Assembly (NCBI GenBank): GCA_018823175.1
Contig: JAHJIY010000067.1
Location: forward strand, 1-64,000
DNA from: Pseudomonadota bacterium
GTDB lineage: Bacteria > Desulfobacterota > Desulfobulbia > Desulfobulbales > JAHJIY01
Direction: 5' to 3'
DNA length: 64,000 nucleotides
The notes beneath the pieces are model-generated. The model was not told the origin of the DNA. It saw nothing but the letters and a program-made list of their open reading frames with translations, and made no database searches. Positions 1-64,000 of this stretch are shown here, piece after piece. The position numbers and the translations under genes are program-made. The first letter of the stretch is position 1. Each line of letters starts with the position of its first letter.

Positions 1-32
1 ATAGATATTCACCCGCCGCCCAACGGGGCGCC

Positions 33-121
33 CGAGAGCGGCGCATCTGCTGTGTTGACAACTCGTTGATATACCCAAGTATTATCAACATCGTCGTCGC
101 CTTGCATCTACGCCGCTCTCG
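33..121. repeat. 89-bp REP/MITE-like nested inverted repeat
   Basis: Outer arms CGAGAGCGGCG (33-43) and CGCCGCTCTCG (111-121) are perfect inverted repeats; the inner part contains GTTGATA...TATCAAC. Confidence 0.7.
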
Positions 122-162
122 AACGCTCACGGATTCAGGATACTTGAAGAGGAGAATGGTCC

Positions 163-1005
163 ATGCGAAAATTATGCGTTTTGATTTCCCTGTTTTTATT
201 CGTTGCCTGTAGCCCGACAATTTATATTGAGGGAGATCGAGGTAATGATGGACATGACGATCATGAACATAAATTTACCCAGCATTACAAACAAAGCCTT
301 TTTAAAATAAGTGATCACGGTCTTTTCAGTTTGGAAGTTGTAGTTAAAGGCGGGGAATGGCAGGTCGGTTCCAATGTCGTTGATCTAATTATCCACGACC
401 AGGGGGATCGTGATCTGACCGGAGCTGAGGTTACTGTAACGCCATGGATGCCTTTGCATGGACATGGAGTGTCTTCTCCACCGAAAATCATGGAGAGGGG
501 AGGTGGTCTTTACAGTCTGAACGATCTCAATCTTACCATGTCCGGTCCCTGGGAATTAAGGGTTGGGGTCAAGAGCGGCCGGCAGGTAGATACGGCGGTT
601 TTTATTGTGGCTGCCGGGATGAATGGGCAGGATCATCGGCATCAGTTTATTGAGCAGCCGGCTGATCTGGATTTTTCGACCACCCTTCTTTCCGAAAATG
701 GAAATTTCATTGTTTCTTACATCAGTGACCTGGGTGAGATTCCTCTTAATAAAATACATTCCTGGCAGTTAAGGGTTGAGAGCAAAGATGGGGTTCCGGT
801 TTCCGGCGCGGTTATTAAGGTTGAGGGGTTGATGCCGGAACACGGGCATGGTTTCCCGACCAATCCGATAGTGAGTGCTGAGTTGGAAAGCAGCTCATAT
901 CTGGTCGAGGGGTTGCGATTTAATATGCCGGGCTGGTGGAACATTACTTTTGAGATCAAGGCAGGAGATACGGTCGATTCCGTAAAGTTTAATCTGAGGC
1001 TTTAA
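163..1005 (+). CDS. Secreted lipoprotein with two YtkA-like domains, His-rich
   Basis: Lipobox-like LFLFVAC; two repeated blocks with MPLHGHG / MPEHGHG and downstream L...MPGWW/MSGPWELR; His-rich linkers. Confidence 0.7.
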   Translation: MRKLCVLISLFLFVACSPTIYIEGDRGNDGHDDHEHKFTQHYKQSLFKISDHGLFSLEVVVKGGEWQVGSNVVDLIIHDQGDRDLTGAEVTVTPWMPLHGHGVSSPPKIMERGGGLYSLNDLNLTMSGPWELRVGVKSGRQVDTAVFIVAAGMNGQDHRHQFIEQPADLDFSTTLLSENGNFIVSYISDLGEIPLNKIHSWQLRVESKDGVPVSGAVIKVEGLMPEHGHGFPTNPIVSAELESSSYLVEGLRFNMPGWWNITFEIKAGDTVDSVKFNLRL

Positions 1006-1007
1006 GG

Positions 1008-2258
1008 ATGTTGATTAGAAGCGGTCTTGTCCTTTGCCTTTTATTAACGATTTTTGTATTCGCCTCTCAGGCTTGGTCAGCTCATCCCCATGATGTGCAT
1101 GATTGGAGTGAGCAAGAGAGGCAAATTCTCCGATCTTTAAGTCTGGAGACACTTGGCTCTCTGCCGGTTGATCCATCAAATGCCTATTCTGCTGATCAGC
1201 GCGCGGTCAATTTAGGGAAGAAAATATTTTTCGATGTAAAGTTCAGTGGTAATAACAAGGTGTCATGTGCGACCTGCCACCGGGAAGACATGGATTTTAC
1301 TGATGACCTGTCACGGGCACACGGAATGGGAACAACTCGACGGCGTTCGATGCCTCTGGCCGGTCTGGCTTATAGTTCATGGTTTTTTTGGGACGGAAGG
1401 AAAGACAGTCTCTGGTCACAGGCCCTTGGGCCGATCGAAAGCCCGCTTGAGCATGGCATCAGTCGGACACTTGCCGCCAGACTGATTCTTGATAACTATC
1501 AGGATGAGTATGAAGCTATTTTTGGTCCCTTGCCGAATTTTATTGGTTCCAAATTACCTTTTAAGGCCAGGCCAGATGCTGATAACCCGGAAATACAGGC
1601 GGCCTGGAATTCTTTGCCGGTCGACCAGCGGCAGTCAATCAATGTGATTTATGCTAATGTCGGCAAGTCAATCGCGGCTTATGTCCGTTTGATTCTGCCC
1701 GGATTGTCCCGATTTGATTATTACCTGCAGGCGGTTTCGGCAGGTGATAAAAAGGTCATGGCCGAGCTGTTCAGCCGGGACGAGGCTACGGGTCTGCATC
1801 TTTTTGTCGGTCGGGCAAAATGTATCAATTGCCATAACGGTCCCTTGCTGAGTAATTTTGATTTTCATAATGTCGGGGTGCCGCAGCCCGATGATCCGGG
1901 GCCTGACCGGGGTCGGGCCGAGGGAATTGCTGTGGTTTTGCAGGATGAGTTTAATTGTCTCGGGCAGTATAGTGATGCTGGCAAACGTGATTGCGCCGAG
2001 TTGCGGTTTATGGATAATGATCCGGCTAAATATCTCGGGGCCTTTAAAACGCCGTCCTTGCGGAATGTAGCAAGAAGACCGCCTTACATGCATGCGGGAC
2101 AATTTGTATCATTAAAAGAGGTGTTGCGTCATTATCGGAGGGTGAGACCGGGTGGGCGGATCAGCCCTGAACTGGCGCATGGCGGTTTGACCGATGAGGA
2201 TCTTATCGGGTTGGAAGCTTTTCTGGGAACCTTGAACGGGCCGATTATTTCTCCGTAA
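1008..2258 (+). CDS. Dihaem cytochrome c peroxidase / MauG-like
   Basis: Two CxxCH motifs (CATCH, CINCH), signal peptide, C-terminal FKTPSLRNVARRPPYMHAGQF typical of the CCP/MauG family; starts 2 nt after the lipoprotein stop. Confidence 0.9.
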   Translation: MLIRSGLVLCLLLTIFVFASQAWSAHPHDVHDWSEQERQILRSLSLETLGSLPVDPSNAYSADQRAVNLGKKIFFDVKFSGNNKVSCATCHREDMDFTDDLSRAHGMGTTRRRSMPLAGLAYSSWFFWDGRKDSLWSQALGPIESPLEHGISRTLAARLILDNYQDEYEAIFGPLPNFIGSKLPFKARPDADNPEIQAAWNSLPVDQRQSINVIYANVGKSIAAYVRLILPGLSRFDYYLQAVSAGDKKVMAELFSRDEATGLHLFVGRAKCINCHNGPLLSNFDFHNVGVPQPDDPGPDRGRAEGIAVVLQDEFNCLGQYSDAGKRDCAELRFMDNDPAKYLGAFKTPSLRNVARRPPYMHAGQFVSLKEVLRHYRRVRPGGRISPELAHGGLTDEDLIGLEAFLGTLNGPIISP

Positions 2259-2391
2259 ATCTTGATTCGTTCTTTTTTATTTCATGATCGTCCCGGCAGA
2301 ATTCCTTTAGCAGGTTGATCCGGTCGCCTGGAGACATACGGAAGTAGAAGGGACTTAACATCAGGATATTTACCGCTTCTTGTCTGGTCAT
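2245..2391 (-). CDS. Small protein (48 aa), MTRQEAVNILMLSPFYFRMSPGDRINLLKEFCRDDHEIKKNESRFTEK
   Basis: ATG preceded by a strong AGGAGGGA-type ribosome-binding site on the minus strand; below the ORF-track length cutoff; converges on the mauG 3' end. Confidence 0.55.
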   Translation of the reverse strand: MTRQEAVNILMLSPFYFRMSPGDRINLLKEFCRDDHEIKKNESRFTEK

Positions 2392-2594
2392 CACTCTCCC
2401 TCCTTTCTTTTCGGTGTCAGCGTGATAAATGGTCAGACTTCTTACTTTTTAAGATATTGCAAATAGCATACCTTGTTACTGGAATATTTTTATGTGGTTT
2501 TTCAGGTATTTATGAGGTGGCAGGTCTTGGGGCAAGGTCAAGATGTTGCCGTTTGCGGTTGGGGCGCGGCAAATTTTGCTCATCGGTCAGTGAT

Positions 2595-2626
2595 AATGTT
2601 TATTTTTATAAGAAAAAATAAACATT
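2595..2626. promoter_or_regulatory. Perfect AT-rich inverted repeat upstream of the prepilin gene
   Basis: AATGTTTATTTTT (2595-2607), loop ataaga, AAAAATAAACATT (2614-2626): 13-bp perfect arms. Confidence 0.5.
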
Positions 2627-2700
2627 AGAATTAACCTCCCTTTGTGCTATCATATTATAAAGATTATTGAAAATCTGTTATTCAAATAAGGAGGTAGGGT

Positions 2701-3099
2701 ATGGTTGGCAACGAAAAGGGTTTTACATTGATTGAGTTGATTATAGTAATCGTTATTTTGGGGATACTCGCGGTTGTCGCTTTACCGAGATATCAGGATC
2801 TGAGGACCGATGCCGCTATTGCCGCCGCCGATGGGGTTTTCGGTGCGACTGAGGGGGCATGTGCGATTAATTTTGCCTCCCGTCTTGTCAGTCCGACCAG
2901 ATCGGTTCCTATTGTTAACATTGCTACTTTAATTACAGCGCTTGATGGTGGGGTTTTACCAGATGGTTGGACTTCGAGCGCGACATCTCTGATTGATCCG
3001 ACCGGTACTTATTTTATTTCTTTGGCCGCAGTTGAGCAACCGGCAACGTTAACCAGTAACCCAACCCAGAGAGCAAGGACGGCTCATTCCTGGCCGTGA
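2701..3099 (+). CDS. Type IV prepilin-like protein
   Basis: N-methylation motif KGFTLIELIIVIVILGILAVVALPRY; ggaggt ribosome-binding site just upstream. Confidence 0.9.
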   Translation: MVGNEKGFTLIELIIVIVILGILAVVALPRYQDLRTDAAIAAADGVFGATEGACAINFASRLVSPTRSVPIVNIATLITALDGGVLPDGWTSSATSLIDPTGTYFISLAAVEQPATLTSNPTQRARTAHSWP

Positions 3100-3137
3100 T
3101 CCAGACTCTTCCTGATAATATTGGATCTTGTTTTATG

Positions 3138-3178
3138 CACCGAACCTGGATAATTATTCCGGGTTCGGTGTTTTTTTT
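3138..3178 (+). terminator. Rho-independent terminator after prepilin
   Basis: CACCGAACCTGG / CCGGGTTCGGTG stem followed by T8. Confidence 0.8.
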
Positions 3179-5079
3179 GGATTGACCCCGTTTGCCGCAA
3201 GAAATTTTTTTACGGTTTGCGCCGCCTCTTTGTCCCCGCCCGCTTCCAGCATCAGATAAATCATCTGCCATGCCGCATAATTATCCGGGAATTCATCGAT
3301 AATTTCAAGATAGATATCGTAAGCCTCTTTGATCTTTTCCTGTTTCAGGTAAATTCTGGCTAACTCAAATTGTAGTTGCATAAAAGGTTCCAGTCGGGCG
3401 GGAGTAATGATGGATTTTTCTCTTTCGAGGATCTTGCTTGCCTCATCAAGGTTGTTCTCCTTTTCCGCCATTATTGCCTTCAGGAGGGCCCCCTGATATG
3501 CAACTTCTTCATGTTTAGTTATTTCTTTCGCTATTCTTCGGGCTTCACTGATCTTGTTTTGTCGGATAAATATCTTGCCGATGAAAAGATATGAATTTTT
3601 GTAACCCCCGAATTCCTTGGTCAAAGAAGTGAAGGCTTCAAGGGCGGCCGGCAGGTTGTTGGCATAGAATTGGGCAAATCCAAGATTGTAGAGCAGAACC
3701 CGGATATCTTCTGATGTTTCCTGATCCTGAAGTCCCTTTTCAATCAGGATGATCGCTTCGGCAAATCGGCCGCTGTCGATCAGGGCTGCGGCCTGGTTGT
3801 TCTGGGTGCGGACAGCTCCGCCACCTCGCTGTTCTTCCTGTTGCCAGAAATTTTGCGGCTGCTGCCATTCCACATTTCGGTTGATCGTCCAGAAGGTGAG
3901 AAGGGCCAGAACCGGCAAGAGCAGGAAGGCTGACTTTGTTATTTTAGCCGGTGGCAGGAAGCTCAAGAGGGCAAAAATCAGGAAAACGCTTGGCAGATAA
4001 AGTCGGTGGATAAATGCGAGTTCGAGGTTGACGAAGCTTGCTTCCAGGGAAATGGCCAGAAAGAAGAACAGGATGCCAAAGCTAGTGGCGGGGAATTTAT
4101 GCCTGATTTTCCAGGCCCCGATTATGGTGGCCCCGATGGCCAGAAGCCCGGCCAGAGTGGTCCACGGGGTAAGCATACCTTTGGAGACAATCGGATAATA
4201 GGTCAGATGTAACCGCTCCGGCATCGGCAGGAAATAAATCGACAAATAATGCCAGATAATCCGCCACTGGGTCATCATTCGTTCCCAGGGGCTGAAATTA
4301 CGGGTCGGGAATCTTTCCAGCCAGGCGGAGAGATCGTGGGGAATGTACTGATGTCCCATTAAAAGGATGGCGACGGCGGCGATCAGCAGTGAGGCTGACA
4401 ACCATTTGTGAATTTTTCTTGAGAGGCATAGGTATTCAACAAGAACCAGGGCCAGCGGCAGGGTGACGACTAATTCCTTACAGGCCATACCCAGCAGAAA
4501 GCATGTCACCAGTAAGGGGAAGGCTTTCTTTTTTGATATTTTATCGGTCCGCCATAAAATGAAAATGTAGAGGCCGGCCAGATAAAAAAAGGCGGCCATG
4601 GAGGTCATCCGTTGGACGATATAGGTCACGGCCTGGGTCTGGGCAGGGTTTAAGGCCCAGAGCGCGGTGGCCCAGAAAGCCAGGTCCTGGCGGCCCGCTA
4701 ATTGACTGGTCTCAGTTGGGGTCTTGCCCGTTGGACAGGGAAAGATCAGCAGCAGGTGATAGATGAGGACGGTGTTCAGCAGATGGATCAGGATGTTGAA
4801 CAGGTGGTATCCGAAAACATCAAGGCCACCGAATAGATAATTTATGCCAAATGACAGCATAGCCAGGGGGCGGCTGGCCGAGAATTTTGAGTTGAAGACC
4901 TCCGGCAATTCGCCGATGTGTTGGGGGTGGACGGCAGGATTAAGGACGATGTTTGGCAGATCGTCGAACAGAAACGGCACGTTCAGACTTGGATAGTAGG
5001 CGACCATCACGAAGGCGCAGAGAATAACGATATGGGTGGCCTGTTTGGGCAGGATGATTGTATTTATTTTTTTCAGCAT
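3154..5079 (-). CDS. Polytopic membrane protein with C-terminal TPRs, TMTC/PMT-like putative glycosyltransferase
   Basis: N-terminal YYPSLNVPFLFDDLPNIVLNP and RPLAMLSFGINYLFGGLDVFGYHLFNILIHLLN typical of TMTC-like proteins; many TM segments then TPR-like helices. Confidence 0.7.
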   Translation of the reverse strand: MLKKINTIILPKQATHIVILCAFVMVAYYPSLNVPFLFDDLPNIVLNPAVHPQHIGELPEVFNSKFSASRPLAMLSFGINYLFGGLDVFGYHLFNILIHLLNTVLIYHLLLIFPCPTGKTPTETSQLAGRQDLAFWATALWALNPAQTQAVTYIVQRMTSMAAFFYLAGLYIFILWRTDKISKKKAFPLLVTCFLLGMACKELVVTLPLALVLVEYLCLSRKIHKWLSASLLIAAVAILLMGHQYIPHDLSAWLERFPTRNFSPWERMMTQWRIIWHYLSIYFLPMPERLHLTYYPIVSKGMLTPWTTLAGLLAIGATIIGAWKIRHKFPATSFGILFFFLAISLEASFVNLELAFIHRLYLPSVFLIFALLSFLPPAKITKSAFLLLPVLALLTFWTINRNVEWQQPQNFWQQEEQRGGGAVRTQNNQAAALIDSGRFAEAIILIEKGLQDQETSEDIRVLLYNLGFAQFYANNLPAALEAFTSLTKEFGGYKNSYLFIGKIFIRQNKISEARRIAKEITKHEEVAYQGALLKAIMAEKENNLDEASKILEREKSIITPARLEPFMQLQFELARIYLKQEKIKEAYDIYLEIIDEFPDNYAAWQMIYLMLEAGGDKEAAQTVKKFLAANGVNPKKTPNPE

Positions 5080-5297
5080 GTTTGGGAATTTTTTTAGATA
5101 TAAAAAACTTGAGAGTGAGCTCTTCTGATAAGTTGTTTATTTGCTTTGCCTGGTCAAGCAATTTTCGTCATGACTAATTAATTGTCAGCGCCAACGCCGT
5201 GAAGCAAACTTGGCTTATCGAAATTATGAGGTTGAAGTTGGGGCTGTTTTCTATCTTTCTCAATTAAATACTGTTGAAGTAAACTGATTGTATTTAG

Positions 5298-5328
5298 ATT
5301 GCTTTAGTCGCCAAGGCTCCTTCGCAAT
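5298..5328. repeat. REP-like palindromic fragment
   Basis: ATTGCTTTAGTCGCCAAGGCTCCTTCGCAAT, imperfect palindrome resembling common extragenic REP sequences. Confidence 0.35.
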
Positions 5329-5402
5329 GATAAAAAAAGCAAGGGTTGTCTTCGTGTCCTGTTGGTTGAAGAGTGTTTTCAACAGACTTATCCCCTAACC
5401 GG

Positions 5403-6638
5403 TCATCCCCGCATTACAGACATCATATTCCACATCGGCAGGAAGATAGCCAGGGCGATAAAGGCGACCAGCACTCCCAGGAATAAAAGCAGGATCGGTT
5501 CAATCAGGGTAGAGAGGTTTTTGATAATGTACTCGGTCTCGACGTCGTAATAGTCGGCGACTTTTTCCATCATGGTCTCAAGTTGCCCTGATTCTTCACC
5601 GACCGCGATCATCTGTACCACCATGGCCGGGAAGATCGGGTGCCTGGACATGGCGCTTTGCAGGTCGGTGCCTTTCTCAACTTCGGCGGAAATTCTTTCC
5701 AGGGCCTTGTATAAAACAAGGTTGCTCAGGGCCGATGAAGACAGATTTATCGTTTTAATGATGTCGATGCCGCTTTTAGTCAATACCGAAAATACCCGGC
5801 AGAAGCGTGACATGAAGATTTTTACGGCCAGGTCACCGAAGATCGGAGTTTTTAACAATAACCTGTCTCTGAACATGATGAATTCCTCGTAGTTCAGGGC
5901 AAATCGGTAGGCCAGGATAATCAGGACAATAGCCACCATCATGATCAAAAAATATTCGGTGAAGATGTGGCTGGTGGTTATAAGAATACGGGTCGGCAGG
6001 GGTAGGGCAACTTTTGAGCTTGCAAAAAGCTTGACGAATTTAGGGACCACAAAGGTCATCAAGAATAAAATGGCGCTGAACATGGCGCCGACGACAATTT
6101 TTGGATATCTGGTTGCCGATTTTATCTTTTCTTTGACCTCCTTTTCGTTCTCATAAAGTACCGCCAGGTATTCAAAGGAGTTGTCCAGATTACCTGATTC
6201 CTCGCCGATCAGGACGACATTACGGAAAAGTTGGCTGAATACTTTGGGGTACAGGGCGAATGAATCGCTTAAATTGGCGCCACTTTCGATGCTGGCCGCC
6301 ACCTCAATAATGATTTGGCGAAGGACCGGATTGCGGACCTGCAGGGCCATGATTTCCAGGGCCTTGAGGATGGAGACCCCGGCGCTTAGCATGGTGGCGA
6401 TTTGTCGACAAAAGAGGATTAGATCCTCCAGGTTGACTCCCTTGAGCTTTTCGATGAAGCTGATTGGCCGGGCTTGTCCGTCTCCTGATTGGTCCGTTTT
6501 TGAGTCGATCTCGATATTGATCGGGGTCTGGCCGTTTTTAAGCAGCCACTTCTCCACTTCGGAGATGATTTCAGCCGTGTATTTGCCCGAACTTATCTTG
6601 CCGGAATGATCTATGGCCTCGTATTGGAATACCGGCAT
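5403..6638 (-). CDS. mshG: MSHA/type IV pilus inner-membrane protein (GspF/PilC family, MshG)
   Basis: Two GspF domains (FCRQIATMLSAGVSILKAL; FCRVFSVLTKSGIDI), GEESGxL motifs. Confidence 0.85.
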   Translation of the reverse strand: MPVFQYEAIDHSGKISSGKYTAEIISEVEKWLLKNGQTPINIEIDSKTDQSGDGQARPISFIEKLKGVNLEDLILFCRQIATMLSAGVSILKALEIMALQVRNPVLRQIIIEVAASIESGANLSDSFALYPKVFSQLFRNVVLIGEESGNLDNSFEYLAVLYENEKEVKEKIKSATRYPKIVVGAMFSAILFLMTFVVPKFVKLFASSKVALPLPTRILITTSHIFTEYFLIMMVAIVLIILAYRFALNYEEFIMFRDRLLLKTPIFGDLAVKIFMSRFCRVFSVLTKSGIDIIKTINLSSSALSNLVLYKALERISAEVEKGTDLQSAMSRHPIFPAMVVQMIAVGEESGQLETMMEKVADYYDVETEYIIKNLSTLIEPILLLFLGVLVAFIALAIFLPMWNMMSVMRG

Positions 6639-6641
6639 GGT

Positions 6642-8276
6642 CTATTCTTTGCTCTCCATGGTTACTCTCAAGATCTCATCCAGAGAAGTCATCCCTGCCA
6701 GCACTTTTTCAAGTCCCGCTTGTCTGAGGGAAACCATCCCTTCGGATATTGCCTGGCGATAAAGTTCATGGCTGGAGGCCCGGGTCATAATTAATTCTTC
6801 GATTTCCTTGGAGATCGGCAAGATCTCATAAATGGCGATTCGACCCTTAAACCCGGTGGCATCGCATTTATTACATCCAGGACTGCGGTAGATCGTGAGC
6901 TCAGAATCGAATTCAAGTCCCATGTCCTGTTGGAGTGCGGCCGGCGGCTTAAACGGTTTTTTGCATGAGGTGCATAATACTCTGACCAGCCGTTGGGCCA
7001 CGACCATACCGAGGGCGGAGGCGATCAGAAATGGCGGGATTCCCATGTCGATCAGTCTGGTGATCGCGCCGCAGGCATCGTTGGTGTGCAGGGTCGACAA
7101 AACCAGATGGCCGGTAAGGGCTGATTGGATGGCGATTTCGGCGGTTTCCACGTCACGAATTTCACCGATCATTACCACATCCGGGTCCTGCCGGAGGATT
7201 GAGCGCAGGGCGGAGGCGAAGGTCAAGTCTGCCTTGGGATTGACCTGGACTTGATTGATCCCTTCCAGTTCGTATTCAACCGGGTCCTCGACCGTGACTA
7301 TATTCATGTCGATCGAATTTATGTAATTGAGCGAACCATAGAGGGTCGTCGTCTTGCCGCTGCCGGTTGGGCCGGTAACCAGCAGGATTTCATGGGGGTG
7401 GTGCAGGTGTTCCTCAAAGAATTTCTGCTGGATCGTATTAAATCCCAGGTCCTTGAGGCTGATTTTGATTTTTGATTTGTCAAGCAGGCGCATGACTATC
7501 TTTTCACCGTGGTTTAAGGGCAGGGTGGAAACCCGGATATCGAAGTTGCGCCCGGAAATAGGGATCTCAAAGCGACCGTCCTGGGGTTTTCGCCTTTCGC
7601 CGATATCCTGCTGGGAGATGATTTTGATCCGGGAAATGATACTGGGATGCATCTCAATTGGATATTCCTTGCCGACCTTCAACATCCCGTCCACCCGGAA
7701 TCTGGCCCTTAATTTTTTGCCGGCCGGCTCGATGTGAATATCACTTGCCCCTTCCCGCACGGCCTTGAGGAGTAACTCGTTGACCGCAGTTACCGCCGCT
7801 GAGTCTTCTGCATTTTCTTCTAAAGAGACCGGTGATGCATGGGCTGAATAAAACCGGTCAATGGCCGAGACGATCCTTGATTCCACCGCGACACAGGTCA
7901 CCATTTTTTCTTTGAGATGGCGGCTCACCTCGTCAATGGCGAAGATGTTAAGCGGGTCGGCAAAAGCGATCAGGATCTCGCCGGGTTTTTTGCCCAGAGC
8001 GATCAGCTTGTGTTTACGGGCCATAAGTTCCGGAATAACGGCGACCACTTCCGGGTCAATAATTATTTTTTCAAAATCAACAAATGGCAGCCCTAATTGT
8101 TTAGCCAGGGTGGTGGCCACCGCCAGCTCATTAACAAAACCAAGTTCCTGCAGGGCCTGGCCAAGTTTTACTTCCTTGTCGTGGCCATAGGAGAGGGCCT
8201 GGGTAAGTTGGGTTGGGGAAATCAAGCCGCCATCCACCAGGATGTCGCCGAATCTTTTTTTTGTCTGAATCGCCAT
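6642..8276 (-). CDS. mshE: MSHA/type IV pilus assembly ATPase (GspE/PilB family, MshE)
   Basis: Walker A GPTGSGKTTTLY, Walker B ILRQDPDVVMIGEIRD, LSTLHTNDA, CxxC zinc region. Confidence 0.9.
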   Translation of the reverse strand: MAIQTKKRFGDILVDGGLISPTQLTQALSYGHDKEVKLGQALQELGFVNELAVATTLAKQLGLPFVDFEKIIIDPEVVAVIPELMARKHKLIALGKKPGEILIAFADPLNIFAIDEVSRHLKEKMVTCVAVESRIVSAIDRFYSAHASPVSLEENAEDSAAVTAVNELLLKAVREGASDIHIEPAGKKLRARFRVDGMLKVGKEYPIEMHPSIISRIKIISQQDIGERRKPQDGRFEIPISGRNFDIRVSTLPLNHGEKIVMRLLDKSKIKISLKDLGFNTIQQKFFEEHLHHPHEILLVTGPTGSGKTTTLYGSLNYINSIDMNIVTVEDPVEYELEGINQVQVNPKADLTFASALRSILRQDPDVVMIGEIRDVETAEIAIQSALTGHLVLSTLHTNDACGAITRLIDMGIPPFLIASALGMVVAQRLVRVLCTSCKKPFKPPAALQQDMGLEFDSELTIYRSPGCNKCDATGFKGRIAIYEILPISKEIEELIMTRASSHELYRQAISEGMVSLRQAGLEKVLAGMTSLDEILRVTMESKE

Positions 8277-8315
8277 TATGCAATCTCGAGTTTTTACTGT
8301 TTTATGAAGATAATT

Positions 8316-9230
8316 TTAATCGACCTGTCTTAACAGGATGACGGAAGCGAGCAGGACAAAAAACGCCGTTACTGTAAATAACCAACCGGGCAGGGGAAAC
8401 CAGTCCGGCAAAACTCTTCTGGTCAGATGCAGGGACGCCGCCGCTTCCTTGATAACCTTGTGATCGATAGCCTGTTGTCTGGCGTAGGCGATCAGCAGAG
8501 AGCGGCTCATTACCTTGTTGATCAGCCTCGGGAAACCTTTGGTATAACGCCAGAGCAGTTTGCGCGATTGCTTGGATAATCTTATATCCCCCCTTCCGGC
8601 CCGGTTCAGTCGAAAGTGGACATAAAGAGATATCTCCTTTTCTTCCAAGGGGTTCAGGGTTTCCATGATGGTTACGCGTTGTAATAACTGACGTAGATGG
8701 GGCCGACTGATATTCTTTTTTAACTCCGGTTGCCCGACCAGGATGATCTGCAGCCATTTGTGCTTGTCCGATTCAAAGTTGGAAAGGAGACGAAGTTGTT
8801 CAATACTTTCATCCGGTAGATTCTGGGCCTCATCGACGATAATCAGCAGACGTTTGCCGGTCGCTGCCAGTTTGGCCAGATAATCGTTGAGTAGTCGGAT
8901 GAGCTGGTCGAGACTCTGCCGGTTATCGGCCTTGTCCTCCAGACCGATATCGTAGAGGATGGCCATGACCAGTTGTTTTGGTGTGAGCTGTGGAGAAACG
9001 AGGAGCGCGGTTTCAAACTGGCGGCCGATGTCACTCATCAGCATACGCAGCAGTATGGTTTTGCCGGTTCCGACCTCGCCGGTCACGATAATAAAGCCAT
9101 CACCCTGGTCCAGGCCGAAGCGCAGGGCATTGCCCAGAGCGGTATGGTTGGCCGCCGGGAAAAAGAAGTCCCGGTCCGGAGTGAGCCGGAAAGGGTCATC
9201 ATTGAGGCTGAAGAAAGAAAGATGGTTCAT
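8316..9230 (-). CDS. mshM: AAA ATPase, ExeA/MshM-like
   Basis: F.L..DPFRLTPD..FF, Walker A GEVGTGKTILLR, Walker B LLIIVDEAQNL. Confidence 0.8.
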   Translation of the reverse strand: MNHLSFFSLNDDPFRLTPDRDFFFPAANHTALGNALRFGLDQGDGFIIVTGEVGTGKTILLRMLMSDIGRQFETALLVSPQLTPKQLVMAILYDIGLEDKADNRQSLDQLIRLLNDYLAKLAATGKRLLIIVDEAQNLPDESIEQLRLLSNFESDKHKWLQIILVGQPELKKNISRPHLRQLLQRVTIMETLNPLEEKEISLYVHFRLNRAGRGDIRLSKQSRKLLWRYTKGFPRLINKVMSRSLLIAYARQQAIDHKVIKEAAASLHLTRRVLPDWFPLPGWLFTVTAFFVLLASVILLRQVD

Positions 9231-9404
9231 TATTCAGATCATGGCCTGATTGGGTGGCTGAACAAAAAGTGTTCAGGCAAGTTCTAATAGGGTTTTATGA
9301 TTACTCTTTGTGACAAAGATTAATGAAAAAGCCTTTAGCCGTTAGCTTGTGTCTGGTTTTATATTTCTTGCGCCAATAGCTGACAGCCAAATGCCAAGAG
9401 CTAA

Positions 9405-10799
9405 CTATATCTCAGATTTATTATCGTCCGAGAGGTCATTATCCTGGATCAATAGTTCTTTTTTGGCTGTTTCCTCAGTTTTGACTGTAACCTCCGGTAC
9501 TACCTCGGCCGGGTCGGCATCTTTTTGTTTTTTGGCAAGGTCGATCATATTAACGATGGTCGGAGTGATAAAGATATTGAGTTCCAAGTCCTCTTTGGAT
9601 TTTTCCGAGTTTTGGAACAACAGACCTAGCAAGGGAATTTTGGAGATAAACGGGACACTGCCTTTCTGGTTGTCCTTGGTCCGTAGTCTGATCCCGCCGA
9701 TTACCACGGTGGTGCTGTCTTCCAGAAATAGTTTGGTGGTGATCGACTGGGTATTGATCAACGGTTCATTGCCGACACTTGCCTGATCGACACTGTCATT
9801 GGTGACCGCCACATCCAGTTCAATAAATTTGTTCTGGATGATGCGCGGCGTTACTTTTAGACTAAGATTTGCTTCCCGAAAGGAGGTGTTGATCAGGTCC
9901 CCTGACTGGGTTACATAGGGGATTTCTTTGCCTTGTTTAATTTCCGCCTTCTGGCCGTCGAGAACCAGGACGTTTGGAGCGGAGAGGATCTCGAGTATAT
10001 TGTCCTGTTGCATGGCCTGCAGTTCGATTGACAGGTCAAGGTTGTCTTGAATGAAGCCAAAGACAACGTTGGAGGTGTGTGACACCGAAAGGTTACCGAT
10101 GCTTGCTACGTTGTTTCTGGTCAGGGTATTGTCGTACCCCCATTTGATTCCGAGACGGCGCTGTGCCTCCTGGCTGAGACTTACGATCTTGGCCTCGATG
10201 TGGACCTGTGGGATGGGTTTATCAAGATCGGGCAGGATTTTTTCTACCCGGGCAATATTGATTTCCCGGTCTCTTACGACCAGACAGTTGCCGCGGTCCG
10301 AGGTTGAGATTGATCCAGTTTCGCTCAGCATCATTTTTAATTGCGCAATGTGGTTGCCGGAATTGCCGTACTTTGTGCAAATGGTTTTGGTAATGACGTC
10401 CTTCATGGAGTTCTGGAAATCACTTTTCTTTTCCACAAAGAGGATGTTTTTGGTTTCAGAGGCGTGCAGGTCCTTGGTCTCCATTAGCAGTTGAAAAATA
10501 TCATAGAGGGACAGGTTATCCAGATTAACATCAATGGTATCGGTTATATTGTTGGCCACGAAGATATTGATCTCGGCCTGACGGGCAAGGGCCTGAAGCA
10601 GGGTTGCAACCGGCATTTTGTCGCCGTGCAGGGATGCCTGGTGGTCTTTTAGCTTTTCCAGCAGGGGTCGTGCTGACTGGGGATCCGGGCTTTCGTCTCC
10701 GGCGTGGGATAATAATGGCGAACCGGTCAGGATTAAAAATAACGCCATAATAAATATCCCGGTTGGGCCGATTAAAGCAATTTGCCTTTTAAGGGTCAT
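9405..10799 (-). CDS. mshL: Secretin, MshL/PilQ-like
   Basis: Secretin domain VPFISKIPLLGLLFQNSEKSKEDLELNIFITPTIV; preceding secretin/TonB-like N domain. Confidence 0.85.
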   Translation of the reverse strand: MTLKRQIALIGPTGIFIMALFLILTGSPLLSHAGDESPDPQSARPLLEKLKDHQASLHGDKMPVATLLQALARQAEINIFVANNITDTIDVNLDNLSLYDIFQLLMETKDLHASETKNILFVEKKSDFQNSMKDVITKTICTKYGNSGNHIAQLKMMLSETGSISTSDRGNCLVVRDREINIARVEKILPDLDKPIPQVHIEAKIVSLSQEAQRRLGIKWGYDNTLTRNNVASIGNLSVSHTSNVVFGFIQDNLDLSIELQAMQQDNILEILSAPNVLVLDGQKAEIKQGKEIPYVTQSGDLINTSFREANLSLKVTPRIIQNKFIELDVAVTNDSVDQASVGNEPLINTQSITTKLFLEDSTTVVIGGIRLRTKDNQKGSVPFISKIPLLGLLFQNSEKSKEDLELNIFITPTIVNMIDLAKKQKDADPAEVVPEVTVKTEETAKKELLIQDNDLSDDNKSEI

Positions 10800-10801
10800 A
10801 G

Positions 10802-11254
10802 TTACTCCTTAATGCTGCCAAGGTTGATTATCTTGGTCGATAGTTCCAAAGTGTGATATCGGCCCATGCTTTCCAGCATGACCTGCTGGGGGGAGATTTC
10901 CCGGATGTAGACATCTTTTATGGTATCTCCCTGACTGACCAGGTTGTCATTGATAATGGCCAGGGGTTTTTCCTTGTTCCAGATAATTCCTAAAAGTTTT
11001 AGTCCACTGAAAGGGTCTTCCTTTTGTTTCTTTTCAAGATAATTAAATTTATTGATTTGTTCCGGCGGCCAGTTGAACGGGTCCCTGGGGGAGACGGCAA
11101 TCTCTTGTGATATGGCGGTTTCCGCGATTTTGTCGGCCCTGATTATTAGCACCTTGTCGGTGCTTTGCTCTGCTTGGGGATTGCCGGTGGGCAACAGGGT
11201 GCAGATTACCAGGATATACAGGGCTATGTTGGTGGATTGCCGAAGTGAGATCAT
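10802..11254 (-). CDS. Pilus biogenesis protein, MshK/PilP-like
   Basis: Position between secretin and MshJ-like genes; DPFSGLKLLGIIWNKEKPLAIINDNLVSQGDTI motif. Confidence 0.6.
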   Translation of the reverse strand: MISLRQSTNIALYILVICTLLPTGNPQAEQSTDKVLIIRADKIAETAISQEIAVSPRDPFNWPPEQINKFNYLEKKQKEDPFSGLKLLGIIWNKEKPLAIINDNLVSQGDTIKDVYIREISPQQVMLESMGRYHTLELSTKIINLGSIKE

Positions 11255-11946
11255 GTTGGTTTCTTTAGTTTTATTCTGCTGATCATGATACTGAAGTGGA
11301 TTTTGGCCGGTTTGCTTGTGTTGTCTCCCGGCAGGCCTTCCAAGGTCAGATTGTCGATGTTTTCTGCCTCCGGCCGGTTTTCAAGATATTGCAGGTAAGC
11401 CAGGAAATCCTGAAAATCACCATCGCCGGTCAGGGTAGAGGGATGAATTTCAAATTCATCTATTGATCTTGTCTCGCCCAGGGTCATTTGGTCAAGGTTC
11501 TCACTGATACTGACCGGAGCAGATGAAGACATGGTAAATATTATTTTATTAAATCGTTCAGGGTCGGACAGGATCTCCCACTGTTCTCTGAGGAATCCCT
11601 CCTGGTTGATTAATACGGCGATTTCTTCCTGTATGGCCATTTTTTTTGAATTGAGTTTCTGGATCACCGGGGTGAGGTCAGGTGAAACCTGCCCCGAGGT
11701 GGAGGCGATTAATTCCTGGCGATGGGTCTGTTGTTTTATAAGTATTTTTTGCTTGGGATTAATTAAGACCGAATTTCCGCCATAATAGATTACCAGACAG
11801 GCAATAATCCCCATAACCAGGGTCCTGGTCTGCACCAGGGCCTCCGGATCGTTGCGCAACAGGAAATACCAGCTTTTCATATTTTTGATGGTCCGGTCGG
11901 TAAACGATTTGTTCATATAGAGCAAGTTCCTGTCAATTAAGCTCAA
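11251..11946 (-). CDS. MshJ-like (PilO/GspM-like) pilus biogenesis protein
   Basis: Single N-terminal TM, coiled coil, ferredoxin-like C-terminus; overlapping gene order. Confidence 0.55.
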   Translation of the reverse strand: MSLIDRNLLYMNKSFTDRTIKNMKSWYFLLRNDPEALVQTRTLVMGIIACLVIYYGGNSVLINPKQKILIKQQTHRQELIASTSGQVSPDLTPVIQKLNSKKMAIQEEIAVLINQEGFLREQWEILSDPERFNKIIFTMSSSAPVSISENLDQMTLGETRSIDEFEIHPSTLTGDGDFQDFLAYLQYLENRPEAENIDNLTLEGLPGDNTSKPAKIHFSIMISRIKLKKPT

Positions 11947-12493
11947 ACATCATACTGAAAGAAATATTCTGGCGACTGTTTTGGGCCACCCGGTCTATGT
12001 CGTGTAAAACTACATTTTTGAATTTCGGGTCCTGGGTGAGTCGTTTGACAATGATCGGCAGGTCGTCGTAACGCAGGGCTGTTCCTGTAATTTTGCCGCT
12101 GTTTTTCTGAAATGAAATTTTGTTACATTTTACCGATGTCGGCAGAGATTTGGCGATTGAGATCAGGGCTTCGGAAAAAGGTTTTTTGCGACCTCGGATT
12201 TTTTCAATTTTTGTCACTCTGTTTTTTAGCTCGCTCTGGTTTTTGTTAAGAAGATTAATTTCGGCGGCCAACCTGTCTTTGGCTATGATCAACTGGGCGG
12301 CCAGAGTGGTTTCGGCCTCAATTTTAGTGATATCTGCATTGAGCAGTTTGATTTTGTCGTTTAGTTGACGGTTCTCCAGATAGATAGCAAAGATGGCCAG
12401 ACACAAGCCAACCACCAGGACGGCGGGGATTATCTGTTTAATCCTTTCGGCCAGGGGTTTTTGCGGAACCAGATTTATGCGGGCGAGAATCAT
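11933..12493 (-). CDS. PilN-like (MshI2) pilus biogenesis protein
   Basis: N-terminal INLVP motif followed by TM and coiled coil. Confidence 0.65.
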   Translation of the reverse strand: MILARINLVPQKPLAERIKQIIPAVLVVGLCLAIFAIYLENRQLNDKIKLLNADITKIEAETTLAAQLIIAKDRLAAEINLLNKNQSELKNRVTKIEKIRGRKKPFSEALISIAKSLPTSVKCNKISFQKNSGKITGTALRYDDLPIIVKRLTQDPKFKNVVLHDIDRVAQNSRQNISFSMMFELN

Positions 12494-12497
12494 CCGG

Positions 12498-13667
12498 CTA
12501 CCACCTTGCGCCAGTGCCGATGCACATGGTGTTCAAAGTGGGAGGAGACTCACCGCCCGGTATTTTTTCGGCCAGTGGACGCATTGCAATTCCCATGGAA
12601 TTTTTGGTTATGTCGCACAAGTCATCCCAGAAGATATCGGCTCCTGCTACGACAAGATTATTTATAGCGCTTCCCTTGACGATTGAGGCGTAATAATCGC
12701 GAGTCCTGATGATTTCCAGATTTATATTGAACAGATAATCCATCCAGGGTGATTGATATGATGTCTCGGGAGGAATCTCTTTCTCTGTCGGAGTTGGAAG
12801 ATGATCATCTGTTTCGTCATCATCCCTGGCCGCAGAAGATGGTGTTTGCTCTCCAAACAGTGAAAACCCCGCCAGAACATCTGCCCCGTCCTCCTCGGCC
12901 TCAGCTTCGATATCGGTAGTCGGCGGCGACATTTCTTCGCTTGCGATTCCCTGGTTGGATAGATCCTGCGGCCAGGGAGTTATCGTCTCGGCTGGTTCTC
13001 TTTCTGCAGCTGATTCTCTGGCGTTTTCCAGATTGTACTCTCCCTTGGGTTTGGAGATTTTGACTGTTCTGACCAGTTTGAGCTGGCCTGACTCGTAAAC
13101 GGCCATGGACAGGCTGTTGGTCCAAATTATGGTGCAGAGAGTTATGTCTTTTTCCTGTAGTTTGTTATTTAATGCCATGTAGCCGAAAGCGGCAAAAACA
13201 TCGGCTTCCATAAATTTGACGTCAAGTTGTTTGCTGCCAAGTTCCCGGCGGATCATCGCAAAGGTTTTGGCCGGGAAAAGATAGACGGTTGCCTCAATAT
13301 ATTCTTTTTGTCGTCTGGTTATCTGCCAATCATAAATGAATTCGGCCAGCGGTTTGTGGATCATTTTTGACAGATGGTAGGGCAGGGCCTTGGCGACGGC
13401 TTCCTCGTTGATCATCGGAATGGAAACGGTAACTATCTCAAAAAAATTCAAAGGCAGAACTATTGAAATTTGACCATGGATGTCGGTCGCGGCCGAGGAA
13501 AGCAGACGATTGAGCGTAACTTGCTTGTCCATTGTTCCTTCGGTTTTGGCCAGCACGTGCAGAGCCGGATTACCGGGGGACGACATTCGGATGACTTCGG
13601 CCAATATCGTGGACCTTGAATTACCGGCCAAGGCGAAATAACGTTTCTTCCTGAAAGACAGGTTCAT
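12498..13667 (-). CDS. PilM/MshI-like protein
   Basis: Actin-like pilus protein context; PLNFFEIVTVSIPMINEEAVAKALPYHLSKMI. Confidence 0.6.
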   Translation of the reverse strand: MNLSFRKKRYFALAGNSRSTILAEVIRMSSPGNPALHVLAKTEGTMDKQVTLNRLLSSAATDIHGQISIVLPLNFFEIVTVSIPMINEEAVAKALPYHLSKMIHKPLAEFIYDWQITRRQKEYIEATVYLFPAKTFAMIRRELGSKQLDVKFMEADVFAAFGYMALNNKLQEKDITLCTIIWTNSLSMAVYESGQLKLVRTVKISKPKGEYNLENARESAAEREPAETITPWPQDLSNQGIASEEMSPPTTDIEAEAEEDGADVLAGFSLFGEQTPSSAARDDDETDDHLPTPTEKEIPPETSYQSPWMDYLFNINLEIIRTRDYYASIVKGSAINNLVVAGADIFWDDLCDITKNSMGIAMRPLAEKIPGGESPPTLNTMCIGTGARW

Positions 13668-14299
13668 GGTTCTTCGTCCTCATCAAGGTTGATTCCGTTT
13701 GTAATGCGTCCTCCTTTTCCCCGAACCTTCAGGTAGAAAGCAAGGGGGCGGTCCAGCAATCCGGCTTCTCGTAACAAAGTCAGGTTTTCCTGAAGGGCGG
13801 GATGTTCGGAATCAAGGGCATAGGCCATGCTGAAATACCGGTTGGCCGGTCCAAACAGACCAAGCTCGGCCAGGGCGACGCCCAGATTGATCAGAGGTTC
13901 GATGTGGCCCGGCTGTGCTTCGGTTATCTTTTTCAGGATATAGATGCCATGCCAATAATCCTGGGCGGTTATTAATTCAGCGCCGTAATTGTTCAGATTA
14001 TCTTTGGCGGTTGTTGCCTGGTTCTTTTCTGTCGTTTTAACGACCGGGTTATCTAGCATTTGCCGGGGAGTGGGCTGGCTGGCAATACTAGACTTTGCGG
14101 GAGAGGAAAAGAGCTTCTCTCTGATCGTTGACAGATTAAGGAGCAGAAAGCCTGTTATGGCCAGCGCGACGATGAACAGCACGATAAGCCTGAGGTTGAG
14201 GCCTCGCTCAGAGTTCGGCGTCAAATTGCCGTTTGGACCCGAAACATTGTATGTTTCGTTCCGTCTTATCTGTTCCAGTGCATTAAAAAGTTTACTCAC
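13664..14299 (-). CDS. MshN-like TPR protein
   Basis: N-terminal TM and TPR-like repeats; operonic overlap with the MshI-like gene. Confidence 0.5.
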   Translation of the reverse strand: MSKLFNALEQIRRNETYNVSGPNGNLTPNSERGLNLRLIVLFIVALAITGFLLLNLSTIREKLFSSPAKSSIASQPTPRQMLDNPVVKTTEKNQATTAKDNLNNYGAELITAQDYWHGIYILKKITEAQPGHIEPLINLGVALAELGLFGPANRYFSMAYALDSEHPALQENLTLLREAGLLDRPLAFYLKVRGKGGRITNGINLDEDEEP

Positions 14300-14520
14300 C
14301 CTACGTCCCCTGTCGTTGGGCGTTACCCCGAAGGGAATATCCGGATTGTGTCAGTGCGGTTGAATTGTTGGCCGGTTGGTGAAATGTTTTCATTTAAAAT
14401 TTTGTATGGCATATATCATGGTTGGTTTCACCAGATGCCATTCAACCTATTGATATCGCTATTTTTAATGATCAATTGAACATCGGCATAATTACCCTGA
14501 TTTACTTTTTCGTGAAGTCA

Positions 14521-15120
14521 TTACCATTGTGAAGGAACCTGGTCGGCGGAGTCGACATTGTTGGTTTGGGTTCGATCATCGTTTACAAAAAAGACGGCGC
14601 CGGTCACTCTGCCATAGGCGTCTAATTCATCTCCCGGGTAATAGGCCCAGCAGGAAGCCTCGGTCGCGTTGCGTACCGATTTGGAGATGTCGGCCAGACT
14701 TCGATAAGTAACGCCGGAAGGATTTTGTGACATGCCTGGCGTCATGTCGGGCAGACTGCAAGGCGGCAGGGCTTTATCGAGCTCATCGGAAAAGAGATTG
14801 GAGCGGACAAGCTGGAGATGGAGCAGGGCTTCCGGTCTGGTTGGAAGCCGCAGTTCGTTATACTGTAATTCTTCCAGGGTGGGCCAATCCGGATTGTCGC
14901 CGGTGGTTCCGGTGTTGATGCCGGAGACCAGGATTTTGGCGTGGGCCAGTTCGAGCCCACCCCTGATCGCCGCCATTTTTCCCTTGGTGTTGGCGATTCG
15001 GGCTTCTTCCTGCATGTTCATATAATGGGGAATGGCAAATGAAGAAAGGATCCCGATGATGATGATCACAATCAACATTTCCAACAGAGTGAAGCCTTTT
15101 TGGTTTGCCATTGGTTGCAT
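14521..15120 (-). CDS. Type IV prepilin (pseudopilin-like)
   Basis: KGFTLLEMLIVIIIIGILSSFAIPHYMNMQEEARIANTKGKMAAIRGG. Confidence 0.85.
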   Translation of the reverse strand: MQPMANQKGFTLLEMLIVIIIIGILSSFAIPHYMNMQEEARIANTKGKMAAIRGGLELAHAKILVSGINTGTTGDNPDWPTLEELQYNELRLPTRPEALLHLQLVRSNLFSDELDKALPPCSLPDMTPGMSQNPSGVTYRSLADISKSVRNATEASCWAYYPGDELDAYGRVTGAVFFVNDDRTQTNNVDSADQVPSQW

Positions 15121-15240
15121 GGTCGTTCCTTCTGAAATGTTTGTTCACCATATGGAAAAACACTGTTTATAAAATTCTATCATGTCATTTGTAGAATAAT
15201 CAAATAGTTATTTAATATTAAACCGATCGGAAGTTATAGT

Positions 15241-15645
15241 TTACAGGATATATTTAACCTCTATCTCCCGACTGATGTTTAAGGTGGGGATATTGGCTTG
15301 AATACGCAAGATTGATGGGTTGCTAATGCCGCCAAAATTATCGGTCGTCGCTTGGGTGGTAAACCTTGCTATGGTTGGATCCGGGTAGGTTCCTGTATCG
15401 CAGTTTGCACCTCCACCCCAGGTGCCGCCTAGGTCGCGGCAGAGAATTTTTAACTGGATCGCCGATTCGGCGGCGTACAGTCCTTGCGCCCACAGGTAAT
15501 CGTCGGCTGAGGCGACCGAGGTGGTGGCCACATAACGCGCGGTCAGCAACCCGAACATGGCCAGGATGACGATCACGAAAACGGCGGCGATCAAGCCGAA
15601 GCCCTGGTTGTTTCTAAGCAGTGATTGTTTATCGTTATGGCACAT
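15241..15645 (-). CDS. MshP-like (PilX-like) minor pilin protein
   Basis: NQGFGLIAAVFVIVILAMFGLLTARYV. Confidence 0.65.
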   Translation of the reverse strand: MCHNDKQSLLRNNQGFGLIAAVFVIVILAMFGLLTARYVATTSVASADDYLWAQGLYAAESAIQLKILCRDLGGTWGGGANCDTGTYPDPTIARFTTQATTDNFGGISNPSILRIQANIPTLNISREIEVKYIL

Positions 15646-16414
15646 TACGGATATGGACCTCCTTATGAAAATTTACTGACTCCACCCCTCGGGTGATCGT
15701 GAAAATAATGGTTACCACTCCGTTTCTGGTCAGGCTCGCCGGCGCATACGCGAAGGTGAGGCCGCTGATATTTTGGGCCAGTGGATAGTCTGGGCCGTAA
15801 GCCCCAACCCCGGCGGTGGTGACCGGCGCTTCGGCCCGCGCCAGGATGTTGCCGCTAAGTTGATAGCGGATGGCCCGGTCAACCGCGTAGTAACGTTTGA
15901 GCGGTGAGGAACGTGGTGGCGGAATATTACTTGAGATAGTCATAGTGCCTAGAGCTACAGCGTCCACCTTGTAAAGGCGGATCGGGGCGCTGGTGAAGTC
16001 GCCCCAGTTCCGGTTATAGACCGAGATAATGGAATTAACCGGGAGAAAGGCAGTCGGGTCTGAGGTGGGCGGCAGGACCAGCAGGTCGGTTAAAAGGGTG
16101 GTTGGCGGATTCTCATTGTACGTTCCGAAAATGTTGCGCATCGCCACCTCGTCAATCATCCCGAATTGCAGTTCGGTGGTCAAAGGCAAGTTGACTGCAT
16201 TGGGGATGGCGTTATGGATCTCCAATTCCATCCGGACCAGGGCCATTTTGCCTTCCTCGTAAATCTCGGATCGATTATCGGTGTCCTTGAAACCCTTAAA
16301 CGCCTGGCTGATGAAGTCAGCGCCCATTACTCCCAAGATGCCAAGGATGACGATGACGATGATCAGTTCGGTCAAGGTGAAACCGGCGGAATTTGGCGGG
16401 GTGTCTTTCTTCAT
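15635..16414 (-). CDS. MshO-like (PilW-like) minor prepilin
   Basis: AGFTLTELIIVIVILGILGVMGADFI. Confidence 0.75.
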   Translation of the reverse strand: MKKDTPPNSAGFTLTELIIVIVILGILGVMGADFISQAFKGFKDTDNRSEIYEEGKMALVRMELEIHNAIPNAVNLPLTTELQFGMIDEVAMRNIFGTYNENPPTTLLTDLLVLPPTSDPTAFLPVNSIISVYNRNWGDFTSAPIRLYKVDAVALGTMTISSNIPPPRSSPLKRYYAVDRAIRYQLSGNILARAEAPVTTAGVGAYGPDYPLAQNISGLTFAYAPASLTRNGVVTIIFTITRGVESVNFHKEVHIRNVP

Positions 16415-16466
16415 TGTTTAGTGTTCATTATGATTGATATTGTTTTTCAACTTTCAATCTCCTTCC

Positions 16467-16529
16467 TTCAACCTTCAACCTTCAACCTCCAACCTCCAAC
16501 CTCCAACCTTCAACCTTCAACCTTCAACC
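16467..16529. repeat. Heptanucleotide tandem repeat, 9 units (3x TTCAACC, 3x TCCAACC, 3x TTCAACC)
   Basis: Read directly; abuts the stop codon of the 16529-17143 CDS. Confidence 0.95.
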
Positions 16530-17143
16530 TAAAAATTACATACCACGCTCACGAAACTGAATTGTTCCTGGTTAGGTGCGGTTACGGTGACCACGATTCT
16601 TTTGCTATCGGTAGCGCTTGCTGCTGTTAAGGCACCGGTCGGGGCGGTGGTGGTAATCGGGGTAGCGTTGCTGGCAATGTATTCTATCTTCGCCGTCCGT
16701 CCGTACCCGTTTAAGATAAACAGCGTATTGTTCTGGTCTCGGAAGTCATTGGTCTCGGTCAGATTGTGATAGTCATCGACATCGTCATAATCGATTCTGG
16801 TTTCCCCGCCTTCCGCCCCGATGGCGCTGGCCGGAATTGCTAGTCCTCGGGTGCTTTCCGAGGTCGCGATGGCGCCGCCGCCCAGGGGAGTGTTTTCATC
16901 CCATTTTTTGGCAAGTATTTCATCCATCAGACCCTGGCCCAGGGAGATGGCACGTTGCCGGATCATTGGGTCTGGGCTGCGAGTTATTGCGTTGAAAAAA
17001 GGGATCAGCACCAGGGAGGAAAAGCCGAGGATGACAATGGTGATGATCAGTTCAAGCAGAGAAAAGCCGAAAGCGGAAGATGGTCTGTTGTTTCCGGCAT
17101 TGGCTGATTTTTGTGTAGGGTGTTTGGTCATATTGATCATCAT
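16529..17143 (-). CDS. MshD-like (PilV-like) minor prepilin
   Basis: FGFSLLELIITIVILGFSSLVLIPFF. Confidence 0.75.
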   Translation of the reverse strand: MMINMTKHPTQKSANAGNNRPSSAFGFSLLELIITIVILGFSSLVLIPFFNAITRSPDPMIRQRAISLGQGLMDEILAKKWDENTPLGGGAIATSESTRGLAIPASAIGAEGGETRIDYDDVDDYHNLTETNDFRDQNNTLFILNGYGRTAKIEYIASNATPITTTAPTGALTAASATDSKRIVVTVTAPNQEQFSFVSVVCNF

Positions 17144-17658
17144 TGGACATAACCGGTTTGCGGCGAGACCGTTACCGTGATTCCGCCTCTTATCGTATAG
17201 GTTTGGACCGGTAATGGGATGCCGCTGCCGTCAATCGGCTCGCCCAGACCGTTAAAATAGATGTTTGGTCCGGTAAGCGATATTTTAGGATCGTCCAGCA
17301 GATTACGGCTGATATATTCCGTTTCGGCCTGGTCGGTGGCGTCCTGTCGCTGGACAGTGTATTGATTGCCGGCAACCATAAAACCCCAGGCTGCGGCTGC
17401 ACTGGTGTATCCTCTGGTCATCGCCTTGTGCTGCGCATACCTGAGCGCCCGTTTTAATTCACCACGGGCTGCATCATCATCCATGCCGGTGGGCCAGTTG
17501 ACCGCTATGCTAACCGAAAGGACCCCGAGAATGACAATCACCATAATCAGCTCGATCAGGGTAAAACCGTGACCGGAAGACAGGAGAGCGTCATTTTTTT
17601 TTCTGATTGTATTTCGGTATGATCGGAGCGTTTTTTTTATCATATCCATTGACGACAC
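17140..17658 (-). CDS. MshC-like (GspH-like) minor prepilin
   Basis: HGFTLIELIMVIVILGVLSVSIAVNWP; 4-nt overlap with the next gene. Confidence 0.75.
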   Translation of the reverse strand: MSSMDMIKKTLRSYRNTIRKKNDALLSSGHGFTLIELIMVIVILGVLSVSIAVNWPTGMDDDAARGELKRALRYAQHKAMTRGYTSAAAAWGFMVAGNQYTVQRQDATDQAETEYISRNLLDDPKISLTGPNIYFNGLGEPIDGSGIPLPVQTYTIRGGITVTVSPQTGYVQ

Positions 17659-17680
17659 AAGTGAAATAATTAGATTTATT

Positions 17681-17757
17681 CACTATTCACTATTCACTAT
17701 TCACTATTCACTATTCACTATTTACTATTCACTATTTACTATTCACTATTCACTATT
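17681..17757. repeat. Heptanucleotide tandem repeat, 11 units of CACTATT (two are TACTATT)
   Basis: Read directly, between the mshC-like start and the mshQ-like stop. Confidence 0.95.
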
Positions 17758-17764
17758 CAACCTT

Positions 17765-20700
17765 CTACCTGATAATCTCCTGCCAGTTAATAATCCGGTC
17801 ATTTCCCCGGTAGATCCCGAAGAATGCCTCAACTGTAAAATCATCCAGCCAGATTGGAAAATCGTAACTAAGATCAACGGTGCCGCCGGGTGGGGCGGGG
17901 TCGGTGGCCGGCCATAGGGCAAGGTAGCCAAGGCCGATAGCGGTGGTCACCGTGCCGGGCGCGGCTGGATTACTGTCTATCGTGATGGTGCCGTTGGTGT
18001 TGATTATAAAGTCAAACAGGGTGCAGCTGTCATCGAGGTTGGTGGTCCAGGCCGGTGTATTATCGTAATATTCAACCCAGACCGGCATCAACAGTGGATC
18101 GATGTTGTTCGCCGTTTCAGGACCATAGGCGTTGGTCGCCATTGAACGGCCATGCCTCATATTGGCCCCGGTAATTCCGGCTCGATTGAAAGGCTGGCAG
18201 CCGAGACCGAAACATACTCCGTCTGAATCCGTGAATTGTGCAGCATTTGCTGCCAGGTCAATGCCGGCTGCAAAGGGCTGGATTGGGGCGGTGACCGCCG
18301 GTCTGGCATAAGTGAAAGTGTCACTGATCGTAACAGACATTGATCCGCCACAGTCGGTGGTGTCGCCGGCGGCAGGGCTTGCGGTGCCGATGGCTGGGGT
18401 AAGAGCCGGACCGGCGGCGGCCGAATCGGTGTAGCTGTAATTTAAGGTATAGGGATTCGGCAGTTTCCAGAACCCTCCACAGTCATAATTTTTGGTTGTT
18501 ATGCCACTGGTGTTTCTTGCGGTGATCGTCAGGACCGGATCGACCGTAAAATTAAACGGTTGGCCCAGATAGGTGAAAATCCCGGTCAGACAACTGTCGT
18601 CAAGGGTCGGCGGGTCAGGGGCGATAGTAACCTCAAAATCAGCCGGGTAAAAGCGGCCCACATGTCCGGATCTGCCGTTAATGTTACCGGCGCTCAGATA
18701 GTTGCTGTCGGTCAGATTGGCGATCAGTTCAATGATTCCGACCTCATCATAGCTGACATTACTGGTTGCAATACCGAGGGCAAATCCGGTCACGGTAGTC
18801 GTGCCCGTCAGGGCAGGGTCAGTGCCGCCGGCCGGCAGGAAAAGAAGGGAAGTCAGGGTAACATCTTCGGCCAGGGTTTCCTGCCCGAAGTTTAAGGCCG
18901 CCGGATTATCGGTCAGGTCGGCATTGTTGGCCGGATCAAGGTCGGTATGGTTGTCAGGGATACCGTCATTATCGGTGTCGTCAGCTGCCTGCCAGAGTAC
19001 GGCCCTGACTTTGGCGGGAAACGGGGTAGCGGCCGGGGTGAATATAGTGTCGGCTGCAGTTACTGCGCCGGGATTTCCGGTGGCCGAAAGATCAAAGCCG
19101 AAGGGGCGGACCACGAAGTTATTGCTGCTGCCCAGCATCAGGTTCCCCGACGGCGTAGCGCTTCCGTCGTTAAGGGGGATATTGTAGCGGGCATGGAGCT
19201 TGATTTGCCCAACATCAGGGTAGACCATGGAAAAGGTGGCAGTGGTGTCGGTATTATTGCCGAAGTCAAGTACGACCCCGGTGTAGGTAGCGACCGCCCC
19301 GTTGTTATTGGCGGCGATGTCGGTGCCGTTGATGTTGACCGAATTGGCGGTACAGACCGGCGGATCAAGGCATTCAAAGGCAAGTTCAATCGTGTTATTG
19401 CCGACCAGGGCCGCTTCGCATTGGCCGGTATCGTCACTGGTTCTGATCGCTTCCAGTTCGAGGGTCTGGTCGCTGGGCGCAATATTTGAGGCCTTGCCGC
19501 CGATCTGATTGCTGATGGCATTTAGAGCGCTATCGGCCAGAAAGTTAAAACCGGTTGGGGAAAAGGTCAGATCGCCGTCTTCAGAGGGCAGGGCTACGCC
19601 ACTAGTTTCGCTGGCGGTGCCGTCGGTAATATCGATATTAACGGTTTCGGCAAAGGTGTCTTTCAGGCCCAGGACAATGGTCCCAAGTTCGGTGCCGTCA
19701 AAGGTATAGGTGGCATTGCCATTCCCGGCATTAGTGAGGCCGGCCGGATTGCCGGTGACCATCGTCCAGTCGCCGTGACCGGTGTTGGTGGAAAGCGTGA
19801 CGGTGCCGGTGTAGGTGCTATAAGTTCCATGGGGCGGGCCGGTCGGGTCATGGGCATTGATTGTTATCTGCTCTGCCTGACAGTTGATCGCGGTTCCGTC
19901 GTGTGATATTTCGAAATGGTCGACTGCTGTGCCGCAGAGTCCGACCGGTAAAACTTCGATGTAATAAAAACGCACTTCATTGGCCCCGCCAAAGCCGCTG
20001 CTGATTTGGAGTCTGATTCTGGTGTTATTACTGATCAGCAGGGGATCAATCGGATAACTGCGGGCCGCAGTGGTGGCGCCGGTAATCCCGGTGATCGTCT
20101 CCATAGTTGTCCAGGAACCCCCGCCGTCTCCCGAAATCAGGACTTGGAAGGCATCGGTCGCGATGACGCCGCCGGTGGTGGCAAAGGTGAATTCGAGGGT
20201 TGCGGCGCTGGCCCCGGTCAGGTCGAGTTCACGGGTGAGCATCGGTAACTGGCCACCACTGTTGTTCATGTTGAGAAAACCACCGGCGATATAGGCGTCT
20301 CCGCCGGCCGGATTATTGTCGTCATTGGTTTCAAGCCAGTTCCCGGTCCAGGATAGCATCCCGTCGTTATTGCTATATGAAACTGAGGAAAAATTGTCCC
20401 GGAAGCCGCAGGCCAGAGTGGCGCACGGCCTGGTGACATTCATGTCGGCCTGGATCTCTAGTTGGGTTTGGGCTCGTTCATAGATCCGGACCTCATCAAT
20501 CAGGCCATCAAATTCCCGGGTGACAAAGGCCTGGTCGCCGCCGACCTGGAGAGGATCATTGTTCAGCATAAGGGACTCGGAACGGTTTGAGGAGTTGGGG
20601 TCGGGGACCCCATCAATATAAATGGTCTGGGTGGCGGCTGAACTTGAATAGACAATGGCGATATGGTGCCAGGTGTCTACCGCGATGGCGGCGGCGCTGG

Positions 20701-23700
20701 TCAGGGTGTGGGCGGTGCCGCCCGCATCGTTCCACCACCAGTAAATCTGGCCGGCGGTATTGATGTGAAACTCGTAGTTTTCGTCTTTTGAGAGGATTGA
20801 TTTTAGGCCTCCCGCCGGGATGACATTGGTCTTCAACCATAAGGAGACGGTCAATTCATCAGGAATATCAAGCAGGGCATTGTCCGGGACTTCGGCATAG
20901 GCAAGGGTAATGCCGTCCAGGATCGCCCCGTTGCAGACTTTTGCTGCTGCGGTTGTTACCCCGCCGACCGAATTGCCGTGCAGGCCGTTGCCGCTCTGGT
21001 CGACAATTTCGTTGGCGGTGCCGTCCCAGAAGGCTTCATCAAACTGGTAAAAGGCAATCAGGCTGCTGCAGTTAGGGATAAATGAGGAAGTGGAGCCTGA
21101 AACTATCGGGTTGCCGGTAAGATCCTCTACATTATTTACGGTCAGAGTGTAGGTGGTCAGGTCGGTAAGGGCGCTGGTTGTGAGGGTTACGGTGTCAGTG
21201 GCGGTGAGAGTGGCGCCTGAGATGGTTATGCCATTATCAAGGGTATAATTGGTTATTGTTTGCGCGGTAATCGGATCGACATCTTCCGAAAAGATTATCA
21301 CGACTTCATTCATCGCACCGCAGATCGCGGCGGCGCCTGAGATGGTCGGCGGGGTAGCGATGATCAGTTCATTACTGGTCAGATCAGTACTGGCATTGCC
21401 CGCTCCATCCATCGCTACCGCGACGACCTGGTAGGTGCCGTCACTTAACGGGGTAATCGCCCCAAGGTTGAGGGTCCAGCCATTTCCGATATTGGTCAGT
21501 TCGGGATCGGTGCCCAGGGTGTAGGTGACGCCATTGACCGTGACCGTAAAGCCTCCGGCATAATCGGTGCTGTCAAAGGTGCCGGTGATGATCGGGGTTG
21601 GATCATTGGTAGTCTGACTGACTACCGTCGGGGTAGCCGGACCGGTAAGGTCGATAATCAGCTCATTGCTGGTCAGATCGGTAGCTGCGTTGCCGAGTCC
21701 GTCGGTGGCGGTGGCGACCACCTGATATATCGCTTCGGCTAATGGTGCTATGCCGCCAAGATCAAGGACCCAGCCATTTCCGACATTGGTCAGTTCGGGA
21801 TTGGTCCCCAGAGTATAGGTGACTCCGTTGACTGTGACCGTAAAGCCTCCGGCATAATCGGTACTGTCAAAGGTGCCGGTGATCAGCGGGGTCGGATCAT
21901 TGGTCGTTTGGCTGACCACGGTGGGAATGGTGGGCGCGGTCTGGTCGATAATCAGCTCATCGCTGGTCAAATCGGTGGCCGAGTTCCCGGCACCGTCGGT
22001 GGCGGTGGCGATCACCTGATATGTGCCGTCTGCCAACGGAGCGATGGCACTGAGATTAAGGGTCCAGTTATTCCCGATATTGGTCAGCTCGGGATTGGTC
22101 CCCAGGGTATAGGTGACACTGTTGACTGTGACTGTGAAGCCCCCGGCATAATCGGTACTGTCAAAGGTGCCGGTAATGATCGGCGTGGGGTCATTGGTGG
22201 TCTGGCTGACCACGGTTGGCGTGATCGGTGGTATCGTATCGCCTGGCCGCAGGGCCAGTAAATGGGTGCCGCCGGTATCACTTGCCGGTGGATTTGACTG
22301 GATTGCGGTTTTGATGCCGGTCGGGCCTGCCGCAACCTGTAACTGATAGTTGGTCTCAAGCATAATACCCAGTGCGTCGGGAACCGGCATTGATGCGATA
22401 TCAACCCTCTCGGTCATACCGGCCGGCGGGGTCCAGGTTCCGGAAGAGTTTACCGAGTGGGAACTGACCAGCATGGTATTGGTCTCCGTGCCGGTATTAA
22501 TACTTGGGGTCGGATGGTTATAAGAGTTTGGCGTCGGTTGACCGGCCTCGGCCACGATGGGGTTGAGCAAATCAACGCCGGTAAAGCACAAAATGCTGCC
22601 GGTGGCCCCGGCATGGGTCGGGATACCACCAAGATTCCAGGTGTAGGCTGCCGGTTCGGTTGCCGTGGCGAGGCGCCGATAAATAAACAGTCTGCTGCCG
22701 AACCCGCCGGTGCCGCCGCCGGTGGAGGTGTCAATACCCCTGATCAGGGTCCAGCCGGCGGGCGGAGTGATAGTGGTCGTGCAGCCGCCGCCACTAACGT
22801 TGCTGCAGGGCCGGTAGGCGATTGACGCAATCATTGTGTCATTGAGCGTGGTGCTGGCCGGGGTCGGAATGGTCAGACCACTGCCGGATGATGAAGGGCG
22901 GATCGCGAAGAGGACGCCATGGTTCGGGTCGTTACCGTTACCCTGCAGGGCCATGTTGTTAAATGGCCCCTTGGTTCCGGTCGTCGCCTCAATTCGGTAA
23001 TTAAGCGAGATCCCGGCGTCCCGTCTGCTTGAATCAGCATGATCATAGAGTTCGGTGAAACTAGGGTCTTCAGCGAGGGTCCGGTTATCGGTCACAAAGC
23101 TGGCAAGAATCAGCATGGAGTTTGCGATCGTGATGTCTTGCGTGCCGGTGTCAACATTGTCGGTATTCGAATAGTTCCAGTTTGTTGTGGGAAGGGGTTG
23201 GGTTTCCAGGGGTTGGACTGGATCGACATTGCCAAATCTGGTGATTCTGGCCATCAGATGATCACAGGCGTTGGCCTGAGTAATCGTGTTGGGATCGCCA
23301 CCGGTGGCGCTGCGCCAGAAAAGAAAAGTCTGGTAATCAGCGCCTGCAATATTATCGGAAAATAATAGATTCCATCCCGGCATAGCGACCGTTTCGTTTT
23401 CTTCACGGGCGACAATCTGGGTAATCAGAAGGTCGCCGACGTTGCCGGCTGGGATCGAAGGGTTGACATCTTCGCAGGGCGGATTGTTGTCAGTGCTTTC
23501 GGTATATGCGCCAAGGGCCGTGGTGATGGCGGTGCTGCCGGCGGCAGAAGAAAAGGCCGAAGATGATGACCGGAAGGCAATCGCGGCGAAGGATGTCTTG
23601 GGCGCTGAGAGAAAGAATATAAGTAAAAATAATCCGAGGATGAAAAATATATATCGAGGAAATGTCGGGAAGGAAAGTTTTGATGTGAAGTTTGCAGCAG

Positions 23701-23722
23701 TCATGAGTTTTAAATTCTGCAT
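17765..23722 (-). CDS. MshQ-like giant adhesin (1985 aa) with Ig-like repeats, LamG-like domain and DUF6701-like C-terminus
   Basis: Signal peptide; three ~98-aa Ig-like repeats PTVVSQTTNDPTPIITGTFDSTDYAGGFTVTVNGVTYTLG; LamG-like ELTVSLWLKTN...; C-terminal region typical of MshQ/DUF6701. Confidence 0.75.
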   Translation of the reverse strand: MQNLKLMTAANFTSKLSFPTFPRYIFFILGLFLLIFFLSAPKTSFAAIAFRSSSSAFSSAAGSTAITTALGAYTESTDNNPPCEDVNPSIPAGNVGDLLITQIVAREENETVAMPGWNLLFSDNIAGADYQTFLFWRSATGGDPNTITQANACDHLMARITRFGNVDPVQPLETQPLPTTNWNYSNTDNVDTGTQDITIANSMLILASFVTDNRTLAEDPSFTELYDHADSSRRDAGISLNYRIEATTGTKGPFNNMALQGNGNDPNHGVLFAIRPSSSGSGLTIPTPASTTLNDTMIASIAYRPCSNVSGGGCTTTITPPAGWTLIRGIDTSTGGGTGGFGSRLFIYRRLATATEPAAYTWNLGGIPTHAGATGSILCFTGVDLLNPIVAEAGQPTPNSYNHPTPSINTGTETNTMLVSSHSVNSSGTWTPPAGMTERVDIASMPVPDALGIMLETNYQLQVAAGPTGIKTAIQSNPPASDTGGTHLLALRPGDTIPPITPTVVSQTTNDPTPIITGTFDSTDYAGGFTVTVNSVTYTLGTNPELTNIGNNWTLNLSAIAPLADGTYQVIATATDGAGNSATDLTSDELIIDQTAPTIPTVVSQTTNDPTPLITGTFDSTDYAGGFTVTVNGVTYTLGTNPELTNVGNGWVLDLGGIAPLAEAIYQVVATATDGLGNAATDLTSNELIIDLTGPATPTVVSQTTNDPTPIITGTFDSTDYAGGFTVTVNGVTYTLGTDPELTNIGNGWTLNLGAITPLSDGTYQVVAVAMDGAGNASTDLTSNELIIATPPTISGAAAICGAMNEVVIIFSEDVDPITAQTITNYTLDNGITISGATLTATDTVTLTTSALTDLTTYTLTVNNVEDLTGNPIVSGSTSSFIPNCSSLIAFYQFDEAFWDGTANEIVDQSGNGLHGNSVGGVTTAAAKVCNGAILDGITLAYAEVPDNALLDIPDELTVSLWLKTNVIPAGGLKSILSKDENYEFHINTAGQIYWWWNDAGGTAHTLTSAAAIAVDTWHHIAIVYSSSAATQTIYIDGVPDPNSSNRSESLMLNNDPLQVGGDQAFVTREFDGLIDEVRIYERAQTQLEIQADMNVTRPCATLACGFRDNFSSVSYSNNDGMLSWTGNWLETNDDNNPAGGDAYIAGGFLNMNNSGGQLPMLTRELDLTGASAATLEFTFATTGGVIATDAFQVLISGDGGGSWTTMETITGITGATTAARSYPIDPLLISNNTRIRLQISSGFGGANEVRFYYIEVLPVGLCGTAVDHFEISHDGTAINCQAEQITINAHDPTGPPHGTYSTYTGTVTLSTNTGHGDWTMVTGNPAGLTNAGNGNATYTFDGTELGTIVLGLKDTFAETVNIDITDGTASETSGVALPSEDGDLTFSPTGFNFLADSALNAISNQIGGKASNIAPSDQTLELEAIRTSDDTGQCEAALVGNNTIELAFECLDPPVCTANSVNINGTDIAANNNGAVATYTGVVLDFGNNTDTTATFSMVYPDVGQIKLHARYNIPLNDGSATPSGNLMLGSSNNFVVRPFGFDLSATGNPGAVTAADTIFTPAATPFPAKVRAVLWQAADDTDNDGIPDNHTDLDPANNADLTDNPAALNFGQETLAEDVTLTSLLFLPAGGTDPALTGTTTVTGFALGIATSNVSYDEVGIIELIANLTDSNYLSAGNINGRSGHVGRFYPADFEVTIAPDPPTLDDSCLTGIFTYLGQPFNFTVDPVLTITARNTSGITTKNYDCGGFWKLPNPYTLNYSYTDSAAAGPALTPAIGTASPAAGDTTDCGGSMSVTISDTFTYARPAVTAPIQPFAAGIDLAANAAQFTDSDGVCFGLGCQPFNRAGITGANMRHGRSMATNAYGPETANNIDPLLMPVWVEYYDNTPAWTTNLDDSCTLFDFIINTNGTITIDSNPAAPGTVTTAIGLGYLALWPATDPAPPGGTVDLSYDFPIWLDDFTVEAFFGIYRGNDRIINWQEIIR
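21359..22240. repeat. Three near-identical 294-bp direct repeats inside the adhesin gene
   Basis: GATNATCAG(C/T)TCAT(T/C)(A/G)CTGGTCA recurs at 21359, 21653 and 21947 (period exactly 294 = 98 codons). Confidence 0.9.
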
Positions 23723-23832
23723 TCCCGGTGAATGTTTTAATTCATCTTCATCTGATCTGTCATTATCCTATTGTTTTATTGTATCATTTTTTTTAGCTGG
23801 ATGTAGTTATCTTTTTCTGCTCTTGATTGCGG

Positions 23833-24768
23833 CTAAGGGGTTTTGACGGCGGCGATCAGGTCTCGTAATTCCTGGAAAGTTTTCGTCTCATAGATTTTTT
23901 GTCGCATGCCGGAACTGCCGGGCATCCCTTTGAAATATTTGCCGGCGTGATTCTTGGTCTTGGCGAGAATCCGATCAGTCTGGAATAATTGGGCGATCAG
24001 TTCCAGGTGGCGGGAAAGGGCTTTTAGCCTGAAATGCATGGACGGCAGCGGGTTGACCTTGGCCGAGAAGATCCAGGGCGCGCCGAGCGAGGCCCGGCCG
24101 ATCATCACTGCGTCGCAGCCGGTCTGTTTGAGCATTGCCAATCCATCGTCATGGCAGAGGAGATCGCCGTTGCCGATGACCGGGATCGCAACTTTTTCTT
24201 TTACCTTTTTGATCATTTCCCAGTCAACTTGACCTGAAAAACCATCGGTCCAGGTCCGGGCGTGCAGGGTAATGGCGCTGGCCCCGGCCTCTTCAACCAT
24301 CTTCGCGAAGTCTTCGGCGATGATCTGCTGATGGTTCCAGCCGGTCCTGGTTTTGACGGTTACCGGTACCCTTGAGTTTTTCACTACTTCCTTGATGATG
24401 CGTTCGGCAATGATCGGGGTTCTTAATAAGGCGGCACCCGATCCCTTTTTGATCACCTTTTTGACCGGGCAGCCCATGTTGATATCGATCAGGTCGATTG
24501 GCTGCTTAGAAAGGATGGCCGCCGCCTGACCCATGATTTCCGGTTCGGTGCCGAATAGCTGCATGGCTACTGGTCTTTCGGTCGGGTCGGTCCTGATCAT
24601 GTCCAGAGTGTTCTGCTGTTGATATACCAGGCCGTGGGCGCTGATCATCTCCGAATAACAGAGTCCGGCGCCATATTCCCGGCAGAGCAGACGGAAGGCC
24701 AGGTCGGTATAGCCGGCCAAGGGAGCCAGGACAAAAGGGTTTTCGATGGTAAGTGAGCCGATTTGCAT
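23833..24768 (-). CDS. dusB: tRNA-dihydrouridine synthase (DusB family)
   Basis: NPFVLAPLAGYTDLAFRLLCREYGAGLCYSEMIS; INMGCPVKKVIKKGSGAALL. Start moved from 24891 to 24768 because the longer ORF runs into a repeat. Confidence 0.9.
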   Translation of the reverse strand: MQIGSLTIENPFVLAPLAGYTDLAFRLLCREYGAGLCYSEMISAHGLVYQQQNTLDMIRTDPTERPVAMQLFGTEPEIMGQAAAILSKQPIDLIDINMGCPVKKVIKKGSGAALLRTPIIAERIIKEVVKNSRVPVTVKTRTGWNHQQIIAEDFAKMVEEAGASAITLHARTWTDGFSGQVDWEMIKKVKEKVAIPVIGNGDLLCHDDGLAMLKQTGCDAVMIGRASLGAPWIFSAKVNPLPSMHFRLKALSRHLELIAQLFQTDRILAKTKNHAGKYFKGMPGSSGMRQKIYETKTFQELRDLIAAVKTP

Positions 24769-24820
24769 GAGATAGAGGGTAGCCGGGCAGGGGAGATGTG
24801 ATTCCTGAATAATAAAAATT

Positions 24821-24979
24821 GCCACGGAATCCACGGAAAGACACGGAAAGTAAAAATTATTTCGTAAAAATATCCAAACGTGGCCAACCAAATTATTAAT
24901 TTGAGGTTGGTCGAATTGATCGGTATCTTCTTGAAAAAATTTGTTTAAATATTCCGTGTTATTCGGTGGATTCCGTGGC
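24821..24979. mobile_element. MITE-like nonautonomous element, 159 bp, with 28-bp terminal inverted repeats
   Basis: Left GCCACGGAATCCACGGAAAGACACGGAA (24821-24848), right TTCCGTGTTATTCGGTGGATTCCGTGGC (24952-24979), reverse complement with few mismatches; internal hairpin CCAACCAAATT/AATTTGAGGTTGG (24884-24910). Confidence 0.75.
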
Positions 24980-24986
24980 TAAATAA

Positions 24987-27002
24987 TTACAAAATAGCTT
25001 TTACCTTGCCTACGATATTTTCAACCGTAAAACCAAAGTATTTGAATAACTCTTCGGCCGGGGCCGATTCGCCGAAGACATCGATCCCCACGACATCACC
25101 ATCGAGGCCGACATATTTTCGCCAGAAATCGCTGACCCCGGCTTCAACCGCAACAAGGGCTTTAACCTTGGCCGGTAGCACCGATTCGCGATACTTCGCG
25201 TCCTGCTGGTCAAAGAGATCGGTACTCGGCATTGAGACCACCCGGACCTTGGTACCTTGCGCCTGCAGTTGGGTCGCCGCATCAAGGGCCAAGGTGACTT
25301 CCGAGCCGGTGGCGATGATGATCGCCTCCGGAGTATCGGCACAGTCCTTCAGGATATAGCCGCCTTTGGCGATATTTGCGATCTGTTGAGCAGTACGGGG
25401 TTGATGGGCCAAGTTCTGCCGGGAGAACATCAGACTGGTCGGGCCGGTTTTTCTTTCAACCGCCATTTTCCAGGAGACCGCTGACTCGACCGCGTCGCAT
25501 GGTCGCCATACACTCATGTTGGGAATCATCCGGATGGTTGCGGTCTGCTCCACCGCCTGATGGGTGGGGCCGTCTTCGCCCAGCCCGATCGAATCGTGGG
25601 TGAAGACGAATATGTTTTGCACCTTCATCAGGGCGGCCATCCGCAGGGCATTTCTGGCGTATTCGGAAAACATCAGGAAGGTCGAGCAATAGGGCATGAA
25701 GCCGCCGTAAAGATTGATTCCGTTACAGATTGCCGCCATCCCGAATTCCCGGACTCCGAAATATATGTAGTTGCCACTGGGGTCCTGGTTGATCGGTTTG
25801 CTGCCATGCCAGATGGTCAGGTTGGAGCCGGCCAGATCGGCGGAGCCGCCGATCAGTTCAGGCAGAAGCGGGCCGTAGCCGTTAAGACAGTTTTGCGAGG
25901 CCTTGCGGCTGGCGATTTTTTCAGCCTTGGCATTGACCGCCTCAATATATTCGGCCGCCTTGGTCGGCCAGTTGGCCGGCAGGTCGTTGTTTAATCGGCG
26001 TTTAAGTTCGGCCGCCAGTTGCGGATGATCTTTTTGGTAAGCGGCCAATTTATCATTCCAGGCCGACTCCAGATTTTTGCCTTTCGCTCTGGCGTCCCAG
26101 CCGGCGTATATTTCAGTTGGAATTACAAAGGGGGCATGGGGCCAGCCGATGGTTTTGCGGACCAGGGCGATTTCGTCATCACCCAGCGGCGCACCGTGAC
26201 AATCCTCTTTACCCTGTTTGTTGGGCGAACCCCAGCCGATGATGGTTTTGCAGCAGATCAGGCTCGGTTTGTCGGTGACTTGTTGCGCCTCGGCAATGGC
26301 TTTTTTTATGGCCGCCGGATCGTGGCCATCGACATTTTCAACCACATGCCAACCATAGGCCTTAAATCGTTGCGGGGTGTTATCGGTGAACCAGCCTGCC
26401 ACTTCGCCGTCAATCGAGATCCCGTTATCGTCATAAAGGGCGATCAGTTTGCCCAGGCCCAGGGTGCCGGCCAGAGATGATACCTCGTGGGAGATCCCTT
26501 CCATCATGCAGCCGTCACCTAAAAAGACGTAAGTGTGATGGTCGATAATCTCATGACCAGGCCGGTTGAACTGCCCGGCCAGAGTCTTCTCGGCGATGGC
26601 CATGCCCACCGCGTTGGCAAGCCCCTGGCCCAGCGGGCCGGTGGTGGTCTCCACTCCCGGGGTGTATCCGTACTCGGGATGGCCCGGAGTCTTGGAGTGC
26701 AGTTGCCGGAAGTTTTTGATCTCTTCGATCGGTAGCTCATAGCCGGTCAGGTGGAGCAGAGAATAAATCAGCATCGAACCGTGGCCGTTGGACAAGACAA
26801 AACGGTCGCGGTTGGGCCATTTGGGGTGGGCCGGGTTATGCTTCATGAAATCATTCCACAGGACTTCGGCGATATCGGCCATGCCCAAGGGAGCACCGGG
26901 ATGGCCTGATTTGGCTTTCTGGACAGCGTCCATACTCAGGGCGCGGATGGCATTGGCAAGTTCTTTACGGGTTGGCATTAAATTCCTCCGATAGTTTTTC
27001 AC
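24987..27002 (-). CDS. tkt: Transketolase (start probably at 26978)
   Basis: [55 protein letters not shown]. Confidence 0.95.
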
Positions 27003-27022
27003 TAAAAAAAGATGATAATTTT

Positions 27023-27565
27023 TTATTCTTCAATACTTTTCTGGCTGAAGGTATGAAAAATACTAATATAAATGGTTTCGGCAATCTCGTCGGCGATGGC
27101 GTTCAGGGCCTTTTTCTTGTTGCTCTGAGTTCGGACCGCTTCGGGCGCTACATCATAAGTGTGCTCCCGGGCAAAAATGTTTAGCGGCAAAACTTTTTTG
27201 CCCGTTTTATCTTTAAGTTCATACTCAACCTTGACGATTGCATTTAAGGTTTTGGCCTGATCAAAAGAACTAAAAGAAGCCCCGGGATAGTCAACATTGG
27301 TTATTCTGCCGCTTAACTGGTACTCGGCCCCATCTTCGGCCCCGACCAGGCGGAAGGATTTTGATTGTTGCAGCCAGTCGTTCAAGGCCTGATGGATCAG
27401 GGATTCCAGGCCAAGTTCATTGGTCTGGTTATGCCACATCGCCAGGTGGATGGTCTGCGGAGCCTGTTTTTTGGCGGCCGCTGCGGCATATGGGTTGTGA
27501 TAGCCGCACCCGGAGACCAGCAACAAACAGAGGCCGGTTAACAAGAAAAATAACTTATGGTTCAA
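27023..27565 (-). CDS. lptE: LPS-assembly lipoprotein LptE-like
   Basis: Lipobox LLVSGCGYH; adjacent to leuS. Confidence 0.75.
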
Positions 27566-30111
27566 TTGGCAACCACGTTGACTAGTTTGTTTTTAACCAC
27601 GATCACCTTGCGGATTTTTGTCTCACCGATAAATTTTTGGATCTTTTCATCGGCCAGCGCCTGTTGTTTTAAGTCTTCCTCGCTGATGTCGGGGGCGACC
27701 TGCAATCTGCCTCTTACCTTGCCGTTGACCTGAATTACGATGGTCAGCTCATCTTCTTTGGCTGCTTCGGGATTAAAGCCCGGCCAGGCGGTATGATCAA
27801 GACTGTCCAGGTGCCCGGTCTGTTCCCAGAGTTCGGCGCAGAAATGCGGAACCATCGGGTAAAGCAGGAGCAGGACTGAGTCAACCGCTTCGCGGATCAC
27901 CGTTTGATCTATCTTTTCGGTTGTGGCTTCGCCGGTCAGTGAAAACATGGTGTTGGTTAATTCCATAACCGCGCTGATCGCGGTATTGAAATGAAAATTT
28001 ACTTCAATATCACCGCTCACCTTGCGGATGGTTTGATGAGTTTTTCGATGTAAGGTCCGGCTGGCGTTATTCAGGCGGTCGGGATCAATCTCGGTCCGAG
28101 CCTTACTTGTTGAATCGCAATTGGCCACGATAAAACGGTAAACCCGGTTCAGAAAACGAAACGCCCCTTCCACCCCCTGGTCGTTCCATTCCAGGTCGCG
28201 TTCGGGTGGGGCGGCGAAAAGACTGAACAGCCTGACGGTGTCAGCCCCGTATTTTTCTACCAGGTCATTGGGGTCGACGACATTGCCCTTGGATTTGGAC
28301 ATCTTGCTGCCGTCCTTGATCACCATCCCCTGGGTCAGGAGATTTTTGAAAGGTTCATCAATGGTAAGATATCCAAGATCCCGCATGATTTTGGTGAAGA
28401 AGCGGGAGTATAAGAGGTGGAGAATAGCATGCTCGACCCCGCCGATATATTGGTCGACGGACAGCCAGTAATCAACGGCCTCTTTTTTCAGCGGCCCATC
28501 GGTAAAATCCGGGCAGGTGTAACGGGCGAAATACCATGATGACTCGACAAAGGTATCCATGGTGTCGGTCTCGCGGCGGGCTTCGCCTTGACAGGACGGG
28601 CAGGTTGTCTGGTAGAAACTTTTTAAGGTATGAAGCGGGGATTTGCCGCTTTTATCGAATTTGACGTCGGTCGGCAGGCTGATTGGTAAATCTTCTTCCG
28701 GAACCGGTTGCATCCCGCATTTTTGGCAACTGATCATCGGGATTGGTGCACCCCAGTAGCGCTGGCGCGAAATGCCCCAATCCCGCAGGCGGAAAGTGGT
28801 GCGGGCTTTGCCGAAGCCTTTTTGGGCGGCATGATTAATAATCGCTTCCTGGGCCTTTTCCGAATCCAGACCGTCAAACTCGGCGGAGCCGGTCAAAACT
28901 CCGCTCTCGCAGTAGGCGGCCTCTAACGATGATATTTCCAGGGTTCGGTTGGCTGGTTGAATCACAATTTTTATTGGGATGCCGTATTTTTGGGCAAACT
29001 CGAAATCGCGTTGGTCATGGGCCGGCACCGCCATTACCGCGCCGGTGCCGTATTCCATCAGGACGAAATTTGCCGTGTAGATCGGGATCCGCTCATCATT
29101 AAACGGGTTGATGCAATAGCGGCCGGTAAACACCCCTTCTTTTTCAAGTTCTTCCCCTGGTTTTTTCCCCTGCTTCAAGTTTTTGGTGCGCAGAACAAAC
29201 TCGGCTACTTCCTTTTCGTGGGTCGTACCTTTGCTTAGTTTCTCGACTAAAGGGTGCTCCGGGGCGATTGACATGAAGGTCGCGCCGAAGATGGTATCTG
29301 GTCTGGTTGTAAAGATCTGCAGGATGTCATCCATCCCTTCCACCGGGAAATCAACTTCCGCCCCGACGCTTTTGCCGATCCAGTTGCGTTGCATGGTTAG
29401 AACTTTTTCCGGCCAGCCGGTCAGGTTATCGCATTCCGCCAGCAGTTCCTCGGCATAATCGGTTATTTTAAAAAACCAACCGTTCATTTCCCTGGGCTGG
29501 ACCTGGTGGTCACAGCGCCAGCAAAGTCCGTCGATTACCTGTTCGTTGGCCAGGACAGTCTGACAGTCCTCACACCAGTTGACTGTGGTCTTCTTTTGAT
29601 AGACCAGACCCTTTTTGAATAATTTGACAAAGAACAACTGTTCCCAGCGGTAATAATCAGGGTTGCAGGTGGCGAGCTCGCGGTTCCAATCGTAGGAAAA
29701 GCCCATGCGCTGCAACTGTTTTTTCATGTAATCGATATTTTCGTAGGTCCACTTTGCCGGGTGGGTATTGTTTTTGATCGCGGCGTTTTCCGCCGGTAGG
29801 CCAAAGGCGTCCCAGCCCATGGGATGCAGGACATTGAAACCCTTCATCCTTTTGTAACGGGCAACCACATCGCCGATGGTATAGTTGCGGACATGGCCCA
29901 TGTGGATGCGGCCCGAAGGGTAGGGGAACATTTCCAGCTGGTAATATTTTTTTCGTGAGGGATCTTCGCTGGCCTTAAAGGCATGTGTGGAGAGCCACCT
30001 TTCGCGCCATTTTTGTTCTATGGCGTTAAAATCATATTTTATTTCTGGTTCGGAGGTCATTTTTTGATCCTGAAAGGATGTATTTTTATGGCATTGAGTC
30101 GGCGTAGTCAT
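27562..30111 (-). CDS. leuS: Leucyl-tRNA synthetase
   Basis: [24 protein letters not shown], editing-domain motifs; start may be downstream. Confidence 0.97.
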
Positions 30112-31456
30112 GCTGACTCAGATTTTCAAATGTCGTAATATAGTCGATAAAGGCCAGATCAATTGAGCCAGTTGGGCCGTTTCGCTGTTTACCGATGATG
30201 ATTTCGGCAATGCCGCGTTTGGGATTGTCTTCTGATTTATTGTAAACTTCGTCCCGGTAAATAAAGCAGATGACATCGGCGTCCTGTTCAATGGCGCCTG
30301 ATTCCCTCAGGTCTGAAAGTTGAGGCCGCTTGTTTGGTCGGCTTTCCAAACTTCGGTTTAACTGGGACAGGGCAATGACCGGAATTTTTAATTCTTTGGC
30401 CATGGCCTTTAATGAGCGGGAGATTTCACTGATCTCCTGTTCGCGTCTTTCGGTTGAAGTGCGGCCCCGCATGAGCTGCAGATAGTCAACGACCACCAGT
30501 CCCAGATTATGCTCGGTTTTAAGTCGCCTGGCCTTGGCCCGCATCTCAAGAATCGAGATGGCCGGTGTATCGTCGATGTAGATCGGCGCGTCCTGAAGCA
30601 TTGCCGTTGCCCTGGCCAGTTTGGGCCAATCCGTTTCCTTGATGAATCCGGTCCGGATATTCTGGGAATTGACCCGGCTCACCGAGCAAAGCATTCTCAT
30701 GCCCAATTGTTCCTTTGACATCTCCAGGCTGAAAACGCCGACCGGGACCTTGTGAAACATGGCGGCGTTCTGGGCGATATTCATGGCCAGGGCGGTTTTG
30801 CCCATACTGGGGCGGGCCGCCAGAATAATCAGATCAGATGGTTGTAAGCCGGCCGTCATTTTGTCGAATTCGTGATAGTCGGTGGGGATTCCGGTAATAA
30901 GTTCTTTCCGTTCCGACAGTTTTTCGATTGTTTTGAAGGCCTCGCTGGCGATAGAACTCATCGGATGAAAGGCTTGCTTGCTTTTTGAGCGGGATATTTC
31001 GAAGATGGTTTGTTCGGTATCATCGAGCAGGCCGTCGATGTCATCCTGTTCTTCGTAACAACGACTGGCAATATCAGTGGTGGTTGATATCAGTTGGCGC
31101 AGGATGGATTTTGACCGGACAATATTTGCGTAATAGGAGATGTTTGCGGCAACCGGGACAATATCAGTCAGAGAAGCTATGTAGGCCGGGCCTCCTGCCT
31201 CATTGAGTTTGTTCTGGTCCTGCAGCAGACTGGTTATGGTGACCAGATCCTGTGGTTCGGCCTTGTCAAAGAGCTTGATCATGGCCTCGAAGATTATTTT
31301 GTGATTGTCACGGTAAAAATCATCCGGAGTTAATAATTCTACCGCCCTGACTACGGCTCCAGATTGTAAAAGAATAGAACCTAGAACACATTGTTCCGCG
31401 TCAAGGTTTTGCGGAGGAAGCCTGTGGTGAGAAGAGGATTGTTTGGCGGATTCCAT
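30086..31456 (-). CDS. dnaB: Replicative DNA helicase DnaB
   Basis: [35 protein letters not shown]; no intein seen. Confidence 0.97.
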
Positions 31457-31610
31457 AAAAAACCAGGAGCGGAGGATAATGTATCGATAATAGTGTTAAC
31501 CCGAATCTGTCGGGGAGACACTAACTGACCGGCATCTTTTTGGAATTTGCTGGTCGGTAGACCATTGACTCAGGTCTACGTGCGGCAAAAAAGTATTGCT
31601 AAATATATGA

Positions 31611-31646
31611 TTTTGTTCCCCTGCGGATTTCCGCAGGGGAACAAAA
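31611..31646. terminator. Perfect 16-bp stem hairpin directly after the rplI stop
   Basis: TTTTGTTCCCCTGCGG-attt-CCGCAGGGGAACAAAA; no clear U tract beyond the stem. Confidence 0.55.
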
Positions 31647-31649
31647 TGA

Positions 31650-32111
31650 CTATTCTGCCTTTGTTTCGGTCAAGGGAACGATCTGCACCTTTACTTCGGT
31701 GTTCATCTGGTAGCCTACCTTTACATTTACCATGATTTCACCGAGAGTTTTGATCGGTTCGTCCAGAAGAATTTTCTTCTTGTCGATTTCGACTCCGAGA
31801 GCAGCCATTTTAGCCGCAATATCTGCAGAAGTTACAGAGCCGAAAAGTTTGTTTTCCTCTCCGGCCCGATGTTCGATAACTACGGTGATCCCGGATATTT
31901 TCTTGGCCAAGGCTTCAGAGGCTGATCTTATTTCAGCTTTCTTGGCCTCGATCGCAGATTTTTCCTGTTCCAGGATTGCCAGATTCATTTTGTTGGCCAT
32001 TACCGCCTTACCGTGAGGGATGAGAAAGTTACGACCGAATCCGTCCTTTACTTTAACAACATCACCAACTTCACCGAGAGTGTCGATGGTTTTTTTAAGA
32101 ATAAGTTCCAT
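31650..32111 (-). CDS. rplI: 50S ribosomal protein L9
   Basis: MELILKKTIDTLGEVGDVVKVKDGFGRNFLIPHGKAV. Confidence 0.96.
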   Translation of the reverse strand: MELILKKTIDTLGEVGDVVKVKDGFGRNFLIPHGKAVMANKMNLAILEQEKSAIEAKKAEIRSASEALAKKISGITVVIEHRAGEENKLFGSVTSADIAAKMAALGVEIDKKKILLDEPIKTLGEIMVNVKVGYQMNTEVKVQIVPLTETKAE

Positions 32112-32319
32112 TTTTTACCTCCACCTAATCCAGCAGGGCTGGACTCTTTTTAGTACCCCCGGAGGGGGGTAATTTTTTTAAAATATCCTTCGGGTACGCT
32201 GTTCAGTATCCTCAGGGTATGAGACCCTCTACCGTTTCATGCCTTTTCTGATGGCTATCAAAACTACTCATAACATCTGCCTTTCCGGGTAGATGTATAA
32301 CTCAAAGGGCCTGAATAAT

Positions 32320-33279
32320 TTATAAACTATAATTGTCCTGATCTTTTTTCGGCTTTGGTTTTCTGAAATCAACCCAGACATCAATAAGTCCGGTTATTGC
32401 CAATAAGATGACTCCTGAGGCCTGAATAATTATCATAAAATAAATCAAGGCTTTTAGTGGTTGTGGCACCAACCATCTGGCCAGTAAACTGGTAAGGACG
32501 GCCAAGCCCTGGAAAAAATAGAGAGTCCCAAGAATAAAAACGAGATTGAGACCAGCTATGTTTAAAACGTTTACCGGCAATATGAAAAACAGCCCGTTGG
32601 CAATCACAAATATTACCAGATTTTCGGGTAACCGCCATTCACTGAACCTGCGCCATGGTGATGGGATGGCCTGTCTTGTCATCAGCCATTGGCCGATAAT
32701 CATATTGAGACAGGCCGTACTCAAGAGAGTACTTAGCAGCATACCAGGAAACATTTTAGGGAAAAGGAGTCTTAGTTCCTTGAACGCTGTCTCTATTTCC
32801 GCCAGTTCAGTTGGCGACAGTTTCTTGGTTTTGCTGTACATCTCCAAGGTTGCTACCAATCCCTGATCAAGACTTTCCAGTAATTCCTGGTAGGGATTGA
32901 TGTTTTCAATGGCACCATAAATTATGGCCCATATAAACCAACCTGCCATCAACGTTATTGTGACATTTGTCCCAGTCTGGACGGGTGTCAGTTCTTTTTT
33001 GAGAGACATTGCCAGAACGAAACCGGCGGGCAGCATCGCTATAGAAAGGAAGAGCCCCGGGAATGATCCCAAAAAAGTTGTAATGGCCCCCGCAACAAAA
33101 ACGGCGGCGGCAATGATGTTGGATCCATTTCTGAACCCGTATCGCGATAAATAATAGAAGGCTGGCAACGGAACAAAAAACTGTAGCCATACCATTCCAA
33201 GATTGACCGCCGGTAAAAATAAAATCAATGCGGTAATCGCAACCGCTTCAAGTCGGAGGCTGTCTTGCCGGTAAATCAT
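32320..33279 (-). CDS. DUF2232 / YybS-like membrane protein
   Basis: Polytopic membrane protein between rpsR and rplI, a known conserved position. Confidence 0.75.
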   Translation of the reverse strand: MIYRQDSLRLEAVAITALILFLPAVNLGMVWLQFFVPLPAFYYLSRYGFRNGSNIIAAAVFVAGAITTFLGSFPGLFLSIAMLPAGFVLAMSLKKELTPVQTGTNVTITLMAGWFIWAIIYGAIENINPYQELLESLDQGLVATLEMYSKTKKLSPTELAEIETAFKELRLLFPKMFPGMLLSTLLSTACLNMIIGQWLMTRQAIPSPWRRFSEWRLPENLVIFVIANGLFFILPVNVLNIAGLNLVFILGTLYFFQGLAVLTSLLARWLVPQPLKALIYFMIIIQASGVILLAITGLIDVWVDFRKPKPKKDQDNYSL

Positions 33280-33309
33280 AAATTCCTCGGCAAAGTAATA
33301 ATTCTTCCC

Positions 33310-33594
33310 TTAGATATTTGGATTGCCGGTATAAGGCAGCAGGGCAATCTGGCGGGCTCTTTTAATAGCCTCGGTCATCTGACGCTGATGTTTGGCGCAG
33401 TTGCCGTAAATACGTCTGGGGATTATTTTGCTCCGCTCGGTCAGGAAATTACGCAGGGTTCTAACTTCTTTATAGTCAATTACAAGTTCTGTGTCAGTGC
33501 AAAACCGACAAACTTTTTTGCGGGTGAAAGCTTTTCTTTTTCTGACAGGTTGGGTGGTTTTTCTTTTAAATGCCATTTTTATATCTCCGTTCAA
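33310..33594 (-). CDS. rpsR: 30S ribosomal protein S18
   Basis: [60 protein letters not shown]. Confidence 0.97.
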
Positions 33595-33654
33595 ATTTTC
33601 GCATAGTCAATGGGGCGTCAAATTGTACCAATAAGGAATAGATGAATATTGTTT

Positions 33655-34056
33655 TTATTCATCTTCATCATCAAGGTCTTCGTCTTCTGCCAAATCTTCA
33701 TCTTCTTCCCCTATCGGAGAGGTTGATTTTGCGGTCTCAGTCTCAACGCCAGGTTCGGCAGGGATAAATACTTCCTGAGTTTTGACGGTCATATATTTAA
33801 GAACACGGTCATCAATTCTGAATATTCTTTCAAGCTCATCGACTGCCTCGGGCTGACCGGCATATTCGATCAGTACGTAATAGCCTTGTTCTTCTTTATT
33901 GATCTGGTAGGCGAGTTTTTTCAGGCCCCATTTGTCAATTTTGACGATGGAACCGCCAAAGTTCTCAATGATTCCTGTTGTCTTGGCGACAATCTCGTTG
34001 ATGATCTCATCCCCGGAATTGGGATGGATGATAGAAATGGTTTCGTATCTACGCAT
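33655..34056 (-). CDS. rpsF: 30S ribosomal protein S6
   Basis: MRRYETISIIHPNSGDE...DKWGLKKLAYQINKEEQGYYVLIEY. Confidence 0.96.
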   Translation of the reverse strand: MRRYETISIIHPNSGDEIINEIVAKTTGIIENFGGSIVKIDKWGLKKLAYQINKEEQGYYVLIEYAGQPEAVDELERIFRIDDRVLKYMTVKTQEVFIPAEPGVETETAKSTSPIGEEDEDLAEDEDLDDEDE

Positions 34057-34328
34057 TATTTCCTCCTTGTGGACTTAATGGCCCTCATTCTTGAATCTCG
34101 GACAGAGAGCAAGAAGGTTGTATCATGGCTTCTTTTAGGATACCTGTAATATATTATTGCCGGTCCCTGGAAAAGATCGCCTGTTTAGCACTTTACCCCG
34201 TTGGTAAAGGCCAAAAAAATAAACACATCAGATAACATAGTAGCTGTGGACTGTCAATTTATTTTGCTGAAGTTCCGTCTCGATTTCAGCAGAATATAGT
34301 CATGGATCGGGCTAGGAGTTTTTTGAAA

Positions 34329-35105
34329 TTATAGTTTAGTATTTTTCCACATTTCAAGCAGTTCTGTAATGTCGGTTTCCTGTATTGATTTGCCTGATTT
34401 TTCTGATTGTTTTTCAAGGTTTGAGAAGCGGGTCGTGAATTTGTCAGTCGCGGTCTGTAAGGATTCTTCATTGTTTATGCCGGATAAGCGGCCAATATTT
34501 ACAAGGGTCAACAATACATCCCCAAGTTCCTCATTGATTTCCTCATTTATCCCATTGTTTAATGCTGTTTTAAGTTCGGTTATTTCTTCGTCTAGTTTTT
34601 CGATTGCCTTCTCCAGGTTTGGCCATTCAAAACCTGTTTGGGCAATACGTTCGGAAACGCGCTGAGCCCTTTGTAGCGCAGGCAGCGTTTTCGGAAAAGA
34701 GAATGACGGTTTCTGTTTTTTGCCCTCGTTTTCCTCTTCTTTTATCTTGTTCCAGTTTTGCCGCATTTCAGCTTCGGAGTTGAACTTTTTGTCGCTAAAA
34801 ACATGGGGATGGCGACGGACCATCTTGACGGAGATACTTTCAAGGGCATCGGCTACTGTGAAGTCGCCTTTTTCAGCGTAAAGATTACCCAGGAATAATA
34901 TCTGGAAAAACAGGTCGCCCATTTCCTCTTTAATATTTTGGATATCATTTAAGTCAATGGCTTCAATAAGTTCATGGGTCTCTTCGAGCAAATATGGTTT
35001 GAAGGATTCGATCGTTTGTTTTTGGTCCCAGGGGCATCCATCTGAACCACGGAGTTTTTTTATGATTTCAATTAATCTAGTTAAATTGGCATTTGTTTTA
35101 GGCAT
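34329..35105 (-). CDS. mazG: Nucleoside triphosphate pyrophosphohydrolase MazG
   Basis: LRGSDGCPWDQKQTIESFKPYLLEETHELIEAI; EEMGDLFFQILF. Confidence 0.95.
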   Translation of the reverse strand: MPKTNANLTRLIEIIKKLRGSDGCPWDQKQTIESFKPYLLEETHELIEAIDLNDIQNIKEEMGDLFFQILFLGNLYAEKGDFTVADALESISVKMVRRHPHVFSDKKFNSEAEMRQNWNKIKEEENEGKKQKPSFSFPKTLPALQRAQRVSERIAQTGFEWPNLEKAIEKLDEEITELKTALNNGINEEINEELGDVLLTLVNIGRLSGINNEESLQTATDKFTTRFSNLEKQSEKSGKSIQETDITELLEMWKNTKL

Positions 35106-35476
35106 TATTTAGTCCAGGTGAAGAGATTTGGTCAGGAATTTAGCAGGGCTATTAATAATGATGTTTTCTTTAAACCTTGATTTGATTGGGATTCTGTTGT
35201 CTCAAAGTCAAAGTAAATTGAAAAGTTAGGTTTAAACGGAAACTATTTTGATTTATCAGTAATAATGTGTTATAGTAATTGATAGCAACTAGCCAAAAAG
35301 GCTAGCCTGTTCTGGGCTTTATTTTATTGTTCAATTATTTATCGAGGAGTTCTTTTCTAACATCGTAAATTTATTTTCGTTGAGAGTAATTTTTTCTTGA
35401 GTAATTTGAAATCGTTGTATTAAGCTTAAGTAACAGCATTTGTCCACATAATATATTCTTATCAGGTATTTTAAAG

Positions 35477-35923
35477 TTGTATGGAGCAAAAATCATGTCA
35501 AAAAAAATCTTATTAGAAAAACACAAGGATATCGCTCGTATTGATCAGGAATCAAAACGTACTCATGGTTGGTATGTGCGAGTGAGGTATTTCGGAAAGA
35601 CCCATTCCAAATTCTTTTCTGATCGTAAATGCGGTGGACGTTATTCCAGTCTGTTAGCAGCCCTTGCTTGGCGCGATGAGACGGAGATCAAGTTGGGCAA
35701 GAAAAGAACTGACCGGCATATCGTTACCGTTAGCAACACCAAGACCGGGGTGGTTGGCGTCAGGCTCAATGATAAACTGAATCGCTATGAAGTAAGTTGG
35801 GTTAATCCTTCCGGTAAACAAGGTAAAACATCTGTTTCAATTAAAAAGCACGGTAAGAAAAATGCTTTTGAAAAAGCTTGTGATATTAGGAAAATAAAAG
35901 AAGACCAGCGTTTGGTTGCTTAA
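35477..35923 (+). CDS. AP2-domain-like protein
   Basis: TGVVGVRLNDKLNRYEVSWVNPSGKQGKTSVSIKKHGKKNAFEKACDIRK resembles bacterial AP2 domains; start probably at 35495 (MSKK). Confidence 0.6.
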   Translation: MYGAKIMSKKILLEKHKDIARIDQESKRTHGWYVRVRYFGKTHSKFFSDRKCGGRYSSLLAALAWRDETEIKLGKKRTDRHIVTVSNTKTGVVGVRLNDKLNRYEVSWVNPSGKQGKTSVSIKKHGKKNAFEKACDIRKIKEDQRLVA

Positions 35924-35944
35924 TAATTTATCCGCATTTAGAAT

Positions 35945-35987
35945 AAAAACCCCCACGGCCTAAAGATCGTGGGGGTTTTTATTTTTT
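35945..35987 (+). terminator. Rho-independent terminator
   Basis: AAAAACCCCCACG / CGTGGGGGTTTTT stem followed by a T-rich tract. Confidence 0.85.
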
Positions 35988-36001
35988 ATCTCCGTATTTT
36001 T

Positions 36002-36130
36002 TCATATTAACTTCCGTTGCTCGACCGGTTTTTTAATGAATACGGCTGCCCCACTGTTTAATAGTTCGTCTTCAGTCTTTATCCCTCATGAAAACACCTG
36101 CCGATATCATGCCGATCGCTCGGATATCTG
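36002..36130 (-). pseudogene. Decayed receiver-domain C-terminal remnant
   Basis: Minus-strand translation gives ISDIRAIGMISAGVFMRDKD(stop/frameshift)DELLNSGAAVFIKKPVEQRKLI. Confidence 0.45.
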
Positions 36131-36152
36131 ATATATTGCTATTTGATCTGAA

Positions 36153-36614
36153 TTATTGAATGTTTTTTGCATTGGGGCTGGCGTCAGTTGCAGGTGATAA
36201 TTCCCTTTTCATGGCCATAACTATTCGGTGCCCTGCAATAAGACGCGCTCTTAATAACGAAGGCTTACTTGGTTTTACCAGATAGTCATCAGCTCCATTG
36301 GTTAAGGCGGCGATTTGTTCTTCCGGTGATTTGCGCGAACTGAACATGATTATATAGATGTATTTATTACTCTGGAGTTCACGAATGCTATGACAGACCT
36401 GCATACCGTTTAATTTTGGGAGGTTCCAATCAAGGATGGCCAATCTTATTTCCGGGTCACGGTCAATGATGATCAAGGCTTCTTCGCCATTTTCTGCCTC
36501 TATGGGTTCGTAACCCCATTTTTGGAGAAAATTGAACAATCCTTTTCTTACCACCGCATTATCTTCAGCAATCAAAACTTTGAGGCGGTTGCCGTTATTT
36601 AATGATTCGGACAT
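36153..36614 (-). CDS. Stand-alone response regulator receiver protein
   Basis: LIAEDNAVVRKGL, LAILDWNLPKLNGMQVC, NGADDYLVKPSKP. Confidence 0.9.
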   Translation of the reverse strand: MSESLNNGNRLKVLIAEDNAVVRKGLFNFLQKWGYEPIEAENGEEALIIIDRDPEIRLAILDWNLPKLNGMQVCHSIRELQSNKYIYIIMFSSRKSPEEQIAALTNGADDYLVKPSKPSLLRARLIAGHRIVMAMKRELSPATDASPNAKNIQ

Positions 36615-37155
36615 TTTCTCCCTCGCATGCTTGTCGACGATTTTTTATTTTGTCGTGGTTTTAATCTTGTCATTATTTAGTCTATAGGAAAAATATCCGT
36701 AGTGGAAATTTGTTTTTCTGCAATTTCCAGATTATGGACACAAGGGATAAACTTTTATTATCCAGTTAATTTATGAAATCTCGGGAAGTGAGTGTTTAGT
36801 GAAAATCTATTTACTCTTCGATCCGAGAAAAGTATTTTTCAGATCTTCGTTAATTATCCTGCTGATTTTACGATTACGCTCTATTCTTCTGTTGTTTTCC
36901 TCTTGACTCTGTTAATTAATGACACTATTATTTCACCCTTTTAGATTTCTTTTATTTCTTGTTCCAAGATAATTAGATTCGTTGTCTTAATCATTGGAAC
37001 TTAGTTTTTTATGATGCCCACGAGTTTGGATACTCAAAGGGCATAATCTAAACATATCTCTCAACAAGGGAATAAAAGTAGTCTGGCTTTGCCGGGTTAA
37101 GATGAGTTTTTTCCATAATGGTATCTCAAGGGGTATTTCCTGAGAGGTGCCACGT

Positions 37156-37311
37156 AAGGGTATAAGTTTCGTTTGAGCCGACAAACGACTCAACTCAGCT
37201 TTGTACCGCAAGGGCATAAGTTTCGTTTGAGTCGACAAGCGACTCAACTCAGCTTTATACCGCAAGGGCATAAGTTTCGTTTGAGTCGACAAGCGACTCA
37301 ACTCAGCTTTA
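37156..37311. repeat. 54-bp tandem repeat, ~2.9 copies, each with an 8-bp stem hairpin
   Basis: AAGGG(C/T)ATAAGTTTCGTTTGAGTCGACAAGCGACTCAACTCAGCTTTATACCGC at 37156, 37210 and 37264; TTGAGTCG-acaag-CGACTCAA. Confidence 0.95.
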
Positions 37312-37357
37312 TTGTATAGAGTGATTTTTTAGTCAAATTTTAAGGAGGGTATTAACT

Positions 37358-38281
37358 ATGTCTGTTTATGTTGTGGGACACAAAAGTCCTGATACTGATT
37401 CAGTTACTTCAGCCATTGCTTACGCCGAGTTGAAGAAGGCAATGGGGGTTGATGCTGTACCTGCGATGCAGGGAGAGCTTAACCCTGAAACTACTTTGGT
37501 TCTTGAGAAGTTTGGTTTTGCCGCTCCAGTGATTATGACTGATGGTGCCGGTAAAAAACTGATTCTTGTTGATCATAGTGATATTTCTCAGGCGCCAGAT
37601 AATCTGGATAAGGCAGAAATTATTGAGATTATCGATCATCATAAAATCGGTGATATCACCACCAACAACCCGATTCTTTTTAATGCGCAGCCGGTTGGTT
37701 GTACCGGTACTGTTTTGAAGCAGCTTTTTGAGATCAATAATGTGAAGATCACGAAGAATGTTGCTGGAATCATGCTTGCCGCTATATTGAGTGATACTGT
37801 TCTGTTCAAATCTCCAACAACCACTGAGGCCGATAAAAAAGCCTGTGATGGTCTGGCTAAAATAGCCGGTATTTCTGACATGGCAGCGTTGGCCATGGAA
37901 ATGTTCAAAGCAAAATCAGCCGTTGCCGGCGTTCCAGCCCGAGACTTGATTTTCCGTGACTATAAAGATTTTGACATGAAAGGCAAAAAAGTTGGTTGCG
38001 GTCAGCTCGAAATGGTTGATCTCTCACTGATTGACGATATGAGAGATGATCTTTACAAGACCTTGAAAGAAGTTAAGGAAGAGGGTGGTCGTCATACCAT
38101 CCTTCTGATGCTGACCGATATCATGAAAGAAGGCACCGACCTGATGGTAATCAGCGATGATGTCTCTTTTGTTGAGAAAGCTTTTAAGGTTAAAATTGAT
38201 GGTCCGACTGTCTGGATTGACGGTATGATGAGCCGTAAGAAACAGACTATCCCACCGTTACAGAGCGCTTTCGGTTGTTAA
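37358..38281 (+). CDS. ppaC: Manganese-dependent inorganic pyrophosphatase
   Basis: VVGHKSPDTDSVTSAIAYAEL, VDHSD, EIIDHHKIGDI, C-terminal SRKKQTIPPL. Confidence 0.96.
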   Translation: MSVYVVGHKSPDTDSVTSAIAYAELKKAMGVDAVPAMQGELNPETTLVLEKFGFAAPVIMTDGAGKKLILVDHSDISQAPDNLDKAEIIEIIDHHKIGDITTNNPILFNAQPVGCTGTVLKQLFEINNVKITKNVAGIMLAAILSDTVLFKSPTTTEADKKACDGLAKIAGISDMAALAMEMFKAKSAVAGVPARDLIFRDYKDFDMKGKKVGCGQLEMVDLSLIDDMRDDLYKTLKEVKEEGGRHTILLMLTDIMKEGTDLMVISDDVSFVEKAFKVKIDGPTVWIDGMMSRKKQTIPPLQSAFGC

Positions 38282-38304
38282 TTTAGTTTAGTTTTTGTGA
38301 AATT

Positions 38305-38345
38305 AAAAAGGGGCCGGTGGATTTCTTCCACCGGCCCCTTTTTTT
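38305..38345 (+). terminator. Rho-independent terminator after ppaC
   Basis: AAAAAGGGGCCGGTGG / CCACCGGCCCCTTTTTTT. Confidence 0.9.
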
Positions 38346-38393
38346 GTTTGCTAAAATATATCTATCTGAATCAGTCTAGTCTGACACTTCTGA

Positions 38394-39971
38394 TTAGTGG
38401 GTACACCTTAATTTTTCAAGGTCTTGTGCAAAGTCAAAAGAATCGTCGTGCTCTTGCTGGTGACATCTCAGACAAATTGATTCATTTGGACTTGCCATGT
38501 TGAATTCCTTTGGGTTTCCTGAGTGTTTTTTCCCTGGACCATGGCAGGTTTCGCAACCGACTTGTTGTAACGTCGGAGGTAGTGCGAGGGCAAAGCTTTC
38601 AGCGCCGGTTTCGATCCCTGTGACATGACAGGCTATACATGAGCGGTCAAACTGCTGCCCTTTCCTGACCAGAGTCATATAGGCCCCGGCATGTCGGCTG
38701 TCTTGCCAACCTTTGGCCTGATTGGCGTGACAAGTAGAACATTTCAGCCAACCGACGTAAGCGAAATCTTCCGGTAAGATATTTTTGTTAACGGACGTAT
38801 CTGCTTTCTGGCTTGATGCTTTACCGGCCAGATTTATTTTCCTTTTCGTTTCATGGACTATCTTAAGTACCTCCTCGTGATCAGGGGATGAAATCTGCAT
38901 CGGAAAATATTGGTTTTTATAGGTGGATAATGTCTTTCCTTGTGGTTTCTCTAACTCTGCCATTTTCTCCAACATGCTGATTTCTTTTGATACTTCCTCC
39001 GCCATTTTAATGAAACCCTGGTAGCGGTCATCTTCCTTTGGAGTTTGGTTTTTCTCCAGTCTCTTTAACTGCCAGTTTATCCGATCCAGGGAATTTTTCT
39101 TTTCAACCATAAGCTCAGATGAAGCGTGTTCCCATTTTCCAGAGGTACCCCATTTGATTTGCAACCAGCCAAAATATTTTCCTTGTTTGGCACTGCTGCA
39201 TAATAGGGTGTTGTTTTCGAGGCGGGGTTTCATTGCCGAGTTGTTTGGTTCAGAGGTAATGATTAGATTGATTGCCGGGAATTTATTCGCAATTTCAATA
39301 TTTTGTTTGAGGGTAAGGCTTGAGAGTAACACGATAAAATCACTTTCCCTCGATAGATTATGGACCAGAGTTGGCAGAATGTTTTGCCATGGTTCTATCG
39401 TCATGTTTGCGTCAGGAGTAATGGCGGATGGTTGGCGGTCATCAGTTAGGCCGATGATTGCCGTGTTTATCTCGCCGATTCTCCGTGATATTGATGGGGT
39501 GAAAACAGGTTTGCCCGTCAATTTGCTCACGATGTTAGCGCTTAGCCAGGTAAACTTGGATTGTTCCACAATATTTTTAAAAAAATCCAGGCCGTTTGCC
39601 AAGTCCTGGCGGGCAATTCCTACTGCGTCGTAACCCATTATGTTATAGGCTTGAACTATGCCTTCAGCGGTTATTTGCGCCTGCTCGACTCTAGAGGGTA
39701 GCAGATTCGTATCTTTAAATAAAAGACCGCCTCCGTCGACCGTGAGGTGCGGTAGCTGATGTTCATCGCGTAATTTTTTAATTTGATAGCCTTTTTTGGA
39801 CAGACCGCCCAATTGATTAGTTTTTCAACCGCAGGGCTCGATCTCGCCGAGGACGTCATTTGAGTAAAAGACCATGAATTCCTGATCGCTTGTGGCAGCT
39901 GTTGCTTTGCCTGAAAAAGGAAAGATTGAGCTGATGATTGCAAATATCAAAAGGTAGGTGGCTCTTTGCAT
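38394..39971 (-). CDS. Putative selenoprotein: exported metallophosphatase (UshA)-like domain fused to a tetrahaem cytochrome c; Sec at residue 49 (TGA 39825-39827)
   Basis: ATG at 39971 with AGGAG ribosome-binding site; signal peptide MQRATYLLIFAIISSIFPFSGKATA; reading frame continuous across one TGA into the track ORF 38394-39812; four CxxCH motifs (CSTCH, CIACH, CETCH, CLRCH). Confidence 0.75.
39795..39827 (-). promoter_or_regulatory. Candidate bacterial SECIS element
   Basis: TGA AAAACTAATCAA TTGGGC-GGTCT-GTCCAA: 6-bp stem (one G-U), GGUCU apical loop 19-23 nt after the TGA. Confidence 0.7.
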
Positions 39972-40056
39972 GTTAATTTACTCCTGATGGCTGTGAAGTG
40001 ATTCTTTTAGCTGAGGTTAACCTTTAGGACTAGTAATGCTATATAAAGAGATAATG

Positions 40057-41403
40057 CTATTTATCATTTTGTTTACTTCTAGGCAATAACGACTTTCGTT
40101 CGGCAAGGATTTTGTGCCATTTGTTTAACCGGTCTTTTATGATGGCTTCATGTCCACGATTGGTCGGGTGATAGAATTTTTTACCCTTTAGTTCTGGTGG
40201 AAGATGATCCTGCATTACCACAGCATCCGGCTGGTCATGAGCATATTTGTAACCCTTGCCGTAGTCCAGTTTTTTCATCAGATTGGTCGGAGCGTTTCGT
40301 AAGTGTTTGGGGACCGGCAGGGTGCCTGTATTATTGATTAGCTTTTTGGCATCTGAGTAAGCAACGTATGTCGCATTGCTTTTAGGGGCAGTGGCCAGGT
40401 AGATTACAGCTTGGGCCAGGGCTAGTTCTCCTTCCGGTGATCCAAGAGTATGATAACTTTCTCGGGCGCTTATTGTTAATCCCAAGGCTTGGGGATCTGC
40501 GTTACCTATGTCCTCGGAGGCGAAACGGATAAGACGACGCGCAAGGTAAAGGGGGTCTTCCCCGGCCATCAGCATTCTGGTCAGCCAGTAAAGTGAACCG
40601 TCGGGATCGCTGTCCCGCAGACTTTTGTGCAGAGCGGAGATCAGATTGTAATGTTCCTCCCCGTATGCATCGTAGCGCAGACTTTTTCGCTGGATCGCCT
40701 CTTCGATGTTTTGCAGTTCGATGATGATTTTCCCGTCTTTATTGGTTGGGGTTAATGATACTGCGATTTCAAGACTGTTCAAGGCGCTGCGAGCATCACC
40801 GTCTGAAGTGTCGGCCAGATGGTCTAAGGCTGTTTTTTCGATCTGGATGTCCAGTTTCTGGAAGCCGTTTTCCTGATCGTGCAAGGTACTGATTAATATT
40901 TGTTTCAAGTTGTCAGAGGTAAGAGGATTTAAAACCAGGACTCGACACCTGGAGAGGAGCGGGGCAATTACTTGGAAGGACGGGTTTTCGGTGGTGGCTC
41001 CGATCAGGGTCAGAAGTCCGCTTTCCACGTGGGGCAGGAAACTGTCTTGTTGGCTTCGGTTAAACCGGTGAATCTCGTCCACGAAAAGGATGGTGTCGAG
41101 ATTTTTTTTCTTTCGAAGCTCTTCAGCAGTGGCCACGATTTTTCTTACCTCTTTCACCCCCGAGAGTACGGCCGAGAAAAACACAAACTCCGCTTTGGCA
41201 TTTTCGGCCAGGATGCGGGCCAGGGTTGTCTTGCCGGTCCCAGGAGGACCCCAGAAAATCAGGGATGGGATGTGATGTTCGTTCATCAGGCGATTTAGTA
41301 GCTTTCCTTCACCTAAAAGATGTTCCTGACCGACGAATTTGTCAATTGACTTCGGCCTCATTCTTTCAGCCAGAGGTATGCTTGATTTGTTATTCATAGT
41401 CAT
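40057..41403 (-). CDS. rarA: Replication-associated recombination protein A (MgsA/RarA)
   Basis: [58 protein letters not shown]. Confidence 0.95.
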
Positions 41404-41418
41404 AGGTGAGAGAAAAAA

Positions 41419-42222
41419 TTATCCGGCTAATGAAATTATGCGCTCGGCTAGTCTTTCGGCGGTAAATACCAGGGTTTCTAAATCAAGGTAGTTTAGCACA
41501 TTATCTCTGAACAGGATCTTAGTTTTAGAGGCAAAACCTTCGTTTGGTTCCGCTTCCCAGTAAAGTAGATATAGAGGGACCTTTGGCAGAACGGGGAAGA
41601 TCATTCCGGCCGAGGCGTTGTTTTCATGAGTGGCTTCTATCGCATTTAGTGATGTGCAAATTTTGATAATTTGCTCAAGGTTCAGATTGGAAAAATATCT
41701 GGAGATTGGTTCTTCGGCATAGATGGCCAGGGTCTTTACTTTCGAGATGGTGTTGGGCAGACTCTCAAGTCCGATCCATTCTTGTCCTGGATTATTGTTG
41801 CCCCTTGAATGGACATAATTATATAAGAGAATCTGGTCTCGGGGATCTTCCGGGATCTTGTTGTCGATCAGGATGTCTGTCTTGCTCAGATAAACATTTT
41901 GTGCAAGATATTGGAAGATGAGAGCATCCTTGTTTTGTATGTCATCTTGTGCGCCCAAAGGAGAGGCGATAGCGGAAAAATCAATGACTGCGACCTTGCT
42001 CTTCAGGTATTCGATTAACTGTAGATTTTTTTGGCGAGGTATATCTTCAAGATTATGGGCCTCTGGAATAGTGAGATTAAGATCGGTCAGGTCAAGGAAA
42101 GGGCATTTCCCTGGTGATACCCCTGTTTTAGTGACAGCTGCGGCAAAGGCCAGGCATGTGAGATAACCACATTTTCCACAGTTGTTTTTAGGTGTTTTGC
42201 TGACGATTTCTAAAGGGTTCAA
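41419..42222 (-). CDS. DUF3786 protein with CoFeSP-type 4Fe-4S motif
   Basis: CGKCGYLTCLAFAAAVTKTGVSPGKCPFL. Confidence 0.8.
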   Translation of the reverse strand: MNPLEIVSKTPKNNCGKCGYLTCLAFAAAVTKTGVSPGKCPFLDLTDLNLTIPEAHNLEDIPRQKNLQLIEYLKSKVAVIDFSAIASPLGAQDDIQNKDALIFQYLAQNVYLSKTDILIDNKIPEDPRDQILLYNYVHSRGNNNPGQEWIGLESLPNTISKVKTLAIYAEEPISRYFSNLNLEQIIKICTSLNAIEATHENNASAGMIFPVLPKVPLYLLYWEAEPNEGFASKTKILFRDNVLNYLDLETLVFTAERLAERIISLAG

Positions 42223-42421
42223 TGCCAGACTCTAACCTTCTGAGCGAGGAATTAACGATTTAATTAATTCCAGAGGGATTAGTTTGTAATATTTTTCAGG
42301 TTTGAAATTGGCAGGTTTAAAATATCCAAGCCTTAAATCTGATCCAATCTTGGCATGACAAAATTATTTAAAGATAGACAAGATAAATCGTAAAGTTGAG
42401 GTCGTAACTGTATTGTACAGA

Positions 42422-42922
42422 TTATTTGTCTAACAGTGATTTAACCTTTGGCGTCGCTTCCTTGGGGGCAGGAAGAGGTGGAGTTGAACTCCCTTGGATT
42501 AATTGCAGTCCTTGTTGGCTGGCCCGGATTTCTCCATTAAGGATTCCACCGGACTCTACAGAGAGGTCGGTTGTCTCAAGTCGTCCGTTTAGAATACCGC
42601 CTTTTTTCAGGTGTAATTTTTTGACTTTCATGTTGCCGTCAACCTGACCGTGGCAAACAACCACTGATGACTCAATATCTCCGGCGATGTTACCGGTATC
42701 GCTTACGATAAGATATTCTCCTACAACATTTCCTTCGATATTCCCGTCAACTCTGATCTTGCCTTCAAAGGAAATGTCGCCGATGATGGTCATTCCTTTG
42801 CCAATAATACTGGAAATTGCAGAATTATCTGCAGCAAGGGTCTCGGTATTTTCTTTCTTTTTAAATATGCTCATATTTCCCAAGAGTGTCGAGGTGGAGT
42901 TGGAATGGTTAACCATTATCAA
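42422..42922 (-). CDS. Bactofilin (polymer-forming cytoskeletal protein)
   Basis: SIIGKGMTIIGDISFEGKIRVDGNIEGNVVGEYLIVSDTGNIAGDI. Confidence 0.93.
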   Translation of the reverse strand: MIMVNHSNSTSTLLGNMSIFKKKENTETLAADNSAISSIIGKGMTIIGDISFEGKIRVDGNIEGNVVGEYLIVSDTGNIAGDIESSVVVCHGQVDGNMKVKKLHLKKGGILNGRLETTDLSVESGGILNGEIRASQQGLQLIQGSSTPPLPAPKEATPKVKSLLDK

Positions 42923-43781
42923 GAGATAGATATCTGGCGATTTTCATGAATTTGATCGGGTTAATTGATTTTGCTTTGTATCTGATTTCATAGTGGAGGT
43001 GAGGACCAGTACTTCTGCCTGTATTGCCTACCAGACTTATTACTTGACCCCGCTCTACCAGATCGCCTTTTTTGACTAGTAATTTTTTGTTGTGCGCATA
43101 GATAGTCTCAAATGATTTGCCATGATCAATTTTTACATACCAGCCATAAGTGTTGTTGTAGCCTCGATCTGTTACTACGCCAGCAGCGGTACACCTTACC
43201 TCGGTGCCAATCTGGGAGACGAGATCCAGTCCTGAATGGAAGGCTGATTTCTGGTTTAATGGGTCGATCCGGCGACCATATTTTGATGAAATTCGCCCAA
43301 ACACAGGATATCCAAGTGGAATGGGTTTGATTGTATCAAGGTTGCGGTCAACTTTGAAGATTAGGTCTTCGTAAGTTTCGTCTGATAAGCTTTCAAAGGG
43401 ACCACCGCTGTTTTCCTGACTATCTGTCGGCTGAGGTGGCACGATTTCGAGGGTGTCGAGGATTGTATCGATCATTTGGCTGCGGTGGTTAAGTTCACCA
43501 TACGCTCCATTGAGCTGGGCTTTTTTCTCTTCTTCCAGGGTTAAAACCTGGGTCCTGAGTTTTTCTTTTTGAGAAGTGGTTGAGGACAGGTTTTCTTCGA
43601 TGTTGACCAAGCGGGATTTGAGGTCGAAATTTTCTATGGAATATTTTATGCCGGCAATAGTTGAAACAATAAAAATAAGAGACACGATGATCAATATTGA
43701 TTTCATCCATGCCTTGGAAAGTACAAAGCAATTTGCGTTACCTTCTTCACTGGTAACTATGATATGAAGTTTTTGATTCAT
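42909..43781 (-). CDS. M23-family peptidase
   Basis: GRISSKYGRRIDPLNQKSAFHSGLDLVSQIGTEV...GNTGRSTGPHLHYEIRY. Confidence 0.93.
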   Translation of the reverse strand: MNQKLHIIVTSEEGNANCFVLSKAWMKSILIIVSLIFIVSTIAGIKYSIENFDLKSRLVNIEENLSSTTSQKEKLRTQVLTLEEEKKAQLNGAYGELNHRSQMIDTILDTLEIVPPQPTDSQENSGGPFESLSDETYEDLIFKVDRNLDTIKPIPLGYPVFGRISSKYGRRIDPLNQKSAFHSGLDLVSQIGTEVRCTAAGVVTDRGYNNTYGWYVKIDHGKSFETIYAHNKKLLVKKGDLVERGQVISLVGNTGRSTGPHLHYEIRYKAKSINPIKFMKIARYLSLDNG

Positions 43782-43971
43782 ATGTGAAGTTTACTAATTA
43801 TAAACATTTCTCTTCTTTCAAGATCTCAATAATGGAAAAAACGTCAATAATTAAAACAGGTAAAATTGTAAAAGTCAAATTTTGATTCATATTTTGTCGA
43901 GATTAGAGTGTTGCCTTGTTTAAATTACGATTTTTTATCCCATTGATTTGTTTTAGCTGTTTGCTTGGCAT

Positions 43972-44742
43972 CTAGCAGAAAACTACCAGCGCGGTTATGT
44001 TGTCGTTACCGCCTGCTTCATTTGCCTGTTTTATAAGTGACTCGCAAGCCTCTTTTGGTGATTCGGCACTCTGAATGGTTTTATGGATTTGCTGATCGTC
44101 TACCATTGACCATAATCCATCGGAACAAAGAAGTATTCTGTCGCCAGAGTCTATATCCATAGAGTGATATTCCGGGTCTTCCGGGAACGGATAGCCAATG
44201 ACCCTGGTTACAACATGGCGGGGCGGCAGGGAGGCAAATGCGCTGTTTTTTCGTAGTTCTTCACTTACTTGGGCCAGGGATGTGTGGTCGTTGGTTATCT
44301 GGAATATTTCATTTTTTGTTATCAAGTAACAACGAGCATCGCCGACATGACAGGTATGCAAGGTGTTGTTGTCAATCATGCATGCCACCAGGGTGCATCC
44401 CATGCCGTGCATGGAATCATTTTCCGTGGCCATTTTTATTACCATCTTGTTGGTCTGATTGAAGGAGTTGCAGAAGGAATGTCTGGTTTCTGCGGGATTG
44501 CCTCTCATCTTACTGACTTTTTTGTTGTTAAAAAAACTTATCAGGTTTTTGATCGTTATCTGGCTGGCAATTTCACCGGCATTATGTCCGCCCATACCGT
44601 CGGCAACTAAAAATATATTATGGGCAAGGATAATGCCGAAGCTGTCCTGATTATTACTTCTGACCAGACCGGTGTCGGTCAAGCCATAAGAGTTCAATTT
44701 TCTTGCCGGAGGGCGAAATAATCTTCTGAAAAAATTTATCAT
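43972..44742 (-). CDS. PP2C-family Ser/Thr phosphatase
   Basis: DTGLVRSNNQDSFGI, LVADGMGGHNAGEIAS, CHVGDARCYL, GDRILLCSDGLW, NDNITALVV. Confidence 0.93.
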   Translation of the reverse strand: MINFFRRLFRPPARKLNSYGLTDTGLVRSNNQDSFGIILAHNIFLVADGMGGHNAGEIASQITIKNLISFFNNKKVSKMRGNPAETRHSFCNSFNQTNKMVIKMATENDSMHGMGCTLVACMIDNNTLHTCHVGDARCYLITKNEIFQITNDHTSLAQVSEELRKNSAFASLPPRHVVTRVIGYPFPEDPEYHSMDIDSGDRILLCSDGLWSMVDDQQIHKTIQSAESPKEACESLIKQANEAGGNDNITALVVFC

Positions 44743-44861
44743 GAAAATAGGCCATGGTGATGTGTTTTGCAGACAATTTTATAATATTTGACTCTTTCTG
44801 GTTTTTTTGGGAAGCATAATTTTTTCTTTATAAGAAAAATCGGTCTTAATGAGACGCGGGT

Positions 44862-47339
44862 TTAGAAATTATTAAAGTTTAATTCATATATAACCATAAC
44901 CAGTAAAATTGCGCCATCCTGACGACCTGCCAGGAAAATATGTGGTTTAGGGCCATGGGCCAGGCTGCATATGCCATCGCCTCTGCCGTCAAATATCAGC
45001 CGGCACTCCCCTGTTTCACTGTCCCAAATTTTTATGATATCATCTTCACAGCCGGAAACTATGTTCTGCAGATCAGGTAACAAACACGCCGAGGTAATAG
45101 CTTCTTCATGGGATTTGATGGATTTGAGCAGTCGACCTGTATGTCTTTCCCAGACTTTAAGAAAGCCGTCGGCTCCGGCTGAAATAAATTTTTTGCCGCT
45201 GCCGCCGGAAGATAACGCCACAACCGGCAGAGAATGGCCATCAATAATTTTGATGCATTCCTGGCTGTCGGCTTCCCAGAAATAAAGATTTCCTTCTTCG
45301 CTGCCGCTGATCAGGTCCATTCCATTGTCAAAAAAAGTCAGAGATCTTAAGGTTCCTTTTCCCTGGCTTCGTTCAAGGGGTTCCATGTTTTTTACCAGAC
45401 TGTGCATCTTTAAGACCCCATGGGCGCCGCCTGAGGCTATATTTTTGCCATCAGGACTGAAGGCAAGAGACCAAACCGGTCCTTTCTGAGAAATTGTCGA
45501 AAAACTCCGGCCTGATTTTGTTTCCCAAACGGTTATTGTTCCATCATCAGTGCCAATCGCCAGGTGTTTTCCGGTTGGACTGACGGCCAGTGATCGGATC
45601 GGGCGGCCTTTTTTCTCGATGACGCTGATTTTTTTTTGGGCACCAAAGTCTCTGATGATTACCCGGCCATCGGAACCGGCAGAGACGATTTTGTGAGTTC
45701 CAGGGATATAGGCCAGGCAGGTTGCCGGACAATTATATCCTTTGAGGATTTTAAGCCTTTGGCCGCCGACTACTTTCGTTTTGGTGCCGGAAGTCAGCAA
45801 CCATTCATAAGCTTTGGTGAAAATCTTATCTTTTCTAAATCCGTTGTTTGTCCATGAGGTAAGAAGAACATTTTGGCACTCAACCGGCCGTTTGCTGGTG
45901 AAATGGTTCAAGATGCTGCGGCGGATTGAGTGATGCAACTGTCCTTCTCTGAACACATCAAGCGAACTTGGCGGGATGCATAGTTTCAATTCCGGGAAGT
46001 TTACTCTTTTTGTGTGGTCCCTGGATGCCTCCCGGCGCATGTCATTTTTGACCTCGGTTGCTAACTCGTCGAGCATCGACATCTGTGGAAGGCGTTTTTT
46101 TACGGCTTCAATTTGTCGTAGAATTCTGGTTGGAGAGACACTCCCTTTTCGCCATTTGAGAAGAATCTCGTTGAAAATGGCTTCGGGTAAAACATCGTTG
46201 ATTTCCAGGGTCTGTTTTAGACTTTTTATCGCTTCTTCTTCCTGGCCGAGTTCAAAAAGCGAAACAGCGTGGTTGTTCAGGCTGTCTGCCCGGAGATCTA
46301 TATCGGTAAGTTCCGCGTAAGGGCAGGGAACTTTGAAAATCTCTGTATATAAGTTGTTTAGAACACTACGTAATTCGATAAAGTTTTCAAATCTGTCATC
46401 TGGGTGGTAGGCTACGCATTTTTTTAACAGTTCTTCCAGGGCCGGAGGAAAATTGATTTTGGGATCGATCGGCAAGGGATTAGGGATATCTGTTTCAATA
46501 TCATTTCTGGTAAATGGTTTTCTGCCGCAGAGCATCAGCCAAAGACAAAGGCCGAATGAAAATATGTCACTACGCTGGTCTATCAGGTGAGAGTCCCTTA
46601 ACTGTTCCGGAGATGCGTAATTGGGGGTTCCCCTAAAGCCGATGGTTGATTCTCGATCTGCCGCATTTTCAGGAAATGGGTTTTCGGAAGTTTCTTTTTT
46701 GCCCTCAAGTTCCTTTCGGTTAAGCAGGATTCCAAAATCAGTGATTTTTAACAGGGCATTTTTGGTGATCAGAACGTTTTGCGGTTTTATATCACGATGA
46801 ATTATTCCTTTTGAGTGGGTGTACTCCATGCCATGGCAAAACTGGACAGCCAGGGAAAGAGCGGTTCGCAGATCTTTGCAGCGACCGCTTAGGATCCATT
46901 CAGCCAGACTGCCGCCATCGACGTATTCTATGAATATATGCGGGATTTTTTCAACGGTGAGGACGTAATAACAGGTTGCAATATTGGGGTGCATCCCCAT
47001 TCTGATCCAGGCATCCGCTTCCGTCAGGATGCGTTTCATTCCTTCTTGGTCGGCCAGAACTTCAGGCCGGGGAGATTTGATTGCTATTTTAACGCCCCAA
47101 CCTAAATGCTCGGAGATGAAGACGTGGCCCATGGAACCGGACATTATTTTCTCGATCCGATAGCGATCCATAATGATATCGCCGGGACGCCAGCCGACAC
47201 TGGCAGTTATGTCTGGTAATGAATTTTCCCCAAGCTTTTCGGTCTTCCCGGGTATGTTGCTGATTAAATCAGGGATAAAGCGAGAAGTGACTTTTCTCAA
47301 TCGAGAGAAAAAATTATCAATGAGGTTTTTGGGCATCAT
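44862..47339 (-). CDS. Ser/Thr protein kinase with C-terminal WD40 repeats
   Basis: IIHRDIKPQNVLITKN, ITDFGILL, GTPNYASPEQL; repeated GSDGRVIIRDF / SGCEDDIIKIWD. Confidence 0.92.
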   Translation of the reverse strand: MMPKNLIDNFFSRLRKVTSRFIPDLISNIPGKTEKLGENSLPDITASVGWRPGDIIMDRYRIEKIMSGSMGHVFISEHLGWGVKIAIKSPRPEVLADQEGMKRILTEADAWIRMGMHPNIATCYYVLTVEKIPHIFIEYVDGGSLAEWILSGRCKDLRTALSLAVQFCHGMEYTHSKGIIHRDIKPQNVLITKNALLKITDFGILLNRKELEGKKETSENPFPENAADRESTIGFRGTPNYASPEQLRDSHLIDQRSDIFSFGLCLWLMLCGRKPFTRNDIETDIPNPLPIDPKINFPPALEELLKKCVAYHPDDRFENFIELRSVLNNLYTEIFKVPCPYAELTDIDLRADSLNNHAVSLFELGQEEEAIKSLKQTLEINDVLPEAIFNEILLKWRKGSVSPTRILRQIEAVKKRLPQMSMLDELATEVKNDMRREASRDHTKRVNFPELKLCIPPSSLDVFREGQLHHSIRRSILNHFTSKRPVECQNVLLTSWTNNGFRKDKIFTKAYEWLLTSGTKTKVVGGQRLKILKGYNCPATCLAYIPGTHKIVSAGSDGRVIIRDFGAQKKISVIEKKGRPIRSLAVSPTGKHLAIGTDDGTITVWETKSGRSFSTISQKGPVWSLAFSPDGKNIASGGAHGVLKMHSLVKNMEPLERSQGKGTLRSLTFFDNGMDLISGSEEGNLYFWEADSQECIKIIDGHSLPVVALSSGGSGKKFISAGADGFLKVWERHTGRLLKSIKSHEEAITSACLLPDLQNIVSGCEDDIIKIWDSETGECRLIFDGRGDGICSLAHGPKPHIFLAGRQDGAILLVMVIYELNFNNF

Positions 47340-47439
47340 ATATAAATATTCCCGGAGGGGAAAAGTCCGATTGGTGAAAGTGATATACTTTTACAGCCGA
47401 CCCGGTTACGCCCGATATTTATAAATCTTGCAGGCAGAT

Positions 47440-48138
47440 TTAATCAAATCTGATTCTTGTTCCGCTTATCTCGATAATATCACCTTTTAGTAAGGTCTGT
47501 TCATCATTGATTTTAGCACCGTTAAGCATGATTTTTTTCCAGCCTGATTGCGGGATAAGAAGATAGTCACGGTCTTTTTTTATAATATAACATTGGGTAT
47601 CGGCAACAAACCAGCCTGACATGACCATGTCACATGAACTGCTTTTGCCTATTTTGATACTGTCTTTACCGTCCAGGACTAGTTCGCCGGGGGACGCCGT
47701 GCCGCTGATGACGACCAGCATATGTTCGGCTTTTTTAGGAGATTCTCCGGTGGCTGGTGCTCCTGTTTTAGCTTTTGACCCAACGAAAATTGTGGCATCG
47801 TTCATGTCCATTGCGGCGGAGAAAGAGCCAACTGTGTCCTGGGCTTCAGAATCGGCTGGTTGTAGACGAAATTTTCCTATTTCAATTAAGTCGGTTTTGG
47901 TGATGGGCACGGATGATTCGATTTTTTCTCCGTTAACCTTTGTGCCGTTCAAGCTGTATAGATCGGAGATGAAATAATTCCCTCCTTTGAGCTCAAGGCA
48001 TGAGTGTTCTCTTGAAATAGCGCTGTTGTCGACCATGACATTGGCGCTTTTGCCTCGTCCGATCGAAAGACTTTCACCTTCATTGATGGTAAATCGTTTG
48101 ATAACCCTGTCGTGGAGTGTCAACATCCATTCATCCAT
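47440..48138 (-). CDS. FHA-domain protein (canonical plus divergent FHA)
   Basis: SIGRGKSANVMVDNSAISREHSCLELKGGNYFISDLYSLNGTKVNG; second IKIGKSSSCDMVMSGWFVADTQCYI. Confidence 0.88.
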   Translation of the reverse strand: MDEWMLTLHDRVIKRFTINEGESLSIGRGKSANVMVDNSAISREHSCLELKGGNYFISDLYSLNGTKVNGEKIESSVPITKTDLIEIGKFRLQPADSEAQDTVGSFSAAMDMNDATIFVGSKAKTGAPATGESPKKAEHMLVVISGTASPGELVLDGKDSIKIGKSSSCDMVMSGWFVADTQCYIIKKDRDYLLIPQSGWKKIMLNGAKINDEQTLLKGDIIEISGTRIRFD

Positions 48139-48447
48139 ATTATTGCTCCATATTTTGCTAAGTCGCAGTGCAAATAAGTCTCTTCGTATGCATATTTAAG
48201 CGAATCAGCTAATTTGATTAAGTGTTTACCCGCTATGTTTCTGGGATAAGAGAACATATCAATATATTAATACTTGAGATCATTTTACATGAAAAACTTC
48301 TTTTTCAAATAGATGTTTTTGGAAATTGTAAATTTTTATTGTCCAATAACAAATTTAACCATGGGCATCAATCATTATGTATGGCGGAGAAAATTCCGCA
48401 GAATTAGGTTCTATCGATATTTATGTTGATTTTAGACCGGGGATCTG

Positions 48448-50088
48448 ATGCAATATTTAAAGAAATATCAACGTATTATTGACCGGTTCGAAGTTGATAG
48501 GCAAAATGCGTTTGTTGTGGGTGTAATATTTTGGGGGTGTTGGTTGGGCATGAATGATTCAATTCAAGAAAATTATTCTGATCATAATTCCGGTAATCTG
48601 GCGAATATATTTGCGAAAATAAATATGAGCGAATTGCCGGCCATGTCACCCCATGTCCAGGAACTTATCTCTTTAGCTTATGATAACAAGGCCGGGGCGA
48701 ACGAACTAGCTGATGTGATTCTGAAGGATTATTCGCTGACTAATAAAGTTCTGCAGGTTGTAAATTCTGCCTATTACGGCCTTGGGCATCAGGTCAGCTC
48801 AATCTCGCGGGCGGTTACCATTTTGGGATTTGATGCGGTCCGTAATATGGCAACGGCTGTTGCTATATTTGAAGACTTTGTTAAGTCCGGGGTCGAGAAG
48901 GAGGGCGTCAGTAAACTGATAACCCGTTCTTTTTTAAGTGGAATTCAGGCCAGAAGTCTGGCGGAAAAGAAAAAGTTGGGCATCTTGCCCGAAGAGGCCT
49001 TTATCTGCTCTCTTTTGCATAATCTTGGTAAAATCGTTGTCTGTTTATATCTTCCGGATCTGTATCGTGAATTAGAACAAAAGATCGAGTCGGGCTCGAC
49101 TGAGGAAGAGGCTGCCTGGGAGGTATTTGATGGTCTTGATCTGAGACAAATCGGGGTAGAAGTCGCCCGGTTCTGGAATATGTCCGAAAAAGTAGTCGCT
49201 TCCATGGAGTTTTGTCCGCTTAAACCTTTGACCCCACACGATGAAATGGGCTATCTCAAAAGTATTGCCGATTTCACAAATACTATGGTTGATGATGTAT
49301 GTGTCGGGCATGATATTGAGCCTCTTATTGACGAATATGCTGAGGTGTTTGGAGTTGATCTGGCCGAAGCCATTGAATTGCTTAAAGACAGTCTGGATGA
49401 AGCGGTCGTGATGTCCAAGGCCATTCGTTATGGTCTTGGCAAGCTTAAGATCAAAGAATTGCTTGATGTTCTGGAAAGGGATGTGACAAGGTTGTTGGCT
49501 TTCCGGAAGAAAGAGGCGGAACAGGCCGCGGCGGAAGCGGGTGAGATCTCGGGAAAACTTGACATGCCGGAATCAGCCGAAGGGAAAACTACGGATGATT
49601 TTGTTAAGGAAATTATGGGAATCTTGATGGGACCTTTCGAATTAAAGGATATTTACAGCCTTTTGGCGGAAGGTTTGTTTGCGTGCATTGGTTTTGATCG
49701 TGTTGTCCTGGCCTTGCTTAAGAAGAATTCAGCCGGTATTTCTTTGGGCGAGTGTCATGCCCTGGGAGATATCAATGCCGATGCGCTGCAGGATTTTGAG
49801 ACCCAATTTTTTGATCGTAAACTTATTATTCCCCAATGTCTGGTTAAGGGCAAGGACGTCGCTGTCCCGCCAGACACCAGTGGGACGTTCAATGGAGAAT
49901 TTGAAAAAAGAGTGAAGGGCCGCACTGTTTATCTGTTGCCCATTACTCTGCATGAGAAGTCAATGGGGCTGATTTATCTTGATCGGAAAAAAGGTCGCCT
50001 GAAGCTTAATGCCGAAGAGATAAAAAAAACTCGTTTGTTCCGCGACATTGCGGAAATGGCCCTTAAAAAGATCCGGGCCCGCCATTGA
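48448..50088 (+). CDS. HDOD-domain protein with C-terminal GAF-like domain (start probably at 48550)
   Basis: INMSELPAMSPHVQELISL, LTNKVLQVVNSAYYGLGHQVSSISRAVTILGFDAVR, FICSLLHNLGKI. Confidence 0.88.
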   Translation: MQYLKKYQRIIDRFEVDRQNAFVVGVIFWGCWLGMNDSIQENYSDHNSGNLANIFAKINMSELPAMSPHVQELISLAYDNKAGANELADVILKDYSLTNKVLQVVNSAYYGLGHQVSSISRAVTILGFDAVRNMATAVAIFEDFVKSGVEKEGVSKLITRSFLSGIQARSLAEKKKLGILPEEAFICSLLHNLGKIVVCLYLPDLYRELEQKIESGSTEEEAAWEVFDGLDLRQIGVEVARFWNMSEKVVASMEFCPLKPLTPHDEMGYLKSIADFTNTMVDDVCVGHDIEPLIDEYAEVFGVDLAEAIELLKDSLDEAVVMSKAIRYGLGKLKIKELLDVLERDVTRLLAFRKKEAEQAAAEAGEISGKLDMPESAEGKTTDDFVKEIMGILMGPFELKDIYSLLAEGLFACIGFDRVVLALLKKNSAGISLGECHALGDINADALQDFETQFFDRKLIIPQCLVKGKDVAVPPDTSGTFNGEFEKRVKGRTVYLLPITLHEKSMGLIYLDRKKGRLKLNAEEIKKTRLFRDIAEMALKKIRARH

Positions 50089-50285
50089 ACATGTATTGCG
50101 AATCTTATTTTTTTGGCTGGTCGAATTTTTTATAAAAATAAACTTGGTCAAATGCGGGATTGAAATAATTTCCATTGTTTAGGTATACTTTTTCAGGAGT
50201 ATTTATTAGCGGGTTTCACTTACTGCGCCCTTTCAGGATAATGAAATATTTACCGCCGCGGATCGCTTATTTATAAAAATACGGT

Positions 50286-51860
50286 GTGTTTGAAATAATA
50301 ATTTCAGAGGCTATTTTGAGTCAAAATACTACAGATAATTCTACCTCAAATTCATCGGATTCTCATTCCGGTAAGCTTGGTGAGATTTTTGCCAAGATCA
50401 ATATGAGTGAGCTGCCGGCGATGTCCTCGCATGTCCAGGAGTTAATCTCTCTAACTCATAGTCGTAGAAGTGCGGCCTACGAGCTTTCCAAAGTAATTCT
50501 CAAGGATTATTCTCTGACCAACAAGGTGTTACAGGTCGTTAATTCAGCTTTTTATTCTCTGGGGCGTCCGGTCAGCTCGATTTCGCGGGCCGTTACCATC
50601 CTTGGGTTTGACGCGGTTCGGGACCTGGCGATGGCGATCGCTCTTTTTGAGGATTTTGTTAAAGCCGGGGTTGAAAAGGAAGGGATTACCAAAATTCTTG
50701 CCCGTTCCTTTTTGAGCGCGTTGCAGGCCCGTGAGCTTGTTGACAGTAAGGGGCTGAATTTGCCTCCCGAAGAGGCTTTTATTTGTGCCTTGTTACATAA
50801 CCTGGGCCGGATAATCGTCTGTATATATCTGCCGGATAAATATAGCGAGATTGAACGGCAGATCGCAGGTGGTGTGCCGGAAGATAAGGCCTGTCGAGTC
50901 GTTTTGGAAGATTTGACTTTTATGTTGATTGGTGAAGAGGTTGCCAAATTCTGGAACCTTTCGGAAAAAGTTGTAGCCTGTATGGATACCAGGCCGGGAA
51001 AACCTAAAAACCGGGATGATGCAATCGGATATCTGCAGAGTCTTTCCGATTTTACGAACCGGTTGGTGGATAGTATCTGTGATGAAGGTGATGTCGCGGC
51101 CCTGCTTGATAATTATCAGCAACTTATTCCGATGGATCAGGCCGAGGCCGTGCAGTTGATGACCATGAGTATTGATGCCTCGGAAGACATCTCAGATTCA
51201 ATGCGTTATGGTCTTTCGAAATTAAAGATTCGCAGCAAGGTGCAGAAAGCCGAATTGAGTCTTAAGGAAGGAGATGATCCGGTCACGGAGAGCAGGCCGA
51301 AAAAGAAGAAAAAAGAACCTCCAGAGGAACTTGATGAGCTCCCGGTCAGTAAGGATAAAACGGTTAATGATTTTATTAGGGAGATTGCCGAAACTCTTAC
51401 CGGTGATTTCCAGATTAACGATTTTTATATTAACCTCCTGGAGGCCTTGTATCGAGGCGTTGGTTTTGATCGGGTCATTCTTGGTATCGTTAAAATTCAG
51501 CCGTCTCAAAAAACAGTGGTCGGCCGGTTTGGACTAGGTGATATCGATCCGGTCGGGGTTAATAATTTTGAACATCCTCTGGCCAGTATGCAATATCTTA
51601 TTGCCCAGGCTATGGCCGGTTGTCAGGATATGAGTATTCTACCGAATACGGCCGGGGCCTTTCCCGAAAACATGAAGTATCTGGTCAGAGATCGTGCCAT
51701 CGAGTTGTTGCCGATATGTCTGGATAAAAAGGCGATCGGTCTGATTTATCTTGATCGTAAAAAAGGGAGGCCACCTTTGGACCCGAATGAAAGAAAGGCA
51801 ATAAGTCTGTTTCGGGATTTGGCGGTTATGGCCATTCAGAAATTGTATAATAGAAGATAA
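50286..51860 (+). CDS. HDOD-domain protein with C-terminal GAF-like domain, paralogue of the preceding gene
   Basis: INMSELPAMSSHVQELISL, LTNKVLQVVNSAFYSLGRPVSSISRAVTILGFDAVRD. Confidence 0.88.
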   Translation: MFEIIISEAILSQNTTDNSTSNSSDSHSGKLGEIFAKINMSELPAMSSHVQELISLTHSRRSAAYELSKVILKDYSLTNKVLQVVNSAFYSLGRPVSSISRAVTILGFDAVRDLAMAIALFEDFVKAGVEKEGITKILARSFLSALQARELVDSKGLNLPPEEAFICALLHNLGRIIVCIYLPDKYSEIERQIAGGVPEDKACRVVLEDLTFMLIGEEVAKFWNLSEKVVACMDTRPGKPKNRDDAIGYLQSLSDFTNRLVDSICDEGDVAALLDNYQQLIPMDQAEAVQLMTMSIDASEDISDSMRYGLSKLKIRSKVQKAELSLKEGDDPVTESRPKKKKKEPPEELDELPVSKDKTVNDFIREIAETLTGDFQINDFYINLLEALYRGVGFDRVILGIVKIQPSQKTVVGRFGLGDIDPVGVNNFEHPLASMQYLIAQAMAGCQDMSILPNTAGAFPENMKYLVRDRAIELLPICLDKKAIGLIYLDRKKGRPPLDPNERKAISLFRDLAVMAIQKLYNRR

Positions 51861-52216
51861 TTGTTTTTTCACTTTGTCTTTGGTTCAAACCGATGAGCGA
51901 GCTCACGAGACATCGAGACTTGTGTTGTCTTGTAGAAAATAAGTGAAGACTCCGATTGTCATTGCGGGATAAAAAAGTCATTTGGTTTTCCGCCGCCACG
52001 AAATCAGCGCTTTTGTTACTTGATTTTTGGATTGGTTCCCGTCTTAACCACCCCCTTTCCAAGTCCGACCCCGGCAAACAATTTTCATGCAAAATAAGCA
52101 TGTATAATTTGATGGTCAGTAAACAAAAAAATAAATGATTATTTCTTGATCCGTCATTTTGTATTAAGTTGCACCAGCCGTGTCGGCAAAATCTTTGCAA
52201 GAATCATTAATTCCCG

Positions 52217-53242
52217 GTGCTTGCTCTACTTTGGTTTTTTCGGAGAGATCAAAACATGCTGCTTTATGTAGTGTTGTGCGTTGTCGGTTTTGTCTTGCTC
52301 TATTATGGCGCCGAATGGCTGGTCAAGGGATCGTCAAGCCTGGCGCGTAGTCTGGGGGTAGTCCCTCTGGTTATCGGTTTGACGGTGGTTGCGTTCGGCA
52401 CTTCCGCCCCGGAATTGTTGGTTAGCGTAGTCTCGGCTATCCAGGGCAAGAGTATGATCGCGATCGGTAATGTTGTCGGAAGCAATATTTGTAATATCGC
52501 CCTTGTCTTAGGTGTCGCCGCTCTTTTTAATCCGATCAGGAGTAATATGTCGGTGGTCAAGCGGGATATTCCCATCATGCTGGCGGTTTCTCTTTACCTG
52601 CTGGTTCTTTCTCTAAATAATGAGATCTCAAGAATTGAGGGTGCAACCCTGTTTGCCGGGATTATTACCTATACCTTTTATAATTATTATGTCTCGAAGC
52701 GGGAGTGTGAAAGAAGCGGGGGGGCTGCCTGTGAAACCGGTCTTGAAGAGATTGGCTATGTTTTGTCCAGGGGGAAGCAGATTTTCCTTATTGTGGTCGG
52801 GATTATCTGTGTAGTGGGTGGGGCCAAGCTGGTGGTTGATTCAGCGGTTATCCTGATGAAATATCTGGGAGTGGGCGAGAAGTTTATTGGGCTGACTATT
52901 GTCGCTTTCGGCACTTCTCTGCCGGAATTGGCGACTTCGGTGGTTGCCGCTATTCGGAAGGAAATGGATATCAGTATCGGGAATCTGGTGGGGAGCAATG
53001 TTTTTAACATCATGAGTGTGCTCGGTTCGGCGGCGATGGTGAAACCGATTGCCATCCCTGGCGGTCTTCTGGCAAGCGGGCTGGTGATTGATTACGCCGT
53101 CATGCTTTTTGTCAGTTTTCTGCCCTGGCTGATGATGCGCAAGACTGCCACCGTGACCCGCGGCGGTGGTTTATGTTTGTTGGCGAGTTATTTTCTTTAT
53201 CTGGTGTATCTGGTTACCATGACTACATCCGCCGCAGTCTAA
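52217..53242 (+). CDS. Calcium/sodium antiporter (CaCA family; start probably at 52256)
   Basis: Two alpha repeats with GLTVVAFGTSAPELLVSVVSA and GLTIVAFGTSLPELATSVVAA, GNVVGSNICNI / GNLVGSNVFNI. Confidence 0.94.
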   Translation: MLALLWFFRRDQNMLLYVVLCVVGFVLLYYGAEWLVKGSSSLARSLGVVPLVIGLTVVAFGTSAPELLVSVVSAIQGKSMIAIGNVVGSNICNIALVLGVAALFNPIRSNMSVVKRDIPIMLAVSLYLLVLSLNNEISRIEGATLFAGIITYTFYNYYVSKRECERSGGAACETGLEEIGYVLSRGKQIFLIVVGIICVVGGAKLVVDSAVILMKYLGVGEKFIGLTIVAFGTSLPELATSVVAAIRKEMDISIGNLVGSNVFNIMSVLGSAAMVKPIAIPGGLLASGLVIDYAVMLFVSFLPWLMMRKTATVTRGGGLCLLASYFLYLVYLVTMTTSAAV

Positions 53243-53497
53243 GTATTTTATCTTGGTGTTTTCTTTTATGCCGATCGGAGTAGATTGGTTGGTCTGTTGC
53301 CGGAGACAGGAGAGAGGATGTTTGCAATCCAAATCGGGATGTGCTAATAAATCGTCCTCTTGTCCTGGAAAGATATGGGGTGAAATTATCTTTCAGTTAA
53401 CCGACAGACCCCGAGGGAGTAACAGGAAAGACGCCGCTTTTGCTCAATTACATTTAATATCACTTTTTAAGTCAGCCATGAAATTTAAGGAAATAAT

Positions 53498-55726
<2,229 letters not shown>

Positions 55727-55770
55727 TTTCAGCTCGATATTTATCCTAACATATAGTTTTATATTGGAAA

Positions 55771-55800
55771 GCCGTGGTGCAAAACAAGCACCACGGCTTT
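55771..55800 (+). terminator. Rho-independent terminator after icd
   Basis: GCCGTGGTGC-aaaacaa-GCACCACGGC followed by TTT. Confidence 0.75.
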
Positions 55801-55925
55801 AATTTTGTGAAAATGCATAAACTAATAATTTTTGACGGTTGATGTAATTCTTTGCAATAAATCTATTTGTCTGGTAGGGTTGGCTTGTTTTTGCAATATG
55901 ATTCTTCTTTCAATTCTATGCGTAT

Positions 55926-58031
55926 ATGGAGCTAAGAATGAACTCTAATCTGCCCTGTTTGAGAATACATTGGTTGATAGCATCCTTCTTCGTTTCACTG
56001 ATAATGTGGCAGATAATTTCCGGACAAAGTTCTTGGGCTGATACTACCGCTCCATCAGCCGGGAAAGACATGAAACCTTCTTCCTCTCTCGTTATTCAAT
56101 CCTCTCCTCAAATTATCAGAAGCAGAGAATATGCCAGCCCGTCTTATAATCCGGCAAAGGATGATCCTCCAATACATGCCGCAGTCAGAAGGAATGACTG
56201 GCAGGCGGTGCAAAGACTTATTGCCGAGGGCGCTGATATCAATGCAACCACCAAGTACCTTCAGACCCCTTTAATCGTTGCGATCAGTTCCGGTCATGAT
56301 GAGATGGCGAGACGACTCATCGAAGCGGGGGCTGATCTGAATCCTCTGGGCACTAAGGAGGTAGTTCTCGAAAGATCACCAACATCAACCGGTTCTGTGG
56401 AGCCAACAAGTCCGTTGAGCTGGGCAATCGTTAAGAAAAACGAAAAGTTAGTTTTATTTCTTCTCGAAAAAGGGGCCACCTTTAATGAATTTGAGTCAAA
56501 ATATGATAAAAGTTTTGAGCGTGTTTATAAAATGCTTCTCTCTCTTGGTTCATATGATTCAGCAAAAAAAATGCTGGTAAAAGCGGATCAAGATCAACGG
56601 CAAAAATCCGTCAATAATATGCTGTTTTGGGCTATTCGTTATGTAAAAGAGAATAAATTTGAGATCTTGAAGTTCTTAATTGAGCAAAATGCTAATCTTG
56701 ATGTCTTTGACCAAAGGGGGGTGACGCCACTTTTGGAGGCCACTATGCTGGCTGACCTTGATACCGTAACATTTTTGCTCGATAATGGCGCTAAAGTTGA
56801 TAACCCAAGTATCCAAGGCAAGTCATCCTCCTCTGATACCGGGGCGACTGCCATGCTGTTTGCCTTTAGTAAAGCTTTTGTCGGTTCCACCTCTTTAAGC
56901 GAACGAGCGAAAGAGGCAAATTATCTATCGATTGGCAAACTTTTGCTCGCCCGGGGGGCCAATGTCAACCATCAGGGTAACAATAAATTGGCAGCTATCC
57001 ATTATCTGATCAAGGCCCCGGAACCGATAGAGTTTATTGAGCTGTTTTGTGAACATGATGCTAACCTTGATTTACAGGGAGGAAGGGGAATTACTATTTT
57101 AAGGCAATTCTTGGATCTCAATCGTCTGGATATTGCTGATTTTTTGCTTGCAAAGGGTGCCGACATCAATAGCGATAGTATCGATCTTGTTAGATATCTC
57201 CGTGAAAGTGATCGGAGTAACAATCCCAAAAACAATGATAGTGTGGTTAACTTTCTTTTGGCTAATAATTTTGATTTAAATAAGCAGAAAAAAGCCAATA
57301 CTCTGCCTCTGATTTATGCCGCCGAAACTGGTAATATTGAATATTTTGAAAAATTTATCTCCCTGGGCGCAGACGTAAACCTGAAGGACTTGGCGGGCAA
57401 AACCCCTCTTTTTAGTGCGGTCCAGGGTGGTAATCTTGAAATTGTAAAAATCCTAATGGCATCAGGGGCCGAGGTCAATTCAAAAAACAAGGAAGGACTT
57501 ACTTCCTTTATGCTGGCCAGTATCAGTGGTCAGCAAGAAATAGCAGAGTTTCTTAAATCTCAAGGTGCTGACACAACAGGAGTGGTGACAGATCCAACCA
57601 CTATTGCCCTTTTGAAAAAATATAAACTTATTCCCGAGGAAAGTTGTGGTGTTATAGATGAAAACTTTACTTACATCCAGTTCATGCTTCGTTCACAATA
57701 TGGAAAATCTATTAAAGACCTTGCAAATCCAAACCCCAGGTTTGCATCTCCGGAAAAAACCTGGGAACTTTATAAGCAGGCCTTGATCAAGGGAGATCTG
57801 GAATTTGCCGCAAAGTGTCACCTGCCAAATAGCAGTACAATGGAAATGTATGAACAGCTTGGCCAAGAGAAAACTAGTGAAATTGCGAAGAATTTCCGGC
57901 CGATCCAAAGGGTCAGCGGGGACGATGAAAGGTGCGAATACCGGATTAAACGGATGCAGTTAGGCACTGAAATTTCATATACTATAACATTTGTTAATGT
58001 GTTTGGTGAGTGGAAGATTGAGCAGTTTTAG
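55926..58031 (+). CDS. Exported ankyrin-repeat protein
   Basis: Signal sequence; repeated DPPIHAAVRRNDWQAVQRLIAEGADINA and GKTPLFSAVQGGNLEIVKILMASGAEVNSKN. Confidence 0.9.
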   Translation: MELRMNSNLPCLRIHWLIASFFVSLIMWQIISGQSSWADTTAPSAGKDMKPSSSLVIQSSPQIIRSREYASPSYNPAKDDPPIHAAVRRNDWQAVQRLIAEGADINATTKYLQTPLIVAISSGHDEMARRLIEAGADLNPLGTKEVVLERSPTSTGSVEPTSPLSWAIVKKNEKLVLFLLEKGATFNEFESKYDKSFERVYKMLLSLGSYDSAKKMLVKADQDQRQKSVNNMLFWAIRYVKENKFEILKFLIEQNANLDVFDQRGVTPLLEATMLADLDTVTFLLDNGAKVDNPSIQGKSSSSDTGATAMLFAFSKAFVGSTSLSERAKEANYLSIGKLLLARGANVNHQGNNKLAAIHYLIKAPEPIEFIELFCEHDANLDLQGGRGITILRQFLDLNRLDIADFLLAKGADINSDSIDLVRYLRESDRSNNPKNNDSVVNFLLANNFDLNKQKKANTLPLIYAAETGNIEYFEKFISLGADVNLKDLAGKTPLFSAVQGGNLEIVKILMASGAEVNSKNKEGLTSFMLASISGQQEIAEFLKSQGADTTGVVTDPTTIALLKKYKLIPEESCGVIDENFTYIQFMLRSQYGKSIKDLANPNPRFASPEKTWELYKQALIKGDLEFAAKCHLPNSSTMEMYEQLGQEKTSEIAKNFRPIQRVSGDDERCEYRIKRMQLGTEISYTITFVNVFGEWKIEQF

Positions 58032-58059
58032 CCGGAAGTTTGGCTATTGATCCTTTTTG

Positions 58060-58446
58060 TTATAGATCGATATCCGACCATACCGCGTATTCGTTCCCGT
58101 TGGGATCGATAAAGTGAAAGCGACGACCGCCAGGAAATGAAAATATGGGTTTGATTATTGAGCCGCCGGCCTTCTTTATTTTACTTTGAGTTTGTTCCAG
58201 GTTCTCACTGTAAAAAATTACAAGGGCGCTTCCTTTTTTTGTGGAAACGATCAGCTCGGATTTGAAGAAACCGCCGTCAATCCCTGCATTTGAAAAGGCC
58301 GTATATTCCGGACCATAATCAACAAACGACCAGCCGAATACCCGAGTGAAAAAGGCTTTGTTCTGCTCAATATCTCGGGCCGGGAACTCAAGATAGTTTA
58401 TTTTTTCATGTACTTTCATCACTTGTTCGCGCTCGGAAGGTATCAA
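58060..58446 (-). CDS. VOC/glyoxalase-family protein
   Basis: NYLEFPARDIEQNKAFFTRVFGWSFVDYGPEYTAF; start probably at 58419 (MKVHEK). Confidence 0.88.
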   Translation of the reverse strand: MIPSEREQVMKVHEKINYLEFPARDIEQNKAFFTRVFGWSFVDYGPEYTAFSNAGIDGGFFKSELIVSTKKGSALVIFYSENLEQTQSKIKKAGGSIIKPIFSFPGGRRFHFIDPNGNEYAVWSDIDL

Positions 58447-58846
58447 TGGTCATGATGACATATTCGGTGATTTTCTTTGTTGATATCTGCAGGTCATAAG
58501 GCGTGATTTTGTTATGCTTCCTGATGTCTAGAATTGTCCGGACATTGTTGTGTGATTTTCCGCTGGTAAAGGTTTCTACTACCGCGTTTTTGATTTTGCA
58601 GTTTTCGCAGTTTGGATCTTTGCCGCATCCTGCTTCGGTAAAAGAATGAACGCAATCGAACACCTCTCCTCCTCGATGGCCTGCAATATTTTCAAGATTT
58701 TTGCCGAATAATTCACCGGCTTTTTGGTTTGCGGTTACCACTTGCCTTGGTTCGGCCTGCATAAGGAGGGCGGGGGATTTAAGGAGCTTGAGGTGTGATT
58801 GCGGGTTCTTCTTGCGACTGTCGGATGTTGGGCTGACTTGGCTCAT
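58406..58846 (-). CDS. PAS-domain protein with Cys cluster
   Basis: VVTANQKAGELFGKNLENIAGHRGGEVFDCVHSFTEAGCGKDPNCENCKIKNAV. Confidence 0.7.
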   Translation of the reverse strand: MSQVSPTSDSRKKNPQSHLKLLKSPALLMQAEPRQVVTANQKAGELFGKNLENIAGHRGGEVFDCVHSFTEAGCGKDPNCENCKIKNAVVETFTSGKSHNNVRTILDIRKHNKITPYDLQISTKKITEYVIMTIDTFRARTSDEST

Positions 58847-58940
58847 GCTCTCCTCATTTTATTTCCCGGATGAAAATCAGGGGGCCCGGTTTCTTTGCTT
58901 TCGTAGCCGCTTGCCATTCTTGATAGTATTTGTTGTTATG

Positions 58941-59276
58941 TCATAAAGCAGCGAGCAGGCTAAGGAGTAAATTATAGTTTGTCTTATTTTTGTTGAGGAA
59001 TTTATTGGTCCGCATGCCTGAATCGTATACTTCATTGATCACGGCGTTCATGGCATGCAAGATTTCCTGATTGTTTAGTAACTCTACGATATTAATAATT
59101 TTCCTTTCTTCATTATTCTGCTGCATTTGGCTTTTAATTTCAGCCAGATGCAGCAGGCGTAAATTTTCAGGGGATTTTTCCAGGAAGGCCAGCCAGGCGA
59201 TTAATTCTTCTGAATCAACCGCCGCATCAATAAAATCAATAATATGCTGGTCGTGGTTGTCGGGAGGTGGATGCAT
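58941..59276 (-). CDS. Hypothetical protein
   Basis: Uninterrupted 111-codon ORF in operonic spacing; no family recognised. Confidence 0.5.
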   Translation of the reverse strand: MHPPPDNHDQHIIDFIDAAVDSEELIAWLAFLEKSPENLRLLHLAEIKSQMQQNNEERKIINIVELLNNQEILHAMNAVINEVYDSGMRTNKFLNKNKTNYNLLLSLLAAL

Positions 59277-59312
59277 GGCTTTCGGGTGGTGGATATTAAG
59301 TCGTTTAATCGT

Positions 59313-60755
59313 CTAATTTTTTTCAAACTTAATGATCTTAACAAGCATTTCCTGGGCTTTGTTCTGGATCGGGTCGGTTTTCTCCAGGACTTTTATGGCC
59401 TCTTGCAGGTGATATTTAGCGGTTTCGATGTCACCTTCATACCAGTTATAAATTCCGATATGATAGTGGGCCTCGCCTGGTTTGCCGGTGTCGGTCAGGA
59501 TTTTTCCCAGCCGATATTGGATTTCTGAAAAGGTGGGCAGTGTGATGGCCAGTTGTTTGTAAAGTCTGAGGGCGCCGGTTTTATCTCCTTTCTGCTCAAG
59601 GGTTTTGGCCATGAAAAATGAGGTGTAGCTGCAGTCCGGATCTTTACTCTGCGCCTCTGTGAAGTTCTTTAAGGCCTTCCCGTATTCACCGGCCTGAAAA
59701 TAGATAATTCCCAGATCCGTTTCTAATATTGGACGGTCAGGATAAAGTTTCATGGTCTCAGCAAGAGATTTTTCCGCTTTAGCAAGTTCGTTGGTTTCCA
59801 GATAAACCTGGGAAAGACCGTAGTAGGCCATGGCTTTTGTTTCCGGTTCGGCTTGAGGGTCAGCGATGATTTTGTTGTATTTAGGATACAGCTGGGCCGC
59901 GTCCTTGGTTAGAGCCAGAACCCGGGCCTTGATCCTCTGAAAATCAAATTCATCATTTTTTTGGTAGGACATTTCCGGGGTGGTCAGCAGCAGGTCCTGA
60001 ACATAATTCATGCGCAGTCCCGGGTCAGGGTGGGTAAGGAGATATGGCGGGATATCTCCCATTTGCAGGATTGAGATCTTTCTCATTTTTTGCAGCATGC
60101 TGACGATTGAGGCAGGATCTCTGCCCATTTTTTGCATCCAGGAAAAGGCCAACCGGTCGGACTCTTCTTCATCGGCCCGGCTGAAATTAAGGTTCATCGC
60201 CGCGTTTGTCGCGATTGACCCGGCAATCATGGCCTCGGAAATAGGCCCGGCGCCGATCATGATTCCGGCCAGGAGAAGGGCCATGGTGCCGACGTTTACC
60301 TTGGCTGATTTCTGCAGGCGTTCGGCGATATGGCGGCTGGTGACATGGGCGCATTCATGGGCCATAACTCCTAAAAGTTCCCCTTCGGTATTCATGGTCT
60401 CAATTAAGCCGGAGTGGATAAAAATGAGGCCCGAAGGGGCGGCAAAGGCGTTGAAGTCTTTGTTTTCGATGACGAAGAAATTGTAATCAAAATATTGAGA
60501 ACCGGCGACTTTCAGGATGTCGCGGCCCAGGTCGGACACGTATTGGGAAATGTCCGGGGCGTCCAGGAGTTTAAACTCCTTACGGATGATGGAAAGCAGT
60601 TTTTCACCCACTTCCCGCTCCTCGCCCACCGTGAAAGCTTGGGCGACCGGGGGATAGTAGGGGGGAACCGGAAAGCCGGCCGACAGCAGGGAGAAAATGG
60701 AAAAGAAGACAACCAGTTTTATGATGGATTTTTTATGGATCAATTTATGAATCAT
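59313..60755 (-). CDS. M48-family metalloprotease with TPRs (BepA/YfgC-like)
   Basis: HECAHVTSRHIAERL zinc site, signal sequence, C-terminal TPRs. Confidence 0.92.
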   Translation of the reverse strand: MIHKLIHKKSIIKLVVFFSIFSLLSAGFPVPPYYPPVAQAFTVGEEREVGEKLLSIIRKEFKLLDAPDISQYVSDLGRDILKVAGSQYFDYNFFVIENKDFNAFAAPSGLIFIHSGLIETMNTEGELLGVMAHECAHVTSRHIAERLQKSAKVNVGTMALLLAGIMIGAGPISEAMIAGSIATNAAMNLNFSRADEEESDRLAFSWMQKMGRDPASIVSMLQKMRKISILQMGDIPPYLLTHPDPGLRMNYVQDLLLTTPEMSYQKNDEFDFQRIKARVLALTKDAAQLYPKYNKIIADPQAEPETKAMAYYGLSQVYLETNELAKAEKSLAETMKLYPDRPILETDLGIIYFQAGEYGKALKNFTEAQSKDPDCSYTSFFMAKTLEQKGDKTGALRLYKQLAITLPTFSEIQYRLGKILTDTGKPGEAHYHIGIYNWYEGDIETAKYHLQEAIKVLEKTDPIQNKAQEMLVKIIKFEKN

Positions 60756-60879
60756 AGATTATTATAGCATTTTTAATGATAAATAACACCTGTGGTGTTA
60801 TCGGATGTGGAACATCCATTATTGTCCCGCAATTCAGGGGTATTGCAAACTTTCATCAATAAGTTATAGAAGAGACATG

Positions 60880-62544
60880 CTCAGAGAACTTCGTATTACC
60901 AACCTGGCATTGGTTGAATCATTGCAGATAGATTTTACCGATGGTCTTATTGTCCTGACCGGTGAAACCGGGGCGGGCAAGTCTATTATCATGCAGTCCA
61001 TGTATTTGTTGACCGGCGGTCGGGCTGCCGTGTCATGGGTGCGGACCGGGGCTGAGGCGGCCACCGTGGAGGCCCTTTTTGATTGCCACGCCAAACCGAT
61101 GGTCCTGGAAAAAATACGGGCGGGTGGTTTTGAGACCGATGGTGAGGTCATCATCAAGAGGATTATCTCGATCAAAGGAAAAAGCAGTTTTTATGTCAAC
61201 GGTAGTATGGCCACGGTCAAATCCGTAACCGAGATGGCGGAGTATCTGTTAAGCGTTGCCAGTCAGCATGATCATCAGCAGTTACTGGTTCCCCGTTACC
61301 ATCTTGATTTTATTGATGCGGTCGGCAATCTGTGGGGGCAGCGGGAAGGGTTTACCGCAATTTATCGAGAGTGGCGGCAACTTCGGGACGATCTGCAGAT
61401 TCTGCGGCAAAAAGAAAACGATAAGGAGCAACATCGGGATTTTCTGGATTTTCAATGTCGGGAAATTGAAGAGGCATCTCTGCGGGATGGTGAGGATGAG
61501 GAACTTGATCAGGAGAAGGACCGGCTGAAAGCGGCGGATGATTTGATCAGGCTTGGTCATCAGACTTTTGAAATGCTCAGTGGAGATGTGACCGATGCCC
61601 TGGCTATCGCCAGGAAGAATCTTGAGCAGATGGCGTCTTTTGATCAGGGGATTACGGAACTTGCCTCGCAGGTGGCTGGTTTAAGTTTCCAGCTTGAGGA
61701 AAGTGTGGCCCAGGTCAGGGATTATGTTGATAACGTGGTTGACGATCCGGAGCGGCTTGATCTGGTCATTGCCAGGATAGATCTGCTGCAGCGTTTGAAG
61801 AGAAAATATGGCCCGACCTTGGCTGATGTGGTGGCCCATGGCGAGAAAACGAGAGAAGAACTTAAGTCTTTGGCCGAGATGGACCAGCGGCTTGAAGATT
61901 TGCAGCGCAAAGTTGCCGATTGTGAACAAAAACTTCTTGTGCAGGCCAGGATTATTTCCGAGGCCCGGAAAAAAACCAGCGAGAAATTGGTCGCTGACAT
62001 AAGCGCGGAACTTAAAGCGCTTTGTTTTGATCATGCCATATTCGAGATATATTATGACGGCCCTGAAAATCCTGCCATTGCAGATATTTCAAGTCTTGGC
62101 TGGGACCGGCCTGAATTTATGTTTTCGGCAAATCCCGGCGAGCCGGTTAAGCCTGTGGCCAAAATTGCCTCCGGCGGGGAACTTTCCAGATTGATGCTGG
62201 CCTTGAAGTGTATCCTGGCCCGGCATGATCAGGTGGAAACGGTTATTTTCGATGAGGTGGATGCCGGGATTAGCGGTAAGGCCGCCGAGGCAGTGGCCCG
62301 AAAAATAAGGGAGCTGGCCGGTCATCATCAGGTTCTGTGTATTACCCATTTGCCGCAGATCGCCGCCGGCGCTGATGAACATTATCTGGTTGAAAAAAAT
62401 GTAATCAATAACCGGACCCGCACAACTATTTCACATCTTTCCAAAGACACCCGGGTTGGCGAGCTGGCCAGGATGCTTGACGGCGAGTCGATAACCGATC
62501 AGACCATGGCATATGCCAGGGAACTTGTTTCCAGGAACATATAG
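60880..62544 (+). CDS. recN: DNA repair protein RecN
   Basis: MLRELRITNLALVESLQIDFTDGLIVLTGETGAGKSII; KIASGGELSRLMLALK; FDEVDAGISGKAAEAV. Track start 60805 is an upstream extension. Confidence 0.95.
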   Translation, partial: LRELRITNLALVESLQIDFTDGLIVLTGETGAGKSIIMQSMYLLTGGRAAVSWVRTGAEAATVEALFDCHAKPMVLEKIRAGGFETDGEVIIKRIISIKGKSSFYVNGSMATVKSVTEMAEYLLSVASQHDHQQLLVPRYHLDFIDAVGNLWGQREGFTAIYREWRQLRDDLQILRQKENDKEQHRDFLDFQCREIEEASLRDGEDEELDQEKDRLKAADDLIRLGHQTFEMLSGDVTDALAIARKNLEQMASFDQGITELASQVAGLSFQLEESVAQVRDYVDNVVDDPERLDLVIARIDLLQRLKRKYGPTLADVVAHGEKTREELKSLAEMDQRLEDLQRKVADCEQKLLVQARIISEARKKTSEKLVADISAELKALCFDHAIFEIYYDGPENPAIADISSLGWDRPEFMFSANPGEPVKPVAKIASGGELSRLMLALKCILARHDQVETVIFDEVDAGISGKAAEAVARKIRELAGHHQVLCITHLPQIAAGADEHYLVEKNVINNRTRTTISHLSKDTRVGELARMLDGESITDQTMAYARELVSRNI

Positions 62545-62548
62545 TCCG

Positions 62549-63565
62549 ATGTCAAAAAAAGAAGTATCCGCCATCGCCCTTTTTTCGGGGGGCTTGGATA
62601 GTATTCTTGCCTGCCGCCTCATTGCGGCCCAAGGGATCAAGGTGAAAGCGGTCAAGTTTGTCAGTCCTTTTTTCGATTACAGCCTGCTGGCTGAAGAAGA
62701 GTACGCAAAGGAGATCCGAAGTAAGTATGGGATTGATGTCTGCGTGCGGGACGTCAGCGTCAGTTATCTTGAGATGCTGAGGGCTCCGGCCCATGGATAC
62801 GGCAGGAACTTTAACCCTTGTGTGGACTGTAAAATTCTTTTGGTCTCTGAGGCCCGGAAAATGATGGCCGAGTTTGGCGCCTCTTTTCTGATAACCGGTG
62901 AGGTCATCGGCCAGCGTCCCATGTCGCAGCGGTTAGACACCTTGCGGGTAATTGAGCGGGACAGCGGCTGTGATGGCATATTGCTGCGCCCTTTATGTGC
63001 CAAGAATCAGAAACCTACTATTCCGGAAATAAAAGGACTGGTCGATCGCGAGCAGCTTCTTGATTTTTCGGGCCGGACGAGAGGTCCGCAGATCAAGCTG
63101 GCAGAAAGTTTTGGGATTGTTGATTTCCCCACGCCGGCCGGCGGCTGTTCTCTTACCGATCCGATAAGGGCGAAGAGGGTAAAGTGGTTTTTTGAAGAGT
63201 ATGAACAGGTAACGGTAACCGATGGCCGGCTGTTACTGACAGGAAGGCATTTTACGCTGCCCTCCGGCAGTTGGCTGGTAATGGGGCGGGATGAAAAAGA
63301 AAACGAAAAGATTCTGCAACTTGCTCAGCCCGGGGATATGGTTTTACAAATGCGCGATTGGCCGGGGCCGTCGGCTGTCCTGCGTTATTCGTCAAGCCCG
63401 GATGAAATAGAGATCGCCGTCGGATTGATCAAACGTTACTGTAAAAAAGGGGTGGAACGTAATTTGGCGGTGGTGTTAGTCGCGGCGGCAGGGCAGGAGA
63501 ATAATGTTGTCAGTATCTCAGCCCCTCCCCTGGATGATGAAACGGTCAGCTCATGGATTCGGTGA
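62549..63565 (+). CDS. PP-loop ATPase, MnmA/ThiI-like tRNA-thiolation-type protein
   Basis: AIALFSGGLDSILACRLIAAQGIKV; NPCVDCKILL; FPTPAGGCSLTDP. Track start 62513 overlaps recN. Confidence 0.75.
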   Translation: MSKKEVSAIALFSGGLDSILACRLIAAQGIKVKAVKFVSPFFDYSLLAEEEYAKEIRSKYGIDVCVRDVSVSYLEMLRAPAHGYGRNFNPCVDCKILLVSEARKMMAEFGASFLITGEVIGQRPMSQRLDTLRVIERDSGCDGILLRPLCAKNQKPTIPEIKGLVDREQLLDFSGRTRGPQIKLAESFGIVDFPTPAGGCSLTDPIRAKRVKWFFEEYEQVTVTDGRLLLTGRHFTLPSGSWLVMGRDEKENEKILQLAQPGDMVLQMRDWPGPSAVLRYSSSPDEIEIAVGLIKRYCKKGVERNLAVVLVAAAGQENNVVSISAPPLDDETVSSWIR

Positions 63566-63584
63566 GGAAAGATTTTTTTGACGT

Positions 63585-63731
63585 TTAATGTTCTTCTTTA
63601 GAATTGTTGTCCTTAGAATTGTCCTCTTGATACGTATAATCTCCAAACTCAATTCCCTCGTCTGCGGATCTGTTTAGTGAGGAAATGGTCTCAGCTTCGA
63701 GGATATCTTCAAGGTATTCGTATATTTGCAT
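63585..63731 (-). CDS. Possible small ORF (48 aa) MQIYEYLEDILEAETISSLNRSADEGIEFGDYTYQEDNSKDNNSKEEH
   Basis: ATG-to-TAA frame with acidic, codon-like composition; weak ribosome-binding site. Confidence 0.3.
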   Translation of the reverse strand: MQIYEYLEDILEAETISSLNRSADEGIEFGDYTYQEDNSKDNNSKEEH

Positions 63732-63933
63732 GAGTTGTTTAATTTAAGTTTATTAAAAACTATTAAAATTATCTCAGAAACTCGTTTTAAAGTCCATTTA
63801 ATATTTGAAGTTTGTTTCAGAGTTGATCTGTGTGGGCAAAATTAAGTGCCTTGTATTCCTGGTAGTTTAAGGTTGGCTGTTTTCAATTGAACTTCGGTCA
63901 ATCAACTGTTATATAAGCTTTTTTGTTGAGTTT

Positions 63934-64000
63934 GCCACCGTAGCTCAGATGGTAGAGCAGTTGATTCGTAATCATCAGGTCAGCGGTTCGATTCCGCTCG
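63934..64000 (+). tRNA. tRNA-Thr(CGT), truncated by the window end
   Basis: GCCACCGTAGCTCAGATGGTAGAGCAGTTGATTCGTAATCATCAGGTCAGCGGTTCGATTCCGCTCG; D-arm, anticodon loop TTCGTAA, T-loop TTCGATT. Confidence 0.88.

Follow-up and report, generated by a model that had tools for sequence, protein, structure and literature searches.

A UshA-like selenoprotein with a tetrahaem cytochrome domain and a probably lost metallophosphatase site in a member of the Desulfobulbales

Does an in-frame TGA (39825..39827, minus strand) end a gene, or is it read as selenocysteine (Sec) within a longer protein? We explored this question in the window, which is the whole stretch of 64,000 nucleotides analyzed here. Mechanical gene calling returned only a TTG-started open reading frame of 472 aa (38394..39812, minus), which lacks a signal peptide, as a sequence-only reading of this DNA had remarked. 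That reading had proposed a selenoprotein gene starting at the ATG at 39971, with AGGAG 9 nt upstream, a signal peptide and four CxxCH motifs, all of which were found to be right on re-reading. The whole gene spans 38394..39971 on the minus strand, ends at a TAA (38394-38396) and encodes 525 aa with Sec at residue 49 in a P-C-G-U motif (residues 46-49). The Shine-Dalgarno sequence AGGAG lies at 39981..39985 (minus), leaving a 9-nt spacer to the ATG. With the TGA translated as a residue, the product begins with the signal peptide MQRATYLLIFAIISSIFPFSGKATAA (residues 1-26; 39894..39971, minus), which was read directly and of which residues 2-16 are helical in an AlphaFold2 model; the surroundings of Sec49 read EIEPCG-U49-KTNQLGGLSKKG. 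The layout is a signal peptide, a metallophosphatase-like domain with the TGA at codon 49, a helical linker and four CxxCH motifs. Standard ORF calling truncates this gene, and both the signal peptide and Sec are lost. When the whole window was scanned mechanically for further in-frame TGAs, all candidates were short or lacked support.

The TGA could be a sequencing error, or a real stop in a gene that has decayed or been split, and gene callers do terminate the upstream frame there. We examined the corresponding column in an alignment of 62 full-length homologues drawn from the same class and phylum. Column 49 holds TGA in 50 and a Cys codon in the other 12, and nothing else; stop-free matches were fetched on purpose, so the 12 of 62 overstates the share of Cys. 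The presence of Cys homologues (EPCGC) is what the sequence-only reading had expected. The same TGA column is kept down to 24-44% identity, and both C47 and U/C49 are 100% conserved across the 62 sequences. In addition, the source genome (4.1 Mb, 111 contigs, 94% complete) contains selA, selB, selD and a tRNA-Sec with anticodon TCA, the check for selenium genes that the sequence-only reading had called for. A stop or an error at this position is extremely unlikely given that 50 homologues share the TGA and the rest have Cys, that the sel genes are present, and that the sequences on both sides are strongly conserved with no decay. We regard it as virtually certain that the gene encodes a genuine selenoprotein of the UshA-like (seleno)protein family NF041198, and the selenoprotein call made blind from the raw sequence proved correct.

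The selenium genes of this genome (G000) fall into two divergent sets. The first comprises selB on contig C108 (L199), tRNA-Sec on C37 (L035) and a Sec-containing selD on C95 (L075). This selD copy itself contains a Sec codon, in the position customary for selD (ARTCGUAAK, with TCGU); it lies at L075 619-2487 (minus), directly upstream of a gene for a TauE/SafE-like permease. The second set is on C104 and consists of selB (L207 6280-8247), selD (L207 14077-15123) and a divergent tRNA-Sec (L036) that overlaps the start of this second selB. It adjoins genes for arsenite-type methyltransferase-like, YedF-like, CoA-dehydratase activase-like and HdrA-like proteins. Since the GC content of C104 is 0.54 as compared with 0.475 for the window, contamination and acquisition are both possible origins of the second set.

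If the UGA is decoded by SelB, a bacterial SECIS hairpin just past codon 49 would assist the insertion of Sec, as the conservation around this codon suggests. A SECIS-like hairpin, UUGGGC-GGUCU-GUCCAA, is found at 39796..39812 (minus), 13-29 nt past the UGA. The published bSECIS model calls for a loop of 3-9 nt, a stem of 4-16 bp, a G in one of the two opening positions of the loop, a distance of 16-37 nt between UGA and loop, and a minimum free energy (MFE) of -7.5 kcal/mol or lower. The loop of 5 nt, the stem of 6 bp, the GG at the start of the loop and the UGA-to-loop distance of 18 nt all lie within these ranges, and the MFE of the hairpin alone, -6.4 kcal/mol, falls slightly short of the limit of -7.5. 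The hairpin is not stronger than its dinucleotide shuffles (z -0.62). When the fixed stem was compared with recodings that used the gene's own synonymous codons, p was 0.004 for the window gene, and the medians of this test were 0.02 for Sec forms and 0.16 for Cys forms. The codons under the loop appear locked: G55 is GGC in 48 of 50 Sec forms versus 7 of 12 Cys forms, and G56 is GGT in 44/50 versus 5/12 (Fisher p about 0.002 each, values that are optimistic because the sequences are related). Overall folding energy relative to synonymous recoding separated the Sec and Cys forms poorly (median z -0.08 and 0.6, respectively); the two were told apart only by the fixed stem with its codon lock. 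In a distant Sec clade (L009-L016), the fixed register does not fit and a shifted stem, CUUGGC...GCCAAG, seems to take its place. This suggests, as judged from these sequences, that the SECIS stem may have slid in the clade while the protein motif stayed.

The exchange between Sec and Cys appears to have occurred repeatedly. A maximum-likelihood tree of the 62 homologues needs three Sec/Cys changes. One falls in a clade to which the Candidatus Electronema cable bacteria belong and a second in a different family of the order, and the third affects a duplicated gene, so that a single genome has both a Sec and a Cys paralogue. The cable bacteria concerned (L108, L105) have the Cys form. A profile scan of genome contigs with an 11-row alignment yielded a wider set of named loci, spanning Myxococcus, Planctomycetes, Verrucomicrobia, Armatimonadetes, Scalindua and others. 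This set includes 18 PCGU and 55 PCGC loci, one of the latter (L158) probably spurious, and nearly all have four haem motifs; the motif was not found in seven loci of the set. The genome studied here also has a paralogue of 460 aa (L033 1471-2853; G000:C26:121384-122433) without haem motifs and without a TGA. Its motif, LACGGELQGGLARR, has Gly where Sec would be, and it scores 129.9 bits to NF041198, below all curated cut-offs.

The sequence-only reading had suggested that this combination of domains may be undescribed. The protein matches NF041198, an NCBIfam equivalog named UshA_like_PCGU ('UshA-like (seleno)protein'), with 606.2 bits against a cut-off of 275, and the match runs from residues 10-514 to positions 2-518 of the 519 in the model. 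The family shares the same full-length architecture and PCGU with the window protein, which differs from it in nothing of substance and is a member; within the class, a match above the cut-off occurs in 200 of 263 genomes. The relevant part of a 2008 study of the Global Ocean Sampling data (PMC2398784) tabulates UshA-like COG0737 CxU proteins with 76 Sec and 92 Cys sequences, and places them with the small number of families in which no Cys-based redox motif was recognised. That family and the window protein have the CxU motif, the UshA-like domain and Cys homologues in common in the part concerned. Entries for UshA-like CxU also appear in the pertinent passages of a 2022 review (PMC9312934, with WP_013162925.1) and of a 2026 review (PMC13188914, with NF041198). 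Given the NF041198 match and these three listings, the suggestion of novelty was wrong. The gene is one more member of a known bacterial selenoprotein family: a correct find, already catalogued since 2008. A second family, NF049981 (UshA-like selenoprotein family 2), has a related N-terminal domain, but the window protein scores 31.7 bits to it and does not reach its cut-off of 140; that family also differs in its CxxU motif and has a 262-position model. The passages on the UshA-like CxU family in the three papers contain neither a haem domain nor a mechanism, and our literature search found no paper pairing UshA-like proteins with multihaem cytochromes.

What the front half of the protein does was considered from its fold and its conserved residues. 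The UshA/5'-nucleotidase-like domain covers about residues 30-282 (39126..39884, minus), as indicated by a 3ivd/1ush profile, a Foldseek match to 1hp1 and column counts. In the AlphaFold2 model, which was built with 55 homologues and has a mean pLDDT of 88, the CGU loop is one of the regions predicted with lower confidence (pLDDT 77-78). Foldseek matched the front half to E. coli UshA (1hp1, E 2.7e-20), CD73 and SoxB (2wdc), and the fused layout of UshA-like and tetrahaem domains given by the sequence-only reading holds. A Pfam search of the protein found no metallophosphatase domain. The residues that act as metal ligands in UshA and CD73 are well known for that family, and we traced their columns through the profile alignment to the solved nucleotidases (3ivd/1ush). 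Column 41, the NDxH site, holds R, H, L, Q or M, mostly R, with His in ten of the 62 homologues. Column 82 (DAGD site) is A, N, G, D or S, with Asp in 7/62. The GNHE site at columns 121-122 is mixed (R, A or E at 121), the later His site at column 218 is S or N, and the GHxH site at column 241 is mostly G. No dinuclear metal ligand at these columns has been conserved, in contrast to the invariant C47 and U/C49. The term metallophosphatase in the sequence-only reading is borne out for the fold but, as the metal ligands vary so much, probably not for the chemistry of this protein. Since a few members keep Asp82 or His41, partial metal binding may be possible in those members, to judge by their residues.

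These residues in a few members, together with the matches to UshA and CD73 (E down to 2.7e-20), would fit an active 5'-nucleotidase or phosphoesterase of the periplasm, with Sec/Cys standing in for the lost metal ligands and the haems having a side role. We consider such an enzyme very unlikely, as the bridging Asp, the Asn-His pair and the later His ligands all vary among the homologues, no metallophosphatase match was obtained in Pfam, and a helical linker and haems take the place of the second UshA domain. In comparison with UshA and CD73, the window protein shares the N-terminal metallophosphatase fold but not the ligands, it lacks the second nucleotidase domain, and a Cys-Gly-Sec motif and a tetrahaem domain have been added. 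The protein might alternatively be a relative of the thiosulfohydrolase SoxB that acts on carrier-bound sulfur, with the haems taking electrons in sulfur oxidation or disproportionation. The fold match to 2wdc, a weak TIGR04486 SoxB match of 51 bits and the membership of the relatives in a sulfur-cycling order are consistent with this idea. We judge it unlikely, if somewhat less so than a nucleotidase: 51 bits is far under the 550 required for SoxB, this protein lacks the ligands of SoxB, itself a hydrolase with a dinuclear metal site, the loci examined for neighbours show no sox genes beside it, and homologues occur also in Myxococcus and Planctomycetes.

The back half contains a tetrahaem cytochrome c554-like domain (about residues 403-512; 38436..38765, minus; PF13435, E 5.8e-13). 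Its four CxxCH motifs, at residues 411, 445, 473 and 500, are all invariant in the aligned homologues. Cytochrome c554 of Nitrosomonas (1bvb) has the tetrahaem domain and PF13435 in common with the window protein; unlike c554, the latter joins it to a Sec-containing UshA-like domain. The signal peptide and the CxxCH motifs suggest that the protein is exported to the periplasm, where four c-type haems would be attached. The front half would then be a 5'-nucleotidase fold that no longer keeps its dinuclear metal ligands. The invariant Cys-Gly-Sec/Cys appears to sit on the loop whose start was formerly the first metal-binding motif (NDxH in nucleotidases). We propose that the CGU pair could carry out two-electron chalcogen chemistry, either between selenenylsulfide and selenol or by binding a sulfur or soft-metal substrate, and that it may pass electrons to or from the tetrahaem domain. 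We put the chance of such a redox mechanism between CGU and the haems at about even. The explanation that best accounts for the observations overall, and in which we have good confidence, is a selenoprotein of NF041198 built on a dead phosphatase scaffold, with the Sec-haem redox coupling as its inferred part.

The chromosomal place of the gene was compared among relatives. Upstream on the same strand lies a RarA-like AAA ATPase gene (40057..41403, minus), and downstream is a convergent gene for a DHH-family Mn-dependent inorganic pyrophosphatase-like protein (37358..38281, plus); both are syntenic and were named from reading their sequences. Between the convergent genes, a GC-rich inverted repeat followed by a T run (38310..38338) resembles a terminator. 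The rarA-like gene is directly upstream on the same strand at 20 of 21 loci, and the pyrophosphatase-like gene is convergent downstream at 19 of 21. The same neighbours are found in most relatives checked, which shows that the gene is old and has been inherited vertically. The neighbours at the 21 loci are housekeeping genes, a synteny that shows no pathway and no functional link.

We tentatively suggest, at slightly less than even chance, that a dead phosphatase fold became a periplasmic redox enzyme, in which Cys-Gly-Sec occupies the place of the former dinuclear metal site and passes electrons to and from a fused wire of four haems, with the Cys version found in several phyla and the Sec version the usual one in this class. 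The family was catalogued, as far as we found without a known function, and the analysis adds a testable picture of it: loss of the metal ligands, an invariant Cys-Gly-Sec/Cys, fusion to a four-haem domain, repeated exchange of Sec and Cys, and a fixed place on the chromosome.
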